Translations under genes and position numbers: made by a program
The notes under the pieces: model-generated
Databases searched by the model: none
What the model saw: only the letters and a program-made list of their open reading frames with translations
Told to the model about the DNA's origin: nothing
Source: Treponema sp.
Lineage (GTDB): Bacteria > Spirochaetota > Spirochaetia > Treponematales > Breznakiellaceae
NCBI GenBank assembly: GCA_009786455.1
Contig: WQTD01000015.1
Location: forward strand, 1 to 59,454
Reading direction: 5' to 3'
DNA: 59,454 nt
Shown: positions 1 to 59,454 of the stretch, piece after piece
Position numbering within the stretch: position 1 is the first letter of the stretch
How the letters are laid out: each line of letters starts with the position of its first letter

Positions 1-14
1 GGGGGGGGGGGGGG
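1..14. other. Poly-G run at window start
   Basis: The first 14 bases are all G. The flanking sequence is balanced coding DNA, and no other G run of this length occurs in the window. In the leftward kinase frame it would encode a proline run directly where such kinases normally end. It is most likely a sequencing or assembly end artefact rather than biology. Confidence 0.6.
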
Positions 15-812
15 TAACAATTGTAAACGCACCAGCGTTCCCTCTCCTTTTTCGCTTTTTATTTCAATACTTCCGCCCAAAAGAGCTGCTCTTTCTTCCA
101 TTCCTCGGATACCTAAATGATAACCGCTTAAACTAATGTTTTTTCCAGAGCGGCTGTCCGGCGGCTTAAAACCTTTGCCGTCGTCAGAAATACCAATTGA
201 AATACTCCCGTCCGGATCGTGTCTGAGCATGACTATTGCTTCGCTTGCATCAGCGTGTTTCTCTATATTTGTCAGCGCTTCCTGTACTATGCGAAAAATC
301 TGAAGCTGCTTTTCATCGTCAGGGAAAATATTTTTTTCATCTTCAGTTATATCTATATCAACGCGGCAGTCTATCCCTGTTTTCTCGCCGAAATCAATGC
401 AAAGATGGCGAAGAGCATTGGGCAGTCCATGATGCCGGAAATCAGGCGGAACAAGATATTCGCAGATACTGCGCACCTTGCGGATCAGGTTGGACTGCAG
501 CGATGACGCTTCTTCGCATAATTTTTCCCTTTCGGAATTTTTTTCCGTCTTGCCTATTTTATTCATTGAAAGCGACAGGTAACGCAAATCCTGAGCGATT
601 GTATCATGCAGTTCACGGCTAATGCGCATCCTTTCATCTTCCTGGGCAAGAAGAACAGCGCGCGAGTAAACAGAGCCTTCTTCTTCCCGTCTTTGAGAAT
701 CTTTTAATTCCCTGCTTAAAAAATAAATCAGAATTGCCGAAAGAAAAATAAAGAAGACCAGCGCTGATAGAATGGTAAAATACGCTCCTGCGGCAAAATG
801 CTGCGCTTCCAT
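1..812 (-). CDS. NarL-type sensor histidine kinase (3' end cut by window)
   Basis: This leftward gene is not closed inside the window. It begins at the ATG at 812, the first start after an in-frame stop. One N-terminal membrane helix (residues about 9-33) is followed by a dimerisation/phospho-acceptor region with the motif 'RISRELHDTIAQDL' (His69), typical of HisKA_3 kinases. A HATPase domain follows, with an N-box 'QEALTNIEKHA', a 'SDDGKGF' G1 box and a 'GIRGMEERA' segment. No extracytoplasmic sensor domain is present, so the input is probably taken through the membrane or from a partner. The divergent membrane protein 45 bp away is a candidate partner (inference). Its response regulator is expected just outside the left edge. 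The frame runs into the poly-G tract, so the true C-terminus is unknown. Confidence 0.85.
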   Translation of the reverse strand, partial: MEAQHFAAGAYFTILSALVFFIFLSAILIYFLSRELKDSQRREEEGSVYSRAVLLAQEDERMRISRELHDTIAQDLRYLSLSMNKIGKTEKNSEREKLCEEASSLQSNLIRKVRSICEYLVPPDFRHHGLPNALRHLCIDFGEKTGIDCRVDIDITEDEKNIFPDDEKQLQIFRIVQEALTNIEKHADASEAIVMLRHDPDGSISIGISDDGKGFKPPDSRSGKNISLSGYHLGIRGMEERAALLGGSIEIKSEKGEGTLVRLQLLPPPP

Positions 813-857
813 ATCTTTATTATAGGCGTAATCATTTTTTTATGATAGGTTTTTCCT

Positions 858-1508
858 GTGTTAAATCAGAAACCTGATGATTTCAAATTCGCAAAGATTA
901 AAAAAACCCCGGTTAAAATTGCCGCGCTATGCATTGTATCCGCGGTTCTCAATCACATCATTTTCCCTTTATTCGTGCTTGTTTTTAAACTGCCGTTATT
1001 TGTCGATACTGTATTTACAGCCGCTATCACATTTTACGCAGGTTTAATTCCGGGGCTTATTACTGCTGTTCTCACCTGGGTTATTGGTTTTGCAATAAAA
1101 AACGATATTGTAACTCCTTTTATTTTATGTAGCATTGCCGAAGTATTTATAATATTTTTGTTAAAACCTGCCGCTTTAAATCTGCGGGGTCTGTCCAAAG
1201 GAAGAAAACGCGCTGTTTTTATAGGTGTTTTGGCAAGGCTTATGATGCTGTACATAACTGTTTGCATTGTAATTAGTATTCTGGGCGGAGTAATTGATTT
1301 TATTTTCTACACAGTTCTGCCAAACGCGAAACCAGCCTTTAGCGCAGAAGACGCCTTTAAGGAATGGCTTTTTCATGATTATCTGCCTGTACTGGCGATG
1401 AACATTCTCTCCCGGCTTCCTGTTAACATTGTAGATCGTTTCATCGTGATTTTCGGAGGTTATTTCATTTCATGCGCAATCATAAAAATACCGGACAGTG
1501 ATATATAA
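858..1508 (+). CDS. Multi-pass membrane protein, ECF S-component-like
   Basis: A 216-residue hydrophobic protein with about five to six membrane segments (near residues 20-42, 48-75, 84-104, 118-150 and 190-212). The segment 'LPLFVDTVFTAAITFYAGL' resembles the early helices of ECF-transporter substrate-binding components and related integral sensory proteins, which carry small ligands such as vitamins; the match is by eye only. The frame opens with GTG at 858, and no better in-frame ATG precedes the first helix. It is divergent from the sensor kinase with only 45 bp between the starts, so the two may share a control region, and the membrane protein may supply the kinase's signal. No ATPase or T-component gene is adjacent, so active transport on its own is doubtful. 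Confidence 0.5.
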   Translation: MLNQKPDDFKFAKIKKTPVKIAALCIVSAVLNHIIFPLFVLVFKLPLFVDTVFTAAITFYAGLIPGLITAVLTWVIGFAIKNDIVTPFILCSIAEVFIIFLLKPAALNLRGLSKGRKRAVFIGVLARLMMLYITVCIVISILGGVIDFIFYTVLPNAKPAFSAEDAFKEWLFHDYLPVLAMNILSRLPVNIVDRFIVIFGGYFISCAIIKIPDSDI

Positions 1509-1528
1509 TGTATAATTTCAAATGACAA

Positions 1529-1557
1529 CTTCGTGCCTCTGCGTCTCTGTGTGTAAA
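1529..1557. repeat. Dispersed 'cctctgcgtctctgtgtg' type repeat
   Basis: The intergenic stretch contains a pyrimidine/GT-rich word 'cctctgcgtctctgtgtg' immediately after 'cttcgtg'. Words of this kind recur between genes in many bacterial genomes. An inverted, diverged relative (about 16 of 21 positions identical) lies inside the methyltransferase gene at 11305-11325. No gene or terminator explains it. Confidence 0.4.
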
Positions 1558-1632
1558 TTAACGAAAAAACAATTAATGAAAAATGTTATGATTTACGAAA
1601 ATTAAACCCAACTAACATCAAGGCATTGACTT

Positions 1633-1664
1633 TTGACATTTTTCCCTTTACTCTGAATTAAAAT
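1633..1664 (+). promoter_or_regulatory. Possible sigma-70 promoter of the nucleoside operon
   Basis: A consensus -35 hexamer TTGACA (1633-1638) precedes an AT-rich -10-like stretch (TTAAAAT, 1658-1664), with a spacer of 19-20 bp that is longer than ideal. It sits 29 bp before the lipoprotein start, whose ribosome binding site is 'acggagg'. Confidence 0.35.
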
Positions 1665-1692
1665 AAGATGATTTATTTTTACGGAGGAATTA

Positions 1693-2805
1693 ATGAAGAA
1701 AATTTGTTTAATGGCGTTAGCGCTTGTTGCATTATTTTCAGCTGCCGGCTGCAAAAAAAACGCTCAGCAGACAGCGGTGCGTACGGTCGTTGATACATTT
1801 GAATTAGCGCTTGTTACGGATCTCGGCACTATTGACGATAAATCCTTTAATCAGGGTTCATGGGAAGGATTGGTTCAGTATGCAAGAGAAAAAAACATTA
1901 CACATAAATATTATCAGCCTTCTGAGCAGAGCGATGACGCCTATCTAACGACTATCGATTTGGCTGTCAGGGGAGGCGCGAAATTAATCGTAACTCCGGG
2001 CTTTCTTTTTGAGGTGCCTGTTTTTATTGCGCAGGATCGTTATCCGAATGTGACATTTGTGCTTGTTGACGGTTCTCCGAATAACGGCGATTGGAGCGGC
2101 GGCTTTCCTGTTTATAAGACAGGAAAAAATGCAGTTGGAATTCATTATGCCGAAGATCAGGCGGGATTTCTTGCAGGTTACGCAGCCGTAAAAGACGGCA
2201 ACAGAAGTCTTGGCTTTATGGGCGGCATGGCGGTTCCGGCTGTAGTGCGTTTTGGTTATGGTTTTGTTCAGGGTGCGGAGTTTGCCGCCGCGGAACTTGG
2301 GCTTGCCGCCGGGGCGATTACGATGAATTACCATTATACAGGCGGTTTTGCCGCTACTCCTGAAGCTCAGTCAATGGCTGCTTCCTGGTACAATGCCGGT
2401 GTCGATGTTATTTTCGGCTGCGGAGGAGCGGTCGGCAACTCTGTCATGGCGGCTGCTGAGCAGGCGGGGAAGAAAGTAATCGGCGTTGACGTAGATCAGT
2501 CCGCGGAATCGCCGACAGTTATTACCTCTGCGATGAAAGGTCTTCATGCTTCTGTGTATTCGGCTATTTCGGATTATTACGCCGGCAGTTTTTCCGGCGG
2601 AAGGGATATTATTTTTTCCGCAGACAATAACGGTGTGGGTCTTCCAATGCAGAATTCAAAATTCAACACATTTAATAATGCAGATTACGGCGTTATCTTT
2701 GGCAGACTGGCGTCAGGGGAGATCCCCAGAATGGAAAATCTTGCCGATGACGGAAGCCCCAGAGTGGTTCCGGTCAGGATAACGAGAGTAACTGAGTTCA
2801 GATAA
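1693..2805 (+). CDS. BMP-family nucleoside-binding lipoprotein (PnrA/TmpC-like)
   Basis: This is the extracytoplasmic solute-binding lipoprotein of a nucleoside ABC importer. The 370-residue product opens with a signal peptide ending in the lipobox 'FSAAGC' (Cys20, lipid attachment). The mature part shows BMP-family motifs: 'IDDKSFNQGSWEGL' near residue 52, 'YHYTGGF' near 215, and a 'DVIFGCGG' beta-strand near 239. In Treponema pallidum the family member PnrA (TmpC) binds purine nucleosides; in lactococci BmpA serves a broad nucleoside transporter. The genes behind it (ATPase, two permeases, nucleoside phosphorylase) support nucleoside rather than sugar uptake. Start: ATG with 'ggagg' seven bases upstream. 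A hairpin terminator follows the stop and probably lowers expression of the downstream transporter genes relative to this abundant protein. Confidence 0.93.
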   Translation: MKKICLMALALVALFSAAGCKKNAQQTAVRTVVDTFELALVTDLGTIDDKSFNQGSWEGLVQYAREKNITHKYYQPSEQSDDAYLTTIDLAVRGGAKLIVTPGFLFEVPVFIAQDRYPNVTFVLVDGSPNNGDWSGGFPVYKTGKNAVGIHYAEDQAGFLAGYAAVKDGNRSLGFMGGMAVPAVVRFGYGFVQGAEFAAAELGLAAGAITMNYHYTGGFAATPEAQSMAASWYNAGVDVIFGCGGAVGNSVMAAAEQAGKKVIGVDVDQSAESPTVITSAMKGLHASVYSAISDYYAGSFSGGRDIIFSADNNGVGLPMQNSKFNTFNNADYGVIFGRLASGEIPRMENLADDGSPRVVPVRITRVTEFR

Positions 2806-2812
2806 AACAGAA

Positions 2813-2849
2813 AAAACAGCGAATGAATGATTGATTTGTTCGCTGTTTT
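2813..2849 (+). terminator. Hairpin after lipoprotein gene (partial terminator)
   Basis: A perfect 11-bp inverted repeat ('aaaacagcgaa' and its complement) with a 15-base loop sits 7 bases after the lipoprotein stop and 15 bases before the ATPase start. The trailing T-tract is short (ttttaatttt), so read-through is expected. This is a common way to make more binding protein than transporter. Confidence 0.65.
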
Positions 2850-2864
2850 AATTTTAACCGCGGG

Positions 2865-4388
2865 ATGGATATGGATTATATTATTGAGATGAACGGGATT
2901 ACCAAGATCTTCCCCGGCATTGTCGCAAACGACGATATAACCCTTCAGCTTAAAAAAGGTGAAATCCACGCTCTGTTAGGTGAAAATGGAGCGGGCAAGT
3001 CCACTCTTATGAGCGTCCTTTTCGGTCTTTACAGATGCGAAAAGGGTGAAATAAAAAAAGACGGGCAGCCTGTCCAGATTTACGGTCCGAACGACGCTAC
3101 AAAGCTTGGAATCGGAATGGTTCATCAGCATTTCAAGCTTGTTCATAATTTCACCGTTCTTGAAAATATAATTCTTGGAGCGGAGACTGTGAAGTATGGA
3201 ATGTTAAAGCTAGATAATGCCCGTAAACAGATTGTCGAATTATCGCAAAAATATAAACTTGAAATTGTTCCTGACGCTCTCGTTTCCGACATTACTGTTG
3301 GAATGCAGCAGAGGGTGGAAATCCTAAAGATGCTCTACCGTGAAAATGAAATCCTTATTTTTGATGAACCGACTGCTGTTTTAACTCCGCAGGAAATCGA
3401 AGAACTGATGAATATAATGAGAAATCTTGCCGCTGAAGGAAAATCCCTTCTGTTCATTACGCACAAGCTTGACGAGATAAAGGCTGCGGCGGATCGGTGC
3501 ACAGTGCTTCGCAAGGGCAGGTACATAGGAACGGTTGATGTAGCGTCCGTTTCCAAGGAAGAACTTTCTGAAATGATGGTCGGCAGGAAAGTCAGCCTTA
3601 CTGTTGAAAAGACGGAGCAGACGCCCGGCGATACAATCCTTAAGGTGGAAAATCTGACTGTAACAAGCAGAACTCACGGAAAGGCGCTTGTAAACAACGC
3701 GAGTTTTGAAGTTAAATCCGGAGAGATTGTCTGTATCGCGGGAATTGACGGAAACGGTCAGCAGGAGCTTGTTTACGCCCTTGCCGGCATGCTTGAACCT
3801 GACAGCGGCTGCGTTTTCGTCGAAGGAAATGAAATTTCGCATAACAGCATACGTTCAAGAAACATTGCTCATATTCCCGAAGACAGGCATAAGCACGGTC
3901 TTGTGCTTGATTACAGTCTTGCTTTTAATCTTGTTTTACAGAATTACTATACAAGCAAATTCCAGAAATACGGAATTTTAAAATTTGATGAGATATATAA
4001 ATTCGCCGTTGAGTTGATAGAAAAATTTGATATCAGAAGCGGGCAGGGCGCGAACACCATTTCCCGGAGCATGTCCGGCGGCAATCAGCAGAAGGCGATT
4101 ATCGCGAGGGAAATTTCCCGTGATTCGCGCCTGTTAATCGCGGTTCAGCCGACAAGGGGGCTTGATGTCGGCGCCTGTGAATATATTCACAAGCGGCTGG
4201 TTGAAGAGCGTACAAAGGGCAGGGGAGTGCTTCTTGTTTCCCTCGAACTTGATGAAGTAATGGATGTCAGCGACAGAATCCTCGTTATTTATGAAGGAAA
4301 AATAGTTGCCAATGTAAAACCCAAAGATGTTACGTATAAAGAACTTGGTCTTTATATGGCAGGTTCAGCCAGACAAGAAGTAGCATGA
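2865..4388 (+). CDS. Nucleoside ABC transporter ATPase (two nucleotide-binding domains)
   Basis: A 507-residue ATPase with two fused nucleotide-binding domains, the architecture of RbsA/YufO/NupA-type importers. Domain 1 has Walker A 'GENGAGKST' (39-47), a signature written 'VGMQQRVEIL' and Walker B 'ILIFDEPTAVLTP'. Domain 2 has a degenerate Walker A ('GIDGNGQQE'), an intact signature 'SGGNQQKAI', and a Walker B in which the usual Asp-Glu is replaced ('LLIAVQPTRGLD'). Domain 2 is therefore probably a non-hydrolysing site, as usual in this family. It lies behind the binding-protein terminator, and its stop overlaps the next start (ATGA), so it is translationally coupled to the permease. It energises uptake from the cytoplasmic face of the inner membrane. 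Start at 2865 has only a weak ribosome binding site; an ATG two codons later is possible. Confidence 0.93.
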   Translation: MDMDYIIEMNGITKIFPGIVANDDITLQLKKGEIHALLGENGAGKSTLMSVLFGLYRCEKGEIKKDGQPVQIYGPNDATKLGIGMVHQHFKLVHNFTVLENIILGAETVKYGMLKLDNARKQIVELSQKYKLEIVPDALVSDITVGMQQRVEILKMLYRENEILIFDEPTAVLTPQEIEELMNIMRNLAAEGKSLLFITHKLDEIKAAADRCTVLRKGRYIGTVDVASVSKEELSEMMVGRKVSLTVEKTEQTPGDTILKVENLTVTSRTHGKALVNNASFEVKSGEIVCIAGIDGNGQQELVYALAGMLEPDSGCVFVEGNEISHNSIRSRNIAHIPEDRHKHGLVLDYSLAFNLVLQNYYTSKFQKYGILKFDEIYKFAVELIEKFDIRSGQGANTISRSMSGGNQQKAIIAREISRDSRLLIAVQPTRGLDVGACEYIHKRLVEERTKGRGVLLVSLELDEVMDVSDRILVIYEGKIVANVKPKDVTYKELGLYMAGSARQEVA

Positions 4389-5470
4389 TAAAATTAAAAC
4401 TGACTGATTCATCCGTAAACGCATTGTCTTCAATCGTCGCGGTTTTAGTCGGTCTTCTTGCAGGTTTAGTTATTTTACTTTTAAGTAATGCCTCCCAGGC
4501 TTTTCATGGGTTTTGGGCTATTTTATCAGGCGGCTTTTCTAACTTAAAGGAATTCGGTCAGGTTTTATATTTTGCAACTCCGATTATATTAACAGGGCTT
4601 TCTGTCGGTTTTGCCGCCAGAACAGGGCTTTTTAATATCGGGGCGGCAGGTCAGTTTATAGTCGGTGCGTTTGCTGCTGTTCTTGTCGGCGTAAAGTGCA
4701 GTTTTATTCCAGCTCCTTACCTGTGGATGCTCGCGCTCGTTGCGGCGCTTCTTGCAGGTGCGCTTTGGGGTTCAATCCCCGGCATATTCAAGGCGTTCTT
4801 TAACGTGAATGAAGTTATTGCCTGTATAATGACAAATTATATCGGCATGTACCTTGTTAATTTTCTTATTACCAGAACGATGTACGATTCCCTTCGAAAT
4901 CAAAGCATGCGCGTTGCGAACGCGGCAAATCTTCCGAAGATGGGGATGGACAATATTTTCAAAGACGGGTTTATCACATCGAGCGCGAACTCGGGGATTT
5001 TTGTCGCGGTTATTTTTGCGATATTGATATTTTTTATTCTTGAAAAAACTTCCTTTGGCTACGAACTTAAAGCATGCGGTTTTAACCGCGAAGCTGCGCG
5101 TTATGCCGGCATCAATGAAAAACGCAGCATCATTTTATCAATGACAATTGCGGGCGCTCTTGCCGGGCTCGGAGGCGCTCTTTTATTTCTTGCGGGTTCA
5201 GGCAAGGGGATCACTGTTGTTGATGTGCTTGCGCAGGAAGGTTTCCTCGGTATTCCTGTAGCTCTTTTGGGACTTAATAATCCGATTGGAATTATTTTTT
5301 CCGGTCTGCTTGTCGCCTACCTGAATGTCGGTGGATTTAACATGCAATTATATAATTTTGCTCCACAGGTTATTGAAATAATTATAGCTGTGATAATTTA
5401 TTTCAGCGCTTTCGCTCTTCTTGTCAGGGGATTCTTCAGCATGGTGAAGAAACGCATGGAGGCGAAATGA
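4385..5470 (+). CDS. Nucleoside ABC transporter permease 1
   Basis: A 361-residue inner-membrane permease of the BPD_transp_2 (branched-chain amino acid, ribose and nucleoside) class, with about nine to ten helices. Recognisable elements are 'GLSVGFAARTGLFNIGAAGQF' in its N-terminal third and the loop 'ACGFNREAARYAGIN' near residue 230, which in this family contacts the ATPase. It starts with ATG overlapping the ATPase stop by four bases and ends overlapping the second permease in the same way, so all three are made as a unit. It pairs with the next gene to form the heterodimeric pore; the closest characterised parallels are NupB/NupC of Lactococcus and YufP/YufQ of Bacillus. Confidence 0.92.
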   Translation: MIKLKLTDSSVNALSSIVAVLVGLLAGLVILLLSNASQAFHGFWAILSGGFSNLKEFGQVLYFATPIILTGLSVGFAARTGLFNIGAAGQFIVGAFAAVLVGVKCSFIPAPYLWMLALVAALLAGALWGSIPGIFKAFFNVNEVIACIMTNYIGMYLVNFLITRTMYDSLRNQSMRVANAANLPKMGMDNIFKDGFITSSANSGIFVAVIFAILIFFILEKTSFGYELKACGFNREAARYAGINEKRSIILSMTIAGALAGLGGALLFLAGSGKGITVVDVLAQEGFLGIPVALLGLNNPIGIIFSGLLVAYLNVGGFNMQLYNFAPQVIEIIIAVIIYFSAFALLVRGFFSMVKKRMEAK

Positions 5471-6420
5471 GCATACTCTATTTTATTGTGCAGCAGACCA
5501 TGTTTTTTTCAATCCCTCTTTTAATTGTCGCGCTTGGAGCAATGTTTTCCGAGCGTTCAGGTGTTGTCAATATCTCGCTTGAAGGTACGATGATTCTCGG
5601 AGGGTTTACCGGTATTTTGTTTATCAATATGGCGCAGCCTTTTATTCCGGGGCAAACCGTTTTAATGATGGCGATACTGGTCTCGGCGCTGGCCGGAACA
5701 GCGGTTTCACTGCTTCACGCGTACGCCAGCATAAACATGAAGGCTGATCAGATAATAAGCGGAACCGCGATCAATATGCTCGCTCCGGCTCTCGCTATCT
5801 ACATAGCAAGGATGATCCGCACTGTTCAGCAAATTCCGTTTGTTAACCAGTTCCGTATCAGCAAGGTGCCTGTGTTAGGTGACATTCCATTCTTCGGTCC
5901 CCTGCTTTTTTCAAATACTTATATCACTACTTATCTTGGCTTTCTTATCCTTGCAGCCTCGGCTTTCCTGCTTTATAAAACGCGCTTCGGTCTTCGGCTT
6001 CGCTCCTGCGGAGAGCATCCCCAGGCCGCCGATTCGGCAGGGATAAATGTGTACGCGATGCGCTACGCCGGAGTTATGATTTCAGGCGCGCTTGCCGGTC
6101 TTGGCGGTCTTGTGTTTGTAATTCCCACATCAATTGAGTTTAACCATGATGTCTCCGGATACGGCTTTTTGGCGCTTGCGGTATTGATCTTCGGACAGTG
6201 GAAACCCCTGCGCATTTTGTTTGCCGCGTTTTTCTTTGGTCTTATGAAGGCGGTTTCTTCGTCCTATTCGGGAGTGTCCTTTCTTGCGGCAATTCCGGTT
6301 CCGGCTTATATATATAAAATGGTCCCCTATGTCGCAACGCTCATCGTTCTGGCTTTTAGTTCCAAGTTTTCCCAGGCTCCCAAAGCCGAAGGAATCCCGT
6401 ATGATAAGGGCAGGCGTTAA
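5467..6420 (+). CDS. Nucleoside ABC transporter permease 2
   Basis: A 317-residue partner permease of the same BPD_transp_2 class. The N-terminal region has 'GAMFSERSGVVNISLEGTM', the family hallmark. The cytoplasmic loop 'SCGEHPQAADSAGINVYAMR' (near residue 180) is the ATPase coupling loop and is typical of the second subunit of nucleoside systems. The start overlaps the first permease stop (ATGA), and the gene is followed after 14 bp by uridine phosphorylase, which links uptake to intracellular phosphorolysis. About eight to nine helices are visible. Nothing unusual. Confidence 0.92.
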   Translation: MSILYFIVQQTMFFSIPLLIVALGAMFSERSGVVNISLEGTMILGGFTGILFINMAQPFIPGQTVLMMAILVSALAGTAVSLLHAYASINMKADQIISGTAINMLAPALAIYIARMIRTVQQIPFVNQFRISKVPVLGDIPFFGPLLFSNTYITTYLGFLILAASAFLLYKTRFGLRLRSCGEHPQAADSAGINVYAMRYAGVMISGALAGLGGLVFVIPTSIEFNHDVSGYGFLALAVLIFGQWKPLRILFAAFFFGLMKAVSSSYSGVSFLAAIPVPAYIYKMVPYVATLIVLAFSSKFSQAPKAEGIPYDKGRR

Positions 6421-6434
6421 TTAAGAGGCAATGT

Positions 6435-7196
6435 ATGGAAAAACAATACCATGTTGGCTTTGACGATTCTCACGGCGCAAAGTATGTTATTCTTCCGGGA
6501 GATCCCGGACGCGTGGAAAAAATCGCCGCTCACCTTGACAACCCCCGTTTTTTCTGCCGGAACCGGGAGTATACGACATGGCTCGGCGAGTTATCCGGCA
6601 AGACCGTGATGGTTATGTCCACCGGAATGGGAGGTCCTTCCACAGCCATCGGCGTGGAAGAATTGTATTTGACAGGGATACGCGATTTTATCAGGGTGGG
6701 AACCTGCGGCGGAATGGCTCTTCCTGTAACAGGCGGCGATATAGTCATTGCGACCGGCGCGATCCGCATGGAGGGGACTACAAAGGAATATGTCCCTATC
6801 GAATTTCCGGCTGTTGCGAATCTCGATATTATAAACGCTCTTGTAGAAGCGGGAAAAAAACTTGAATTCAAATTACATACCGGAATTGTTCAATGCAAGG
6901 ATTCTTTTTACGGGCAGCACAACCCCGATCGCATGCCTTCCGGCTTTGAGCTCAAAGACAAGTGGTCAGCCTGGTTAAAAGCCGGATGTCTGGCTTCAGA
7001 AATGGAAAGTTCGACGCTTTTCATTGTCTGCCAAATTCTGGGCGCACGCGCCGGTTGTGTCCTCAATGTGGTGTGGAATCAAGAACGCGAAAGAATAGGT
7101 TTATCCAATCCCCACTGCCATGACACTGAAAACGCCATAAAAACCGCCGTAGAAGCGGTAAAGATACTCATCAGTCAAGATAATGGATTTGTCTGA
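6435..7196 (+). CDS. udp: Uridine phosphorylase
   Basis: A cytoplasmic nucleoside phosphorylase that converts uridine plus phosphate into uracil plus ribose-1-phosphate. The length, 253 residues, equals that of the E. coli enzyme. The phosphate-binding start 'PGDPGRVEKI' is at 21-30, the family signature 'STGMGGPSTAIGVEEL' near 61-76, and the ribose/base-site segment 'ASEMESSTLF' near 190, where the Glu-Met-Glu triad contacts ribose. It is the last gene of the nucleoside uptake operon, so imported nucleosides can be split at once and ribose fed to central metabolism. The ribosome binding site is 'aagaggcaatgt'. Purine nucleoside phosphorylase is the alternative, but the overall pattern fits Udp better. 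Confidence 0.9.
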   Translation: MEKQYHVGFDDSHGAKYVILPGDPGRVEKIAAHLDNPRFFCRNREYTTWLGELSGKTVMVMSTGMGGPSTAIGVEELYLTGIRDFIRVGTCGGMALPVTGGDIVIATGAIRMEGTTKEYVPIEFPAVANLDIINALVEAGKKLEFKLHTGIVQCKDSFYGQHNPDRMPSGFELKDKWSAWLKAGCLASEMESSTLFIVCQILGARAGCVLNVVWNQERERIGLSNPHCHDTENAIKTAVEAVKILISQDNGFV

Positions 7197-7224
7197 CGAC
7201 TTGGTTAGTTGTCTCACAAGTTCT

Positions 7225-7277
7225 GCATTTTTTCGGGTTAGCCTGTGAACTAAAGTTCGGCAAAAATGCGATTTTTT
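7225..7277 (+). terminator. Probable terminator of the nucleoside operon
   Basis: Complementary arms gcattttt (7225-7232) and aaaaatgc (7262-7269) close a 29-base loop that itself contains a gaac/gttc stem. Six Ts follow at 7272-7277. It lies 28 bases after the udp stop. Confidence 0.55.
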
Positions 7278-7282
7278 ATGGA

Positions 7283-7314
7283 AGTTGTTTAATAATTGAA
7301 ATTATCTAACAACT
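7283..7314. repeat. Imperfect palindrome before nrdJ
   Basis: Two 15-base arms (7283-7297 and 7300-7314) are complementary except for two central positions and are separated by two bases. It lies between the udp terminator and the putative nrdJ control region. It could be a protein-binding palindrome or an RNA hairpin; no family is recognised. Confidence 0.5.
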
Positions 7315-7380
7315 CCAATAAGTAAAATATTCCCTTTTAAACCTATTGCAATACCCTTTATATGGTGTATACTGAAACCA

Positions 7381-7427
7381 ACACCGCTATATATATGGTT
7401 ATTTGGTACTCTGTTGATATATAACCG
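7381..7427 (+). promoter_or_regulatory. nrdJ: Possible tandem NrdR-box-like sites before nrdJ
   Basis: Two AT-alternating cores, 'ccgctatatatatggtt' (7384-7400) and 'gttgatatataacc' (7413-7426), have centres about 28-30 bp apart and lie 45-90 bp upstream of the reductase start. NrdR repressors bind paired 16-bp sites with alternating TA cores, roughly three helical turns apart, in front of ribonucleotide reductase genes. The match is imperfect, so this is a suggestion only. No B12 riboswitch element is seen in the 273-bp leader. Confidence 0.25.
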
Positions 7428-7469
7428 AAATAACTTGAAAATACTGGATTCTATAAAAGGGATTTAGCT

Positions 7470-10400
7470 ATGAAAATTAAAAGACTTTTCACAGACTGCC
7501 GGAGCAGTCCGTATTATGGTATTGTTTGGGAACGGCGAAAGAGCGAAATACGCAATCCTAACGGCAAGGTTGTTTTTTCCGAAGAAACCGTTATCGTTCC
7601 CGCCTTCTGGAGTCAGATCGCCGCAGACATTATTGCCCAAAAATATTTCCGCAAGGCAGGTGTTCCCTCGGATAAGGTTTTTGAATGGAAGAAATGGTCT
7701 AAATCGCGCGATAATCCCGAGGATCCCGGCGCTAACCTGCCGCAAGATGGCGCTGAACATGACGCTCGTCAGGTTTTTCACCGTTTGGCATATACCTGGA
7801 CGGAATGGGGCAGGAATAACAGCTATTTTGACAGCGGCGAAGACGCAGACGCTTTTTATGATGAAACCTGCTATATGCTCGCTCATCAAATGGCTGCGCC
7901 GAACAGTCCGCAGTGGTTTAACACTGGTCTTTATTCAGTATACGGAATAGACGGTCCTGCCCAGGGGCATTTTTATTTTGATCCTGAAAAAAAGGAAACT
8001 GTAAAATCTGACAGCGCATATAAAAGACCTCAGCCTCACGCGTGTTTTATTCTTTCCATTGACGATGATCTTGTAAACGAAGGCGGCATAATGGATTTGA
8101 TGACCCGTGAAGCCCGTCTTTTCAAATACGGCTCGGGTACCGGTTCCAATTTTTCCCGCATCAGGGGAATGAATGAAAACCTTTCCGGCGGCGGAGTGTC
8201 ATCAGGGCTTTTGTCGTTTTTAAAAGTGAGCGATCGTTCCGCTTCCGCGATAAAATCCGGCGGCACTACCCGCAGAGCCGCAAAAATGGTAACGCTTGAT
8301 ATCGATCATCCGGATGTCGAAAAATATATAAGCTGGAAAGCCGGAGAAGAGCACAAAGTCGCTTCCATGGTAACCGGCTCTCTTGTTTTAAAGAAGCATA
8401 TTGACGCTGTTAAAAAAGCGCTTTCAGGTTTCCGCGGACCCGAGGATGATAAATTCAACGCAGAAAAAAACCACGAACTTGCCGCGGCTATCCGCGCAGC
8501 GTTAGCTGATAAAGTGACGCCGTCATATCTCTACCAGCAGCTTCGCCGTCTTGAACAGGGTGATGACGATGTTAACATACAGCAGTATTCCACCGCCTGG
8601 GACGATGAAGCGTACAACACGGTTTCAGGACAGAGTTCCAATAACAGCCTGCGTTTAACGGACGATTTTATGAAGGCGGTGTTAAATGACACTGACTGGG
8701 AACTGAAAAGCCGCACTACGGATGAAGCTGTAAAAACTGTAAAAGCGCGCAAGTTATGGTCGGAAATTGCAAAGACAAGCTGGCAATGCGCCGATCCGGG
8801 TCTTCAGTATCATACGACAATTAACGACTGGCATACATGCCCCGCAGGCGGTGAAATACGGGCGTCCAATCCATGCTCTGAATACATGTTTTTGGATGAC
8901 ACTGCCTGCAACCTGGCTTCGATCAACCTTGCACGCTTTTACGACAGGCAAAGCAAGACTTTCAATATTGAAGGTTATCTTCATGCAATCGGAATCTGGA
9001 CGGCAATTCTTGAAATTTCCGTCGTGATGGCCCAGTTTCCATCTGTGCGTATCGCTGAACTTTCATATCAATACCGCACTCTGGGACTTGGATACGCTAA
9101 TCTTGGAACTCTTCTTATGGTTATGGGTCTTGCCTATGATTCTGAGCAGGGACGCGCCGTAGCAGGAGCTCTTTCGGCTCTGCTTTCAGGAGAAGCGTAC
9201 GCGCAGTCAGCCCGCATGTCAGCCGAACACGGTCCATTTGCGCGTTACGGTGAAAATGCCGCAAGTATGCTTCGCGTTATACGCAACCACAGGCGTGCTG
9301 TCAACAATGAATCTGATTATGAAGAGCTTCATACAGTCCCGAAAGGAATTGATCCCGCTCATTGCCCGGCTTATCTTCTGGACGCTGCGAAAGCGGCATG
9401 GGACAGAGCTCTTGATCTGGGTAAAGCGCACGGTTACCGTAACGCGCAGGTTACGGCGATAGCTCCAACAGGGACAATCGGTTTATTAATGGACTGCGAC
9501 ACCACAGGCATTGAACCTGATTTCGCCCTTGTCAAGTTTAAAAAACTTGCAGGCGGCGGTTACTTTAAAATTATAAATCAGTCTGTACCTCCCGCTCTTG
9601 AGGCGCTTGGCTACGCTCCGCAGGCAATTGAAGAAATCGTAGCGTACGCGACGGGCAGAAAAACACTGACAGGGTCTCCTGCGATTAATCATGAAACTCT
9701 TAAAGCAAAAGGTTTTACTCAGGACGCGATTTCCGCCGCTGAAGACGCTGTAAAGACAGCCTTGAATCTGGAAGGTGTTTTTAGTCCTTACATAATCGGT
9801 AAAGTTTTTGTCGAAAAAGTTTTAAAAATTCCGGAAGCTACATGGTCATTAAAGGGTTTTTCGCTTCTCAAGCATCTGGGTTTCAGCTCGCAGGATATTG
9901 AAGACGCTGAACTTTTTGCCTGCGGCACAATGGGTCTTGAAAACGCGCCGGGACTTAAAAAAGAGCATTATTCTGTTTTTGACACTGCCGCTCCTTCAGG
10001 CAAAAAAGGAAAACGTTCGATTCCGTGGACAGCTCATATCGGCATGATGGCTGCTGTTCAGCCTTATATTTCCGGGGCGATTTCAAAAACGATAAATATG
10101 CCAAACTCGGCGAATTATGACGATGTTAAGGGTGCGTACATGCTTTCATGGAAAAATGCCGTCAAAGCGGTGGCTCTGTACCGAGACGGCTCAAAACTTT
10201 CTCAGCCTTTGAATACATTCGCTCCGGGAACCGATCCGTTAGCTGACACGATCATCAGGGTGGAGAAGGGAATGGGGTCGTTTGCAATTCCCGACAAAAG
10301 GAAAACCGCCAATCTACGCGGGCTTCGCAAACCCCTTCCCAACCGAAGAATTGGTTATACGCAAAAAGCGAAAATCGGCGGACATTCGATTTTTATAAGA

Positions 10401-11051
10401 ACCGGTGAATATGAAGATGGGAGCCTTGGGGAGATCTTCCTTGATATGCACAAGGAAGGCGCCGCTTTCCGCAGCCTTTTAAACGGATTTGCGATTACAG
10501 TTTCTCTTGGACTTCAGTACGGAGTTCCCCTTGAAGAATATATAGACGCTTTCACTTTCAGCCGGTTTGAGCCGAACGGGATGGTGCAGGGGCATGATTA
10601 TGTTAAAATGGCGACAAGCGTTATAGATTACGTATTCCGCGATCTTGCGATCAGTTATCTTAAGCGAACCGATTTAGGTCAGGTAAAACCAGAAGACCTT
10701 ATAGCTACCGCTACAAAGAGCGAGACTGAAATTTCTGATAAACCAGACAATGAAAAACAAGAGAAACAGAGCACAGGTTTCAGGCCGAATGCGACTGTTG
10801 TGCAGCAAACGCTTCCCCCTTCCGGAAAATCCAAAATCCAGGGTATGGCAAAAGCCGCAATCCATGCGACGCCGCAAGCTGCTGTAATGGAAGAATCCCT
10901 TGAAGAAGAAAGTGAAGTAATTAAAATCATTCAAGCGCGTATAAAAGGCTATGAAGGCGACCCTTGCTCTTCATGCGGTTCATTTACCCTTGTAAGAAAC
11001 GGTACGTGTATGAAGTGCGATACCTGCGGCGGTACATCAGGCTGTTCGTGA
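7470..11051 (+). CDS. nrdJ: Adenosylcobalamin-dependent (class II) ribonucleotide reductase
   Basis: Reduces ribonucleotides to deoxyribonucleotides using adenosylcobalamin to generate the thiyl radical, so it works with or without oxygen. The 1193-residue product matches the long NrdJ form. Visible landmarks are the N-terminal redox cysteine in 'PHACFIL' (Cys192), the radical-site loop 'NPCSEY' (Asn467, Cys469, Glu471), the phosphate-binding 'APTGTIG' near residue 663, a C-terminal TSCPD-like region ('[14 protein letters not shown]') and a final zinc-ribbon-like tail with CxxC pairs ('CSSCG', 'CMKCDTCGG') that regenerates the active-site disulfide. The ribosome binding site 'aaaggga' precedes the ATG at 7470. 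It stands alone, with no nrdAB or nrdDG in the window. The leader carries no obvious cobalamin riboswitch. Confidence 0.96.
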
Positions 11052-11059
11052 TTAATGAT

Positions 11060-11082
11060 GAGTAATGAGCGGTGAGTAATGA
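11060..11082 (+). repeat. Short direct repeat 'gagtaatga' across a gene start
   Basis: The word gagtaatga occurs at 11060-11068 and 11074-11082, 14 bp apart, within a run rich in 'taatga'. The second copy overlaps the GTG start of the methyltransferase gene, so the start codon and the missing Shine-Dalgarno lie within the repeat. Similar taatga-rich runs occur between genes in many bacteria. Confidence 0.45.
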
Positions 11083-12169
11083 TGAATTTTTCCTTAATAA
11101 CAGCGTTAAGAATAAATACTGCGCGGCTTTCATTCCGGGTTTGCAGGATGTAATCGCGGATATTGTTAAAGAACGTCTTTCTGACGTTAAAATTTTAAAG
11201 CTTTTTGACGGCGCTATTCTTTTTGAAACAAAGACAACTTATGATAAATTCAATTTTTTTTGTTTTAACAATATTTTCGCTGTAATTGATTTTTCCGAAG
11301 ATACGCACACGGAAGCACAGAGGAACAGGGAAAATAATGAAAAAGGCGCTATTTTAATAAAAAGATATATAAAGAAAATTTTAAAAGAGGATATTTTTAC
11401 AAAAGACGTTATTTCCAATAACAGTAAGAATTTTCATACTTTCAGGATTGTTGTTTCCAATGAAAATACGCCAGCGGCAATCGATGAAAAACTGAGAGAT
11501 GAAGCGGAGAAGCTGATTTCCTGTCTTTCCGGATTGAAAGTGAACCGCGCCCTTCCTGATACGGAATTCTGGTTTTTACGGCGAAGTGAAGGAATTTCAC
11601 TTTTCATGAAACGCCTTACCCTGCGCTCTTCCTGGGAGAAGACGCTTCACAAAGGCGAGCTGCCTCCTCCCCTTGCATGGACGCTCTGCCGCCTTGCGCG
11701 TCTTTCACACAGCGATACCGTACTCGATCCTTTCTGCGGTTACGGTTCAATCCCTGAAGCGGCGGTAAAACATTTTCACATAACAAAATTTATCGCCTGT
11801 GACAGCAGCAGGGAAGCGTATCGGTATACAGAAGAAAGATTTAAAAAACGTAAAAGCGCGGAGTTGACGCTTTATAACGAAGATTTTTCCAAACTGCCTT
11901 CCCTTGTAAAGGAAAAAAGCGTTGACGCGATTGTAACGGATCCGCCGTGGGGGCTTTTTAAACAAACAGGCGGCGGCGTTTTACCGGAAAAAATGTTTGA
12001 TGTTTTCGGGAAACTTCTTAAAGACGGCGGAAGAGCGGCGGTATTGTATGAAAACAATGACAGTTTTTTAAAAAAAGTTCCCGATAACTTCAAATTGAAA
12101 ACAAATATTCCAATCCTTCTTTCCGGCAGAAAAGCGGTTATTTATTTGCTTGTTAATACTGTTATTTGA
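11072..12169 (+). CDS. THUMP/UPF0020-type RNA guanine methyltransferase
   Basis: A 365-residue protein with an N-terminal THUMP-like RNA-binding half and a C-terminal Rossmann methyltransferase. SAM-binding motif I is 'DPFCGYGSIPEAA' near residue 220, motif II is the acidic 'ACDSS' and the catalytic motif IV is 'TDPPWG' near 293, the N2-guanine type seen in Trm14/TrmG10/RlmL-like enzymes. The target, tRNA or 23S rRNA, cannot be told from the sequence. Start: GTG at 11072, 20 bp after nrdJ, without a clear ribosome binding site and inside a short repeat. The THUMP half contains the charged stretch 'EDTHTEAQRNRENNEK' (near residues 76-91), encoded by a dispersed repeat relative, which looks like an in-frame insertion. 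Adenylate kinase follows. Confidence 0.8.
   Translation: MSNDEFFLNNSVKNKYCAAFIPGLQDVIADIVKERLSDVKILKLFDGAILFETKTTYDKFNFFCFNNIFAVIDFSEDTHTEAQRNRENNEKGAILIKRYIKKILKEDIFTKDVISNNSKNFHTFRIVVSNENTPAAIDEKLRDEAEKLISCLSGLKVNRALPDTEFWFLRRSEGISLFMKRLTLRSSWEKTLHKGELPPPLAWTLCRLARLSHSDTVLDPFCGYGSIPEAAVKHFHITKFIACDSSREAYRYTEERFKKRKSAELTLYNEDFSKLPSLVKEKSVDAIVTDPPWGLFKQTGGGVLPEKMFDVFGKLLKDGGRAAVLYENNDSFLKKVPDNFKLKTNIPILLSGRKAVIYLLVNTVI
11302..11330 (-). repeat. Dispersed repeat relative inserted in the coding frame
   Basis: The sequence 'cacacggaagcacagagg' is the complement of the intergenic word at 1529-1557 with about 16 of 21 matches. In frame it encodes 'THTEAQRNRE', a hydrophilic segment that breaks the THUMP fold pattern and is typical of proteins that have absorbed this kind of repeat. 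Confidence 0.4.
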
Positions 12170-12198
12170 ATGTATGATAAGTAAAAAAGGAGTCAAAT

Positions 12199-12828
12199 AT
12201 GAAATTGATATTTTTAGGTCCTCCGGGCGCTGGTAAAGGCACTCTTGCTGTGAAAGCCGCAGAGATATTAAAAATACTTCAAATAAGCACTGGTTCTATT
12301 TTTCGCTCTGCTGTAGCGGACGGCAGCCCTTTGGGTCTTAAGGTAAAAGGAATCATGGATGCCGGAAAATTGGTGGATGATGAGACAACGATTGAGCTTG
12401 TCAGGGAGCGGCTTGCAAAGGACGATGTTCAGAAGGGATATATTCTGGACGGATTTCCCCGTACAATCCCGCAGGCGCAGGCTCTCGAATCTTTTTCAAA
12501 AGTGGAAAAGGTTATAAATTTTGACATTCCTGATTCCGGCGTTCTTGAGCGTCTGGGAGGAAGAAGGGTTTGCCGAATGTGCGGATATAATTTCCACGCT
12601 GTTTTTAACAAACCTGCAAAAGAAGGAATCTGCGATCATTGCGGAGGTGAAGTTTATATCCGTGAAGATGACAAACCCGAAGCGATTCAAAAACGTCTTG
12701 AAGTTTACCGCACCCAGACAGCTCCGCTGATCGATTATTACAGGGAAAAAGGTTTACTGCTTGATATTGACGCAAAACCGATGGTTGATCAAATTGTGAT
12801 CAATTTTAAAAACGCGCTTGGGATTTAA
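12199..12828 (+). CDS. adk: Adenylate kinase with zinc-type LID
   Basis: Catalyses ATP + AMP to 2 ADP in the cytoplasm. The 209-residue product has the P-loop 'GPPGAGKGT' (7-15), the AMP-binding 'STGSIFRSA' (30-38), 'LDGFPRT' (83-89) and a LID carrying four cysteines (C125, C128, C145, C148) that bind structural zinc, as in Gram-positive and several spirochaetal enzymes. The ribosome binding site 'aaaaaaggag' is optimally spaced. The stop codon overlaps the stop of the convergent proS gene: both use the palindrome TTAA at 12825-12828. LID residues and length are normal. Confidence 0.97.
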   Translation: MKLIFLGPPGAGKGTLAVKAAEILKILQISTGSIFRSAVADGSPLGLKVKGIMDAGKLVDDETTIELVRERLAKDDVQKGYILDGFPRTIPQAQALESFSKVEKVINFDIPDSGVLERLGGRRVCRMCGYNFHAVFNKPAKEGICDHCGGEVYIREDDKPEAIQKRLEVYRTQTAPLIDYYREKGLLLDIDAKPMVDQIVINFKNALGI

Positions 12829-14642
12829 CCGTTTAGAGAATTCAACTCTTCCTGAATTTTTTCCGCTAATTCCGCAGCCGCCTTTTCCAGATCAATCGTG
12901 CGGTTTTCTTTCTCGTTGCGGCGTTTAACTTCAACCTGGGGAGTTGAATTTGTAAGCCCTTTGTCGCCGATTACAACACGCCACGGGATTCCGATAAGGT
13001 CCGCATCGTTAAATTTTACTCCGGGACGTTCATTGCGGTCATCGAGAAGGACTTCGATCCCTTTTTGCATCAGTTCAGTAGACAGTTTATCTGCGGCGTC
13101 TTTTACTTCGCCGTCGTATTTAATCGGGATGATGATAACGTGGAAAGGCGCGACTGACACAGGCCAGATGATGCCGTTCCCGTCGTGGTGTTCTTCGATT
13201 ACTGAAGCAAGAGTACGGTCAATGCCGATGCCGTAACAGCCCATTGTCGGCGTTTGGGCTTTTCCGTTTTCATCAAGGAAACTTACGTTCATGGAAGCAG
13301 TGTATTTTTTCCCAAGTTTAAAAATATGTCCAAGTTCATTTCCCATTTTTATGTAAAGCTCTCCGCCGCAGAAGGAACATCGATCCGATGCTTTTACAGT
13401 GCGGAGATCCTCAGTCATTGCACTTTCAAAGTCCCGTCCGTATGCTGTATGTTTAAAATGCTTGTCTTTTTCAAGAGCGCCTGTCACTGCGTCATTCATC
13501 GCGGTAACGCTGTTATCAATTATCAGCGGAAGCGAAGTCAAACCGACAGGACCTGCAAAACCGACAGGCGCGCCTGTAAAGCGAGTAACATCGGTATCGG
13601 ATGCAAGGCTTACTTCTCCGGCTTTTAAAACTGCGGCAAGTTTTACTTCGTTAACGTCAAGATCACCCCTGATTGCGACAGCGACAAAGGTTTCATTACA
13701 AACATCCGTTACGGAGGACGAGTCATTCTTTCGCTCAGAGGATATGTCAGCTTCAATGTTTACCGCGCGGTAGATGAGAGTCTTGATAAATTTTTGCGGC
13801 TGCGTTTTTAAAAAATCACAAAGTTCGCTTATCGTTTTCACATCCGGCGTGTTTATTTTTTCAAAAGCGGGAGTATTAGCGGCGGCGGCTTTGGCTTCTT
13901 CAACCGAAGCGGGAGCAGTATAATCAGGAGCGCAGGAAGCTTTTTCCACATTCGCGGCGTATCCGCATTTTTTACAGAGTATCAATGTATTGTCGCCGAT
14001 TTCGCTTTCTACCATGAACTCTTCAGAACCGCTACCTCCCATAGCCCCTGAATCGGCTTTAACAGGAATGACAGATAGCCCGCAGCGTTTGAAAATTCTG
14101 CGGTAGGCGCGTCCCATCGCCTGATAGGTCTCGTCAAGGCTTTCATCATCGGCATGCCAGGAGTATGCGTCCTTCATTATAAATTCGCGTCCCCGCATGA
14201 CACCGTAACGCGGACGGATTTCATCGCGGAACTTTGTGTTTATCTGGTAGAGAGCGAGCGGAAGCTGGCGGTAACTGGAAAGTTCGTCCCTTACAATCGC
14301 GGTGAACGCTTCTTCGGCTGTGGGTGAAACGACAAAGTCATTGTTGAGGCGGTTTTTTACCCGTAAAAGCGATTCGCCCATCGCATGCCAGCGGCCGGAT
14401 TCTTTCCATAATTCTCCGGGAATCACTACAGTCGGTTTTATTTCAAGAGCGCCGATGGCATTCATCTCTTCGCGGGCGATTTGCTCTACTTTGCGGAAAG
14501 CGCGTAGTCCAAGCGGAAGATAGGCAAAAAGTCCGTTGGACAACTTGCGTAAAAGACCGGCGCGGAACATCAGCTTATGGCTTGCGATTACCGCGTCTGC
14601 GGGAACTTCTCTCAATGTGGGAATAAAAAAACGGGAATAATT
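12825..14642 (-). CDS. proS: Prolyl-tRNA synthetase (bacterial type with editing domain)
   Basis: Charges tRNA-Pro. It is a class II synthetase: motif 2 region 'KFRDEIRPRYGVMRGREFIMKD' at about residues 135-156 and motif 3 'GCYGIGIDRTLASVIE' near 454. Between them lies the roughly 180-residue YbaK-like insertion that hydrolyses Ala-tRNA-Pro. The C-terminal anticodon-binding domain ends near 'RNEKENRTIDLEKA'. I place the start at the ATG at 14642 because the family begins with 'FIPTLREVPADA' close to the N-terminus; the frame stays open to an upstream ATG at 14705 (21 more residues), and neither has a convincing ribosome binding site. It is convergent with adk with overlapping stops. The cognate tRNA-Pro(CGG) lies 6.6 kb away. 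Confidence 0.95.
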   Translation of the reverse strand, partial: NYSRFFIPTLREVPADAVIASHKLMFRAGLLRKLSNGLFAYLPLGLRAFRKVEQIAREEMNAIGALEIKPTVVIPGELWKESGRWHAMGESLLRVKNRLNNDFVVSPTAEEAFTAIVRDELSSYRQLPLALYQINTKFRDEIRPRYGVMRGREFIMKDAYSWHADDESLDETYQAMGRAYRRIFKRCGLSVIPVKADSGAMGGSGSEEFMVESEIGDNTLILCKKCGYAANVEKASCAPDYTAPASVEEAKAAAANTPAFEKINTPDVKTISELCDFLKTQPQKFIKTLIYRAVNIEADISSERKNDSSSVTDVCNETFVAVAIRGDLDVNEVKLAAVLKAGEVSLASDTDVTRFTGAPVGFAGPVGLTSLPLIIDNSVTAMNDAVTGALEKDKHFKHTAYGRDFESAMTEDLRTVKASDRCSFCGGELYIKMGNELGHIFKLGKKYTASMNVSFLDENGKAQTPTMGCYGIGIDRTLASVIEEHHDGNGIIWPVSVAPFHVIIIPIKYDGEVKDAADKLSTELMQKGIEVLLDDRNERPGVKFNDADLIGIPWRVVIGDKGLTNSTPQVEVKRRNEKENRTIDLEKAAAELAEKIQEELNSLNG

Positions 14643-14770
14643 CATAAGGTTGCAGTATACATCATTAGATGTCTGTGTGTATAGTTCAAATTTTGAAAAT
14701 GCCATTCAACTTGAAGGATTATATTTAACATTTTTATCTTGTTTATTAAAATATTTACAAATACGGTTTT

Positions 14771-15628
14771 CTAATAACCCATGTTGCTTTTTAAGTCTTC
14801 TTTAAACAACCGCATTTGTTTTGCGATCCTTATATGTTTGGCGACTTTATCGTTCAGTTCCTTTGGCTTAAAAGGTTTTACAATAAAGTCAGATGCGCCG
14901 ATGGAAATGGCTTTGTTTACATGATCCATTGTTCCTTCGGTTGTTATAATAATAATCGGAGTATCCTCATACTCCGGCATTACCCGTATCATCTGAATAA
15001 GATCAAAACCGTTTAATACGGGCATTAAGTAATCAAGAAGGATCAAATCAGGGCTTTTTGTCCGTAAAAAATCCAGCGCGTCCTGGGATTTAGAGAGTAT
15101 ATACACTTTATACCGGTCATGCAGGGCATATTGCATTGCACGTAACATGCTGGTTACATCGTCAACAATGAGAACAACAGGCTTGTTGCTGACAGTCTCG
15201 CCTGCTGAAAATTCATTTTGCTCCGGAGAGCTCAGGTTATTCCCGACAATCTCCATTAACTTTGAAGCGGTATAAGGTTTGATAATATAATCAGCCGCTC
15301 CAAGGCTTAAACCTTTGACCACGCTTTCCCTGTCGCTTTTCCCCGTCAGGAAGATTACCGGAACGGCGGAATAACGCTCATCAGCTTTCAGGCTTTTAAT
15401 GGCTTCATATCCGTCAACATCAGGCATGTTGACATCCATGAGAATTAAATCAGGAGTGATTTTTTCAAGTATTTCGAACATTTTTTCGGCGGAATCCATA
15501 GTATAAACATCATAACGATCCTGCAGCCTGTTTTTCACCGATGTAAGACTGTACTGAATGTCATCAACGTAAATAATTTTTTTTCGGGATTCAGAAATTT
15601 GAGACACTGATTTAGCCGGCTCTTTCAT
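14771..15628 (-). CDS. Response regulator with two receiver domains
   Basis: A 285-residue protein made only of two CheY-like receivers, with no output domain. Receiver 1 has acidic pair 'YVDD', phospho-acceptor context 'LILMDVNMPDVDG' and conserved Lys in 'IIKPY'. Receiver 2 has 'LIVDDV', 'LILLDYLMPVLNG' and 'IVKPFKPKE'. Both therefore look phosphorylatable. The start ATG at 15628 has 'ggag' upstream and overlaps the end of the hybrid kinase gene by 17 bp; an upstream in-frame ATG at 15652 lacks a ribosome binding site. Coupled translation with the kinase makes it the likely partner, acting as a phosphate sink, relay or protein-protein signal. Confidence 0.9.
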   Translation of the reverse strand: MKEPAKSVSQISESRKKIIYVDDIQYSLTSVKNRLQDRYDVYTMDSAEKMFEILEKITPDLILMDVNMPDVDGYEAIKSLKADERYSAVPVIFLTGKSDRESVVKGLSLGAADYIIKPYTASKLMEIVGNNLSSPEQNEFSAGETVSNKPVVLIVDDVTSMLRAMQYALHDRYKVYILSKSQDALDFLRTKSPDLILLDYLMPVLNGFDLIQMIRVMPEYEDTPIIIITTEGTMDHVNKAISIGASDFIVKPFKPKELNDKVAKHIRIAKQMRLFKEDLKSNMGY

Positions 15629-18600
15629 TATTATAACTCTCCAGTTTTTCAATTATTTCCTTGAAATTTGATCTGTCAATATTGTGCCGCAGCCAGGCAG
15701 TAAGACCGTCATCCGCCTCATATTTATACTTTTCTATTTCCGCCATTGCCTTGTCAGCTTTTTCAATATCATAATTCATGCAGGCGGCAAGAAACTGTCT
15801 CAGTGTTTCCATGTCAGGCAAGTCTTTGAGCGGTTTCGGATTTTCCGTGTCAAGGTCGTCAAACATTTTTTCCAAATCAAAAATCAATTTCCAGGCGTTT
15901 GCAAGGAATGTTTTGTGGCGCTCATGTATGTATTCAAAATCACCTGTTTTTGCCGCCTCCTCAAGTTCTTTCGCATTTTTACCAATTTGCTCTGCGCCGA
16001 CATCAATGCTTGTTCCCTTGATCCCATGAACTTTTATTTCATAATTTCTGATTGTTTCTTCGTCAGGTTCTTTTTCGATTTCTTCAAGAAGGGATCGAAC
16101 ACTGGATGTATACGAACGCAGAATTTGAAGATATTGTTTTTCATCATCTTCGTATCGTTCTAATCCCTTTACTATATCCAGTCCGTCAATTTTTTTATCC
16201 AGAAGCCATGCGCTGGAAGCGCAAGTTTCGTGTAACATTTCAGCATACTCATTTGCCTCTGCTTCGGCTTCCTCAAATTCACTGCGAATCATATGTTCCG
16301 TAATCCTGTCCAGAACCACCCTTGTCTCTCTCGAACAACTACGTATTTCATTAATTGAATCTAAAGCACCCTTTCTGTCGTAGTCTGCGCAAAGTTCCCT
16401 GATTGCCGCCATCCTGCTGCGTAAGTCATCAATGTCGTCATCATCAGCATAAGCTCTATCTGCAGCAGCTTCCCGTTTTGATTCTAGCTGATCCGATAGT
16501 TGGCGTAATTTATCCAGAAATTCCGGGGTTAATTCCTTTAACAACTCTATGTTTTCCTCCCGTCCTCCCATTTCCAGCATGTATGCCGCCTTGGAAAGTT
16601 CTTTTTCTCCTATGTTCGAAAGGGAACTTTTAATGCCGTGAACTGTTGTTATAAATTTTTTTAACGTATCCTCGTTTTCAAATCCGTTTTTTTGCGCCGC
16701 GTCAGCCTGATACACAAGTCCTTCCAGCAGCGCCAAAGCTTTATATGCGTCCCGGATAAAAGATTCCATCAAAATCGAATCTATTCCGGTATTATTTTCA
16801 GTCACCGCACATCCGGCAGGTGCAGAGCTTTTATTTTGCCGCCTTGCCGCCTCTATCACTTCATTCGGCTGCTTGTCTCTCACATATTTGTTAAGAATCG
16901 TATTCATCTGCCGTATGTCTATCGGTTTTGATATAAAATCATTAAAACCGTTTTTAAGAAACATATCCGCCTGCCCGGACACCGCGTTTGCTGTAAGAGC
17001 GATAATCGGAGCGCTGTAACCCAGATCGCGTATATACCTTGCCGCTTCAAGTCCGTCCATTTCAGGCATCATGTGATCCATGAAAATTATGTCGTAGATT
17101 TTACCTTCTTTTATTTTATTGATGGCCATCTGCCCGCTCATGGCAGTGTCTATCTGCAGCCTGTATAATTTTATAAGACCGACAGCGACATATATATTTG
17201 TTTCAACATCGTCAACAACCAAGATGCTTCCATAGGGCATTGGGTCGCGTACTATTTTATTTCTCACTTTTTTCGCCATAAAATTAATGCGGAACTGACG
17301 CAGGCTGTCAGCGACATCGCTTCCGATAGTTTCCCTGTTTTTAATTTCCTGCGGCAGTTTGACAATAAAAAGCGTGCCTTTATCCGGCTCGCTTTCTACG
17401 CTGATATTTCCGTCCATGAGGTCTACAAGACGCTTTGTGATCGTAAGACCAAGTCCTGTGCCTTCGACTGTAAGATTTTTTCTTATATTAAAGCGCGTAT
17501 ATTCCACAAACAATTTATCCAATTGCTCTTTTGTCATTCCGCTGCCGGTATCCCGGACGCTTAAAATTAAAGTAATGCCTTCTTTGTCATGTCCAATCCA
17601 TTTAACCTGATTATTCATAGAATGATCAGGCAAATGTGAAATTAACGGAATTGGTTCTGTAGAAACAGATAACGTAACCTTTCCCTCGTCAGTATATTTA
17701 ACCGCATTGGACAGGAGATTATTCAAAATTTGTTTAATACGAAGCGAATCGCCGATAAGATTCGCCGGTATGTTTTCATCAACCTTAAGCTCAAACTCAA
17801 TCGGCTTTGATTCAACGCGCATTATATTCAATTGAACGGAGTCATTTATCATGCTTGCGACTTTATATGAAGAGGACATTATATCAAGCTTGCCCGCTTC
17901 AATTTTTGAAAAATCCAGTATGTCGTTAATAATGCCCAAAAGTAAATCGCATGAACTGTAAATTTTATCAAGTCCTTCCTGAATATCCGCGGGTAATTGA
18001 TCATTTGATATCAATAATTCAGTAACACCGAGAATTGCGTTCATTGGCGTGCGTATCTCGTGGCTCATATTCGCAAGGAAACTGGACTTTGCGGAATTCG
18101 CAAGCTGCGCAGTCTCGTGCGCTTTGTACCTCTCAGAGCCTGAAACAGCCAGCGCCATTAAATCCGCCAGAGATGAAGCGAAGTTCTGCTCTTCCATTGT
18201 CCACTCGCGTTTTTCAGGATAATCATCGCATATCCACTGTTCGACACAGACAACTCCCGCCAGTTGACCGTCGACGCGGATTGGCGCGTCAAGGGCTGCG
18301 CATAAATAATCATATCCGCTGAATGAATCGGTAATCAACTTGCACTCATCAATGTTATTCATAATTATAAGCCGCTCTGATTTCAACAGATTCAAATACT
18401 CCTTATGATTTGTCAGCTCAAATGTTTCAGAAAAATCCCAGTTATTGGCAAACATATCATAACTGGAAATGCAGTTTAAAATATCTTCATTATTTAAATA
18501 GCTCCATATGCTAACGCGGTGAGCGCTCAGCGCGGCGCTTCCTTCCTGCGCGACAATATCAGAGGCGTCTTTTAAAACTCCTGCGGAAATGGTCGGCGAT

Positions 18601-20780
18601 TTTGTAATTCTCGCGAGCGCTTTATTTAATTTTTTGGAATATTCATACGAGAACGCAGTTTCCTGTTCAATTTTTTTAAGCTTTGAAATATTATGTGATA
18701 TGCCGATAAGTCCTACTACCGCGCCGTTTAGCATAAGAGGCACTTTTGTTGTTTCATAAAGGGGGTTTGTTCCGTCGGGGTTTGGAATGTTTTCTTCAAC
18801 TGTAGTTATGCAATTTTCATATATTGCTTTTGCGTCATGTTTCATATGATAGTTCGCGATTTCAGCCGGTATATTAAGAACATCAGAATCGGTTTTTTCG
18901 ATCATGTCTTCCATGCACTTGTCGAAATTTTTCAAAAACGCTTTGTTGCAGCTCTTGTATTTTAAATTCAAATCCTTTGTAAAAATAAGATCGGGAATGG
19001 AATCAAATAAAGTAGTAAGGGTCGCGGTTTGAAGCGCGAGTTCATCAGTGCGTTTTTGAACAAGTATTTCCAGATTCTTGCCCGTCATTCGGCTTCTGAC
19101 AAAAAAAACTACTATTAAAATCAGCACAATCATAAAAAGCAATGATAAACCCATAAATAACGGACGCTGCGCTTCCATAACCTTGTTCCGGTAATCGTAG
19201 GTTCTTCTCATCCAGTGATCCGAGATGTTTTTGGTGTCTATGTTGACAAGCGCTTTGTCAATAATGGAGCAAAGAATTTCCTCGTTATTGTTAAGACCGA
19301 ACTGAATATCCATCGCGTAATCGAACACAATATTGGTTTTATAATCGGGAAGCTCCAAATAATGAGTCAGATACAAAAGTCTTCTTTGATTTGCCATAAC
19401 CATGTCAACTTCTCCGCGCATCATCGCGGCAAACGCTTCTTCAACACTCTCGTACTCAAAAGTCTTTGTGTGACCGGGGAACCATTTATTAAAAACCTCG
19501 GCATATGCGGTATTTCTGGCTAATCCCACCCTGACGTATAAAACTTCATTGAGTTTTATGTCTGGAAAATCAATATGGGAAATTAGCGCCTGAAAGTCGG
19601 TTATATACGCCGACCCCGGCCATAAAAACTGATCCGCGCGATCATGCGGCTGGGTCAGTTCAGTTACCAAAGTTACTTCTCCCCTCTTCAGCATTTCAGA
19701 TATTTGCGGCCATTGAGTATGTTCATCATTAACGCGGTTAAAATTTAACCCCGTTAGATGCGATATTTCATCAAGTATATCCAGAGAAACTCCGCGCCAT
19801 TTTTTTTCCCGCGCGTCATAAAAAGAGCCCGGGTAATTGCCGGGGTCTACGCCAATCGGCACTATGGGGTTATTGCGGATATATTCGCGTTCTTCCTGCG
19901 TTAGCTGCATTTTCACCTTGTGCTGCATGTATTCGGTGTTCGACCGGTTATACAGCGTTGTCAGATAATGCAGGCTGCCTTCGGTTTGCAGTATCTTTTC
20001 CACTACCGAGATGATTGGTTCAAGAGCGGGATTTTGAGTCGACAAAGAAACCGGGCGGTAGATCAACGGGTAAAAATAAAATGCGCTCACGTCGCTGTAT
20101 TCAATAAAATTTATCTCTGAGGTGCCGGTATAATAGAAGGCGTCGATTTTACCGCTTTTGAGCGCGTCGTAAACGAGGCTGACATCATCCAGTATAACAG
20201 ACTCAAAGGTACCAGGATCAAGCTCTGAAGAAACGGTCAGTATTGTGGCAGTGCCTTGAATGAAGCCGCAACGGATTGGGCGATCCTTGTTTATTTCATC
20301 AAGAGGCTTGACGCCTGAAAGGCGGAAATATTTTAACGGACGCATGGCGATAGCGCTGGTCATGCGGTAAATTTCAAGCCGCTCTTCCCTTGCCGTTAAT
20401 TCGCCTGTGAAAGAAATTTCTCCCGTTTCAAGACCGGATAGCAAATCATTCCATTCATACAGCGCAGGCTTGAAGGTGATGCCGAAAATCTCTGTCAGCC
20501 ATTCACAGAACAGGGCGGTAAATCCCCTTATATCACCGCTTTTATCTCTAAACGCTTCTGTACTAAGAGGCATCCCGTAAATAAGCGTATCGTTACTTTC
20601 ACGGATTTTAACGATGACGTTTTTTTCTTCCTGTGTTACACCGGGAATTTCGTTATACGAAGAAAATAAATATCGGTTGGAAATTAGACCCGAATCCGGA
20701 GCGGAGCATCCAAAAAAAAGCACAGACAACATGATTATAGGAAAGAAATAGCTTTTTGAATCGATGAACTCTTTTTTCAT
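15612..20780 (-). CDS. BvgS-type hybrid histidine kinase with two solute-binding domains
   Basis: A 1722-residue sensor. A signal peptide with lipobox-like 'LFFGC' (Cys25) leads to two periplasmic SBP_bac_3 (amino-acid-binding-like) domains (about 45-270 and 300-530), one membrane helix (about 540-562), a PAS domain ('LFDSIPDLIFTKDLNLKYKS'), a GAF-like region, HisKA ('NMSHEIRTPMN', His907), HATPase ('LLSNAVKYTDEG', 'GTGLGLTITKRLV'), a receiver (Asp1235 in 'IIFMDHMMPEMDG') and two Hpt domains (His1381 in 'TTVHGIKSS', His1585 in 'KVHGIKGTS'). The phosphorelay His-Asp-His is thus in one chain, with an extra Hpt. Start: ATG at 20780 has 'agggtgg' eight bases upstream; a GTG four codons earlier is less likely. 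The two-receiver protein overlaps its 3' end. The ligand is unknown, perhaps an amino acid or similar small polar solute. Confidence 0.95.
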   Translation of the reverse strand: MKKEFIDSKSYFFPIIMLSVLFFGCSAPDSGLISNRYLFSSYNEIPGVTQEEKNVIVKIRESNDTLIYGMPLSTEAFRDKSGDIRGFTALFCEWLTEIFGITFKPALYEWNDLLSGLETGEISFTGELTAREERLEIYRMTSAIAMRPLKYFRLSGVKPLDEINKDRPIRCGFIQGTATILTVSSELDPGTFESVILDDVSLVYDALKSGKIDAFYYTGTSEINFIEYSDVSAFYFYPLIYRPVSLSTQNPALEPIISVVEKILQTEGSLHYLTTLYNRSNTEYMQHKVKMQLTQEEREYIRNNPIVPIGVDPGNYPGSFYDAREKKWRGVSLDILDEISHLTGLNFNRVNDEHTQWPQISEMLKRGEVTLVTELTQPHDRADQFLWPGSAYITDFQALISHIDFPDIKLNEVLYVRVGLARNTAYAEVFNKWFPGHTKTFEYESVEEAFAAMMRGEVDMVMANQRRLLYLTHYLELPDYKTNIVFDYAMDIQFGLNNNEEILCSIIDKALVNIDTKNISDHWMRRTYDYRNKVMEAQRPLFMGLSLLFMIVLILIVVFFVRSRMTGKNLEILVQKRTDELALQTATLTTLFDSIPDLIFTKDLNLKYKSCNKAFLKNFDKCMEDMIEKTDSDVLNIPAEIANYHMKHDAKAIYENCITTVEENIPNPDGTNPLYETTKVPLMLNGAVVGLIGISHNISKLKKIEQETAFSYEYSKKLNKALARITKSPTISAGVLKDASDIVAQEGSAALSAHRVSIWSYLNNEDILNCISSYDMFANNWDFSETFELTNHKEYLNLLKSERLIIMNNIDECKLITDSFSGYDYLCAALDAPIRVDGQLAGVVCVEQWICDDYPEKREWTMEEQNFASSLADLMALAVSGSERYKAHETAQLANSAKSSFLANMSHEIRTPMNAILGVTELLISNDQLPADIQEGLDKIYSSCDLLLGIINDILDFSKIEAGKLDIMSSSYKVASMINDSVQLNIMRVESKPIEFELKVDENIPANLIGDSLRIKQILNNLLSNAVKYTDEGKVTLSVSTEPIPLISHLPDHSMNNQVKWIGHDKEGITLILSVRDTGSGMTKEQLDKLFVEYTRFNIRKNLTVEGTGLGLTITKRLVDLMDGNISVESEPDKGTLFIVKLPQEIKNRETIGSDVADSLRQFRINFMAKKVRNKIVRDPMPYGSILVVDDVETNIYVAVGLIKLYRLQIDTAMSGQMAINKIKEGKIYDIIFMDHMMPEMDGLEAARYIRDLGYSAPIIALTANAVSGQADMFLKNGFNDFISKPIDIRQMNTILNKYVRDKQPNEVIEAARRQNKSSAPAGCAVTENNTGIDSILMESFIRDAYKALALLEGLVYQADAAQKNGFENEDTLKKFITTVHGIKSSLSNIGEKELSKAAYMLEMGGREENIELLKELTPEFLDKLRQLSDQLESKREAAADRAYADDDDIDDLRSRMAAIRELCADYDRKGALDSINEIRSCSRETRVVLDRITEHMIRSEFEEAEAEANEYAEMLHETCASSAWLLDKKIDGLDIVKGLERYEDDEKQYLQILRSYTSSVRSLLEEIEKEPDEETIRNYEIKVHGIKGTSIDVGAEQIGKNAKELEEAAKTGDFEYIHERHKTFLANAWKLIFDLEKMFDDLDTENPKPLKDLPDMETLRQFLAACMNYDIEKADKAMAEIEKYKYEADDGLTAWLRHNIDRSNFKEIIEKLESYNNERAG

Positions 20781-20947
20781 CGCGAATACCACCCTGAATT
20801 GTGTATTACATTATCGCAAATACTACCCAATTATTAAATTTTTTTAGTTTTTTTTCAAGAAAAATGTTATAATGTCAAGGAATTTCCAATTAGATTGAAA
20901 AATCCTCTATAAAATATTTAAATTATATAAAACTTGTATAATTTTAT

Positions 20948-21094
20948 TTAACAAATTCCTGTTCCGTCCCAGCGTTCATGAAGGAAAACGGCAATTACTT
21001 TTGCGTTTTCCAGGAATTCCGCGTCTCCTGTTCGTTCTATGGCTTTGTCAATAATACGTTCGCCTTTTATTGCATGTGTTTGTGGATCAATTCG
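20948..21094 (-). pseudogene. Remnant of an HD-GYP phosphodiesterase gene
   Basis: A leftward reading frame encodes about 48 residues that read as the middle of an HD-GYP domain: 'DPQTHAIKGERIIDK' followed by 'FLENAKVIAVFLHERW' and then 'DGTGIC' before a stop. In intact proteins the end would read HHExWDGTGYP and continue for about 100 residues. Here the first histidine is lost, GYP has become GIC and stop, and no receiver or HD part is present upstream. It is a decayed fragment of a c-di-GMP phosphodiesterase-type gene. The surrounding 20781-21251 holds no other gene; only AT-rich sequence, this fragment and a hairpin repeat are seen. Confidence 0.6.
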
Positions 21095-21179
21095 TTTATC
21101 TATAAATGATTTTTTATGCGGTTTAACAGTACCGGTTTTGGAAACGGCTTTAAAATAAAATCCACAGCAGAAACAAACG

Positions 21180-21213
21180 AGGCTTTTCCAAAACTGAAGT
21201 TTTGAAAAAGCCT
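21180..21213. repeat. Hairpin repeat copy A (terminator-like)
   Basis: Sixteen-base arms (21180-21195 and 21198-21213) with one mismatch and a two-base loop. Core 'cttttccaaaact'. It is the first of at least six related hairpins in 21.2-24.7 kb. It lies 39 bases beyond the 3' end of tRNA-Pro in the direction of transcription and may terminate that transcript. Confidence 0.75.
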
Positions 21214-21251
21214 TAATGTTCAAATTTTTAACATCTGTAATTGGTGTGCAA

Positions 21252-21324
21252 TCGGGCAAGCCGGAGTCGAACCGGCGACCTCTTGGTCCCGAACCAAGCG
21301 CGCTACCATCTGCGCTACTGCCCG
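21252..21324 (-). tRNA. tRNA-Pro (anticodon CGG)
   Basis: A full cloverleaf of 73 nt is readable: acceptor CGGGCAG/TTGCCCG, D stem GCGC/GCGC, anticodon stem CTTGG/CCAAG around loop TTCGGGA (anticodon CGG, reads CCG), T stem GCCGG/CCGGC with loop TTCGACT, discriminator A. No CCA is encoded. A hairpin repeat lies downstream. Confidence 0.96.
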
Positions 21325-21331
21325 CTGTAGT

Positions 21332-21355
21332 AAAAAAAACCGCCCGTATGGACGG
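21332..21355 (-). terminator. Terminator between the two tRNA genes
   Basis: On the minus strand CCGTCC-ATAC-GGGCGG forms a six-pair stem (one G-U pair) followed directly by eight Ts. It is 19 bases downstream of tRNA-Asp and before tRNA-Pro, so the two tRNAs are probably transcribed largely separately. Confidence 0.8.
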
Positions 21356-21374
21356 CTGTTTGCAATTTTTTCTA

Positions 21375-21449
21375 CGGGAGCGACGGGGCTTGAACCCGCG
21401 ATCTCCGGCTTGACAGGCCAGCGTGATAAACCAGCTTCACTACGCCCCC
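21375..21449 (-). tRNA. tRNA-Asp (anticodon GUC)
   Basis: A 75-nt cloverleaf: acceptor GGGGGCG/CGCTCCC (one G-T pair), D stem GTGA/TCAC, anticodon stem CTGGC/GCCGG with loop CTGTCAA (anticodon GTC), variable AGATC, T stem GCGGG/CCCGT with loop TTCAAGC, discriminator G. CCA is not encoded. A Rho-independent terminator follows. Confidence 0.96.
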
Positions 21450-21496
21450 AACTTCTCAAAAGCTATCAAAAATTGAGAAATTAGTCAAGCTATTTA

Positions 21497-21534
21497 AGGC
21501 TGTTCCAAAACTTCAATTTTTGGAACAGCTGCCT
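21497..21534. repeat. Hairpin repeat copy B
   Basis: Perfect 11-base arms 'ctgttccaaaa' (21500-21510) and 'ttttggaacag' (21518-21528), flanked by outer aggc/gcct with a two-base bulge. This is the cleanest copy of the family. It lies upstream of the tRNA-Asp gene, pointing to either strand. Confidence 0.8.
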
Positions 21535-21568
21535 AAGATTTAACCATAAATACGCTTAATATTTGTAT

Positions 21569-21594
21569 AGCCTGATTTTTTGTTAAATCAGGCT
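21569..21594. terminator. Perfect 10-bp hairpin
   Basis: Arms 'agcctgattt' and 'aaatcaggct' are perfectly complementary around a six-base T-rich loop. It is not a member of the neighbouring hairpin family. A T-rich stretch begins some 20 bases later. It could end transcription entering from the left or act as an operator for the small ORF unit downstream. Confidence 0.45.
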
Positions 21595-21717
21595 GGTTTC
21601 AGGTAAATTAAAAATTTTTTACAAATTTTTCAAAATGATCAAAAAAGTTCATTAATAAATAACATATTTTGATATATTATCGTTAAGGAATTATTTTAGG
21701 CAAAGGAGGTAAAAAAA

Positions 21718-21801
21718 ATGACAATTTGGAATGTGAAAGTTTACCGTATCCCTTCAACTCATGATATGAGGAGAAAAAAGCCTAACTTAATATTTCCATG
21801 A
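21718..21801 (+). CDS. 27-residue peptide gene with consensus ribosome binding site
   Basis: A tiny ORF (ATG 21718, TGA 21799-21801) preceded by 'aaaggaggt' at ideal distance, the strongest Shine-Dalgarno in this part of the window. The peptide is cationic: it has an aromatic start with 'WNVKVYR', a central 'STHDMRRKK' and a C-terminal 'LIFP'. There is no hydrophobic signal segment, no Cys pair and no leader-type codon run, so it is neither an obvious lipopeptide nor a classical attenuation leader. A strong terminator follows 18 bases after the stop, and a stand-alone AraC-type DNA-binding protein comes next. An AT-rich tract with a TATATTAT -10-like element lies about 45 bases upstream. I do not recognise the family. 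Possible roles are a signalling or regulatory peptide, a small-protein partner of the regulator, or a translated leader controlling read-through. Confidence 0.6.
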   Translation: MTIWNVKVYRIPSTHDMRRKKPNLIFP

Positions 21802-21819
21802 TTTAAATCAGGGTTATTC

Positions 21820-21857
21820 AGCGGTTTAAGGCTTTACGCTTTAAACCGCTTTTTTTT
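21820..21857 (+). terminator. Strong intrinsic terminator after the peptide gene
   Basis: Thirteen-base arms (21820-21832 and 21838-21850, one G-U pair) with a five-base loop and eight Ts. The next gene's Shine-Dalgarno 'ggag' starts directly after the T-tract, so expression of the regulator from the peptide promoter requires read-through. Confidence 0.9.
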
Positions 21858-21867
21858 GGAGTAAAAA

Positions 21868-22218
21868 ATGTCACGAACATATAATTTATTGGAAAATGTA
21901 CTGGTTGAGATAGAGAACGGCATCAGCGAAGGAATTGACGCAAATACCATTGCAAAAAAGAATTCGCTGTCTGAAACCCATTTGCGAAGGCTGTTCAGAT
22001 TTACATACAGTCAAACTATCACAAAATATATCAGATCAAAAAAACTGAAAGCAAGTCTTGATGATTTATTAAAAACTGATCTGAATGTACTGGATATAGC
22101 GCTTAAGTATGGTTTTGAATATGAGCAGTCGTACATCAGGGCATTTAAACGCGAATATGGACTCACGCCCGGCTACCTGCGCAAATCAGGCAGAGCGGAC
22201 TCTCTTTTATGCTGCTGA
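21868..22218 (+). CDS. Stand-alone AraC-type HTH protein
   Basis: A 116-residue protein consisting almost only of the double helix-turn-helix DNA-binding domain of AraC/XylS regulators. HTH 1 is around 'IAKKNSLSETHLRRLFRF' (residues 31-48). HTH 2 is around 'VLDIALKYGFEYEQSYIRAF' (75-94), followed by the family C-terminal 'YGLTPGYLRKSG'. There is no effector-binding domain: the roughly 150-170 residues usually found before the HTH region are absent, and the N-terminus has its own start with 'ggag'. It either acts constitutively like MarA/SoxS-type proteins or takes its signal from a separate partner. The peptide gene immediately upstream is the obvious candidate partner (inference). The gene ends at a hairpin repeat shared with the convergent esterase. 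Confidence 0.85.
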   Translation: MSRTYNLLENVLVEIENGISEGIDANTIAKKNSLSETHLRRLFRFTYSQTITKYIRSKKLKASLDDLLKTDLNVLDIALKYGFEYEQSYIRAFKREYGLTPGYLRKSGRADSLLCC

Positions 22219-22235
22219 AAGAGGTATGATTTTAA

Positions 22236-22275
22236 TTGAGGCTGTTTCAAAATTCAGTTTTTGGAACAACCTCAA
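22236..22275. repeat. Hairpin repeat copy C (shared terminator)
   Basis: Arms starting 'ttgaggctgtttcaaaa' and ending with the near complement of it, around a short loop. It lies exactly between the convergent AraC-type gene (stop 22218) and the esterase gene (stop 22277), so it can serve as a bidirectional terminator. Confidence 0.8.
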
Positions 22276-22276
22276 T

Positions 22277-23107
22277 TCATTTAAGTTTTTCCCTGAAAAA
22301 ATCCGCTATTAAATCCCAGAACGGTTTTTGGAAAAATTGCGCGCCTGCGTGTCCTTCGCCTTTTATTCCATAAAATTGAACATCAATGTTACGGGCAGCC
22401 AGCGCGTCATATAACATTTCGCTCTGTTTAAAAGGCACTGTCATATCGTCAGTTCCGTGCAGGAGAAGGAATGGCGGCGCGTCCGCTGATACATATGTGA
22501 CAGGATTAATTGAATCGCAATAACGCTTGTCATCTAAATCTCCTGCAAAGAATGGAATCTGCAGCGAGTTTTCCTTCGCCATCCCGGCAATATCACAGGG
22601 AGGGTACCAGCAGCATGCTGCCTGCACGCCGCTTGAGTAGTCCAGATAATTGCCCGCTTCAAATTCACTTTTACAGGCGAGAGCAGTCATTGCCACAAGG
22701 TATCCTCCCGCTGACTCTCCCATTACGCCGAATTTATTTGTGTTTATTGAATAGCGTTTCGCGTGAGCGCGCAGGTAACGGATTGCCGCTTTGATGTCGA
22801 GTAATGCGCCGGGGAAAGGAGCTTCGTGTCCAAGGCGGTAATCTGCGCTGGCAACTACGAAGCCGCGGCGGGCAAGATCGGACAGATATGGAATATGCGC
22901 GCCTTTGTTCATTTGCATCCAGTAGCCGCCGCAGATCCAGACAATACAGGGGAACTGTTTATCTTCAGCCTGAGGATATATAATATCCATTCGCAGGTCG
23001 CGTGTTACATGCCCGTACCAGGCATCCTCCTGCGCATATGTTACTTCTTCGTCCAAAAAATAAACCGGCTCTTTTACTTTAAATGAAATTATTTTCTTTT
23101 TAGCCAT
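22277..23107 (-). CDS. Alpha/beta-hydrolase esterase (BD-FAE/Aes-like)
   Basis: A 276-residue cytoplasmic serine hydrolase. The nucleophile elbow is 'GESAGG' (Ser132), the acid is in 'HGTDDMTVP' near residue 218 and the His in 'GEGHAGAQ' near 252. The oxyanion-hole segment reads 'CGGYW' in place of the usual HGGGW. This architecture is common among acetyl-xylan, feruloyl and short-chain acyl esterases that deacylate sugars or aryl esters; the substrate is unknown. Start: ATG at 23107 has 'aagg' about nine bases upstream; an in-frame ATG at 23116 would sit directly on that site. Neighbours are a hexokinase on the same strand and a lone regulator on the other, suggesting carbohydrate use. No signal peptide is present. 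Confidence 0.88.
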   Translation of the reverse strand: MAKKKIISFKVKEPVYFLDEEVTYAQEDAWYGHVTRDLRMDIIYPQAEDKQFPCIVWICGGYWMQMNKGAHIPYLSDLARRGFVVASADYRLGHEAPFPGALLDIKAAIRYLRAHAKRYSINTNKFGVMGESAGGYLVAMTALACKSEFEAGNYLDYSSGVQAACCWYPPCDIAGMAKENSLQIPFFAGDLDDKRYCDSINPVTYVSADAPPFLLLHGTDDMTVPFKQSEMLYDALAARNIDVQFYGIKGEGHAGAQFFQKPFWDLIADFFREKLK

Positions 23108-23150
23108 AAAATCCATCCTTAATTCATATTACAGCCAGGAACTATAAAAA

Positions 23151-23180
23151 GCCATTTTAAAATTTCAATTTTTGAACAGT
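23151..23180. repeat. Hairpin repeat copy D (degenerate)
   Basis: The core 'aaaatttcaatttttgaaca' is recognisably the centre of copy B, but the left arm has decayed, so only a weak stem remains. It lies just downstream of the hexokinase stop. Confidence 0.4.
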
Positions 23181-23189
23181 TTGATTCGA

Positions 23190-24542
23190 TTATTTCCTGC
23201 TAAGCGCGGCGACTGCGGCTCCGAAAAGGCTTGCCTGCTCGACAGGAGAGATGATATACGGACGCGGCTTATCATTAATCAGCATTTGATGAAGATGCGA
23301 CTCAAGAGCGCGGCGCATGCCTTTGTATATCATAAAGGTTGTGCCTTCCACCGCGATGCGGACGGGCGAGAACGGTTCGTATCCCGCGTTCAGCTTTTTT
23401 ACAGTAGCAGCTAACACACCGGCGGAGAAAATCGCGCCGCGTTCTGTTACAAGCGAAGTGATATACTGTACCGAAGCGAATGCGTCTTTTTCATCTCTGT
23501 CAAAAAGAGAGCCCAGAGGACCTTCAGCCTTAAGCGGAGAATGGCAGAATTCATTCAGATATCTTGTTTTAAAATCTGTAATGGATAAAAATTCATCCGA
23601 TTTTCTGAAAGTTAAAACTTTATCTTTTATTGCCTGTTTTAAAATGTGAAATGTCAGCGGACCAAGATATGCGCCTGCGGACACTTTTTCCAGAAGATAG
23701 ACGCCTGGATTTTTCGTGGTACTGTCATATTCCCTGTCAAGCTGACCAAGGCAGCGAATACTGAAGTTTCCTGTTTCACAAACAACAATCTGCGCTGAAG
23801 CTGAATTAAATCCTATTTTGGGAATATTTGTTTCCGTGTATGCGGTGTTAAATCCTGTTCCCAGAATAAAACCGATGACGGGAGCACCGCTGACTCCAAA
23901 ATCGTTGCGTGTGCGCTTTTCTTCTCCGTCAGGTGAAATTGTCGCAAGTCCTGACAGCAATGTGGCGACAGTGTCATTTAACATAACAATCGGACCGTCG
24001 TAAACGCAGCCTTTTGACGCAAGAGAGGCGCGTAGTTCCCTGCCGATTGCCTTTCCAATAACATCAGGAGCGTCAACTTCCTTGCTGAAAGCAAGAAGAA
24101 TTCCATCGGCGTCTTTTGTTATTTCCATTGGGTAGGAGAATGTAAAGCCGATTCCTTCAACTTTTGTTTCCTTTAAAAGCGGAAGAGCGGCATCGGCAAT
24201 TGTGTTGAAAAATTCTTTTGCGCTTACAGGACCGCCGGTTCCGGGCATTGGAGTCTTCCTTGTTCCATACGCGGAAGCTTCGCCGTTTTCGTTAAACTGA
24301 ACAAGACTTGTTCTCAGGTTTGTACCGCCTGCATCAAGAGCGAGAACGGTTTTTTCCGGAGGAATGTCTGTAACCGGGGTAATATAAGACGGGATCATTT
24401 GGAGGCTTGAGGGAACTCCCCGCAGCCCCCTTTCCATATCAATTAAAACATCTTTGACTAAAGCATCAGGATTGATGCTGTCATAATGAAAACCGTAAAA
24501 CCGCGCAAAATCGGATAATTCATCTGCGTTGAATTTCTGCAT
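23190..24542 (-). CDS. hxk: Hexokinase (eukaryote-like fold family)
   Basis: Phosphorylates glucose or related hexoses with ATP as the first step of glycolysis. The 450-residue product is the long, two-lobe hexokinase of the eukaryotic PF00349/PF03727 kind used by treponemes, not a short ROK glucokinase. Phosphate loop 1 is 'LALDAGGTNLRTSLV' near residue 67, the sugar-binding segment includes 'GFTFSYPME' near 127 and catalytic-Asp region 'VMLNDTVATLLSG' near 185, and the adenosine motif is 'VAVEGTTFMIYKGM' near 400. The ribosome binding site is 'ggagg' four bases before ATG, similar to that of the BMP lipoprotein gene. Hairpin repeats flank it on both sides, so it is probably a single-gene transcript. 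Confidence 0.93.
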   Translation of the reverse strand: MQKFNADELSDFARFYGFHYDSINPDALVKDVLIDMERGLRGVPSSLQMIPSYITPVTDIPPEKTVLALDAGGTNLRTSLVQFNENGEASAYGTRKTPMPGTGGPVSAKEFFNTIADAALPLLKETKVEGIGFTFSYPMEITKDADGILLAFSKEVDAPDVIGKAIGRELRASLASKGCVYDGPIVMLNDTVATLLSGLATISPDGEEKRTRNDFGVSGAPVIGFILGTGFNTAYTETNIPKIGFNSASAQIVVCETGNFSIRCLGQLDREYDSTTKNPGVYLLEKVSAGAYLGPLTFHILKQAIKDKVLTFRKSDEFLSITDFKTRYLNEFCHSPLKAEGPLGSLFDRDEKDAFASVQYITSLVTERGAIFSAGVLAATVKKLNAGYEPFSPVRIAVEGTTFMIYKGMRRALESHLHQMLINDKPRPYIISPVEQASLFGAAVAALSRK

Positions 24543-24588
24543 AATTCCTCCGTTTGTTTATTATAACATCAATATATTAAATTAATCG

Positions 24589-24625
24589 AGCCTTTTCCAA
24601 AACTCGGTTAGTTTCGGAAAAGGCT
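24589..24625. repeat. Hairpin repeat copy E
   Basis: Sixteen-base arms 'agccttttccaaaact' and near complement with one mismatch and a five-base loop. It is the first of three hairpins in the 170-bp gap between addA and hxk. Confidence 0.8.
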
Positions 24626-24629
24626 TTAG

Positions 24630-24655
24630 AAAAACCGTCTTAAAAGACAGTTTTT
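24630..24655. terminator. Hairpin between repeat copies E and F
   Basis: Arms 'aaaaaccgtctt' and 'aagacagttttt' with one mismatch and a two-base loop; A-rich on one flank and T-rich on the other, so it could terminate in both directions. Unrelated in sequence to the hairpins on either side. Confidence 0.55.
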
Positions 24656-24673
24656 CATTTAAATCTTAAGGAA

Positions 24674-24704
24674 GCTTTTCCAAAACTTCAGTTTTTAGAA
24701 AAGC
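24674..24704. repeat. Hairpin repeat copy F (addA terminator?)
   Basis: Core 'gcttttccaaaacttcag' with a near-complementary right arm carrying one mismatch or bulge. It begins nine bases after the leftward addA stop, the same gene-end placement as copies A and C. Confidence 0.7.
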
Positions 24705-24712
24705 CTCAATCA

Positions 24713-27700
24713 TTAATAATTTTCAAATGCTCTTGATTCAAGGTTGAAATTTTTTGCCTTTTCAGTCATTTCTACAGCATGACCTGTGCGCAGATAATAA
24801 AGCCAGATGCGGCATTTTTTTTTTGACGGCAGCGCGAAAAGATCGTTGACAGCGTGATAATAACAGGACATCTGCGCAGTGTGCTCGGAGGGAGTTTCTC
24901 GGTTGTCGGTTTTAAAATCTGCCACATGAATGGATTTATCATCATCAAAAAAAAGATCAATGGTGCCGTTTATAAAAACCTCTTTTCCCGATTTATTTCT
25001 TTTTATGCTTCTGAACGGATATTCGTTTTCACGCAGCTTCGCGCATTCTGCGAGTTTTCCAAGAGGGGAATCGACAAAGCGTCTGGCTATCTCCATGCCT
25101 GCTTCAAGCAGTTTGGTTTCTTCAGAAGGGTTTAAATTACCTGTGATGTTCGCCGGTATCACAGGCTTTAATTTTTTCAGGAGGGCTTCCACGCATATAT
25201 GCGCTATCGTTCCAAAACTGCCGGAGTTGAATTTTTCGGAGGCTTCGTCATTTTTCTTTGAAAGTTTTTCAAGCATGGAATCCACTTTTTTAAAAATATC
25301 ATCTGAATTTTTTCCTGAAAAATCCCTATTTATAAAAAACCCTCTGCCGGGAAGCATGTCTTCCTCTTTATCGGATGAATTTTTCAACGATACGGGGCTT
25401 CTGTGGCTGTCGTATAAAACAGGCGTTTTTATAATTTGTGCTTTTTTATAATAAGGTTCGATGGTTTCCATAAACGTATTCAGGCTTTTTTGATCGTTTG
25501 CAGAGCCTGGGTTTTTATCTGCCTTAATTTTTATATCATCTTCTGAAAGGAGTTTTATTTCTTCAAGACCGAAAAAAGCGCCGTCTTTATTATCCAAATA
25601 TGAAACTACCGGCGGCAATAAAAGACCGAAAAAAGTATCGTTATTAATAATTGTATCGCTGGAAATCCTGTTTTCATTTTTTTCGCATTTTCTCTCTGTA
25701 TACTTTTTCAATGCAAGCGCGAAATCTTCTGTTTCTTCGCTTTCCCTGATTTCAAGCGATCCTGTTATATAGAGTTCTTTTTCCGCTCTTGTCATACCTA
25801 CATATAAAAGCCGCCGAAGTTCTGCGGTTCTTCTCAATTTTATTTCCTCTTTTTCTTTCTCCCAAAAAAAATTATTTTTAATATTTGGCATTGAATAACA
25901 TGAGGGAGGCAGAGGAGCGCTGAACACAATTCCGGCTTCATCAGAGTAAAACACATCATCGCTTCTGTCGCTTTGACTGTGTTTCCCGCATCCGCAAAGA
26001 AAAACAACGGGAAACTCAAGCCCCTTGCTTTTATGTATTGTCATAAGGCGAACAGCATTGGATCTTTCAAGCGGGATGTTGATGTCAGAAAGCCGCCCTC
26101 CGCTGTCTCTTAAACTGCGCATTGAATCTGTAAAAGAGGCAAGCTCTTCATTTGCGTTATCTGCTTTTACCGCAAGATAAAAAAGATAATCATAAAGTTC
26201 ACTGAATGCGCCTGTTACCCGATTCCATTCTGTCTCGTAACGGTAACCTTCTTTATGCCAAAGTCTGCTGACAAGGCAGCTGATGTTTTCCTTTGCCGCA
26301 TTTTCACAAACGGATAAATAAATTCTTTTTCCATGAAGGAATTTTTCCCTGTCGGCTTCATCCAGATACTCAAGCGCTTTTTCATCAAAAACTGGGGGAT
26401 TATCCGCATCTTTAAAAAGAGAGAGGCACAGCGCCGTTCCCTGAAGCGATAAACCGGCAAATGGAGATCGGAGCATTTCAGCGTAAGAGATGCTGTCAAG
26501 CGGATAGGCGGCAAGGCGAAGCGCTGACATGATGTCGTTTACAGGTCCCCCGTAAAAAAAATCGTTAATATCCTCGCATGTGTAGGGGATGCCAAGCAGA
26601 CGAAGATGTTTTTCATATAGATACTGTGCGCTCCTGGTTCTGAAAAGGACAGCGATATCATCAGGAGAATATTTTTTTTCTTTTAACATGTACTCTATTT
26701 TTTCCGCTACAAAACGCGCTTCGTTTTCATCAGCACTTAAAAAATCCGCTTCTTCACCGGTATTTGAATTGGAATATTTATTAAGTATGCAAATCGACAG
26801 TCTTTCATGAGGTTCGCTTTTATTTATTCCTTTTTTCAGGGGAGTGTAAGACGCTTCATATAAAGGCAAAGGAGTATCTTTTTCCGGAGCGAAAATTGAA
26901 GGATGCGAAGACAACGGCTGTTCTCCGGCAGGATCGAAAACGCTTCCGCCGAAGATGGCGTTAAACGCCCCTATCAACGCGGGAGCGCTGCGGTAATTGA
27001 TTTTTAACGGGAGGTCTTCACTTTTTAATTCGTTTTTAAGCTTGCGGAAAACTGAAACGTCCGCTCCCCTGAAAAGGTAAACAGACTGTTTTTCATCGCC
27101 TACAAAGAAGAGTTTCCCGTTTGAAAGATCCTCTGCTTTGGGAATGCCGCCGCCGAGCAATTCCTTTTTTTCAGCCAATAAAAAAAGAATATCTTTTTGA
27201 AGTTCGTTATTATCCTGAAATTCGTCAATCATTATCGCTTTAAAAGATTCTTTTTCACTCTGTCTTATATCGTGCTGTTCCAGGAGTATTGTTCTTGAAA
27301 GGTTTGATACGTCCTTAAATGTCAGTACTCCCTCTGAGCGTTTTCTTGCAAGGTATTTGTCCTGCAGCCTGAAAAGAAGGGACATGATCGAAAAAATAAA
27401 ACCGGCCTGCATGCAAAAGACCGCAAGCGAAGAAAACAGTCCGAAAATAGCACGTAACTGATTTATGTTTTCCTTTACCCTGTTGTCAGTCCGCTTTCCT
27501 TTGTTAAGTTTAAGAGCGCATATTTCCGAGATAAATTCCAGGATTGAAACGAGGGATTTCTGCAACGGATGCGTTTCCGCTTTTTTAACACAGGAATCAT
27601 CAGGTAATTCAGACAAGAAATCCATATAATTTTTTAAGGCAGAAATTTCCGGAAATTTAATTTTTCCGCTTTTGTATTTCTCCATAAGCGGAACAAGATC

Positions 27701-28408
27701 GGGAAGAAGAGCATTATTCTGTGTAATAAGATCATTCATTTCTGCAAGGATCGATTTAACATCATTGCAATGTTTTTCCCATTCAATGCAGAAAAAATTA
27801 AATTGTTTTTTAACATCAGCCTTGAAATCAACCGGTTTATCAATCCGGCAAAAATTCAACAAAACTCCCGTAAAAATATTCCTGGCAATATCGTCAGGGC
27901 GGTTGACCGAATAAAGCATTTCAATTGCTGGATGATGGCGGTGGGTAATAAGAAAAGGAAGGGATTCCTCCAACGCGATTTGGCGGCAGCGTTCCTGATC
28001 AATTGTAAAATCAGGACTTATTCCGTAACGGGAAGCGCTTTGCCTGACAAGGGTAGCGCTGTAGGAATCAAGAGTTTGGATTCTTGCATGGATAAAATCA
28101 TCAAGCGCGCGGCGCGCTTTTTCCGCTTTCAAACCGGTTTCTTCGCATGCAATTTCTGTTAATAAAGAATGTATACGGCTGTACATTTCGGCGGCGGCTT
28201 TCTGTGTAAAAGTCAGAGCAAGTATTTCATCAATTTTTATTTCTTCATTTGTTTCCGATTCTTTCTTTGTGAGAAGCCATGCAAAACGATTGGCAAGAAC
28301 TCTGGTCTTGCCTGAACCTGCGCCGGCGGCGATTACTGCGTTTTCTCTGCAAAAGGCGGCTTTTATCTGTTCTTCGTTAAGCTGCGGCTGTATTTTTTTG
28401 TTATCCAT
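24713..28408 (-). CDS. addA: AddA-like helicase-nuclease (UvrD superfamily)
   Basis: A 1231-residue double-strand-break repair helicase fused to a C-terminal RecB-type nuclease. Helicase motifs: Walker A 'AAGAGSGKT' (about 28-36), motif II 'IMIDEFQDNN', motif III 'FVGDEKQSVYLFRGAD', motif IV 'LKINYRSAP', motif V 'LMTIHKSKGLEFPVVFLCG' and motif VI 'LLYVGMTRAEKEL'. The nuclease core is 'VADFKTDN' near residue 1163 with an upstream 'GTIDLFF' Asp and 'QMSCYYHA' after it. With the adjoining gene it should form an AddAB-type complex that resects broken ends and loads RecA. Its ATG overlaps the end of addB by eight bases with 'agagga' upstream, so the two are coupled. Length is close to the usual 1200. 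Confidence 0.88.
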   Translation of the reverse strand: MDNKKIQPQLNEEQIKAAFCRENAVIAAGAGSGKTRVLANRFAWLLTKKESETNEEIKIDEILALTFTQKAAAEMYSRIHSLLTEIACEETGLKAEKARRALDDFIHARIQTLDSYSATLVRQSASRYGISPDFTIDQERCRQIALEESLPFLITHRHHPAIEMLYSVNRPDDIARNIFTGVLLNFCRIDKPVDFKADVKKQFNFFCIEWEKHCNDVKSILAEMNDLITQNNALLPDLVPLMEKYKSGKIKFPEISALKNYMDFLSELPDDSCVKKAETHPLQKSLVSILEFISEICALKLNKGKRTDNRVKENINQLRAIFGLFSSLAVFCMQAGFIFSIMSLLFRLQDKYLARKRSEGVLTFKDVSNLSRTILLEQHDIRQSEKESFKAIMIDEFQDNNELQKDILFLLAEKKELLGGGIPKAEDLSNGKLFFVGDEKQSVYLFRGADVSVFRKLKNELKSEDLPLKINYRSAPALIGAFNAIFGGSVFDPAGEQPLSSHPSIFAPEKDTPLPLYEASYTPLKKGINKSEPHERLSICILNKYSNSNTGEEADFLSADENEARFVAEKIEYMLKEKKYSPDDIAVLFRTRSAQYLYEKHLRLLGIPYTCEDINDFFYGGPVNDIMSALRLAAYPLDSISYAEMLRSPFAGLSLQGTALCLSLFKDADNPPVFDEKALEYLDEADREKFLHGKRIYLSVCENAAKENISCLVSRLWHKEGYRYETEWNRVTGAFSELYDYLFYLAVKADNANEELASFTDSMRSLRDSGGRLSDINIPLERSNAVRLMTIHKSKGLEFPVVFLCGCGKHSQSDRSDDVFYSDEAGIVFSAPLPPSCYSMPNIKNNFFWEKEKEEIKLRRTAELRRLLYVGMTRAEKELYITGSLEIRESEETEDFALALKKYTERKCEKNENRISSDTIINNDTFFGLLLPPVVSYLDNKDGAFFGLEEIKLLSEDDIKIKADKNPGSANDQKSLNTFMETIEPYYKKAQIIKTPVLYDSHRSPVSLKNSSDKEEDMLPGRGFFINRDFSGKNSDDIFKKVDSMLEKLSKKNDEASEKFNSGSFGTIAHICVEALLKKLKPVIPANITGNLNPSEETKLLEAGMEIARRFVDSPLGKLAECAKLRENEYPFRSIKRNKSGKEVFINGTIDLFFDDDKSIHVADFKTDNRETPSEHTAQMSCYYHAVNDLFALPSKKKCRIWLYYLRTGHAVEMTEKAKNFNLESRAFENY

Positions 28409-31319
28409 CAGGCGATCCTCTGTTAATTATAAAAAATGTCCGGCATATGCGGTTATGACTGCATTCGCTGCACCTGCTGTATTTTGTTTCTGGGACAGTA
28501 AAATTACCGCTGGAAATGTTATCTGAAAATTCGCAGACCTTCTGATTAAAATCATCAAAAATTCGCATATATTTATCATCGCCGGGGAGAATGCGGTCTT
28601 CCTCTTTTTTTGGAATTTTAACTTCGTATATATTATCTGTAACAGCGCCGATGATTACTTCCGGTTTTTGATCCAGAATACTGAAAAATACTGCGGAGGA
28701 AATTTTAATTTCTTCATTTTCCTGCGCAAGCGTTATATACATTGGAAGCTGAAAATCAGAAAGTCCGTTATCTCCTTCGCCTGTACATTCGGTTCGTTTC
28801 GGAGTCTTTTTTGTTTTAAAATCGACAATTATATATTCATTTTCAGGAGATTTAAGAATACAGTCAATTTTTCCGTTCAAATAATAATTCCCATGCTGCG
28901 ACGCAAGAGAAATTTCGCAGTCTTTCACATAACAGCCGCAAAAAAGGGAGAGAAAACCTGAAAGACAGTTTTCAAGGCTGAATTGAAACTGTTTTTTACC
29001 TGCCTGCAGGAGGCGGGCGGTAAGCGGACTCATTTTGGGTTTTTCTTCATCATAAAATTTGGGAAATTTGGAAAAAACCTGCGTTATATTGCTTTCCAGA
29101 AGCGTTTTATATTCATCGGGAAGAAAAAGCTTTTGATCCGAAACTGAAGGTTTTAATAAAATTTTATTGTTGTTTTTATGTTCGGATAAAAAGCGGTTCA
29201 GGATTTCATGGTAAACAATTCCTGTTATATTATGCGCCATTAAAGCTGCGTCACTCTCTGTACCTTCAAGATTTAAACCGCGTTCAAAAAGCCATTTTAG
29301 GGGACATTGAACAAAAATGTCAAGAGAAGATGATGAGACGCTGTACTTACCGGGATAATCCATGTTTTTGGCGAATATTTTTTTTATATATTCATGAAGA
29401 ATACCATCTGAATTCCATTTTATAACGTTATTTCCGCGGTATTTTGCATAACGCCTATTTTTCCAGTTATAAAAACCTTCAATTTGATTTTCATGGAATA
29501 CAGGAAATTCCACGTCATTTAAAGAAAAAACATTTTGTTCTGTGAAAAGAGAATTTTCAGCATCATAGTAATCAGGTGCGAATTTACTTTTTAACTCAGG
29601 AACGGAAGCGTAACGCTCTTTTGGTTTTAAAGGAGCGTTTATTCTGGAATGAGGTATTGTAAAACCGGAGAATGACTGTTCACTGCAAAAAAAAGCGGTT
29701 TTTTTTACAGAGTTATATTTATGCAGATTGATAAAAGCTTCCGACGCGTCTTCATCAAAGATGCCTAGTTTTTCTCTTTTTTTTCGCGGCAGAAAAACAA
29801 GGCGGGAATTGATAACGGAAAGACTGTCCTGCGAACAGCCAAGCACAATATGGCAGTCAAACGGCGATGCTGCCGCCGTTCTGTAAGGAAGAATATTCAC
29901 TCCTGATATTTTCGACTGCGGAAGATAACTTACTTCCGATAAATATTCCGTAAAAAATAAAAAAGGATCCAATGCAGGTACGTCCGGGAAATCTTTTTCA
30001 ATTTCACAAAGATTCATTAACTCCGCAATGCAGCGGGAAAGGATAAGGTCGGTTTCTTCCGAACATTTATCCATATCCAGAAAAATTCCGCGGAAAATAA
30101 AATACTGCCTGCGTAATTCCGAAAAAGAAGGAGCGGCTCTTAATGCATTTAAATATTTCCTAAAATCAAAAAAGAATTTTTTAACTTTAAAATCAATTTC
30201 TCCGTACGGCTGATTAAACGCATCTTCCCAGACATTAAGAAATTTTTTTTTTCCGTCTTTTTCTTCTTCCCATGAGCAAATACAGTTGTTTTTTATTCCG
30301 AATTCCATCAATTTATTTATTGTTTCATTATCTTTCCACGGATGATTCCTGTTGAGAAGAAGGGAAGAGAGGGAAGAAAAAGGGTAATCCTGCGAAACAC
30401 ATTCAAGTATACCGCTGAAAAAGGAACCGGCGGAATAATCGGCGAGAACTTTGCTGATGCGTTTTACAAAGGGAATGTTTCTGTTTTGAAATTCACGCGT
30501 TACATAAGGCTCATAATCCTCGGAATCGCCGATGCAGACTGCAATTGAGTCCCAGTTTATACCGTGTTTTTCATGCAGAGTCCTGATATATAAAGCCGCT
30601 TCTGTTATTTCGCTTCTTGAGTTGGTATAAAAAAAAGTATCGCTTTTGATATTTTCAGTTTCAGTTACGCTGATTGTTTTAACGCGGGCGCTTGATGATA
30701 AAAGATTTTCGTATTCGCTGTAATCTGAAAGAGACTGCGGGAAAAAGATAAACACTTCTTTCCCCTCGTCTTTAAACGGCGGCGTTTCCCATGAAGGTTC
30801 AAAAAGGGAATGTTTTTCCAGAAATTGCGCATAACGGCATGCGAGAATGAACATATCTCTTTCATCGCCTTCAAGGGAGGAAGCGGCTTTTTCCGCATTT
30901 GCGCCAAGAATGGAATCTGCCGCTAAACCGGTAGTTTTATTAAACCATGAGCCGAGCTGCGGAAGGATATCTGTTATCCATGATGAAAAATGTACTGCTT
31001 CTGCCGCCCATTTTTCCCTTATCATGGAGGTAAAAACCGGTGTTCCGCCGTTTTTGACAATTTCCGCGTTTTCTTTGATAAGGCGATTTACAAAAATTTT
31101 GCGAAGAACAGATGGAATGCTCTTTTTATTCGGTAATTTTGATTTTATTGAATCTTGCTTGAATTTGTCCCAGGCGGTAAATTTATTCATGGATACAGTG
31201 CCGCCTTTTAAACGAAGAATATGATCCGCCCATCTGGAAGCTGCTGTGTCGGTCGGGAAAACAAAGAGCGAATTGGGATTATCAATATTTTTTAGGAGTA
31301 TTTCTTCTGCGTATTTCAT
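28401..31319 (-). CDS. addB: AddB-like nuclease subunit with Fe-S cysteines
   Basis: A 972-residue partner of AddA. The C-terminal PD-(D/E)XK nuclease shows 'GKIDCIL' and 'YIIVDFKTKKT' near residues 815-832. Four cysteines typical of the AddB iron-sulfur staple are present: one before the nuclease in 'VQCPLKWLFERGL' (near 671) and three at the end in 'CSECSHNRIC' (near 953-962). The N-terminal half is helicase-like but lacks a convincing Walker A ('FVFPTDTAASRWADHI'), suggesting it does not hydrolyse ATP; in Bacillus AddB, too, the helicase motor is inactive although a P-loop is kept. No clear ribosome binding site precedes the ATG. The gene is 29 bp downstream of the glycosylase-like gene, so the four genes from the coiled-coil protein to addA may be one operon. 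Confidence 0.82.
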   Translation of the reverse strand: MKYAEEILLKNIDNPNSLFVFPTDTAASRWADHILRLKGGTVSMNKFTAWDKFKQDSIKSKLPNKKSIPSVLRKIFVNRLIKENAEIVKNGGTPVFTSMIREKWAAEAVHFSSWITDILPQLGSWFNKTTGLAADSILGANAEKAASSLEGDERDMFILACRYAQFLEKHSLFEPSWETPPFKDEGKEVFIFFPQSLSDYSEYENLLSSSARVKTISVTETENIKSDTFFYTNSRSEITEAALYIRTLHEKHGINWDSIAVCIGDSEDYEPYVTREFQNRNIPFVKRISKVLADYSAGSFFSGILECVSQDYPFSSLSSLLLNRNHPWKDNETINKLMEFGIKNNCICSWEEEKDGKKKFLNVWEDAFNQPYGEIDFKVKKFFFDFRKYLNALRAAPSFSELRRQYFIFRGIFLDMDKCSEETDLILSRCIAELMNLCEIEKDFPDVPALDPFLFFTEYLSEVSYLPQSKISGVNILPYRTAAASPFDCHIVLGCSQDSLSVINSRLVFLPRKKREKLGIFDEDASEAFINLHKYNSVKKTAFFCSEQSFSGFTIPHSRINAPLKPKERYASVPELKSKFAPDYYDAENSLFTEQNVFSLNDVEFPVFHENQIEGFYNWKNRRYAKYRGNNVIKWNSDGILHEYIKKIFAKNMDYPGKYSVSSSSLDIFVQCPLKWLFERGLNLEGTESDAALMAHNITGIVYHEILNRFLSEHKNNNKILLKPSVSDQKLFLPDEYKTLLESNITQVFSKFPKFYDEEKPKMSPLTARLLQAGKKQFQFSLENCLSGFLSLFCGCYVKDCEISLASQHGNYYLNGKIDCILKSPENEYIIVDFKTKKTPKRTECTGEGDNGLSDFQLPMYITLAQENEEIKISSAVFFSILDQKPEVIIGAVTDNIYEVKIPKKEEDRILPGDDKYMRIFDDFNQKVCEFSDNISSGNFTVPETKYSRCSECSHNRICRTFFIINRGSPDG

Positions 31320-31347
31320 TTTTTATTTAATTTTATCATGATTTTAT

Positions 31348-32100
31348 TCAGCTTCCCAGTATCCGTTTTCTGTATAATTTGCCGATGCGTTCAAGAGTTT
31401 TTGCGGCGCTTTCTTCGGCAAGAGATTGTTTTTTTAAATCAATAGTAAACTGGTTCATGGAAAAATGCCGGAAGATTAGGAGTTTTTTATATAAAATTTT
31501 TTCACCTCTGTAAAGGGAGGAAAGTTCTTCTGTAAAAACCTGAAATATCCCGTTCTTGCGCATTTCAGAGTAGCCTGTTATCCAGACAGGACAGAGCAAA
31601 GCTTTTTGAAATTCAAGAAGAATCTCAGCCATTTTTTTTTGGGATTCTTCGAGCGCTTGTGAAAACGGGATGCCTGATTGTTTTTTATTTTCTTCCATAC
31701 AGTTTAGTTCGCGAAGCTGTATGGTACGGGGAGTATGAACCGGCGTTTTGTTTAAAATGATGACATTTTTAATGAAATCAATGCCAAGCGCCGGATTATC
31801 GCGGAAAAATTTCTGCGCAATTTTCCCCGAAGGTCCGATTAGATAGCGTTTACTCTCCTGTTCTCTGCGTCCGGGGTTATCTGCAACTAAAATCAATTTT
31901 ATATCACTATCGGCGGTTACATCATCAAGAGCAGTATTATAAACAACAGGAGTTTTTACAATATAAGAAACTTCCGTTCTGCCATTAACAAATTCCTGCA
32001 GAATATTTTTTAGATCCGGCAAAGCTTTTGACAGTCTCCCCGCTGTCAGGCGAAAATGTTCTCTTGCCTTTGAAAATTTTTCCCATGAGTCTTGTTTCAT
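31348..32100 (-). CDS. Uracil-DNA-glycosylase-superfamily protein
   Basis: A 250-residue protein whose centre follows the uracil-DNA glycosylase fold pattern: 'LILVADNPGRREQES' (about residues 70-84), matching the family's GxxPGxxE motif A; 'YLIGPSGKIAQKFF', matching the PFVGxAG loop; 'NVIILNKTPVHTPRT' for the Asn strand; and 'RHFSMNQF' where active members have HPS/HPG. It would excise uracil from DNA during base-excision repair, and the neighbouring addAB genes make a repair role sensible. The catalytic region is diverged: the motif-A acidic residue is an Asn or Asp ('ADN'), and the HPS loop reads HFS, so activity cannot be assumed. The stop is 28 bp before addB. Confidence 0.6.
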   Translation of the reverse strand: MKQDSWEKFSKAREHFRLTAGRLSKALPDLKNILQEFVNGRTEVSYIVKTPVVYNTALDDVTADSDIKLILVADNPGRREQESKRYLIGPSGKIAQKFFRDNPALGIDFIKNVIILNKTPVHTPRTIQLRELNCMEENKKQSGIPFSQALEESQKKMAEILLEFQKALLCPVWITGYSEMRKNGIFQVFTEELSSLYRGEKILYKKLLIFRHFSMNQFTIDLKKQSLAEESAAKTLERIGKLYRKRILGS

Positions 32101-32111
32101 TCGTTAATTAA

Positions 32112-35100
32112 TCAGCTTCTTGAGCCGATTTCCAGTATTAACTCAACTTCACCCCTGGCAATATTCATTGCATTTGCGATTTCTTCAACTGTCCATCCCT
32201 GATTTTTCAATCTTAAAATATTTTCCCGATCCTGCGGAGGCGGAGCGCCTTTGCCTGCCGGTGCGGAAGACTTGGCTCCTTTTTGTTCATACAAACCCTT
32301 TGCAAGTTTAAGGTTTTCCCTTGCTGTTTTATCAAGCGCTTTCAATTCAGTTTCAGTGCGCGCAAGCCATTCACGGGCGACATTCATTTCCTGAATTCGT
32401 TTTTCTACAATCGCAAGAGAATCATTTAAAACAGAAATTTTATCTACTGCGTCATCCGCTTTGACGCTCTCAGCAGCAAGGGCTTCGATTGAAGTGCGGA
32501 GATTGTCAAATTGATCTGAAAGCGATTTGAGGATGATTTCTGTATTCTTAACCGCGTTTTCTGTTTTTTGCAGCGCTTTAAAGTTACGATCGATTCCTTC
32601 GTTGGTCTGTTCTAGCACTTCGTTCTTGCGTTCGATTCGGCTGTATTTTTCTTCGTTTTCCTTAAGACCGTCTTCGAATTTCCGTATTTGCACCTGAATT
32701 GTCTGAAGAATATCATCTGAAGATGAAACATCCTTGAGTCTTTCCTCCACTGATTTTGATGTTTTTATTAAGCGGTCAAAATCTTTCTGCATGATGTCTA
32801 TACGGTGTTTTTCGGAGAGGAAACTTGTCATCTTTCTGTTTACTTCATCTTCAAGATTCTTTATCTGCGTAAACTGGCTTTCAAGCTGCGTAATTTCATT
32901 TTTCCTGCGTTCAAGACGATCAAGGCTGTCGTTGATTTCTTCCATTTTGTGGTGCATTTCAAGCCTGAGCTCGTCCGTTTGATCAAAGATTTTTTTCTGA
33001 ACTCCGAGTTCCTTCCGGACATCATCGAGATTCTTGCGGAACTGGGAAATGCGTTCGTTGTTTTCACCGGAGGTTTCAACGCTTTGACGGCGCAGTTCAT
33101 CAAGATAAGCGTCCAATTCCCGCATTTTTAAATTACAGGAACTTTGCCAATCATCAAAAGTTTTTCTTGTATCGGCGGCTGTTTCTTCAAGGGAAACATA
33201 TGCGGCTTTTGACACTGAAGATATTTCTTCCAGTTCTTTTTCCAGTTCTTTTTGTTTTTGCTTTAATATCTCCTGCGCCGAAATATGATATTGGCTGATC
33301 TGCGCTTTAACTTCGTTTTCTGACGTTACGCGAATATTTGAAAGATCAAGTTTTATTTTTTCATTAAAGGATTTAAGGTTTTCATCAGTATCGCTTATTT
33401 CATTTCTTATGTCTGTCTCAAATTCAGCTGATTCCTTTTTTATGCCGGTCATAAATTCGATCGTTTCTTTTCTTATGCTGGTTATAAATTCAACCGTTTC
33501 CTTTCTGATGCCGGTCTCTGTTTCAATCATGTCATTTTTAAATTTCTCAAGATTTGCCGTAAGCTGTCCGTCAAGAGACTCTATGTTTTTACCCTGATCA
33601 ATTAAAATTTGACGTTCAGCCTGCTTCCATTCCAGACTAACAGCTTCTGATGTGTTTTTGATTTTTCCATGAAGCATATCCTGAAGAACAGAAATTTGAT
33701 TTCCGATTTCCGCCGCTTTTTTTGAAAGTTCGTTTTCAAAGTCCTTGTTGAAAAGATTTAATTTTTCAGAAGTGTTAGTGATTGCCTGCGCTTTGATTCC
33801 CGCAAGTTCGCTGTCCATTTCCTTTATGTTGTTTTTCATGGCATTAACCTGCGCGTTAAATGCCGCGGAAGTATTGTTCATTGAAACGCCGGCTTCTTTT
33901 TCAAAAACAGCAAAGTCGTTTTTAACTCTTGATACGGCTTCCTGCATGGAAAAACGAAGCTCGCTGTCAAGAAGGGAAGCGTCGTCTGCAAGACTGTTGA
34001 TACGTTTCACGGTTTCTTCATGGAAAGTGTTGTACTCATTGAACCGTTTTTCATTGGTTGAAATGATGTTATATTCCGTGTCGGCGTATAGTTTTTTCCA
34101 TGTTTCCATTTGTTTTTTCATGGAAATGTTAATCTCATTCTGCTGAATTGTAAAAGCGGTGTTTGAAAGTTCCTTGGCTTTAGCGATGGCGGAAGAAAGT
34201 TCATCATTCTGGAATTTAACAACGGAGTTTATTTTTGCTTTTAATTCGTTTATATCGCCTGTCAGCTCATCTTTAATATTTTTTTGATTGGACTTTATTG
34301 CGTTAAGCGAAGAAAATGTTTCTTCCTGATGAAGTTTTACAGCGGCTTCCGACTTGCTTTTTATATTGCCGAGTATTGAATCAAGTTCTTCCTGATGCAG
34401 TTTAATGGCGGTATCCGCGTTATTTTTTATTGTGCTGATTACGCCGGAAAGCTCTTTACTGTGATGAGATATGGCGGTATCCGATCTGTCCTTGAGGGAA
34501 TTTAAAAGAGAATCAATTTCATCCTGATGAAGTTTGACAGCGGCTTCTGATTTGCTCCTGATATCTTCAACCACAAAGGAAAGCTCTTCCTGCTGAAGTT
34601 TTGCGGCGTTTAACGTTTTTTCTTTTACATCGTCCAGGATCGAGGCAATATCTTCCCGTTGAAGTTTTATTGCGTTTAACGTATTTTCCTTAACGCCGTC
34701 AAGAACAGAGACAAGCTCCTCGTGCTGAAGCTTTACGGCGTTATCTGAATTTTCTTTCATGTACGCAATAACAGTTTTGAATTCTTCCTGATGAAGTTTG
34801 ATGGCGGCGTCGGATTTTTCCCTGAGTTCGCCGAGAATAACAGCGAGTTCCTTCTGCTGGTTTTTAATTGCCGCGCCTGATTTATCCTTAATTCCGCCGA
34901 TTGCCGTGCTGATGTCTTTTTGGTGTTTCTTCACAATTTCATCAAGATCGTCCTGTTGTTTCTTGAGCGCCTGATTTGACTTGATGCGTAAATCCGCGAT
35001 GGAATGATTAAATTCATTTTTTGAAGTGCTGATTGAAAGTCCGATTTCCTTGCGCTGGGTTTCCGTCAATTTCTTGAATTCCGAGAAATTTTGTTTCCAG

Positions 35101-37007
35101 TCATTTTGCTGCTGTAAAAGCGATGTATGAAGCGAGTCACGCTCATGGGTGATTGTTGTTGTTAATTCCTGAATTGATTTAAGTTTTTCGTTTACGGAAA
35201 TCTGATCAGTGTTTAACGATTCCTGAACCAGCTTTATTTTATCTTCAAAGAACAACTTTATTTGATTTACGCGATTGAGAGCCTGCTCGCGGAGTTTTTC
35301 CAGAGACGCATCTTCCAGTTTATCAGCGCGTTTTCCCGCATTTTCAAGGGATTCTTTCAGTGTTTTTTTAACAAGATCCAAATCCCGTGAAATAAGCGAT
35401 TGCCGTTCTTTTTCAGCTGTATTTATTTCATCCCTGTATTCTGCGATTTTTTGTTGTATAAATTGTAAATCACGCTCAATAACCGCCTGGCGTTCTTTTC
35501 CGGAATTGTTGACTTCATCCCTGTGTTCTTCGATTTTTCGTTCAATATCCTGTAAATTACGGGTGATTAAATCTTGATGTTCTTTTTCTGCACTGCTGAT
35601 TTCATCCTTGTAACCTTCGACTTTTTGTTCAATATCCTGTAAATTACGCGTGATTATAGCCTGGTGCTCTTTCTCTGCACTGCTGATTTTATCCTTGTAC
35701 CCGTCGACTTTTTGTTCAATATCCTGTAAATTACGCGTGATTATTGACTGATGTTCTTTCCCTGCACTGTTGATTTCATCCTTGTACCCTTCGACTTTTT
35801 GTTCAATGTCCCGCAAATTAAGCGTAATTACAGCCTGGTGTTCTTTCCCTGCATTGCTGATTTCATCCTTGTACCCTTCAACTTTTTGTTCAATGTCCTG
35901 TAAATTACGGGTGATTACAGCTTGATGTTCTTTCCCTACATTGTTGATTTCATCCTTGTACACTTCGACTTTTTGTTCAACGTCCTGTAAAATACGGGTG
36001 ATTACAGCCTGGAGTTCTTTCTCTGCTTTGCTGATTTCATCCTTGTACACTTCGACTTTTTGTTCAACGTCATGTAAAATACGGGTGATTACAGCCTGGC
36101 GTTCTTTTTCAGAGTTATTGATTTCATCCCTGTGTTCTTCAATTTTTTGCTGAATGAGCTGTAAATCACGCGTGACTGCTGCCTGGCGTTCTTTTTCTAC
36201 ACTACTGATTTCATCCTTGTAATCTTCGACTTTTTGTTCAATGTCCTGTAAATTACGGGTGATTACAGCCTGGTGCTCTTTCCCTGCATTGCTGATTTCA
36301 TCCTTGTACCCTTCGACTTTTTGCTCAATATCCTGTAAATTACGGGTGATTACAGCCTGATGTTCTTTCCCTGCATTGTTGATTTCATCCTTGTGCTCTT
36401 CGATTTTTCGCTCAATAACCTGCGCTGTTGTTTTAAAATCCAAAACCATCGATTTTGCCGAAGTTATTACATCGTTTGCAGTCTGCTCCAGTATCTGCGC
36501 GTTTTTTTTCTCCAGCCGCACTTCGGTATCTTCAAGATTTTTTCCGGCGTTATTAAGCGCTCTTTCTACCTGTTCAAATTTTTCTCTGGCTTCACTAACG
36601 CGCTTGCCGGTATTCTCAACAAAAACACTTTCTTCCCTTATCCGGTTTATATGTTCCTGAACCCTGTCAGTCATCCCGAAAAGTTCCCTGAGCGAAGATT
36701 CAAAAGACAGAAGGTGCTCTTCTATCTGATTAATTTGTTCGGATTTCTTTGTAAGTTCTTCATCGGTAAGCTTCTGAATACTTTTCATCAGCTGCTGCGC
36801 TGACCTTCTTTCAACATCAAGATCGATTCCAAAATTCTTGACTGCCATGCTTTTTTCATTGGCGTAGGAAGCGATTTCGTCCTTGCATTTTTCAGCGTAT
36901 TTTTTTATTTTTTCCAGAGACCGGTTATTTTTATCCGCCAGCCTGTATAAAATCAGAACCAAGGCAACAATACCAAGAGTAATTAGATTACCGGCAGTAA
37001 AAATCAT
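32112..37007 (-). CDS. Giant membrane-anchored coiled-coil protein (SpiroCoCo-like)
   Basis: A 1631-residue protein. One N-terminal membrane helix (about residues 4-22) is followed by an almost uninterrupted coiled coil of some 1500 residues, then a low-complexity linker ('GKGAPPPQ') and a C-terminal helix-turn-helix-like segment ('LKNQGWTVEEIANAMNIARG') resembling those in regulators and in flagellar or cell-shape proteins. Two internal arrays are clear: twelve 29-residue repeats (about residues 201-548) and ten 22-residue repeats (about 693-912). Proteins of this type are a spirochaete feature, thought to be structural in the cytoplasm next to the membrane. Start: ATG 37007 with 'gagagga' ten bases upstream. 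It heads a leftward run with the glycosylase-like gene and addBA. Function is not known. Confidence 0.85.
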   Translation of the reverse strand: MIFTAGNLITLGIVALVLILYRLADKNNRSLEKIKKYAEKCKDEIASYANEKSMAVKNFGIDLDVERRSAQQLMKSIQKLTDEELTKKSEQINQIEEHLLSFESSLRELFGMTDRVQEHINRIREESVFVENTGKRVSEAREKFEQVERALNNAGKNLEDTEVRLEKKNAQILEQTANDVITSAKSMVLDFKTTAQVIERKIEEHKDEINNAGKEHQAVITRNLQDIEQKVEGYKDEISNAGKEHQAVITRNLQDIEQKVEDYKDEISSVEKERQAAVTRDLQLIQQKIEEHRDEINNSEKERQAVITRILHDVEQKVEVYKDEISKAEKELQAVITRILQDVEQKVEVYKDEINNVGKEHQAVITRNLQDIEQKVEGYKDEISNAGKEHQAVITLNLRDIEQKVEGYKDEINSAGKEHQSIITRNLQDIEQKVDGYKDKISSAEKEHQAIITRNLQDIEQKVEGYKDEISSAEKEHQDLITRNLQDIERKIEEHRDEVNNSGKERQAVIERDLQFIQQKIAEYRDEINTAEKERQSLISRDLDLVKKTLKESLENAGKRADKLEDASLEKLREQALNRVNQIKLFFEDKIKLVQESLNTDQISVNEKLKSIQELTTTITHERDSLHTSLLQQQNDWKQNFSEFKKLTETQRKEIGLSISTSKNEFNHSIADLRIKSNQALKKQQDDLDEIVKKHQKDISTAIGGIKDKSGAAIKNQQKELAVILGELREKSDAAIKLHQEEFKTVIAYMKENSDNAVKLQHEELVSVLDGVKENTLNAIKLQREDIASILDDVKEKTLNAAKLQQEELSFVVEDIRSKSEAAVKLHQDEIDSLLNSLKDRSDTAISHHSKELSGVISTIKNNADTAIKLHQEELDSILGNIKSKSEAAVKLHQEETFSSLNAIKSNQKNIKDELTGDINELKAKINSVVKFQNDELSSAIAKAKELSNTAFTIQQNEINISMKKQMETWKKLYADTEYNIISTNEKRFNEYNTFHEETVKRINSLADDASLLDSELRFSMQEAVSRVKNDFAVFEKEAGVSMNNTSAAFNAQVNAMKNNIKEMDSELAGIKAQAITNTSEKLNLFNKDFENELSKKAAEIGNQISVLQDMLHGKIKNTSEAVSLEWKQAERQILIDQGKNIESLDGQLTANLEKFKNDMIETETGIRKETVEFITSIRKETIEFMTGIKKESAEFETDIRNEISDTDENLKSFNEKIKLDLSNIRVTSENEVKAQISQYHISAQEILKQKQKELEKELEEISSVSKAAYVSLEETAADTRKTFDDWQSSCNLKMRELDAYLDELRRQSVETSGENNERISQFRKNLDDVRKELGVQKKIFDQTDELRLEMHHKMEEINDSLDRLERRKNEITQLESQFTQIKNLEDEVNRKMTSFLSEKHRIDIMQKDFDRLIKTSKSVEERLKDVSSSDDILQTIQVQIRKFEDGLKENEEKYSRIERKNEVLEQTNEGIDRNFKALQKTENAVKNTEIILKSLSDQFDNLRTSIEALAAESVKADDAVDKISVLNDSLAIVEKRIQEMNVAREWLARTETELKALDKTARENLKLAKGLYEQKGAKSSAPAGKGAPPPQDRENILRLKNQGWTVEEIANAMNIARGEVELILEIGSRS
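34272..34931 (-). repeat. Ten 66-bp coding repeats (22 residues) in the coiled-coil gene
   Basis: Ten consecutive units of 22 residues, typified by 'KLHQEELDSILGNIK' followed by a Lys-Ser-rich end, are in register between 34272 and 34931. Twenty-two residues equal two hendecads (3.67 residues per turn), predicting a slightly right-handed coil. The repeats are diverged at DNA level, more than those of the 29-residue array. Confidence 0.85.
35364..36407 (-). repeat. Twelve 87-bp coding repeats (29 residues) in the coiled-coil gene
   Basis: Twelve units of 29 residues ('KVEGYKDEI' near the start and 'HQAVITRNLQDIEQ' at the end) run without gaps from 36407 down to 35364. Several units are almost identical in DNA, showing recent amplification or homogenisation. 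A 29-residue period equals 7+11+11 (3.625 residues per turn), a nearly straight coil. The copy number may be misassembled or variable between strains. Confidence 0.9.
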
Positions 37008-37051
37008 CTGTATTATTTCCTCTCTGTATGAAAAACGTAAAGTTAATGTTT

Positions 37052-37078
37052 GTCTGCAGGTTAATTTACCTGAAAGAC
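37052..37078. terminator. Hairpin between the HAD gene and the coiled-coil gene
   Basis: Arms gtct/agac and caggt/acctg with small internal bulges form a stem in the 76-bp gap downstream of the leftward HAD gene. There is no T-tract, so it is a weak terminator candidate or a processing hairpin. Confidence 0.3.
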
Positions 37079-37083
37079 CATTA

Positions 37084-37770
37084 TTAATTTACCATAAATT
37101 TGAGTAATTGGCGATAGTTATTGAAGATAAAATCAGGTTTTGGATTGTTTTTGCTCCCGGCAGATTTAAATACACCTTTTATCCATGCAGTTTTCATTCC
37201 CGTACCGGCGGCGCCGACAACATCATATGGGTAGCTGTTTCCCACATAAAGTATTTTTTCGCACGGCAAAGACATTTCCCTTGCAAGTTTTTCAAATGAC
37301 ACGGGATGAGGTTTTAAAGCGTTAACCTCTTCTGAACTAAGTACCGCATCCCAGTAACCATCGATTTTTAAATTCTCCAATTTTGCCATTAGCGGAAAAT
37401 CCGACAAAATACCCAGTTTATATCCTGCTTTACGAAGGGCATCCAGGGTTTCGTCTGCATGGCTGAAGAGTTTTACCTTTTTGAACAGAGGTTCCCATCC
37501 CCGGTAAATCTTTTCTTCGATATCGTTCTTTATTTGTTTTGTTTCAATTGATAACAGCCTTCCCGTTATTTCCGCCTGATACTCATAAAAATCACCCTGC
37601 GGTAAAGGAGCCGTTTCCTGATTTTTACGGATGATTTTTCTCGCTTCTCCGAATGCAGAAAGAAGCCGCCATTCCTTTATAATAAAAGGCAGAAGCATTA
37701 CATAAAAATTGATGTTGGGGTAAAGAGTGCCGTCAAGGTCGAAGGCTACGCCTTCAATACCGTGTTTCAT
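37084..37770 (-). CDS. HAD-superfamily phosphatase
   Basis: A 228-residue HAD-IA type hydrolase. Motif I is 'AFDLDGTLYP' (nucleophile Asp and acid/base Asp), motif II is 'LGILSDFPL', motif III is the Lys before 'PVSF' ('LKPHPVSFEKLA') and motif IV is 'ILYVGNSYPYDVVGA'. These cytoplasmic enzymes dephosphorylate small metabolites; the substrate is not predictable, though phosphoglycolate- or pyrimidine-nucleotide-type phosphatases are the nearest classes. I take the ATG at 37770 because the DxDGT motif usually comes within the first 15 residues; a TTG start at 37794 is the alternative. No clear ribosome binding site is seen. It is divergent from the M20 peptidase with about 95 bp between starts. 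Confidence 0.88.
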   Translation of the reverse strand: MKHGIEGVAFDLDGTLYPNINFYVMLLPFIIKEWRLLSAFGEARKIIRKNQETAPLPQGDFYEYQAEITGRLLSIETKQIKNDIEEKIYRGWEPLFKKVKLFSHADETLDALRKAGYKLGILSDFPLMAKLENLKIDGYWDAVLSSEEVNALKPHPVSFEKLAREMSLPCEKILYVGNSYPYDVVGAAGTGMKTAWIKGVFKSAGSKNNPKPDFIFNNYRQLLKFMVN

Positions 37771-37865
37771 CAATTTAGTATAGCTGATAAACAAGGTAGC
37801 CGCTACTGTTTAAAACGATTTGATTACGGCTTGTTTATGACGTTTTATTATGCAAAAATCGCTCA

Positions 37866-39182
37866 ATGGGTCATATTGAAAAATTTCAGGAAGCGTTAAA
37901 AATAAAAACATTTTTACATTCTGAAGACAAAACAACGGAAAATACCCTTTTGGGTTTTCAGGAATTCCTTTTTAATAATTTTCCTTTTTTCCATAAAACC
38001 GCGGAACGCCGGGTATTAAGTCCATATTCAGTTGTTTACAGGCTGCCAGGCGCCGCTTCAGGAGCAGCGCTGTTTCTTGCTCATTACGATGTTGTTCCTG
38101 CCGAAAGCGGGAAGTGGAGCGTAGATCCTTTCGGAGCGCAGATAAAAGACGGCTTTATTTACGGCAGAGGCAGTCTTGATATGAAAAACACTTTAATAAA
38201 CATAATGGAAGCTGCGGAAAATCTCTGCGCCCAGAGCTGGAAACCGAAAAAGGATTTATGGTTTGTATTCGGAGGAGATGAAGAGCGAAGCGGCATTTTA
38301 GGCGCAATGAAAACGGCGCAGTGGTTCAGGGAGAAGGGGCAATTCTTTGACTGGATACTGGATGAAGGCACTCCGGTTTCCGAGAATCAAATTAAAGGAA
38401 TAAATACTCCTCTGGCGCTTGTAAGCATTGAAGAAAAGGGATATTTAAGCCTTAATCTTACGGTGAAGCAGGAGCCGGGGCATGCTTCAAGGCCGCCAAA
38501 AATCCAGGCGGCTGCTGTTCTTGGAAGGGCTTTATGCAGAATCGCGAAAAAACCTTTCCCTTTTAAATTATGCGCGACCGTGGAGGAATTTTTCAAACAG
38601 GTTTCTGTATTTATGCCGGGTATTCAAGGCATTGCGATGCGTTACGCGCGTGCGCTTGGTCCGCTGTTTTTCAAACTGGCTGCCAAGAACCCTACGTTGG
38701 AATCCATGATGCGGACTACTGTGGCGATGACGCAGCTTGAAGGCAGCGCGGCTGACAATGTGATGCCGTCAGAGGTTCGCGCTGTGATAAATTTAAGACT
38801 GCTTAAGCCGTGGACAACGCAGACAGCAACTGCTTATATAAAAAAAGCGATAAACGATGAACGGGTTCAAATCAGCGAATACGGACTGGGAACCGACCCT
38901 GTGAGCGTTGGTGAAAAGTCCGATTACAGGAACAACGGATGGAATGGTATTGAAAACGCAATGAAGGAAGCATGGCCCTCAGTACCGCTTCTGCCATTTC
39001 TCATGGTTGCTACAACAGACTCCCGCCATTTTAAGGATATTTCGAATAATATATTCCGATTCAACCCGTATAAGCTTGATCCAGATGAATTAAACACAAT
39101 ACACGGCCACGATGAACGTATTTCGATTGAAAACCTTAATCGAGGATTGAAATTCTATACTGCTTTAATGAGGTTATTATGA
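37866..39182 (+). CDS. M20-family metallopeptidase (CPS1/PM20D1-like)
   Basis: A 438-residue zinc peptidase or amidase of the ArgE/DapE/carboxypeptidase-S group. Metal-site motifs are 'LAHYDVVP' (His and catalytic Asp, near residue 75), 'YGRGSLDMKNTL' (bridging Asp, near 103) and 'GGDEERSG' (catalytic Glu-Glu, near 137). 'GHDERISIENL' near the end supplies the last His. Length and order match N-acyl-amino-acid hydrolases and dipeptidases. The stop overlaps the start of the first YfcC transporter (ATGA), so peptide or N-acyl amino acid uptake and cleavage are probably coupled (inference). Start: ATG 37866 without a clear ribosome binding site; the motif spacing is correct for this start. Confidence 0.88.
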   Translation: MGHIEKFQEALKIKTFLHSEDKTTENTLLGFQEFLFNNFPFFHKTAERRVLSPYSVVYRLPGAASGAALFLAHYDVVPAESGKWSVDPFGAQIKDGFIYGRGSLDMKNTLINIMEAAENLCAQSWKPKKDLWFVFGGDEERSGILGAMKTAQWFREKGQFFDWILDEGTPVSENQIKGINTPLALVSIEEKGYLSLNLTVKQEPGHASRPPKIQAAAVLGRALCRIAKKPFPFKLCATVEEFFKQVSVFMPGIQGIAMRYARALGPLFFKLAAKNPTLESMMRTTVAMTQLEGSAADNVMPSEVRAVINLRLLKPWTTQTATAYIKKAINDERVQISEYGLGTDPVSVGEKSDYRNNGWNGIENAMKEAWPSVPLLPFLMVATTDSRHFKDISNNIFRFNPYKLDPDELNTIHGHDERISIENLNRGLKFYTALMRLL

Positions 39183-40651
39183 AAGAGATAAAAAAAGATG
39201 ATTTAAGCATGAAGATCGGAGGAAAAGCCTTTATTTTTTCAGCTTCCATTATTCTTGTTCTGATGATTTTTTCCGGATTACTGACAAGGATTCTTCCGGC
39301 AGGCTTGTATGACAGAATTGTAAGCGAAGGCCGTACGCTTGTCGTAGACGGAAGTTACCGTGAAATCGCCAGACCTCTTTATCCGATCTGGCGGTGGTTT
39401 ACAGCTCCTGTGGAAATTCTTTTCGGACCTGACAGCCTGACTCCTATTGTTTTACTGATTTTTATTTCTGTTGTAGGAGGTTCAATTGCCGTCCTGGAGA
39501 ATTCAGGAGTAATGAAAGCCTTAATTGATTTTCTTGTTACACGTTTCGCGAAAAGGAAATACACGCTGATAGTCGTGATGATCGCGTTTTTCATGTTTAT
39601 CACAGGATTTGTCGGAATATACGAGGGGATGATACCAATGATCATTTTTGTTATTCCGGTAGCGATAGCTCTGGGATGGGATTCCCTTACAGGACTCGGT
39701 ATAAGTCTTCTACCCCTTGCCTTTGGATTTTCCGCCTCTGTTACAAATCCTTTTACAATTGCCGTTGCGCAGAAAATCGCTGACCTTCCTCTTTTTTCCG
39801 GCGCGTTCCTGCGGATTATTTTTTTCCTTGTGATATTCGCCCTTGTATGCTTTTTTGTTATAAGACACGCAAGGAAAGTAGAAAAAAATCCTGAAAGCTC
39901 AATTTGCTACAGGGAAGATGAAATCCTGCGCAAAAAAATGCTGCCGGCTGCCGGTCAGCAGCCTGATGTAAAAAACAGCATTACCAAAGGCCAGTGGCGC
40001 GCTCTTGTATGGTTTACCTCCTGGATTGTAGCAGCGATACTGCTTGTTGTCTCAACCGCCCGTATCCCCGGTCTTTCCGATCTTGCCTTTCCCCTGATGA
40101 CCGTCTTTTTTCTGATCGGAGGAATGGGCGGCGGCTTTTTTTCCGGGTTTAACATTGCAGAAATCGCCAGAGCTTTCGCAAAAGGCGTATTGGGTTTTCT
40201 GCCGGGTATCGTTCTTGTAATGATGGCATACAGCGTAAAGCATATCATCACGGAAGGAATGATAATGGATACAATTCTTTACAGAGCTTCAGAGATCATA
40301 AGGCAGACATCATCTGTCGCCGCCGCTTTTATGGTTTACGCGACTACGCTTGTTCTGGAATTCTTTATAGGCTCCGCGAGCGCCAAGGCATTCCTCATGA
40401 TGCCGATCCTCACCCCTCTTGCCGACCTTGTCGGCATAACGCGGCAGACGGCAATAATGGCGTTTAACTTCGGCGATGGTTTTTCCAACATGATCTTCCC
40501 GACCAACGCACTTCTTTTGATTGCTCTTTCATTTACGGTAATAAGCTATCCAAAATGGATACGCTGGACATGGAAACTCCAGCTTGTCATTCTTGTCATC
40601 ACATCGATCTTTCTTGTGATTGCAGTAAAAACCGGATACGGTCCGTTTTAG
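39179..40651 (+). CDS. YfcC/DcuC-superfamily transporter, copy 1
   Basis: A 490-residue inner-membrane carrier with about 11-12 helices, of the PF03606 (DcuC/YfcC/AbgT-related) class of ion-coupled transporters for C4-dicarboxylates, basic amino acids or acyl-amino acids. Family landmarks are 'GRTLVVDGSYREIARPLYPI' near the start, 'EFFIGSASAKAFLMMPIL' and 'GDGFSNMIFPTNALLLI' near the end; in related carriers such motifs form the substrate and cation sites. Translation is coupled to the M20 peptidase by an ATGA overlap. The next gene is a near-copy. The likely cargo is a peptide or acylated amino acid that the peptidase cuts, but this is only inferred from context. Confidence 0.88.
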   Translation: MKEIKKDDLSMKIGGKAFIFSASIILVLMIFSGLLTRILPAGLYDRIVSEGRTLVVDGSYREIARPLYPIWRWFTAPVEILFGPDSLTPIVLLIFISVVGGSIAVLENSGVMKALIDFLVTRFAKRKYTLIVVMIAFFMFITGFVGIYEGMIPMIIFVIPVAIALGWDSLTGLGISLLPLAFGFSASVTNPFTIAVAQKIADLPLFSGAFLRIIFFLVIFALVCFFVIRHARKVEKNPESSICYREDEILRKKMLPAAGQQPDVKNSITKGQWRALVWFTSWIVAAILLVVSTARIPGLSDLAFPLMTVFFLIGGMGGGFFSGFNIAEIARAFAKGVLGFLPGIVLVMMAYSVKHIITEGMIMDTILYRASEIIRQTSSVAAAFMVYATTLVLEFFIGSASAKAFLMMPILTPLADLVGITRQTAIMAFNFGDGFSNMIFPTNALLLIALSFTVISYPKWIRWTWKLQLVILVITSIFLVIAVKTGYGPF

Positions 40652-40664
40652 CCGGGGATGTTTT

Positions 40665-42143
40665 ATGGAACAAAAAAAAGAAACGTCAAATCAGGGCATC
40701 AGGATTGAAGCCAAATCATTTTATCTTGCTGTTGCAATAATTTTTTCCCTGATGATGCTGTCGGGAATCTTCACAAAAATACTTCCGGCCGGCTCTTATG
40801 ATCGCATAACAAGCGAAGGAAGAACTCTTGTTATAAACGGAAGTTACAGGGAGATTGCCCGTCCTGATTATCCGATCTGGCGGTGGTTTACGGCTCCTTT
40901 TGAAGTTCTTGCAGGCCCTGACAGCCTTACCCCGATTGTATTGATTGTCTTTTTCATGATAGTCGGCGGATCGATTTCGATTTTGGATAACGCCGGAGTC
41001 ATGAAAGCTCTTGTATCTTTCCTTGTATCACGCTTTTCCAGAAGAAAATATACATTGATAATTGTAATGATCTTCTTTTTTATGGCAGCCGGAAGCTTTA
41101 TCGGTATGTTCGAAGAAATGGTTCCGCTTGTAATTTTTATAGTTCCCATTGCGATATCATTGGGATGGGATTCGCTTACAGGGCTTGGAATGAGTTTGTT
41201 GCCGATGTCATTCGGGTTTGCTGCGGCTGTATCAAATCCCTTTACCATTGCCGTGGCGCAAAAGATCGCAGGTCTCCCGCTGTTTTCCGGCGCTCCCCTT
41301 AGGCTGGTTTTTTTCGCGGTAATATTCCTTGTTGTATGTTTTTTTGTTATACGACACGCAAAAAAAATTGAGAAAAACCCTGAAAGCTCAATCTGTTACA
41401 GGGAAGATGAGGCGCTCCGCATGAAATTAAGAGCAGGTGAAAACCGGCAAACATCTGATCCCGGCGCAGATATAACCAAAGGACAGCGGAATGCGCTTGC
41501 ATGGTTTGGCTCATGTATCGCCCTTGCAATGGTTTTTGCCGTTGTCAGCTCACGCGTTACATCTCTTGCCGATCTTGCCTTTCCGGTATTGGGGATTATG
41601 TTTCTTATCGGAGGAACAGGAGGCGGCGTTTTTTCAGGATTGTCAGCATCGCAGAATGTGAAAGCTTTCGGCAGGGGAGTGTTAAACTTCCTGCCAGGGG
41701 TTTTGCTTGTTTTAATGGCGTACAGCGTTAAACACATAATCAGCGAGGGCATGATCATGGACACAATACTTGACAGGGCGGCGCAAATTATAAGCCGATC
41801 CTCGTCAATTATTTCTGTTTTTTGGGTATATCTGACAACATTGGTTCTGGAATTTTTTATCGGTTCAGCAAGCGCAAAGGCGTTTCTTCTGATGCCTCTT
41901 CTTTCTCCTCTTGCAGACCTTGTGGGGATTACGCGGCAGACAACAGTTCTTGCTTTTGGTTTCGGCGATGGTTTTTCAAATGTAATCTTCCCGACAAACG
42001 CGCTTTTATTGATTGCACTCTCATTTACAGTAATAAATTACGCGAAATGGATTCGATGGACATGGAAACTGCAGCTTATCGTCCTTTTTGTAACATTGAT
42101 ATTTCTTGTAATTGCGGTAAAAATTAATTACGGACCGTTTTAG
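40665..42143 (+). CDS. YfcC/DcuC-superfamily transporter, copy 2
   Basis: A 492-residue tandem paralogue of the preceding gene, 13 bp downstream, colinear over its whole length with long blocks of identical residues ('KNPESSICYREDE', 'SVKHII.EGMIMDTIL', 'GDGFSN.IFPTNALLLIALS'). The middle loop (about residues 240-270) and several helices differ, so the copies may have separate specificities or kinetics. The ribosome binding site is 'ggggatg' nearby. Duplication followed by divergence is the simplest explanation. The transcript probably ends before the weak stem at 42223-42250. Confidence 0.88.
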   Translation: MEQKKETSNQGIRIEAKSFYLAVAIIFSLMMLSGIFTKILPAGSYDRITSEGRTLVINGSYREIARPDYPIWRWFTAPFEVLAGPDSLTPIVLIVFFMIVGGSISILDNAGVMKALVSFLVSRFSRRKYTLIIVMIFFFMAAGSFIGMFEEMVPLVIFIVPIAISLGWDSLTGLGMSLLPMSFGFAAAVSNPFTIAVAQKIAGLPLFSGAPLRLVFFAVIFLVVCFFVIRHAKKIEKNPESSICYREDEALRMKLRAGENRQTSDPGADITKGQRNALAWFGSCIALAMVFAVVSSRVTSLADLAFPVLGIMFLIGGTGGGVFSGLSASQNVKAFGRGVLNFLPGVLLVLMAYSVKHIISEGMIMDTILDRAAQIISRSSSIISVFWVYLTTLVLEFFIGSASAKAFLLMPLLSPLADLVGITRQTTVLAFGFGDGFSNVIFPTNALLLIALSFTVINYAKWIRWTWKLQLIVLFVTLIFLVIAVKINYGPF

Positions 42144-42265
42144 GATTTTTGTTATACTAAATGTAGTGATAAATCCATGTAATTAAGGTAATGCGGTACT
42201 ATGAAAGACATATAGCAAATGAACAGCGGCTGTTATCATCCGCGTTTTTTTCATCATATATGTGT

Positions 42266-42271
42266 TATAAT
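42266..42271 (+). promoter_or_regulatory. Candidate -10 element of the DinB-like gene
   Basis: A perfect TATAAT (42266-42271) lies 24 bp before the ATG of the DinB-like gene, whose ribosome binding site 'ttggagg' is well spaced. The -35 region is a T-run without a clear hexamer. Confidence 0.4.
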
Positions 42272-42294
42272 AAAAAAAATATTTTGGAGGATTT

Positions 42295-42822
42295 ATGAAA
42301 CAATTTTTTTTGGCATTTGCCAGGCAAAATCAGGAGGCGAATAAAACTGTCGCCGGAATACTGGAAAAGTTATCCAACGACGACAGGGAAAAGGACAGAA
42401 AGAGTTATTACAAAAGTCTCTCGGGGCTTTTCCGCCACAACACCGGAGCGTCGGTTTATTTCATTTCCTTGTTTAAAACCGCGGTTGCAGAAAACGAAGC
42501 GATTCAAAAGGCGCTTAAACCTCTTTCGAAAATTCAGGAACTTAACGGCAAACTGACAAAAGATCAATGGAAACAGGCGGTATCGTTTTCCGGTATGGCC
42601 GATAAAGCCCTAATCGATTTTATAAACGCCCTGGAAGATAAGGATTTCAACGCTCCTTTAAAAATCGACTGGTACAAGGGCAAACCCCCTGCAGTTCCGC
42701 TGTGGTTCATGATGGAGCAGCTGGTTTCCCATAATATTCATCACCGCGGACAAATATCCCAGATTCTGGACTCGCTTAAAATCGACAATGATTTTTCTGG
42801 TATAAACGTGAAGTTTTTATAA
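42295..42822 (+). CDS. DinB-like metal-binding four-helix protein
   Basis: A 175-residue protein of the DinB/YfiT-like superfamily. The three metal ligands characteristic of the fold can be placed: His in 'LFRHNTGASV' (residue about 43) and the pair in 'HNIHHRGQISQIL' (near 142-147), where the motif HxxxHRGQ is the family signature. Members include bacillithiol- or mycothiol-dependent transferases and proteins of unknown function induced by DNA damage, so the exact reaction cannot be given. It is a separate transcript with its own -10 element, a 'ggagg' ribosome binding site and a hairpin terminator. Confidence 0.82.
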   Translation: MKQFFLAFARQNQEANKTVAGILEKLSNDDREKDRKSYYKSLSGLFRHNTGASVYFISLFKTAVAENEAIQKALKPLSKIQELNGKLTKDQWKQAVSFSGMADKALIDFINALEDKDFNAPLKIDWYKGKPPAVPLWFMMEQLVSHNIHHRGQISQILDSLKIDNDFSGINVKFL

Positions 42823-42837
42823 ATCTTTTAAAGATCA

Positions 42838-42888
42838 GAGTCTGTCCGCAAAAGCGGTTGCTTTGAGGACAGACCTTGCATTTTTTTA
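42838..42888 (+). terminator. Terminator of the DinB-like gene
   Basis: Perfect eight-base arms gtctgtcc (42840-42847) and ggacagac (42867-42874), with a smaller cgc/gcg hairpin in the loop, followed by 'cttgca' and seven Ts. It begins 18 bases after the stop. Confidence 0.8.
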
Positions 42889-42901
42889 TTAAATTACCTT
42901 T

Positions 42902-42968
42902 AATATTCAGGTTGTTAGAATGTAATTTTTTGATTATTCATAAATTGAAATACCTGAATATTTTTTTT
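42902..42968 (+). repeat. Long-loop inverted repeat with T8 at the edge of the AT-rich island
   Basis: Perfect 11-base arms 'aatattcaggt' (42902-42912) and complement (42952-42962) enclose a 39-base loop and run into eight Ts (42961-42968). No gene lies within. It could be a second terminator, the 3' end of a small RNA, or a scar marking the left border of the accessory island. Confidence 0.6.
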
Positions 42969-43058
42969 AATTAAAAATTACAACATTATTTTATGAAAAA
43001 ACATAACGAAATACATATAAAAGCTAAATATATTTCACTTTGTCAACAAATCAATTAT

Positions 43059-43439
43059 TTATGGGTTATGATAATCGTAAGGAACACCGTCATTCCATGA
43101 TTTTACAGTACTTCCGTTGTTGAATTTAACTGTAAAAATACGCTCAAAATAACTATCGGCTTCTTGTAGCTGAATAATTACATGAATATTGTGGTTACCA
43201 GAGTATCTTTTAAAATAGTTTTTAAAATGATGTAATTCTTCATTACCATATCCATCTTCAGTTCTGATCCACACTGGTATTGATACACGTCTATTTTCAA
43301 TAAGTGCCGGAATAAAATCTTTTGCAGATTTATTATAATTCCCACCTACACATAGAAAATCACTATTACTTCTTTCATCAATAGCTGCATAAATATAATT
43401 GTCATTATACTCTGATGGTATATTTGTTAGAGTAAACAT
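43059..43439 (-). CDS. Uncharacterised 126-residue protein, possibly horizontally acquired
   Basis: I do not recognise a characterised family. The protein is soluble, with no signal peptide or membrane segment, rich in Asn, Tyr and Ile, and opens 'FTLTNIPSEYNDNYIYAAI', a beginning that I associate with small treponemal hypothetical proteins (from memory, not checked). Later parts alternate hydrophobic and polar residues ('NIHVIIQLQEADSYF', 'RIFTVKFNNGSTV'), suggesting beta strands. Its AT content and codon choice match the mazEF genes rather than the flanking chromosome. It is transcribed leftward, away from the broken XRE regulator. The start at 43439 has 'aggga' almost adjacent, closer than usual, so the exact start is unsure. 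Confidence 0.6.
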   Translation of the reverse strand: MFTLTNIPSEYNDNYIYAAIDERSNSDFLCVGGNYNKSAKDFIPALIENRRVSIPVWIRTEDGYGNEELHHFKNYFKRYSGNHNIHVIIQLQEADSYFERIFTVKFNNGSTVKSWNDGVPYDYHNP

Positions 43440-43562
43440 TCCCTAAACATAACATATTGTCAATAATAAAATTCAAAATCCCTAATAAAATAATAAAATG
43501 TAAATTGAATACATAACAATAAGACAAGTATCATAGATTTTACTTTGCTAATAGGGTGGGAA

Positions 43563-43871
43563 ATGACAGATTTAAGGAATGTTCTGGCATCAAACATGAA
43601 ACATTATCGTAAAAAACTTGGTTTATCGTAGGCAAAACTTGCTGAAAAAGTTGATATTGCTGATAATTACATAGCATTAATCGAAACAGGCAAGAAATTT
43701 CCGACAGTAAAAATGCTTGAACGAATAACGATCGCGCTTGAAAAAAATACTCTTGAGCTATTTTCCATAAAAAATGATCATTTAACCAAAAAAAACGCTT
43801 TAAAGGTCAAGATTTTATCGGATATTAACGCTATTTTAACAGTTAGGCTGAATGAAACTGAAGCCAGATGA
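43563..43871 (+). pseudogene. XRE-family regulator disrupted by one amber codon
   Basis: An otherwise intact frame of 103 codons encodes a Cro/CI-type helix-turn-helix protein: 'LASNMKHYRKKLGLS', then TAG (43629-43631), then 'AKLAEKVDIADNYIALIETG'. In intact relatives this position is Gln (CAG), so one C-to-T change explains the defect. A good ribosome binding site ('gggtggga') and a plausible promoter (TTGAAT 43505, TATCAT 43529) remain, and the rest of the frame has no further lesion, so inactivation is recent or the stop is a sequencing error. It stands just upstream of mazEF and may have been a regulator or antitoxin of the same island. Confidence 0.88.
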
Positions 43872-43883
43872 CAGAAGAATCAT

Positions 43884-43913
43884 TTGACAATATCTTCAAA
43901 TATAGGATATACT
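43884..43913 (+). promoter_or_regulatory. mazEF promoter
   Basis: Consensus TTGACA (43884-43889), 18-bp spacer, TATACT (43908-43913), 29 bp before the antitoxin ATG. The AT-alternating sequence around and after the -10 ('ggatatactttatatatac') would be a natural operator for the AbrB-fold antitoxin. Confidence 0.7.
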
Positions 43914-43941
43914 TTATATATACATTTATTTTGGAGGTTTT

Positions 43942-44205
43942 ATGCAAACAACTATAGTAAAATGGGGTAATAGTCATGGGGTTAGATTACCCAAAGTATT
44001 TTTACAAAATATTAAAATATCCGAAAATGATCCTGTAGATATAACACTTGATAATGAAAAAATCATAATAAAAAAAATTAATCATGACGGACATAAAACG
44101 ATAAGACAACGTCTTTTTGATTTTTATGGTGAAAATTTTGAACAATTTTCTGCTCTTCAAAATGAAATTGATTGGGGAAAACCGGCTGGAAATGAAATAT
44201 GGTAA
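43942..44205 (+). CDS. mazE: MazE-type antitoxin
   Basis: An 87-residue AbrB/SpoVT-fold antitoxin. The DNA-binding swapped-hairpin half has 'VKWGNSHGVRLPKVFL' (about residues 6-21) and 'VDITLDNEKIIIKK', the family pattern. The C-terminal half ('FDFYGENFEQFSAL') is acidic and aromatic and is expected to wrap the toxin. It neutralises MazF and represses its own promoter, which lies 29 bp upstream. Ribosome binding site 'ttggagg', well spaced. The 3' end overlaps mazF by seven bases, so the pair is translationally coupled. Base composition is clearly more AT-rich than the flanking chromosome, consistent with acquisition by transfer. Confidence 0.93.
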   Translation: MQTTIVKWGNSHGVRLPKVFLQNIKISENDPVDITLDNEKIIIKKINHDGHKTIRQRLFDFYGENFEQFSALQNEIDWGKPAGNEIW

Positions 44206-44540
44206 AACAGGGAGATATTATCTGGCTCGATTTTGATCCTCAAATCGGTTATGAGCAAAAAGGCAGACGTCCTGCGTTAGTTATAAGTAATGAAACATTC
44301 AATAATTTTTCTAAAATGGCAATTGTATGTCCTGTAACAAGTGCAGATAAAAATCATCCGTTTCATGTAAAATTAAATGAAATGACAAAAACAAAAGGTG
44401 TAATTTTATGTGATCAGGTAAGGACATTGGATATTAAAGCACGAAATTATGAACTAATAGAAAATATTCCGGATGATATTTTGCTTGATGTAATTGATAT
44501 AGTTTTCGGTTTTATTGAAAAAGAAAAAAAGGAAGATTAA
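44199..44540 (+). CDS. mazF: MazF/PemK-type endoribonuclease toxin
   Basis: A 113-residue toxin that cleaves RNA at short single-strand sequence motifs and arrests growth when MazE is lost. Diagnostic segments are 'GDIIWLDFDPQIGYEQKGRRPALVIS' spread over residues 5-30 (the catalytic Arg lies in this loop region), 'MAIVCPVTS' (the Thr/Ser strand) and 'ILCDQVRTLDIKAR' near 68-81. All catalytic elements seem intact, so the toxin is probably active. The start overlaps mazE. The cleavage sequence cannot be told from the protein. There is no clear terminator behind it. Confidence 0.94.
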   Translation: MVKQGDIIWLDFDPQIGYEQKGRRPALVISNETFNNFSKMAIVCPVTSADKNHPFHVKLNEMTKTKGVILCDQVRTLDIKARNYELIENIPDDILLDVIDIVFGFIEKEKKED

Positions 44541-44628
44541 AACATAACGTAAAAACCCTTTTTCATTATGTAAAATCAATCTATTAAATTCATTGACACA
44601 TCATTTTAATTAAATTTAAAATTCTATT

Positions 44629-44808
44629 ATGGATTTTTACGAAAGTATAAAACAGGGATTGGAAGAAGCTTTGGAATATCAGCAGGAAAAAATCAATGCC
44701 TGTAAAATAAAACCTGTTGACACAATTAACGGCTGCCTCACGGATCAAATTTCGCCGTTACAGGAACCTCAACAAGGTTCACAAAATGACCGGGATAACG
44801 TGATCTGA
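44629..44808 (+). pseudogene. Truncated antitoxin-like ORF running into the antisense strand
   Basis: An ATG at 44629 opens a 59-codon frame. The first roughly 35 residues ('MDFYESIKQGLEEALEY', then 'QQEK') resemble the N-terminus of HigA/RelB-like antitoxins, which begin with a xxSIxxGLxEAxxY helix followed by an XRE domain. From about codon 36 on, the frame runs antisense through the 3' end of the leftward secreted-protein gene and has no family features. So the fragment was cut at the junction with the old chromosome near 44735. No ribosome binding site is visible, though TTGACA occurs 36 bp upstream. It marks the right border of the AT-rich island. Confidence 0.5.
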
Positions 44809-46105
44809 AAGCGTTAAACGAGGTTTCAGCAGCGCTTTCAAAAACTACGACTCTGAAGACGCCGTATTCGTCAAAATAGGGGACTAAAGCTGCTACATGA
44901 AAATACTGCCTAAGGCGCGGGGTACCTTTTATATTGTCTGTTGCGTTTATTTCATTATTTACTGCGGCAAGATAAAATGAAAACGGCCGTTCCACAGCAA
45001 GAGTGTAGAGCAGGGGATGAAGACCTTCAACTCCGTAACCGGCTTCTTCCATGAAACCCGGATATGTATGGGTTATAAAAGACCGGTTATCGCTCACCAT
45101 TACAAGGGAAAAATTATCGTTTCGCACTTCGAATTCCTCAAGTTTGCTGTATGAGGGGGAACGCAGGATTCCATTTGCCCTGGAAGCAAGGTTTCTAATC
45201 CAGTCAAGTCCGAAAAAAGGATCGCGCCTTTCTTCCCAGATGGCAGTGAACATTGAACCTCTGTTTCCGTAAGGTTCTTTTAAGGGATTAACCGCAAGTC
45301 TTTCACCTGTTACGGGACGAAGCATACCGTCGATTAGCCATTTTAAAAAACCTGAACAGTTAAGCCCCGCGGAGGCTGAGGGCTGTCTTAGCAGCGTTTC
45401 AATAAATACATGGTTTCCGTTTTCATCAATCGTTCCGTCATCTGCAAATTTTAAATCGCTGATATGCCGGCGAACCTGTGTGATAAATATCCGGCTGTCC
45501 CTGTAAAGCGACGGATCAGGCTCAAAATATTTTTTTGGAAATTTTTCATTTGTCAGCTTTAAAATGTCATTTAACGGCATTGTGTAAAGGCGGTCAAAAG
45601 GGACAGCGACCGGCACTGAACGTACGATGTACCCGCCGTAAAGAACCGCATCAAGAAGGGATTTTTCTGCGTCAAACGGACGGAATTGTATGTATGTATA
45701 CTGATCGCTTCGTAAAAATATTCTTATAAGGGTGCCTTCTCCGTTATCCTTGCGGCGGGTGAGCATCCATGAACCCTGAGCCCAGCCGTAAAACTGACCT
45801 GTTGCAGCGCGCTGCTGCGCAGGCTGAGTTTCCGTTGCAACGCGTCCACGTATAAGCTCACGGGAAAGAACAACCATTATTTCATCCCTGCCTTCTGCGG
45901 CGCGGATTTCAACCCTCTCTCCTGTCGGCAGTTGTTCTACTACCGATCTCCTTGAAAGGACTCTGGCAGGGGTATCTGTAAACCAGTTTTCCTTAAGCCT
46001 CAGCCTTAAAAGCGAATCATCAGAAATTCGCGACACAGGCAGATCAAAACTCCATAACCGGAATGAGCATAAAAAAATAATAAAAATTGTTATAATTATA
46101 CGCAT
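44738..46105 (-). CDS. Exported protein with NlpC/P60-like cysteine motif
   Basis: A 455-residue protein with a signal peptide (hydrophobic 3-14, cleavage after about residue 19, 'LWSF'). The N-terminal 120 residues look like a beta-rich domain; the middle and C-terminal part has 'AGLNCSGFLKWLIDGML' near residue 250, which matches the catalytic 'DCSGF' of NlpC/P60 cell-wall peptidases, with a candidate partner His in 'RSFITHTYPGFMEEAGYG' near 352. It would then act on peptidoglycan peptides in the periplasm, but the rest does not resemble a minimal NlpC domain, so this is a suggestion. The gene is divergent from the HtrA protease, 83 bp apart, and its 3' end is overlapped by the island's truncated ORF. 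Confidence 0.6.
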   Translation of the reverse strand: MRIIITIFIIFLCSFRLWSFDLPVSRISDDSLLRLRLKENWFTDTPARVLSRRSVVEQLPTGERVEIRAAEGRDEIMVVLSRELIRGRVATETQPAQQRAATGQFYGWAQGSWMLTRRKDNGEGTLIRIFLRSDQYTYIQFRPFDAEKSLLDAVLYGGYIVRSVPVAVPFDRLYTMPLNDILKLTNEKFPKKYFEPDPSLYRDSRIFITQVRRHISDLKFADDGTIDENGNHVFIETLLRQPSASAGLNCSGFLKWLIDGMLRPVTGERLAVNPLKEPYGNRGSMFTAIWEERRDPFFGLDWIRNLASRANGILRSPSYSKLEEFEVRNDNFSLVMVSDNRSFITHTYPGFMEEAGYGVEGLHPLLYTLAVERPFSFYLAAVNNEINATDNIKGTPRLRQYFHVAALVPYFDEYGVFRVVVFESAAETSFNAFRSRYPGHFVNLVEVPVTAKFDP

Positions 46106-46188
46106 ATATGCTTCAATTATCGGTATATTTTATATATAATGAAAGATACATAGAGGGTAAACTCTCTGTCAAACTTTGGGGGTAGTAC

Positions 46189-47400
46189 GTGAGATTTTAC
46201 AGCCGCAGCCAGGTTATATTTTTTTCGATACTAAGCGCTTGCATTGTTCTGCTTTTTGCATTCGGATTCGGTCTCTTCAGAAATGCCAAACAGGCGGAAA
46301 TTGAACTTGTCAATGCAGCCGAGAAGAAGGAGACGGAATTCGTTCTTCAGCAGTCTGAACAAAAAATTCTTAATGTTCAGGAGCTTATCCAATATTCAGA
46401 GAGCGAACGGGAGAATATTACCATTTACGAACGGTATAATTCTGCGGTAGTAAATATTACAACTGAAATAATGTCGATAAACTGGTTCCTTGAAGCTGTT
46501 CCGCAGGAGGGCAGCTCAGGTTCCGGTTCCATAATTGATACGCGCGGATTTGTACTTACAAATAACCATGTTGTGCAGAACGCCCACAGGGTTTTTATTA
46601 ATTTGGCGGACGGCAGTCAGTTTGACGGGACTGTCGTAGGCATCGATCCTGAAAATGATATTGCCGTATTAAAATTTGATCCTCCAAGAGGAACGGAACT
46701 GACCACCATTCCATACGGAGATTCCAGTAATTTGAAGGTTGGGCAGAAGGTTCTTGCCATCGGCAATCCTTTCGCTCTTGAACGTACCCTGACAATCGGG
46801 ATTGTTTCAGGACTTGGAAGGCCGATTCAGACATCCAGAAACCGTATTATCCGCGACATGATTCAGACCGACGCGTCGATAAACCCCGGCAACTCCGGCG
46901 GTCCGCTTCTAGATACGCAGGGCAGAATGATCGGCATTAATACGATGATCTATTCGCCTTCCGGCGGTTCTGTCGGCATCGGTTTTGCGGTTCCTGTAAA
47001 TACCGCCAAACGCGTTGTCAATGAAATCATGCAGCACGGAAGAGTCCGCCGCGGGTGGATAGACGCGACTGTCGTACAGCTTTTTCCAAGCCTTGTCCGT
47101 TATGCGAAACTGCCGGTTGACGCCGGTCTTCTTGTTTCCCGCACAACGCGCGGCGGATTTGCCGAAAGGGCGGGGCTGCGGCAGGGAACGGAACCTGTCC
47201 AGTACGGACGCAGCATTATTTACCTTGGCGGCGACATTATCACTTCCGTAAACGGAATGAAGACAAATACCCTTGCCGATCTTTACGCATCGCTTGAAGC
47301 TTCAAGACCGGGAGATACTGTCATTGTCGGAATTAACCGCGGCGGCAGGGACAGCACTGTTCAAATAACGTTAGCTGACAGGGAAGAAGTGATGAATTAG
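46189..47400 (+). CDS. htrA: HtrA/Deg-type serine protease with PDZ domain
   Basis: A 403-residue periplasmic protease for misfolded envelope proteins. An N-terminal membrane anchor (about 10-30) and a short coiled segment precede a trypsin-like domain with the triad His127 ('TNNHVVQ'), Asp157 ('ENDIAVLKF') and Ser236 ('NPGNSGGPL'). A PDZ domain (about 300-395) carries 'GLLVSRTTRGGFAERAGLRQG' and 'GDIITSVNGMK'. With a single PDZ and an uncleaved anchor it resembles DegS or the short HtrA forms of Gram-positives more than DegP. It opens with GTG at 46189 (the upstream purine run 'gggggtag' serves as ribosome binding site). It is convergent with radC, one base apart. Confidence 0.93.
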   Translation: MRFYSRSQVIFFSILSACIVLLFAFGFGLFRNAKQAEIELVNAAEKKETEFVLQQSEQKILNVQELIQYSESERENITIYERYNSAVVNITTEIMSINWFLEAVPQEGSSGSGSIIDTRGFVLTNNHVVQNAHRVFINLADGSQFDGTVVGIDPENDIAVLKFDPPRGTELTTIPYGDSSNLKVGQKVLAIGNPFALERTLTIGIVSGLGRPIQTSRNRIIRDMIQTDASINPGNSGGPLLDTQGRMIGINTMIYSPSGGSVGIGFAVPVNTAKRVVNEIMQHGRVRRGWIDATVVQLFPSLVRYAKLPVDAGLLVSRTTRGGFAERAGLRQGTEPVQYGRSIIYLGGDIITSVNGMKTNTLADLYASLEASRPGDTVIVGINRGGRDSTVQITLADREEVMN

Positions 47401-47401
47401 G

Positions 47402-48088
47402 TTACAGTTCTCCCAGCTTGCCGTTCTCCCTGAAACTCCACCAGTTGTTTTCTGAAAAAATAATGTGATCTACAAAGTGAAGTCCCAGAATACGGGACGC
47501 TGAATGAAGGCGGAAAGTTATCTCTTCGTCTTCAGGAGAGCTGTACAGCTGACCTGAAGGGTGGTTATGCGCAACGCAAAAAGCGGCTGCCCTGTCCTGA
47601 ATAATGTCGGCGAAAACTTCGCGCGGATGAACGATAGTCTTGTCTACAAGTCCGATTGTTACGATCCTCACCGCAAGCACTTCATGCGCGCCGTTAAGAG
47701 AAAGACTGATAAAACGCTCCTGCTTGCGGTCGGCATAATGGCGGACAAGAGTAAAAATATCGCAGGGTTTTTTTATTCGCGCTGAAAAAGAACCGTACCG
47801 TCTCCTTCCGAATTCAAGCATCGCGGCGACAGCGCAGGCTTTTGACGGTCCAAGTCCCTGTAAAAGCGATATTTCCCTGACAGAAGGGATTTCCTTGTTT
47901 TTATCCAGAAAAGCCAGCAAGTCCCCGGACAGTTCTTTTACGTTTTTTCCATGAATACCCGTATTCAGCAGGATCGCAAGAAGCTCGCAGTCAGAAAGGG
48001 AAGTTGCACCGCGGGCAAGGAGTTTTTCCCGCGGGCGTTCTTCAAAAGGCAGGGATGCGTAAGGTTTTGTTTTTTTGTTGTTTTCCAT
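47402..48088 (-). CDS. radC: RadC-family JAB-domain protein
   Basis: A 228-residue member of the RadC/UPF0758 family. An N-terminal helix-hairpin-helix half ('LPFEERPREKLLARGATSLSD' and 'LLQGLGPSKACAVAAMLE') leads into an MPN/JAB domain with the metal motif 'AHNHPSGQLYSSPEDEE' (His, His and Asp) near residue 172-188. Despite the name the family has no proven role in radiation repair; the domain suggests a metallo-isopeptidase or nuclease activity. Start: ATG at 48088 preceded by 'gggg'; the frame is open 26 codons further up, but those residues are not typical. Convergent with htrA, divergent from the lipoprotein gene. Confidence 0.92.
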   Translation of the reverse strand: MENNKKTKPYASLPFEERPREKLLARGATSLSDCELLAILLNTGIHGKNVKELSGDLLAFLDKNKEIPSVREISLLQGLGPSKACAVAAMLEFGRRRYGSFSARIKKPCDIFTLVRHYADRKQERFISLSLNGAHEVLAVRIVTIGLVDKTIVHPREVFADIIQDRAAAFCVAHNHPSGQLYSSPEDEEITFRLHSASRILGLHFVDHIIFSENNWWSFRENGKLGEL

Positions 48089-48207
48089 ACCCCTATATGG
48101 GTTTGCACATGAAATACGCTTTACAAAAAACGCAAGACTTGTGAGATAAAAGGGATTATCGAACAAGTCTATTCATTAAGTCTGTATTTTTTACCGAAAT
48201 TCTACCT

Positions 48208-48798
48208 ATGAATAAATTCCAAGTTTCAGCATCAATTTTTACGCTTGTTTTCTTTCTCTATTCCTGCGCGGGAACATCAAAAGCCATAATTGTTAAACCG
48301 CAGCCTCCGGCTTATTTGATGGGAAAGGGAAACGTATCAGCCGGTAATTTATCTTCCTTTCTGATGATGAATAACCAGGAAATACCTGAGGTTTATATTC
48401 AGATGTTATCCCGAATTTATATTGAAGAAGCTTCACACGAGGGAGTTAACCACGATGTTGCATTTGCGCAAATGTGCCTTGAAACCGGTTTTTTAAAATT
48501 CGGAGGACTGGTTCAGCCTGAATGGAATAATTTTTGCGGTCTTGGCGCCATTGGACCTGAGCAACCCGGTCTTGTTTTCCCCGATCCGCAGACAGGCGTC
48601 CGTGCGCACATTCAGCACCTTAAAGCGTACGCAACAAGCGAACCTCTCAATATGCCTCTGGTTGATCCCCGTTATAGATATGTGCGGCTTGGTTCAAGCC
48701 CTGCTATCGAAGGACTTGCCGGTACATGGGCTGCGGATAAAATGTATGCCATAAAAATAAATGATATTTTGCAGCGTCTCTATGCTTTTTCTTTTTAA
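48208..48798 (+). CDS. Glucosaminidase-domain lipoprotein
   Basis: A 196-residue lipoprotein. The signal peptide ends in lipobox 'FLYSC' (Cys20). The mature protein is a Bax/FlgJ-like glucosaminidase domain (PF01832) that cuts peptidoglycan or related glycans; catalytic Glu is likely in 'AQMCLETGFLKFGG' (near residue 95), with the family pattern 'NFCGLGAIG' and 'GVRAHIQHLKAYA' after it. The final 'YAIKINDILQRLY' is also typical. It probably trims septal or old peptidoglycan from the outer side of the inner membrane or from the outer membrane. Start: ATG 48208. Its own transcript; the following signalling gene starts 54 bp later. Confidence 0.88.
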   Translation: MNKFQVSASIFTLVFFLYSCAGTSKAIIVKPQPPAYLMGKGNVSAGNLSSFLMMNNQEIPEVYIQMLSRIYIEEASHEGVNHDVAFAQMCLETGFLKFGGLVQPEWNNFCGLGAIGPEQPGLVFPDPQTGVRAHIQHLKAYATSEPLNMPLVDPRYRYVRLGSSPAIEGLAGTWAADKMYAIKINDILQRLYAFSF

Positions 48799-48852
48799 AA
48801 AATAACACAGTTCAGTAGAAATGTTGCACTTTTTACTATATCCTGATTGGTA

Positions 48853-51174
48853 ATGAAGCCTTTATTCTGGGTTGCTCTTAATTTCATTGGTTTTATTACA
48901 CTCGTTTTCATTTATATAAATACAGATAAAGCACGTACGGAAAAAACGCTTAATTTTACGCTGTTCAGACTCATGCAGATCATAATAATGCTGTATCTGG
49001 TCTTTGATACCGGGATGTATCTGCTTGACGGAATAATTTTTAATACGGCAAGAATCTTTCTGTATATTTTTTCCATACTCTATTATCTTACTGTTCCCCT
49101 GCCGGGTTTAATTTATTTACTTTACTGTGATAACAATGTCTACAATGACGGCTGCATAAGGAAACGCCTTTGGTATTATTTATTGCCTGCCGCTGTAAGC
49201 GCACTTTTAGTTATTTCAACGCCGTTAACAAAATTTATTTTTTATATAAATGAAAATAATTTATATATGCGCGGCAATTGTTTATGGATTACGCTTTTTA
49301 TTAGTTTTATATATGTGGCTGCTTCTTATCCTCTTTTAGCCGTTAAAACCAGCAGGAAAAGAGCATTGGCTCCAAAAGGAACCGGCATTTATCTTTACCT
49401 TTTCCAAATACCTCCTTTTGTTCTTGCTGTCATTCAGCTTTTGAATTACGGTCAGCTTCTGCTGGGAATGGGTTTTGTAATATCGGTATTTCTGATGTAT
49501 ATCTATATTATTCAGTCTTCAGAAGACAAACGCAGATTGTCTGTAAGGTTTTTCAATATCAGCATAACGCAGTTTGCCCTGGTTTCTTTCATAATGATAG
49601 CGCTGATGCTTTGGACGCTTGAAAAAATAATTGATGATATATCGCAGGATTACGCGGTTTATAATACAGTCAGTACCGCGAACACCCTTAAAACATATCT
49701 TAACAAGGAAATCGGAGTATTGGGAACAGCCGCTAATTCAAACGCAGTTATAAGCTGGCTCACTGATGAAAATGATCCTGAAAAAAAAAGAGCGGCTTAC
49801 GATGAACTTACCGCCACTCTGCGCCATCTTTATAATAAAAGCCTTTATATAGTCGCAGGTAAAACGGGGAACGAGTATTCGATAGAAGGAGAATCTTCAT
49901 TTGAGAATTTTTCTACCCACGCGTCGATTTCCGGGGAAAACCCTAATGACGCGTGGGTTTATGAGCTGATGGCATCCGATCATGAATATAATCTGAATGT
50001 TGATATTGACAAGGAACTGTACAGAAAGAGGGTATGGCTGAATTATAAAGTTATGAAAAACGGCGAGTCCGCTGGTATTGTCTGTTCTGGAATGGATTTT
50101 ATGAAAATGGCGGAGCAGGCTTTTTCAAAATACGATATTAACAGAACCCGGGCTCTTGTTATTGATGAAAACGGCGTTATCTGCATGGACAGCGCGCTTT
50201 TGAGACATGATGATTTTCTCCTTTTTGGAATTACAAATTCAATATTCGATGAAACGCCGGATCCTGCTTTTCATGCCGCTGTTCAAAAACATCTGGAAAG
50301 TATTGACGGATATTTTCAGGAGTTAGACGATAAATCCCTTGTAGTCAAACTCAACAAAGGCAGGTACGAATACGCCTCAATTGCGCCCATCGGTAAAACA
50401 AACTGGTCATTGATAAAATTTTTTGATTCTTCATTATTCAGCCCATTTAGACTTCTGCCTCCTTTTTTTATATTGATAATTTTATTCTTTGTGTTTGTTT
50501 TCAACTCAAACCGTACCATAAAACAAATGATTTTCAATCCGCTGCAGAATCTTGTTAAAAGTCTTGTAAACATGAAGGAAAGCAACGAACACGAAATATA
50601 CGGTATGGACAGGAATGATGAAATAGGGTTGCTGTCAAATACGATCCATGATCTTTTTGTAAAAGGGCATTATGACGGGCTTACTGGAATTTATAACAGA
50701 CGCTATATGGAAACGACTTTCAGCCAGTACATATCGACCTTATCGCGCTCGGAAACCAAGATCAGCGTCATGATGATAGATATCGATTTTTTTAAAAAAT
50801 ACAATGATACTTACGGTCATAGTCAGGGCGATGAATGTCTTAAAATTATCGCTAAAACCCTTAACAATGCCATTTTGCGAAGAGGTGATTTTGTGGCAAG
50901 GTACGGCGGAGAAGAATTTGCCGTTATTCTGACAGGTACGGATGAATCCGGCGCGTGTATTATGGCGGAAAAAATGCTAAAAAATATAAGAGATTTGGAA
51001 ATACCAAATGAAAAAAACAATGATTCAGGCATTGTAACTGTTTCTATCGGGGTTACCACAAGCGATTTCTCCAAGACTCAGAACTGGAATGAATATGTGG
51101 AAAAAGCCGATAAAGCCCTGTATTTATCCAAAAATAACGGCCGGAATCGCTATACATTTCTGGCATTTGAATGA
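48853..51174 (+). CDS. Membrane diguanylate cyclase (7TM, Cache, GGDEF)
   Basis: A 773-residue c-di-GMP synthase. Seven predicted N-terminal helices (residues 1-215) resemble histidine-kinase 7TM sensor regions. A further helix (about 230-258), an extracytoplasmic Cache-like domain (about 260-530), a helix (about 532-552) and a HAMP-like linker lead to a GGDEF domain. The active-site loop is 'ARYGGEEFAVIL' (GGEEF at 685-689), with 'DIDFFKKYNDTYGH' for metal binding and an intact inhibitory RxxD site ('RRGD') just upstream, so the enzyme should be active and product-inhibited. I use the ATG at 48853 and not a TTG at 48847. The adjacent chemoreceptor and Cache/HATPase genes make this a signalling cluster. 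A broken HD-GYP gene lies 27 kb to the left. Confidence 0.93.
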   Translation: MKPLFWVALNFIGFITLVFIYINTDKARTEKTLNFTLFRLMQIIIMLYLVFDTGMYLLDGIIFNTARIFLYIFSILYYLTVPLPGLIYLLYCDNNVYNDGCIRKRLWYYLLPAAVSALLVISTPLTKFIFYINENNLYMRGNCLWITLFISFIYVAASYPLLAVKTSRKRALAPKGTGIYLYLFQIPPFVLAVIQLLNYGQLLLGMGFVISVFLMYIYIIQSSEDKRRLSVRFFNISITQFALVSFIMIALMLWTLEKIIDDISQDYAVYNTVSTANTLKTYLNKEIGVLGTAANSNAVISWLTDENDPEKKRAAYDELTATLRHLYNKSLYIVAGKTGNEYSIEGESSFENFSTHASISGENPNDAWVYELMASDHEYNLNVDIDKELYRKRVWLNYKVMKNGESAGIVCSGMDFMKMAEQAFSKYDINRTRALVIDENGVICMDSALLRHDDFLLFGITNSIFDETPDPAFHAAVQKHLESIDGYFQELDDKSLVVKLNKGRYEYASIAPIGKTNWSLIKFFDSSLFSPFRLLPPFFILIILFFVFVFNSNRTIKQMIFNPLQNLVKSLVNMKESNEHEIYGMDRNDEIGLLSNTIHDLFVKGHYDGLTGIYNRRYMETTFSQYISTLSRSETKISVMMIDIDFFKKYNDTYGHSQGDECLKIIAKTLNNAILRRGDFVARYGGEEFAVILTGTDESGACIMAEKMLKNIRDLEIPNEKNNDSGIVTVSIGVTTSDFSKTQNWNEYVEKADKALYLSKNNGRNRYTFLAFE

Positions 51175-51319
51175 TTGATAAAAACATACTAATCAATTAT
51201 AATTACTTTTAAATACATAAGGCTTTCTATCAATTATTTACGCATGTATTGAAGCTTTTTAAAACTGACAGGGCTTTGAGAAACGCTCAATTTATCAATA
51301 TTTTTAAGGGGAAAAGATC

Positions 51320-53512
51320 ATGAAGCTTAAGTATAAACTGAGCGTGATGGTAATCGCAATATTGATTGTGGTCGTTGCGGCAATCTCTATTATTTTGCTT
51401 ACCAGTTCATCATCAATTGCTATTGATCTGAATCTGGACGTAATTGAATACCTGTCCGGCGAGAAGGCTGAGTTCTGGAAAGGGCGGCAGGACTCCCGTT
51501 TTTCCATGTTAAATACCATCGCGGAAATAATGGCTGATTATCAGGATATAGATCAGGAAGATCGGCGTAATATATTTGATACAATGTTAAAAGGCGTTTT
51601 AGAAGCCAGACCTGAATATTTACAGCTTTATACAGTTTGGAAGCCAAACGCTGTGGACGGTATGGATGCCCAAATGATTGGCAGAGCAGGTTCTACCGCT
51701 ACAGGGCAATACGCAGCAGCTTATACAAGGGAATCCGGCAATATAGTTCTCAGGGCTACCACTGATATAGATAATACAATGAAATATTTAAGCACTGTCA
51801 ATCCAGTAAATCCAATGGACCGTGCGGAACCTCCCATTTTCAGGGACGGCAGATATTTGCTCAGGTATATGGTTCCTGTTATTTCTGCGCGTACAAATGA
51901 AGTAGTGGGAGCTGTCGGTTTATTGCTGTATATCGATCAAATACAGCCTCTGGTAGAGGAAACTGTCAAAACACATGATGAAATAGCCGTAATGGGAATT
52001 TACACAGGTACAGGATTTATATTGGCGCATTCATTCGCTGATCGCGTCGGAAAAAATATGCTCGATACAGAAACGTTTTTAGGCAATGACCTGCAGTCTG
52101 CGTTTAATGCGATTGCCGAAGGAAAAGATTTCCACACTGATTCTTATTCTGATGCATTAGAAATACATTTGCATACTTTCTTCTCTCCCCTTGAGATCGG
52201 CAAATCAGGTCAATACTGGGCTGTAATGATTGGAGCAAGCGAAGATCATATATTATCCGAGGTTAATCATTTAACCCGGCTGACCATTATACTTGCACTC
52301 GTAATCGCAGCTGCGGTAGCGGTAATCATTTACTTTGTCCTGCATTTTACAATGATGCCGGTTATCAACGTAACTGAAACATTAAAAGATATTTCTCAGG
52401 GCGAAGGAGATCTTACGGTTAAAATCGCTGAAAAAGGAAAGGATGAAATAACCGACTTGTCCCGTTACTTTAACCAGACTATAAAAAAAATCAGAGACCT
52501 TATGATAATGATAAAAGGGGAAGCCAATTTATTATCAAGCATAGGAAACGATCTTGCGAGCAATATGAATGAAACCGCCGCGGCTGTTAATGAAATTACC
52601 TCAAATATACAAAGCATCAAAATCAGGATAATTAACCAGAGCGCCAGCGTTACGCAGACAAACGCGACAATGGAACAGGTAACGATTAATATCAATAAAT
52701 TAAACGGCAATATTGAAAATCAAACCAGTCATGTTTCACAGGCATCCGCCGCCATTGAAGAGATGGTAGCCAACATTGCCTCCGTTACGGATACGCTTGT
52801 AAAAAACGGCGCTAACGTAAAAACACTAATGGACGCTTCAGAGGTTGGACGCGGCAGCTTACAGGAAGTATCAGCGGACATTCAGGAAATTGCGCGCGAA
52901 TCTGAAGGTCTTCTGGAAATTAACTCGGTAATGAACAATATTGCCGCGCAGACAAACCTGCTCTCTATGAACGCCGCTATTGAAGCCGCTCATGCGGGAG
53001 AAGCGGGAAAAGGTTTTGCCGTTGTCGCTGATGAAATCCGGAAACTCGCGGAAAATTCCAGCGCGCAGTCGAAAACCATCGGAACGGTGCTCAAGAAGAT
53101 TAAAGAGTCAATCGACAAGATAACCCATTCTACAGAAAATGTATTAAACAAATTCGAAGCGATTGATTCAGGGGTTAAAACAGTTTCCCAGCAGGAAGAA
53201 AATATCCGTCATGCGATGGAAGAACAGGGAGAAGGCTCGAAGCAAATCCTGGAAGGTATCAGCAATGTCAATCAGATAACAAAGCAGGTGGAAGAAGGCT
53301 CCAGGGAGATGCTTGAAGGTTCGCAGGAAGTCATCAGGGAAAGCCAAAACCTTGAAAAGGCAACGCAGGAAATAACATCCGGCATGAACGAAATGGCGAC
53401 CGGTGCAGATCAGATTAATGTCGCTGTAACCCATGTCAACGATATAAGCATTAAAAACCGCGAAGGAATTGATAAACTGCTTAAAGAAGTAGGAAGATTC
53501 AAGATTGAATAG
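51320..53512 (+). CDS. Methyl-accepting chemotaxis protein (double Cache)
   Basis: A 730-residue chemoreceptor. Helix 1 (about 7-28), a periplasmic double Cache sensor (about 35-310), helix 2 (about 317-340), HAMP ('[15 protein letters not shown]', near 355-370) and a long cytoplasmic coiled coil. The signalling tip is '[28 protein letters not shown]' across about 535-562, with '[14 protein letters not shown]' after it, the sequence that binds CheA and CheW. Ligand class is unknown; Cache receptors sense amino acids, organic acids or amines. ATG with 'aagggga' ribosome binding site. It lies between a diguanylate cyclase and a Cache/HATPase protein, perhaps linking motility and c-di-GMP signals. 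Confidence 0.95.
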
Positions 53513-53589
53513 CCGTAACAAAAGATTTTAATGTTTGAAAAATTCCAGATCAGACTTGTTTTAGGCTGGATTAAAGCGCGGAACGATTA

Positions 53590-55392
53590 ATGAAAATTAA
53601 AATAGAAAGAATTGCAGAGATAGTCAGAAATAATATTCGTAAAGTTACCTTGATTTTCTTGGCTTTTATGCTGATGGCTGCCGCTGCATTTTTTTTAATC
53701 GGACATACTATAAAACAGCGCCTTATTGACAGGGCGAATGAAATAATCTCCGTCTCTGAAGCGAATGTAAGGACGGGGTTTTCAGAAGTTGAGACAATCC
53801 TTCTTAACACCGGATATTTTGTACAAAAAATGTTAAATCAGAACGCGCCGGCGCAGAATATTTACGATTTTCTTTCAGTTACAACGCAATGGATGCGGCA
53901 CCGTGAGGGCGGATTATTTAATTATTACGGTGTTTACGGATATATTAACGATGAATTTATTGACAGTATTGGTTTAAATCCAGACAGCGATTATATTCCG
54001 CAGACACGGCCATGGTATCAGGCTGCCGGTCAAAGCGGCGCTTCTGTAGGATATACAGTACCGTATACAGACTGGCGCACCGGCGATACTCTCATTTCCG
54101 CGGTATATAATATTTTTGATAATGACAGGAATAACGCCGGTATTCTTGTCATTGATGTTGAAATAGGCTGGCTTACTGAATATGTCAATTCCTTTGCGCC
54201 TGCATCCGGGATTCTTTTAAATCAAAACATGACCGTAATGGCTCATCATGATAATTCCCTTATCGGGATGAGTCTTCAGGATCTTGGCAAGTCTTATTTT
54301 GAAATTGCCGGAATACTTCGAAGTGGCGGAGAGGTTACAGCCCGAAGTGTAAAAGGCGATAATGAAATGTCCGGCATTGCCTTTTTTACCCAGCTCTTTA
54401 ACGGCTGGTATATGGGAATTGTTATGCCTTATCATAAATTTTACGGTGATTTATACGTTTCAGCCCTGATACTGTTCCTTTTGGGTCTTGTTCTTTTTTT
54501 CCTTCTTTGTTATATGCTACTGCGTCTCTCCTCCGCAGGGGTGCGGTATATTTCCGCAAGTTATAAATTTTCATCGCTTGTTAATGATACTGTTGATATT
54601 GTACGCATCCAGTTAGGTGAAAAGCCGGTCAGATTTTTCACAAATATTGACAGCGCTGTTCCCTGCCGCCTTTTGGGTGACGAAGTGCGGTTCCGTCAGG
54701 CGCTCCTCAATCTGCTTTTAAATTCAATCAAACATACCGAAAAAGGTTTTATCGGTCTTTTCATTACAGTTGAAAAATTTGAAGAAAAAAAGGTTTGGCT
54801 GAAAATAACTGTGACTGATACCGGAGAAAAGCCTTTCAATGAATCTGTCTGGATTGATTTGAACGGGAACAGTATTACCGAAGGGAAAAGCCGAACTGGA
54901 TTCCCTGTTATAAAACGTTTATGCGCCGAGATGAACGGAGAATTTTTCATGGAGAGCGAACCCGGAAAGGGAAGCACCTTTACAATGACCATTATGCAGG
55001 AGATAGAGTCCCCTGCGCCTTTTGCCGCAGTTAAGGAACCTGTGAAGAAGAAAGTATTGATTTATGAAGGACGCATAGTTCACGCTAAATCATTAAGCTG
55101 GTCTCTGGAAAATATGCATGTTCCTCATGTTGTCGTTACAAATCAAGCTGAATTTTCCCTGACTCTTCACAGCGGGGAATGGTTTTATATATTTTCCGGT
55201 TACGGTCTTTATAAAAAAATAAAGCCGCTGCTTGCGGAAGAAAAATTCCTTAACGGCAAAAAACCTTTTCTGGCGCTTATGACAGAGACGGGAACAGAAG
55301 AATCCATTCCCGATGTACGTTTTATTCCGCTTCCTGTAAACACCCTCTCTATTGCCGGCGTCCTTGAAAATGAGACAGACAGCCGGAAATAA
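53590..55392 (+). CDS. Cache-sensor HATPase protein lacking phospho-acceptor His and Asp
   Basis: A 600-residue protein built like a hybrid sensor kinase but missing its chemistry. Helix 1 (about 18-38), a double Cache periplasmic domain (about 45-285, 'TRPWYQAAGQSGASVGYTVP') and helix 2 (about 293-316) lead after only about 12 residues to a linker ('YKFSSLVNDTVDIVRIQL') and HATPase ('LLNLLLNSIKHTEKG', then 'VTDTGEKPF'). A HisKA helix with 'HExRTP' is absent. The usual GxGLGL is reduced to 'SRTGFPVIKRL'. The last 120 residues are receiver-like but lack the conserved Asp ('YEGRIVHA' and 'WFYIFSGYG' stand where acidic residues should be). It is probably a non-catalytic sensor or an allosteric partner of another kinase. 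Start ATG 53590. Confidence 0.8.
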   Translation: MKIKIERIAEIVRNNIRKVTLIFLAFMLMAAAAFFLIGHTIKQRLIDRANEIISVSEANVRTGFSEVETILLNTGYFVQKMLNQNAPAQNIYDFLSVTTQWMRHREGGLFNYYGVYGYINDEFIDSIGLNPDSDYIPQTRPWYQAAGQSGASVGYTVPYTDWRTGDTLISAVYNIFDNDRNNAGILVIDVEIGWLTEYVNSFAPASGILLNQNMTVMAHHDNSLIGMSLQDLGKSYFEIAGILRSGGEVTARSVKGDNEMSGIAFFTQLFNGWYMGIVMPYHKFYGDLYVSALILFLLGLVLFFLLCYMLLRLSSAGVRYISASYKFSSLVNDTVDIVRIQLGEKPVRFFTNIDSAVPCRLLGDEVRFRQALLNLLLNSIKHTEKGFIGLFITVEKFEEKKVWLKITVTDTGEKPFNESVWIDLNGNSITEGKSRTGFPVIKRLCAEMNGEFFMESEPGKGSTFTMTIMQEIESPAPFAAVKEPVKKKVLIYEGRIVHAKSLSWSLENMHVPHVVVTNQAEFSLTLHSGEWFYIFSGYGLYKKIKPLLAEEKFLNGKKPFLALMTETGTEESIPDVRFIPLPVNTLSIAGVLENETDSRK

Positions 55393-55409
55393 CCCGACGC
55401 TGGCAGGGT

Positions 55410-56810
55410 TTATTTTAACGGACCGCGGTATTGATTAATGCCGAGTTTATCCAGCCGGTGTCTGTGAACGTCAAGCCGTTTGGAAAAATCGCCAAGATTT
55501 TTATTTTCAAAAGGCGTCCAGAGATTCTCCGCGATGGCGCACATGCGCGGGAAGATCATGTACTCTGCGATTTTTCCGGCATAGATTACTTCTGACCACA
55601 AATTTCCCTGTCCTCCGAGAATAAGGGACGGCTCTTTCATCTGCGCTGTTACCGGATTCATCGAATAACCCATTTCAATTGTGGAAAGTCCCAGCGTCCG
55701 CCCTGTTTCTTCAGGTTCCGGCAAATGTTTATAGTCAAGATAGCATCCGTGTGTGTTAGGTGTCATAATAACCTGATGTCCAAGTCCGCTGGCTTTTATT
55801 CCTCCCTCTTCTCCGCGCCATGACATTATAACCGCTTCATCGGGGAGTTTATATTTTGGAGTATCCTCAAGTATTTCATCCCAGCCGATTGCGATCCTGC
55901 TCCTTTGCATGAGCATTTTAACCAGAGAGCAGGTTATCCAGCTTTGAAGATCGGCAGGTTTTTCGAGTTCCAAACTTTCAAGTTTCTTTCGGCATTTGGG
56001 ACATTCCTGCCATCTGTTAAAAAGAACTTCGTCTCCGCCTATATGCACCCATTTTGAAGGAAAAAGACGGACAAGAGTATCAAAGACTGCGTTAAAAAAA
56101 TCAAAGATCTGATCATTGCCGGCGCAGAGGACATCTTCAAAAATACCGAAACGGTCTTCCACGCGGTAGGGACCGCCGGTACAGCCAAGACCGGGGTAAC
56201 AGGCAAGAATTGCGCTTGCATGTCCCGGGAGATCAACTTCCGGGATTATTTCCATGTGACGCCGCGCGGCATAATTTACGATGCGGCGGATATCATCTTC
56301 TGAATAAAACTCACTTTTATAAGATGCCCAGGGGAAGCGGCGATCCTGCCTTCGTGCGCCGATTTCATTTAACAGCGGATATTCCGGAACAGGAAAACGC
56401 CAGCCCTGATCATCTGTCAGGTGCCAGTGGAAGCGGTTTATGTGGTGTATTGAAAGAACGTCAATTATTTTTTCAATAAAGGGAACCGAATAAAAATAAC
56501 GCGAACAATCCAGCATGAAACCTCTCCACGGGAAACGCGGGTAGTCGTTTATTTCAGCGCAGGGCAGGATGAGCTTACCGTCTTTAAATTCGGAGAGCAT
56601 AAGCTGTCTGAAAGTTTGCTCACCCCGGAACATTCCCGTTTCCGAACTGGCTTCTACCGTAATTCCGTCCTTCTTTATAATGAGCCTGTATGCCTCCTGC
56701 CCATCAAGTTTTATATTCCGTTTATTCAATAACGGCATTCCATCGGAACAGAATTCTCCGTCACTGTAATTAATGGAGACCGGCTTTGGTATAATTGACA
56801 ACTCTTTCAT
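55410..56810 (-). CDS. Cytoplasmic beta-N-acetylhexosaminidase (GH20)
   Basis: A 466-residue family-20 glycosidase that removes terminal GlcNAc or GalNAc from oligosaccharides. N-terminal beta domain 'LSIIPKPVSINY', then the TIM barrel with 'INRFHWHLTDDQGWRFPVPE', 'EIIPEVDLPGHASAIL' and the catalytic pair in 'HIGGDEVLF' (Asp-Glu near residue 261), which works through the substrate acetamido group. There is no signal peptide, so the substrate must be imported; the ABC permeases two genes upstream are the obvious route. It is translationally coupled to the acetyltransferase gene by a TAATG overlap. Chitobiose, peptidoglycan fragments or host glycans are the likely sources. Confidence 0.92.
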   Translation of the reverse strand: MKELSIIPKPVSINYSDGEFCSDGMPLLNKRNIKLDGQEAYRLIIKKDGITVEASSETGMFRGEQTFRQLMLSEFKDGKLILPCAEINDYPRFPWRGFMLDCSRYFYSVPFIEKIIDVLSIHHINRFHWHLTDDQGWRFPVPEYPLLNEIGARRQDRRFPWASYKSEFYSEDDIRRIVNYAARRHMEIIPEVDLPGHASAILACYPGLGCTGGPYRVEDRFGIFEDVLCAGNDQIFDFFNAVFDTLVRLFPSKWVHIGGDEVLFNRWQECPKCRKKLESLELEKPADLQSWITCSLVKMLMQRSRIAIGWDEILEDTPKYKLPDEAVIMSWRGEEGGIKASGLGHQVIMTPNTHGCYLDYKHLPEPEETGRTLGLSTIEMGYSMNPVTAQMKEPSLILGGQGNLWSEVIYAGKIAEYMIFPRMCAIAENLWTPFENKNLGDFSKRLDVHRHRLDKLGINQYRGPLK

Positions 56811-58021
56811 TAAAAATACTCCGTTAAATGCTGCGGACGCTCAGTGAACACCCGCTTTAATATTTCAAGATTGCCGTTTACCGTCAATCCTTTCTGCCTT
56901 GAATACAGCGCGTTTTCAAGTGATCTGTAGCCTGTAACAAGCTGGCTCAGTGCGGGAATATCGCACTGGATATCTGCGTTCTTTGATGTGCTTGACACCT
57001 TTGATCCCCGCGATCCGAATTGGACTAGATACTTACCGCTGTTGGCTGTGATGTTTTCATCATTAACTTCGATAATATACTGACCTTCACAATCAGGCGG
57101 GGAGCGCATTAATTCAAGAGCGGTTTTAATATTTATTATTCTTGTCATGTCTTTTGGTTTTATTTTTTGTTCCACCGACCATGCGTCTCCGATAAAATCA
57201 AAGGGGTCAATAAATACAGGCATTGCCCATTTTAAATTCTCAAATTGGGCGGAAAGACCGCTTACAAGACCAAAAGCTCCGTACATCCCCTTTATATCGG
57301 AGAAGGCAAATTCCGAAATTGACATTTGATGTTCGCCTTCTTCTGTTTTGTCCTGATACTTTATATAGCTTTTCGGCTTCCCTGTTTCATCTTTCCATAA
57401 ATAAATAAATGATCCTGAGGCGTAGGGATCCTGCCTTGTAAAATTTTTCCATGCACGGTTGTCAGACCAGTAATCCCTGTTTACTCCATGATTTATATTT
57501 TTAATATATTCAGAATGCACTTCGGCAAGCAGGGATGTATCATCCCCCGGATGAACAAGAATGAATTGACCGTATGGTTTTATTATAGATAAACAATTTG
57601 CCGGAATACTGATATTGTTTCTTGCGCAGCAAATTTCATAGCCGAATTTTCTGTAAAAATCATGCGAGAAAGGGGCAAGACTGGAAAAAAGGACTCCCTT
57701 TTCATAAGCTTCAGGGAGCATTTTTTCGAAAATACGCCGTACATAACCGCCCTTGCGCGCTTCAGGCAGGGTTCCCACTCCCCCAATGCCTGACATCTTT
57801 ACATCATGGCCGTCAAAGCGCATAAGGAACTCAATTTCCCATATTCCGGCAAGAAGCTTCTTTCCTTCAAAAGCGCCCCATGCCCAGTGCGCCGGATGAT
57901 CTAAGGGATCAGGTTCATTTTCTTCTTCTTTGGAGAAATCTCTGCGAAAATTAAATACAATAACATGCATTCTTTGAAGCTGAGGAAGATCATCAGTTTC
58001 CAGTCTGCGAATCTCTACCAT
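56810..58021 (-). CDS. Eis-like GNAT acetyltransferase with SCP2-like tail
   Basis: A 403-residue N-acetyltransferase of the Eis family. The N-terminal GNAT domain shows 'MSGIGGVGTLPEARKGGYVRRI' across about 76-97, the acetyl-CoA pyrophosphate loop, and 'FYRKFGYEIC' near 126. A second GNAT-like domain (about 150-290) is followed by an SCP2-like region (about 300-395), and the chain ends in a Phe whose carboxylate is catalytic in Eis proteins. Mycobacterial Eis acetylates aminoglycosides and host or bacterial amines, but the native substrate here is unknown. The context (sugar permeases upstream, hexosaminidase coupled downstream) suggests acetylation of amino sugars or peptidoglycan pieces (inference). 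ATG 58021. Confidence 0.85.
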   Translation of the reverse strand: MVEIRRLETDDLPQLQRMHVIVFNFRRDFSKEEENEPDPLDHPAHWAWGAFEGKKLLAGIWEIEFLMRFDGHDVKMSGIGGVGTLPEARKGGYVRRIFEKMLPEAYEKGVLFSSLAPFSHDFYRKFGYEICCARNNISIPANCLSIIKPYGQFILVHPGDDTSLLAEVHSEYIKNINHGVNRDYWSDNRAWKNFTRQDPYASGSFIYLWKDETGKPKSYIKYQDKTEEGEHQMSISEFAFSDIKGMYGAFGLVSGLSAQFENLKWAMPVFIDPFDFIGDAWSVEQKIKPKDMTRIINIKTALELMRSPPDCEGQYIIEVNDENITANSGKYLVQFGSRGSKVSSTSKNADIQCDIPALSQLVTGYRSLENALYSRQKGLTVNGNLEILKRVFTERPQHLTEYF

Positions 58022-58067
58022 TGATTCTCCCCGAGTCTCTTAAAGTATGAAATTGATGGCAGAGGCG

Positions 58068-58913
58068 TTAGCCTTTTACCGCTCCCGCAGAAACACCTTT
58101 TGTAATTTGTTTTCTGAAGATTATGTAAAAGACGATCATCGGCGTCATTCCTGTAACAAGAGCGGCAAACTGCTTGCCGTAATCCGTTGCCATAACACCG
58201 GAGAACATATACATTCCCAAAGGGACCGACTTCAGGTTATCCGCCGCGACCAGAATATTGATAAGCATAAACTCATTCCATGTTCCTGTCGTGGTAAGGA
58301 TAGCTACCGTTGTCGCTACAGGAGCCGCCATTGGTAGAATTATCCGCCAGAAAATGCTCAAATATATGGCGCCGTCAATACGGGCTGACTCAATTATTTC
58401 GTTATGAATGCCTTTAATATACTCTGTGGCAAGATAAACACCCATCGGGAGTCCAACGCCTATGTATGGAATTAATACCCCCAGTCTTGTATTATAAAGC
58501 CCTATTACCCTAATCATCAGAAAAAGCGGAATCATGATACATTGAAGGGTAATTAAAATACCTATAATAAAACTGCCGTGCAGAATGGGCGTGGCTTTTG
58601 TCGGAAGTTTTGCAAAAGCAAACCCTGCCATAAAACTAAGTATAATTATCGATATGACCGTAACGGTGGTATAGAAAATACTGTTAGCAATGAGCATGAA
58701 AAAATTCGCATCCCTCCATGCTAAATAATAATTTCTGGGAAACCATCTTTCAGGAAAAGCCAATTTACTCGTCGCCATATATTCCTGGGTTGTTTTAAAG
58801 GAACTCATTACTACCCAGAAAATCGGGTAAGCAGCGAGAACTGCAAAAATAATTACAATAAAATACATTATTGACAGGAAAAAAGTGTTTGTTTTACGAA
58901 TATCGCTGTTCAT
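58068..58913 (-). CDS. CUT1 sugar ABC permease (MalG-like)
   Basis: A 281-residue inner-membrane permease with six helices. The EAA loop reads 'EIIESARIDGAIYLSIFWRIILPMAAPV' across residues about 175-202, which docks on the ATPase. Length and the N-terminal 'FFLSIMYFIVIIFAVLAAYPIFW' are typical of MalG-type subunits of oligosaccharide importers. It is paired with the upstream MalF-like gene, one base away, and followed 46 bp later by the acetyltransferase and GH20 genes. The binding protein should lie beyond the right edge; the ATPase may be a shared MsmK-type protein encoded elsewhere, as is common for CUT1 systems in spirochaetes and firmicutes. Confidence 0.93.
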   Translation of the reverse strand: MNSDIRKTNTFFLSIMYFIVIIFAVLAAYPIFWVVMSSFKTTQEYMATSKLAFPERWFPRNYYLAWRDANFFMLIANSIFYTTVTVISIIILSFMAGFAFAKLPTKATPILHGSFIIGILITLQCIMIPLFLMIRVIGLYNTRLGVLIPYIGVGLPMGVYLATEYIKGIHNEIIESARIDGAIYLSIFWRIILPMAAPVATTVAILTTTGTWNEFMLINILVAADNLKSVPLGMYMFSGVMATDYGKQFAALVTGMTPMIVFYIIFRKQITKGVSAGAVKG

Positions 58914-58914
58914 G

Positions 58915-59454
58915 TTATTCCCCCGTTGTTAAACGTTTTTCCACGAATCTTGTTATCCCGATTAATATAAAACAGATAATCACCATAACAGTGGAAATTG
59001 CGTTCGCTATTGCATAATTAGGAGCTCCCCGGAAGGCTTTGAGGAACATGTACAGCGAAAGAACGCTTGTACTGTGGCTTGGCCGCCCTTCCGTCATTAC
59101 AAAGATTAGATCGAATGATCTTAAAGAACCGGAAATGGCAAGAATTGCGCAGGTCACAATAACTCCAGATAAAGCCGGCAGGATTATATATCTAAGGGTT
59201 TGCATTTCGTTCGCCCCGTCTATTTTCGATGCTTCTATAACAGATGCGTCAATTTTTTGCATATTTGCAAGGAATATCAGCATATAAATCCCTGTGTACA
59301 TCCACAGTATAACGCCCAGCACCGCGAATATATCCGAACTGCTCGGAATATATACAGCGTCAGGATTAAATCTTTTTTGAATTTCCAATAAAACGCTCTG
59401 AGAACTTAAAAAGAATCTTTTAAAAAGTATACCTATGATAATAGCGGCGATTAC
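58915..59454 (-). CDS. CUT1 sugar ABC permease (MalF-like), 5' end outside the window
   Basis: The reading frame stays open to the right edge (59454), so this is a partial gene: only the C-terminal part, about 179 residues, is present. A TTG at 59388 is not the start, because the frame continues upstream with 'IIIGILFKRFFLSSQSV'. The EAA loop 'EASKIDGANEMQTLRYIILPALSG' lies across about residues 70-95 of the visible part, and the last helix is 'VMVIICFILIGITRFVEKRL'. It forms the permease heterodimer with the next gene (stop and start one base apart). The cargo is probably an amino-sugar oligosaccharide, judging from the hexosaminidase in the same run. Confidence 0.92.
   Translation of the reverse strand, partial: VIAAIIIGILFKRFFLSSQSVLLEIQKRFNPDAVYIPSSSDIFAVLGVILWMYTGIYMLIFLANMQKIDASVIEASKIDGANEMQTLRYIILPALSGVIVTCAILAISGSLRSFDLIFVMTEGRPSHSTSVLSLYMFLKAFRGAPNYAIANAISTVMVIICFILIGITRFVEKRLTTGE

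What the first reader, a model, noticed from the sequence alone, without database searches (positions are those of the whole stretch)
21718..22218. Micro-peptide gene, terminator and lone AraC-type HTH gene in one unit
Seen: a 27-codon ORF with a consensus 'aaaggaggt' ribosome binding site at 21718-21801, a 13-bp-stem intrinsic terminator with T8 at 21820-21857, and a 116-residue protein consisting only of an AraC HTH domain at 21868, whose own Shine-Dalgarno touches the T-tract. Such lone HTH proteins lack a sensor domain. Inference: the cationic peptide (with 'WNVKVYR' and 'THDMRRKK') may be a signal, a product regulated by the HTH protein, or a translated leader whose reading controls read-through into the regulator. 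I recognise no family for the peptide, so this is the strongest candidate for an undescribed small system.
Basis: partly seen in the sequence, partly recalled or inferred. Interest (0 to 1): 0.85.

Follow-up and report, generated by a model that had tools for sequence, protein, structure and literature searches.

The report
Leader-peptide switch for a resistance-type regulator
In termite-gut spirochaetes a tiny gene and an RNA hairpin appear to act as a translation sensor that switches on a MarA-like regulator, whose likely binding sites lie in front of pump, acetyltransferase and other defence-type genes.

Summary
In detail: a 27-codon ORF with a strong ribosome-binding site, a 13-bp terminator with T8, and a 116-aa AraC HTH-only gene. 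The unit is not unique. RNA models found the same leader at 8 places in 6 of 39 genus genomes and at one place in another genus: five before single-domain AraC genes (one group in the tree), three before GNAT acetyltransferases, one before an aminotransferase. In these leaders the uORF end can pair with the terminator's 5' arm; in simulation a ribosome on the last 8-11 codons abolishes this antiterminator. Best reading: a uORF attenuator. Full translation terminates transcription; impeded translation lets RNA polymerase reach the regulator. The protein is nearest to RamA, Rob, SoxS and MarA. A 20-bp operator-like site in its promoter recurs in the genus, is about five times denser in genomes with the regulator family, often sits at fixed spacing before -10 boxes, and precedes ABC exporters, GNATs, beta-lactamase-fold hydrolases and an ANT-like gene, but also xylanases. 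The anatomy is that of actinobacterial WhiB7 with a MarA-like protein. The peptide as signal or product is not supported. Signal, DNA binding and translation are unproven, and the alternative pairing is weakest in the window itself.

The parts
21634..21653 (+). operator-like 20-mer AATGATCAAAAAAGTTCATT (near-palindrome), proposed binding site of the HTH family
   Evidence: enriched over the mirrored control, denser in genomes with the regulator family, preferred spacing to -10 boxes
21675..21680 (+). probable -10 box TATTAT, 21 nt after the operator (no consensus -35)
21702..21709 (+). Shine-Dalgarno of the uORF (aaaggagg)
21718..21801 (+). uORF / leader peptide, 27 codons, TGA stop
   Evidence: stop-to-terminator distance 18-21 nt in the 8 leaders measured
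21777..21787 (+). segment 2: 5' strand of the predicted antiterminator, inside the uORF
   Evidence: duplex -9.9 kcal/mol, 7+4 pairs with a 2-nt bulge
21799..21810 (+). small hairpin containing the uORF stop codon (TGAT..ATCA)
21823..21835 (+). segment 3: terminator 5' arm and loop edge that can pair with segment 2 instead
21820..21857 (+). intrinsic terminator, 13-bp stem and T8
   Evidence: 99% of pair cells kept in 8 leaders, 4 pairs changed on both sides
21858..21861 (+). Shine-Dalgarno (ggag) of the HTH gene, touching the T-tract
21868..22218 (+). single-domain AraC/XylS (MarA/SoxS/RamA-like) regulator, 116 aa

Best explanation
A transcription attenuator driven by a translated uORF controls a MarA-like, sensor-less AraC activator. 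If ribosomes translate the 27-codon uORF to its stop, they cover its last codons (segment 2), the terminator forms and the regulator stays off. If ribosomes stall early in the uORF or fail to start (translation-inhibiting antibiotics or similar stress), segment 2 pairs with the terminator's 5' arm (antiterminator), RNA polymerase reads through and the HTH protein is made. The protein then binds the 20-bp operator next to the -35 region of target promoters (exporters, GNAT acetyltransferases, hydrolases and others) and, in this genome, its own promoter (positive feedback). Shown by computation: the parts, their recurrence, the alternative pairings, the operator's distribution and geometry. Inferred: that the uORF is translated, that the HTH protein binds this operator and activates, and that the signal is translation inhibition.
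For: Same leader at 8 places in 6 of 39 genus genomes and at 1 place in another genus, among 195 family genomes. uORF stop 18-21 nt before the terminator in 8 of 8 measured; the two other frames of the same stretch both hold stops in 7 of 8. Fold of the transcript before the terminator's 3' arm is the antiterminator in 8 of 8. Masking by a ribosome (-15 to +15 nt of the P-site codon, my assumption) abolishes it over the last 8-11 codons in 8 of 9 leaders. Antiterminator cells paired 88.5% against 25-56% when slid. uORF peptides before the GNAT gene in two genera share MQTVxFSLxQ. The five leader-bearing HTH proteins group together (82/6; four of them 97/93). Nearest solved chains are RamA, Rob, SoxS, MarA. 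Operator sites (16-mer, up to 1 mismatch): 73 (mirrored control 8) in 17 HTH+ genomes, 17 (control 6) in 22 HTH- genomes. -10-like hexamers peak 19 nt after the site: 13 of 55 sites; no offset reached 13 in 500 shuffles. Downstream genes: beta-lactamase fold 7 of 37 against at most 2 of 110 control ORFs, GNAT 4 of 37 against 2 of 110.
Against: The window's own antiterminator is the weakest (-9.9 kcal/mol; 104 of 1000 and 101 of 2000 shuffles as good); L148's duplex is met by 202 of 2000. The shuffle control for antiterminator covariation is not passed (158/500). In simulation L155 also loses the antiterminator at about 12 middle codons, L019 loses part of it at several, and without any ribosome it is absent in L148 and L155. 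Three complete single-domain HTHs lack the leader (L031, L038, L044). In L017, L018 and L019 the uORF promoter has a TTGAC-type -35 and the operator lies farther upstream (in L017 and L019 on the other strand), so direct self-activation is likely only in some species. The operator (up to 4 mismatches) is upstream of 12 of 28 HTH-family genes. One perfect operator is in G060, which has no close HTH. The motif was read off HTH promoters, so the association is partly circular. Downstream genes also include xylanases and others. No expression or binding data.
Confidence: 0.65

Rival explanations
1. Amino-acid-specific attenuator (trp/leu/ilv type): starvation for one amino acid stalls the ribosome at regulatory codons and lets the downstream gene be expressed.
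For: Leucine-rich uORF ends (RLELLLL*, RLELILL*) and an aminotransferase behind one leader. An unrelated weak hit, L166 in another genus, does look like a Phe/Tyr attenuator, so the type exists in the order.
Against: The Leu codons lie where a stalled ribosome would block, not favour, the antiterminator; the window uORF has one Leu there; by inspection no amino acid stands out in the upstream parts of the nine uORFs; a regulator or acetyltransferase, not biosynthesis, is downstream in 8 of 9.
Confidence: 0.12
2. The leader senses one compound through a nascent-chain arrest (TnaC- or Erm-like, recalled types), perhaps at the C-terminus ending ...L-x-P-stop.
For: Similar C-terminal residues and Pro before the stop in the window, L148, L155 and L156; MQTVxFSLxQ shared by two GNAT leaders.
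Against: Five of nine uORFs end in Leu; the conserved codons coincide with segment 2, so RNA pairing can explain them; a stall at the stop would keep the terminator on.
Confidence: 0.12
3. The peptide is a signal, toxin or effector regulated by, or regulating, the HTH protein in trans.
For: It is cationic and has a strong SD.
Against: No conservation of the N-terminal sequence among the AraC leaders, no convincing relative in 58 other genomes, and the same leader stands before unrelated genes.
Confidence: 0.04
4. The operator belongs to another transcription factor, and the HTH genes are only among its targets.
For: A near-palindrome is unusual for a monomeric MarA-type site (recalled); G060 has a perfect site without a close HTH.
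Against: Site density follows presence of the HTH family across 39 genomes; the site abuts the -35 region.
Confidence: 0.2

Closest known systems
WhiB7/WblC uORF attenuator of Actinobacteria (PMC11550727 and PMC13236596: passages read)
   Same: Transcription factor preceded by a uORF and a Rho-independent terminator; uORF translation favours the terminator, impeded translation the antiterminator; the regulator drives a resistance programme.
   Different: Regulator is AraC/MarA-like, not a WhiB protein; spirochaete host; the same leader class also stands before GNAT and aminotransferase genes; induction not tested.
MarA/SoxS/RamA and Rob, enteric AraC/XylS activators (PMC8279559: start of abstract seen in the listing)
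   Same: Single HTH domain; nearest solved relatives; two-domain paralogs with a GyrI-like/Cass2 domain correspond to Rob; one operator apparently shared by paralogs.
   Different: Below the NCBIfam equivalog cut-offs; proposed control by an RNA leader instead of MarR/SoxR/RamR (recalled); near-palindromic operator.
toiL uORF of E. coli topAI (PMC12121999: passages read)
   Same: A uORF in the 5' leader that senses several ribosome-targeting antibiotics.
   Different: Different downstream genes; no sequence comparison made.
trp/ilv-type amino-acid attenuators (general knowledge; ilvB1 passage in PMC13236596)
   Same: Mutually exclusive terminator and antiterminator, choice made by ribosome position.
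   Different: No run of regulatory codons; the conserved codons lie where stalling would terminate.

Membership tests
uORF-dependent transcription attenuator (general kind) | short ORF with SD ending close before an intrinsic terminator | tested here: met
   8 of 8 leaders measured, stop to terminator 18-21 nt; start and SD of L155 unclear
uORF-dependent transcription attenuator (general kind) | alternative antiterminator overlapping the uORF | tested here: met
   pre-decision fold 8 of 8, masking 8 of 9 clean; weak in window, covariation control not passed
uORF-dependent transcription attenuator (general kind) | uORF is translated and conditional read-through occurs | not testable with these tools
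   only a hint: similar uORF peptides in two genera, 4 synonymous and 3 non-synonymous codon changes in 11 codons
WhiB7/WblC | WhiB-type Fe-S protein | tested here: not met
   only HTH_18/HTH_AraC found
AraC/XylS family | HTH_18 / HTH_AraC domain above cut-off | tested here: met
   64.8 bits against 33.6 and 42 against 26.6
MarA/SoxS/RamA equivalogs | NCBIfam equivalog score | tested here: not met
   RamA 75 bits against 180, SoxS 66.6 against 174, MarA 43.9 against 250
MarA/SoxS/Rob-like group (works like) | sensor-less activator with paralogs sharing one operator abutting the -35 region | tested here: inconclusive
   operator geometry and association, no binding data
amino-acid attenuator | run of codons for one amino acid placed so that stalling frees the antiterminator | tested here: not met
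   and inspection of the peptides
Rfam RNA family | match above gathering score | tested here: not met
   only two tRNAs in the whole window

The most novel reading that the evidence does not exclude
A paralogous AraC HTH module in termite-gut spirochaetes has exchanged its sensor several times (GyrI/Cass2 domain, GH10 or GH11 domain, or nothing), and the sensor-less branch took up a general translation-status RNA switch, creating a MarA-WhiB7 hybrid that commands an intrinsic defence regulon; the same switch is a modular cassette also placed before individual acetyltransferase genes.
Probability: 0.45. Interest if true: 0.85.

Novelty: new variant of a known kind. Interest (0 to 1): 0.72.

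Why it matters
It would be a WhiB7-like translation-stress sensor for intrinsic defence outside Actinobacteria, built on a MarA-like regulator, with a predicted operator and regulon in a spirochaete group. It makes testable how a sensor-less AraC regulator gets its input, and how an attenuator cassette comes to stand before different genes.

Tried and rejected
Peptide search by sequence: in 58 other genomes only hits at E 0.32-0.99, in 6 genomes; degenerate DNA pattern in the own genome: only itself. Rfam: two tRNAs only.

Weak RNA-model hits: beside the nine leaders, the four RNA searches gave 25 further places of 21-38 bits. All 25 were looked at (6, 2, 17). By eye most are ordinary terminators, coding DNA or other hairpins. 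Two are notable: L166 (G185) has a Phe/Tyr-rich 18-codon ORF before its terminator and looks like an ordinary aromatic-amino-acid attenuator; L149 (G018) has an SD-like stretch and 17-codon ORF before a terminator, with other spacing, and stays undecided. In one search I had first printed L149 at a wrong place; one search corrects that.

An apparent compensatory change at alignment columns 10/56 (G-C to A-U in the window) is weak evidence, because the best window duplex uses a shifted register. Control ORFs: 110 drawn from 233; some of them lie beside operators on the other strand or in the same operon, which weakens the contrast. The rule-based set of 37 missed the own-genome ABC exporter (L086) and the cut-off G019 hydrolase (L091). 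Rows left out of the HTH tree: L030, L032, L040, L041 by the script's rules, and L083, whose ORF runs off its contig. Perfect operators were counted on the cut list.

Papers: 10 searches listed none that I recognised as an AraC/MarA-type regulator under a uORF attenuator, or such an attenuator in spirochaetes; I saw listings, and passages of five papers; the four papers were not opened. The library holds open-licence papers only, so this is no proof of absence.

Full report
WHAT IS THERE. The unit lies between two tRNA genes on the other strand (Pro, Asp) and a convergent BD-FAE-type hydrolase gene (22277-23116), so it is probably a single-gene transcription unit with a 5' leader. The HTH protein has only the AraC domain. 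Its nearest solved relatives are RamA, Rob, SoxS and MarA; NCBIfam ranks RamA, SoxS and Rob first, all far below the equivalog cut-offs.

RELATIVES. In 59 genomes (own, 35 more of the genus, 23 of other families of the order) the HTH protein has matches at E<=1e-15 in 17, all of the one genus; 31 places are listed. G019 is Treponema sp. isolate Emb289P3bin69: one search returned a contig of the same length (5710) with the same leader and gene. That this isolate comes from a termite gut is recalled from its name. Most relatives are longer: HTH plus a GyrI-like/Cass2 domain (L002, in the window's own genome), or HTH plus a GH11 (L029) or GH10 (L039) domain. Eight complete single-domain forms were seen: window (L001), L017, L018, L019, L026, L031, L038, L044.

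THE LEADER. Five of these eight (window, L017, L018, L019, L026) share the layout SD, short ORF, TGA, terminator. I saw no such leader in the 300 nt before the other three or before the long forms. A covariance model of the five leaders (R1), searched in 39 genus genomes, found these five at 100-109 bits and three more at 65-68 bits: L148 (G016) and L155 (G026) before a GNAT acetyltransferase, L156 (G020) before a class I/II aminotransferase. Eight weaker places (25-32 bits) brought the tally to 12 of 39 genomes at E<=0.1. A second model built on the antiterminator (R2) returned the same eight leaders in 6 of 39 genomes at 78-96 bits, the rest at most 27 bits. In 195 family genomes it gave one more at 36 bits in another genus (G335, L189), again before the GNAT gene. 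The order-wide R1 search of 241 genomes added no leader that I could confirm. Both large searches used stricter filters. Of 195 family genomes, 7 have that GNAT at E<=1e-20; in the up to 330 nt read, three have the leader (G016, G026, G335) and four do not.

The uORF peptides end KPNLIFP* (window), RLELLLL*, RLESRLL*, KLGLLFL*, RLELILL*, GPGLLSP*, KLGLRLP*, RLELLSP* and TSGLLL*. Their upstream parts differ, except that the GNAT leaders of two genera share MQTVxFSLxQ, with 4 synonymous and 3 non-synonymous codon changes over 11 codons, a modest sign of coding. L155's start codon is uncertain. Over the stretch from start to stop both other frames hold stop codons in 7 of 8 leaders.

HOW IT COULD SWITCH. 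The last codons of the uORF are complementary to the terminator's 5' arm. Duplex energies run from -9.9 (window) to -22.5 kcal/mol; as-good shuffles per 2000 are 101, 0, 10, 8, 18, 202, 68, 32 for window, L017, L018, L019, L026, L148, L155, L156. Folded up to the terminator loop, all eight adopt this antiterminator, enclosing the stop-codon region; folded in full, all eight show the terminator. On the alignment 88.5% of antiterminator cells pair, against 25-56% when slid, but the column-shuffle control is not passed (158/500); the terminator passes it (4 pairs changed on both sides, 0/500). With a ribosome footprint of -15 to +15 nt moved codon by codon, the antiterminator is abolished over the last 8-11 codons in eight of nine leaders and mostly intact before; L019 shows dips, and L155 also loses it over about 12 middle codons. 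Without any ribosome it persists in 7 of 9 (not L148, L155). The design predicts: complete translation terminates, stalled or absent translation reads through. This is the logic described for whiB7/wblC (PMC11550727, passages).

THE OPERATOR. Promoters of many family members contain ATCAAAAAWGTTCATT, extended to AATGATCAAAAAWGTTCATT; in the window it is exact at 21634-21653, 21 nt before TATTAT. In 39 genus genomes the 16-mer with up to one mismatch occurs 90 times against 14 for the mirrored control; 73 (control 8) fall in the 17 genomes with the HTH family (1.65 per Mb) and 17 (control 6) in the 22 without (0.33 per Mb; Mann-Whitney p 6e-6). This is partly circular, since the motif was read off HTH promoters and sites before HTH genes are counted. 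Of 11 perfect 20-mers in the cut list, 10 are in HTH+ genomes and one in G060, where only distant AraC proteins were found. The site is present (up to 4 mismatches within 400 nt) for 12 of 28 HTH-family genes (two of the 28 have short or badly placed upstream DNA). Over 55 distinct sites, -10-like hexamers peak 19 nt after the motif, with 13 sites; no offset reached 13 in 500 shuffles. This puts the site against the -35 region, a usual activator position. In the window genome the two other sites with one mismatch precede an ABC exporter (G000:C69) and a 56-aa CxxC...CxxC protein that also stands behind the site in G006 and G031; at up to three mismatches the own genome has 7 sites against 3 in the control.

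TARGETS. Of 37 genes chosen by rule, 7 are beta-lactamase-fold hydrolases (six of them look like one orthologous group), 4 GNAT, 4 HTH-family, 3 with GH11, 2 ABC ATPases, 2 with a GyrI-like domain, one EamA exporter, one methyltransferase and others; categories overlap. Among 110 other ORFs of the same loci GNAT is 2, ABC ATPase 3, and beta-lactamase at most 2 (not among the 25 families shown). One target (L101) is nearest to aminoglycoside nucleotidyltransferases ANT(9)/AadA, far below their cut-offs. 'Resistance-type' thus describes folds, not shown function, and xylanases are in the set, perhaps served by the paralogs fused to GH domains.

EVOLUTION. In the HTH tree the five leader-bearing proteins fall together (82/6, weak; four of them 97/93); the label needs 1 change against 4.8 in shuffles. 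The leader was probably gained once with this single-domain branch; elsewhere it stands before other genes.

VERDICT. It works like WhiB7's leader joined to a MarA-like regulator. Missing is any expression, binding or translation datum, and the window copy has the weakest alternative pairing of the set.

Noticed in passing
L029, L037, L041 (HTH-GH11) and L030, L039 (HTH-GH10): AraC HTH domains fused in one frame to xylanase-type glycoside hydrolase domains (Pfam run for L029 and L039 only; the others by sequence likeness), perhaps sugar sensors.
   Followed up: partly
L085 (G000:C8, near 22649), L114, L116: A 56-aa protein ending in CxxC...CPxC (zinc-ribbon-like) directly behind the operator in three genomes; two of the three run against Pfam, no family above cut-off.
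   Followed up: partly
L089:1741-2376 and L109:2587-3168: Similar 211- and 193-aa proteins, each directly behind the operator in G019 and G021; the one scanned alone (L109) has no Pfam or NCBIfam match.
   Followed up: partly
L107:2343-2501 (-), G021, divergent from the leader unit: A 52-codon ORF resembling the two ends of the ABC exporter that stands in the same divergent place in G020 (L102).
   Followed up: no
L166, about 1500-1650 (G185): SD, Phe/Tyr-rich 18-codon ORF (MKHFAYSFYFYFYFSSVQ) and terminator before a gene starting MTDLEESRKLIN: looks like an aromatic-amino-acid attenuator in another genus of the order.
   Followed up: no
window 21180-21213, 21497-21534, 22239-22273: Recurring hairpin repeats (ggctgttccaaaact...ttttggaacagc type) around the genes; similar ones in L085 and L150.
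   Followed up: no
window 15612-20792 (-): 1726-aa hybrid sensor kinase with SBP_bac_3, PAS, GAF, HisKA, receiver and Hpt domains next to the tRNA pair.
   Followed up: no
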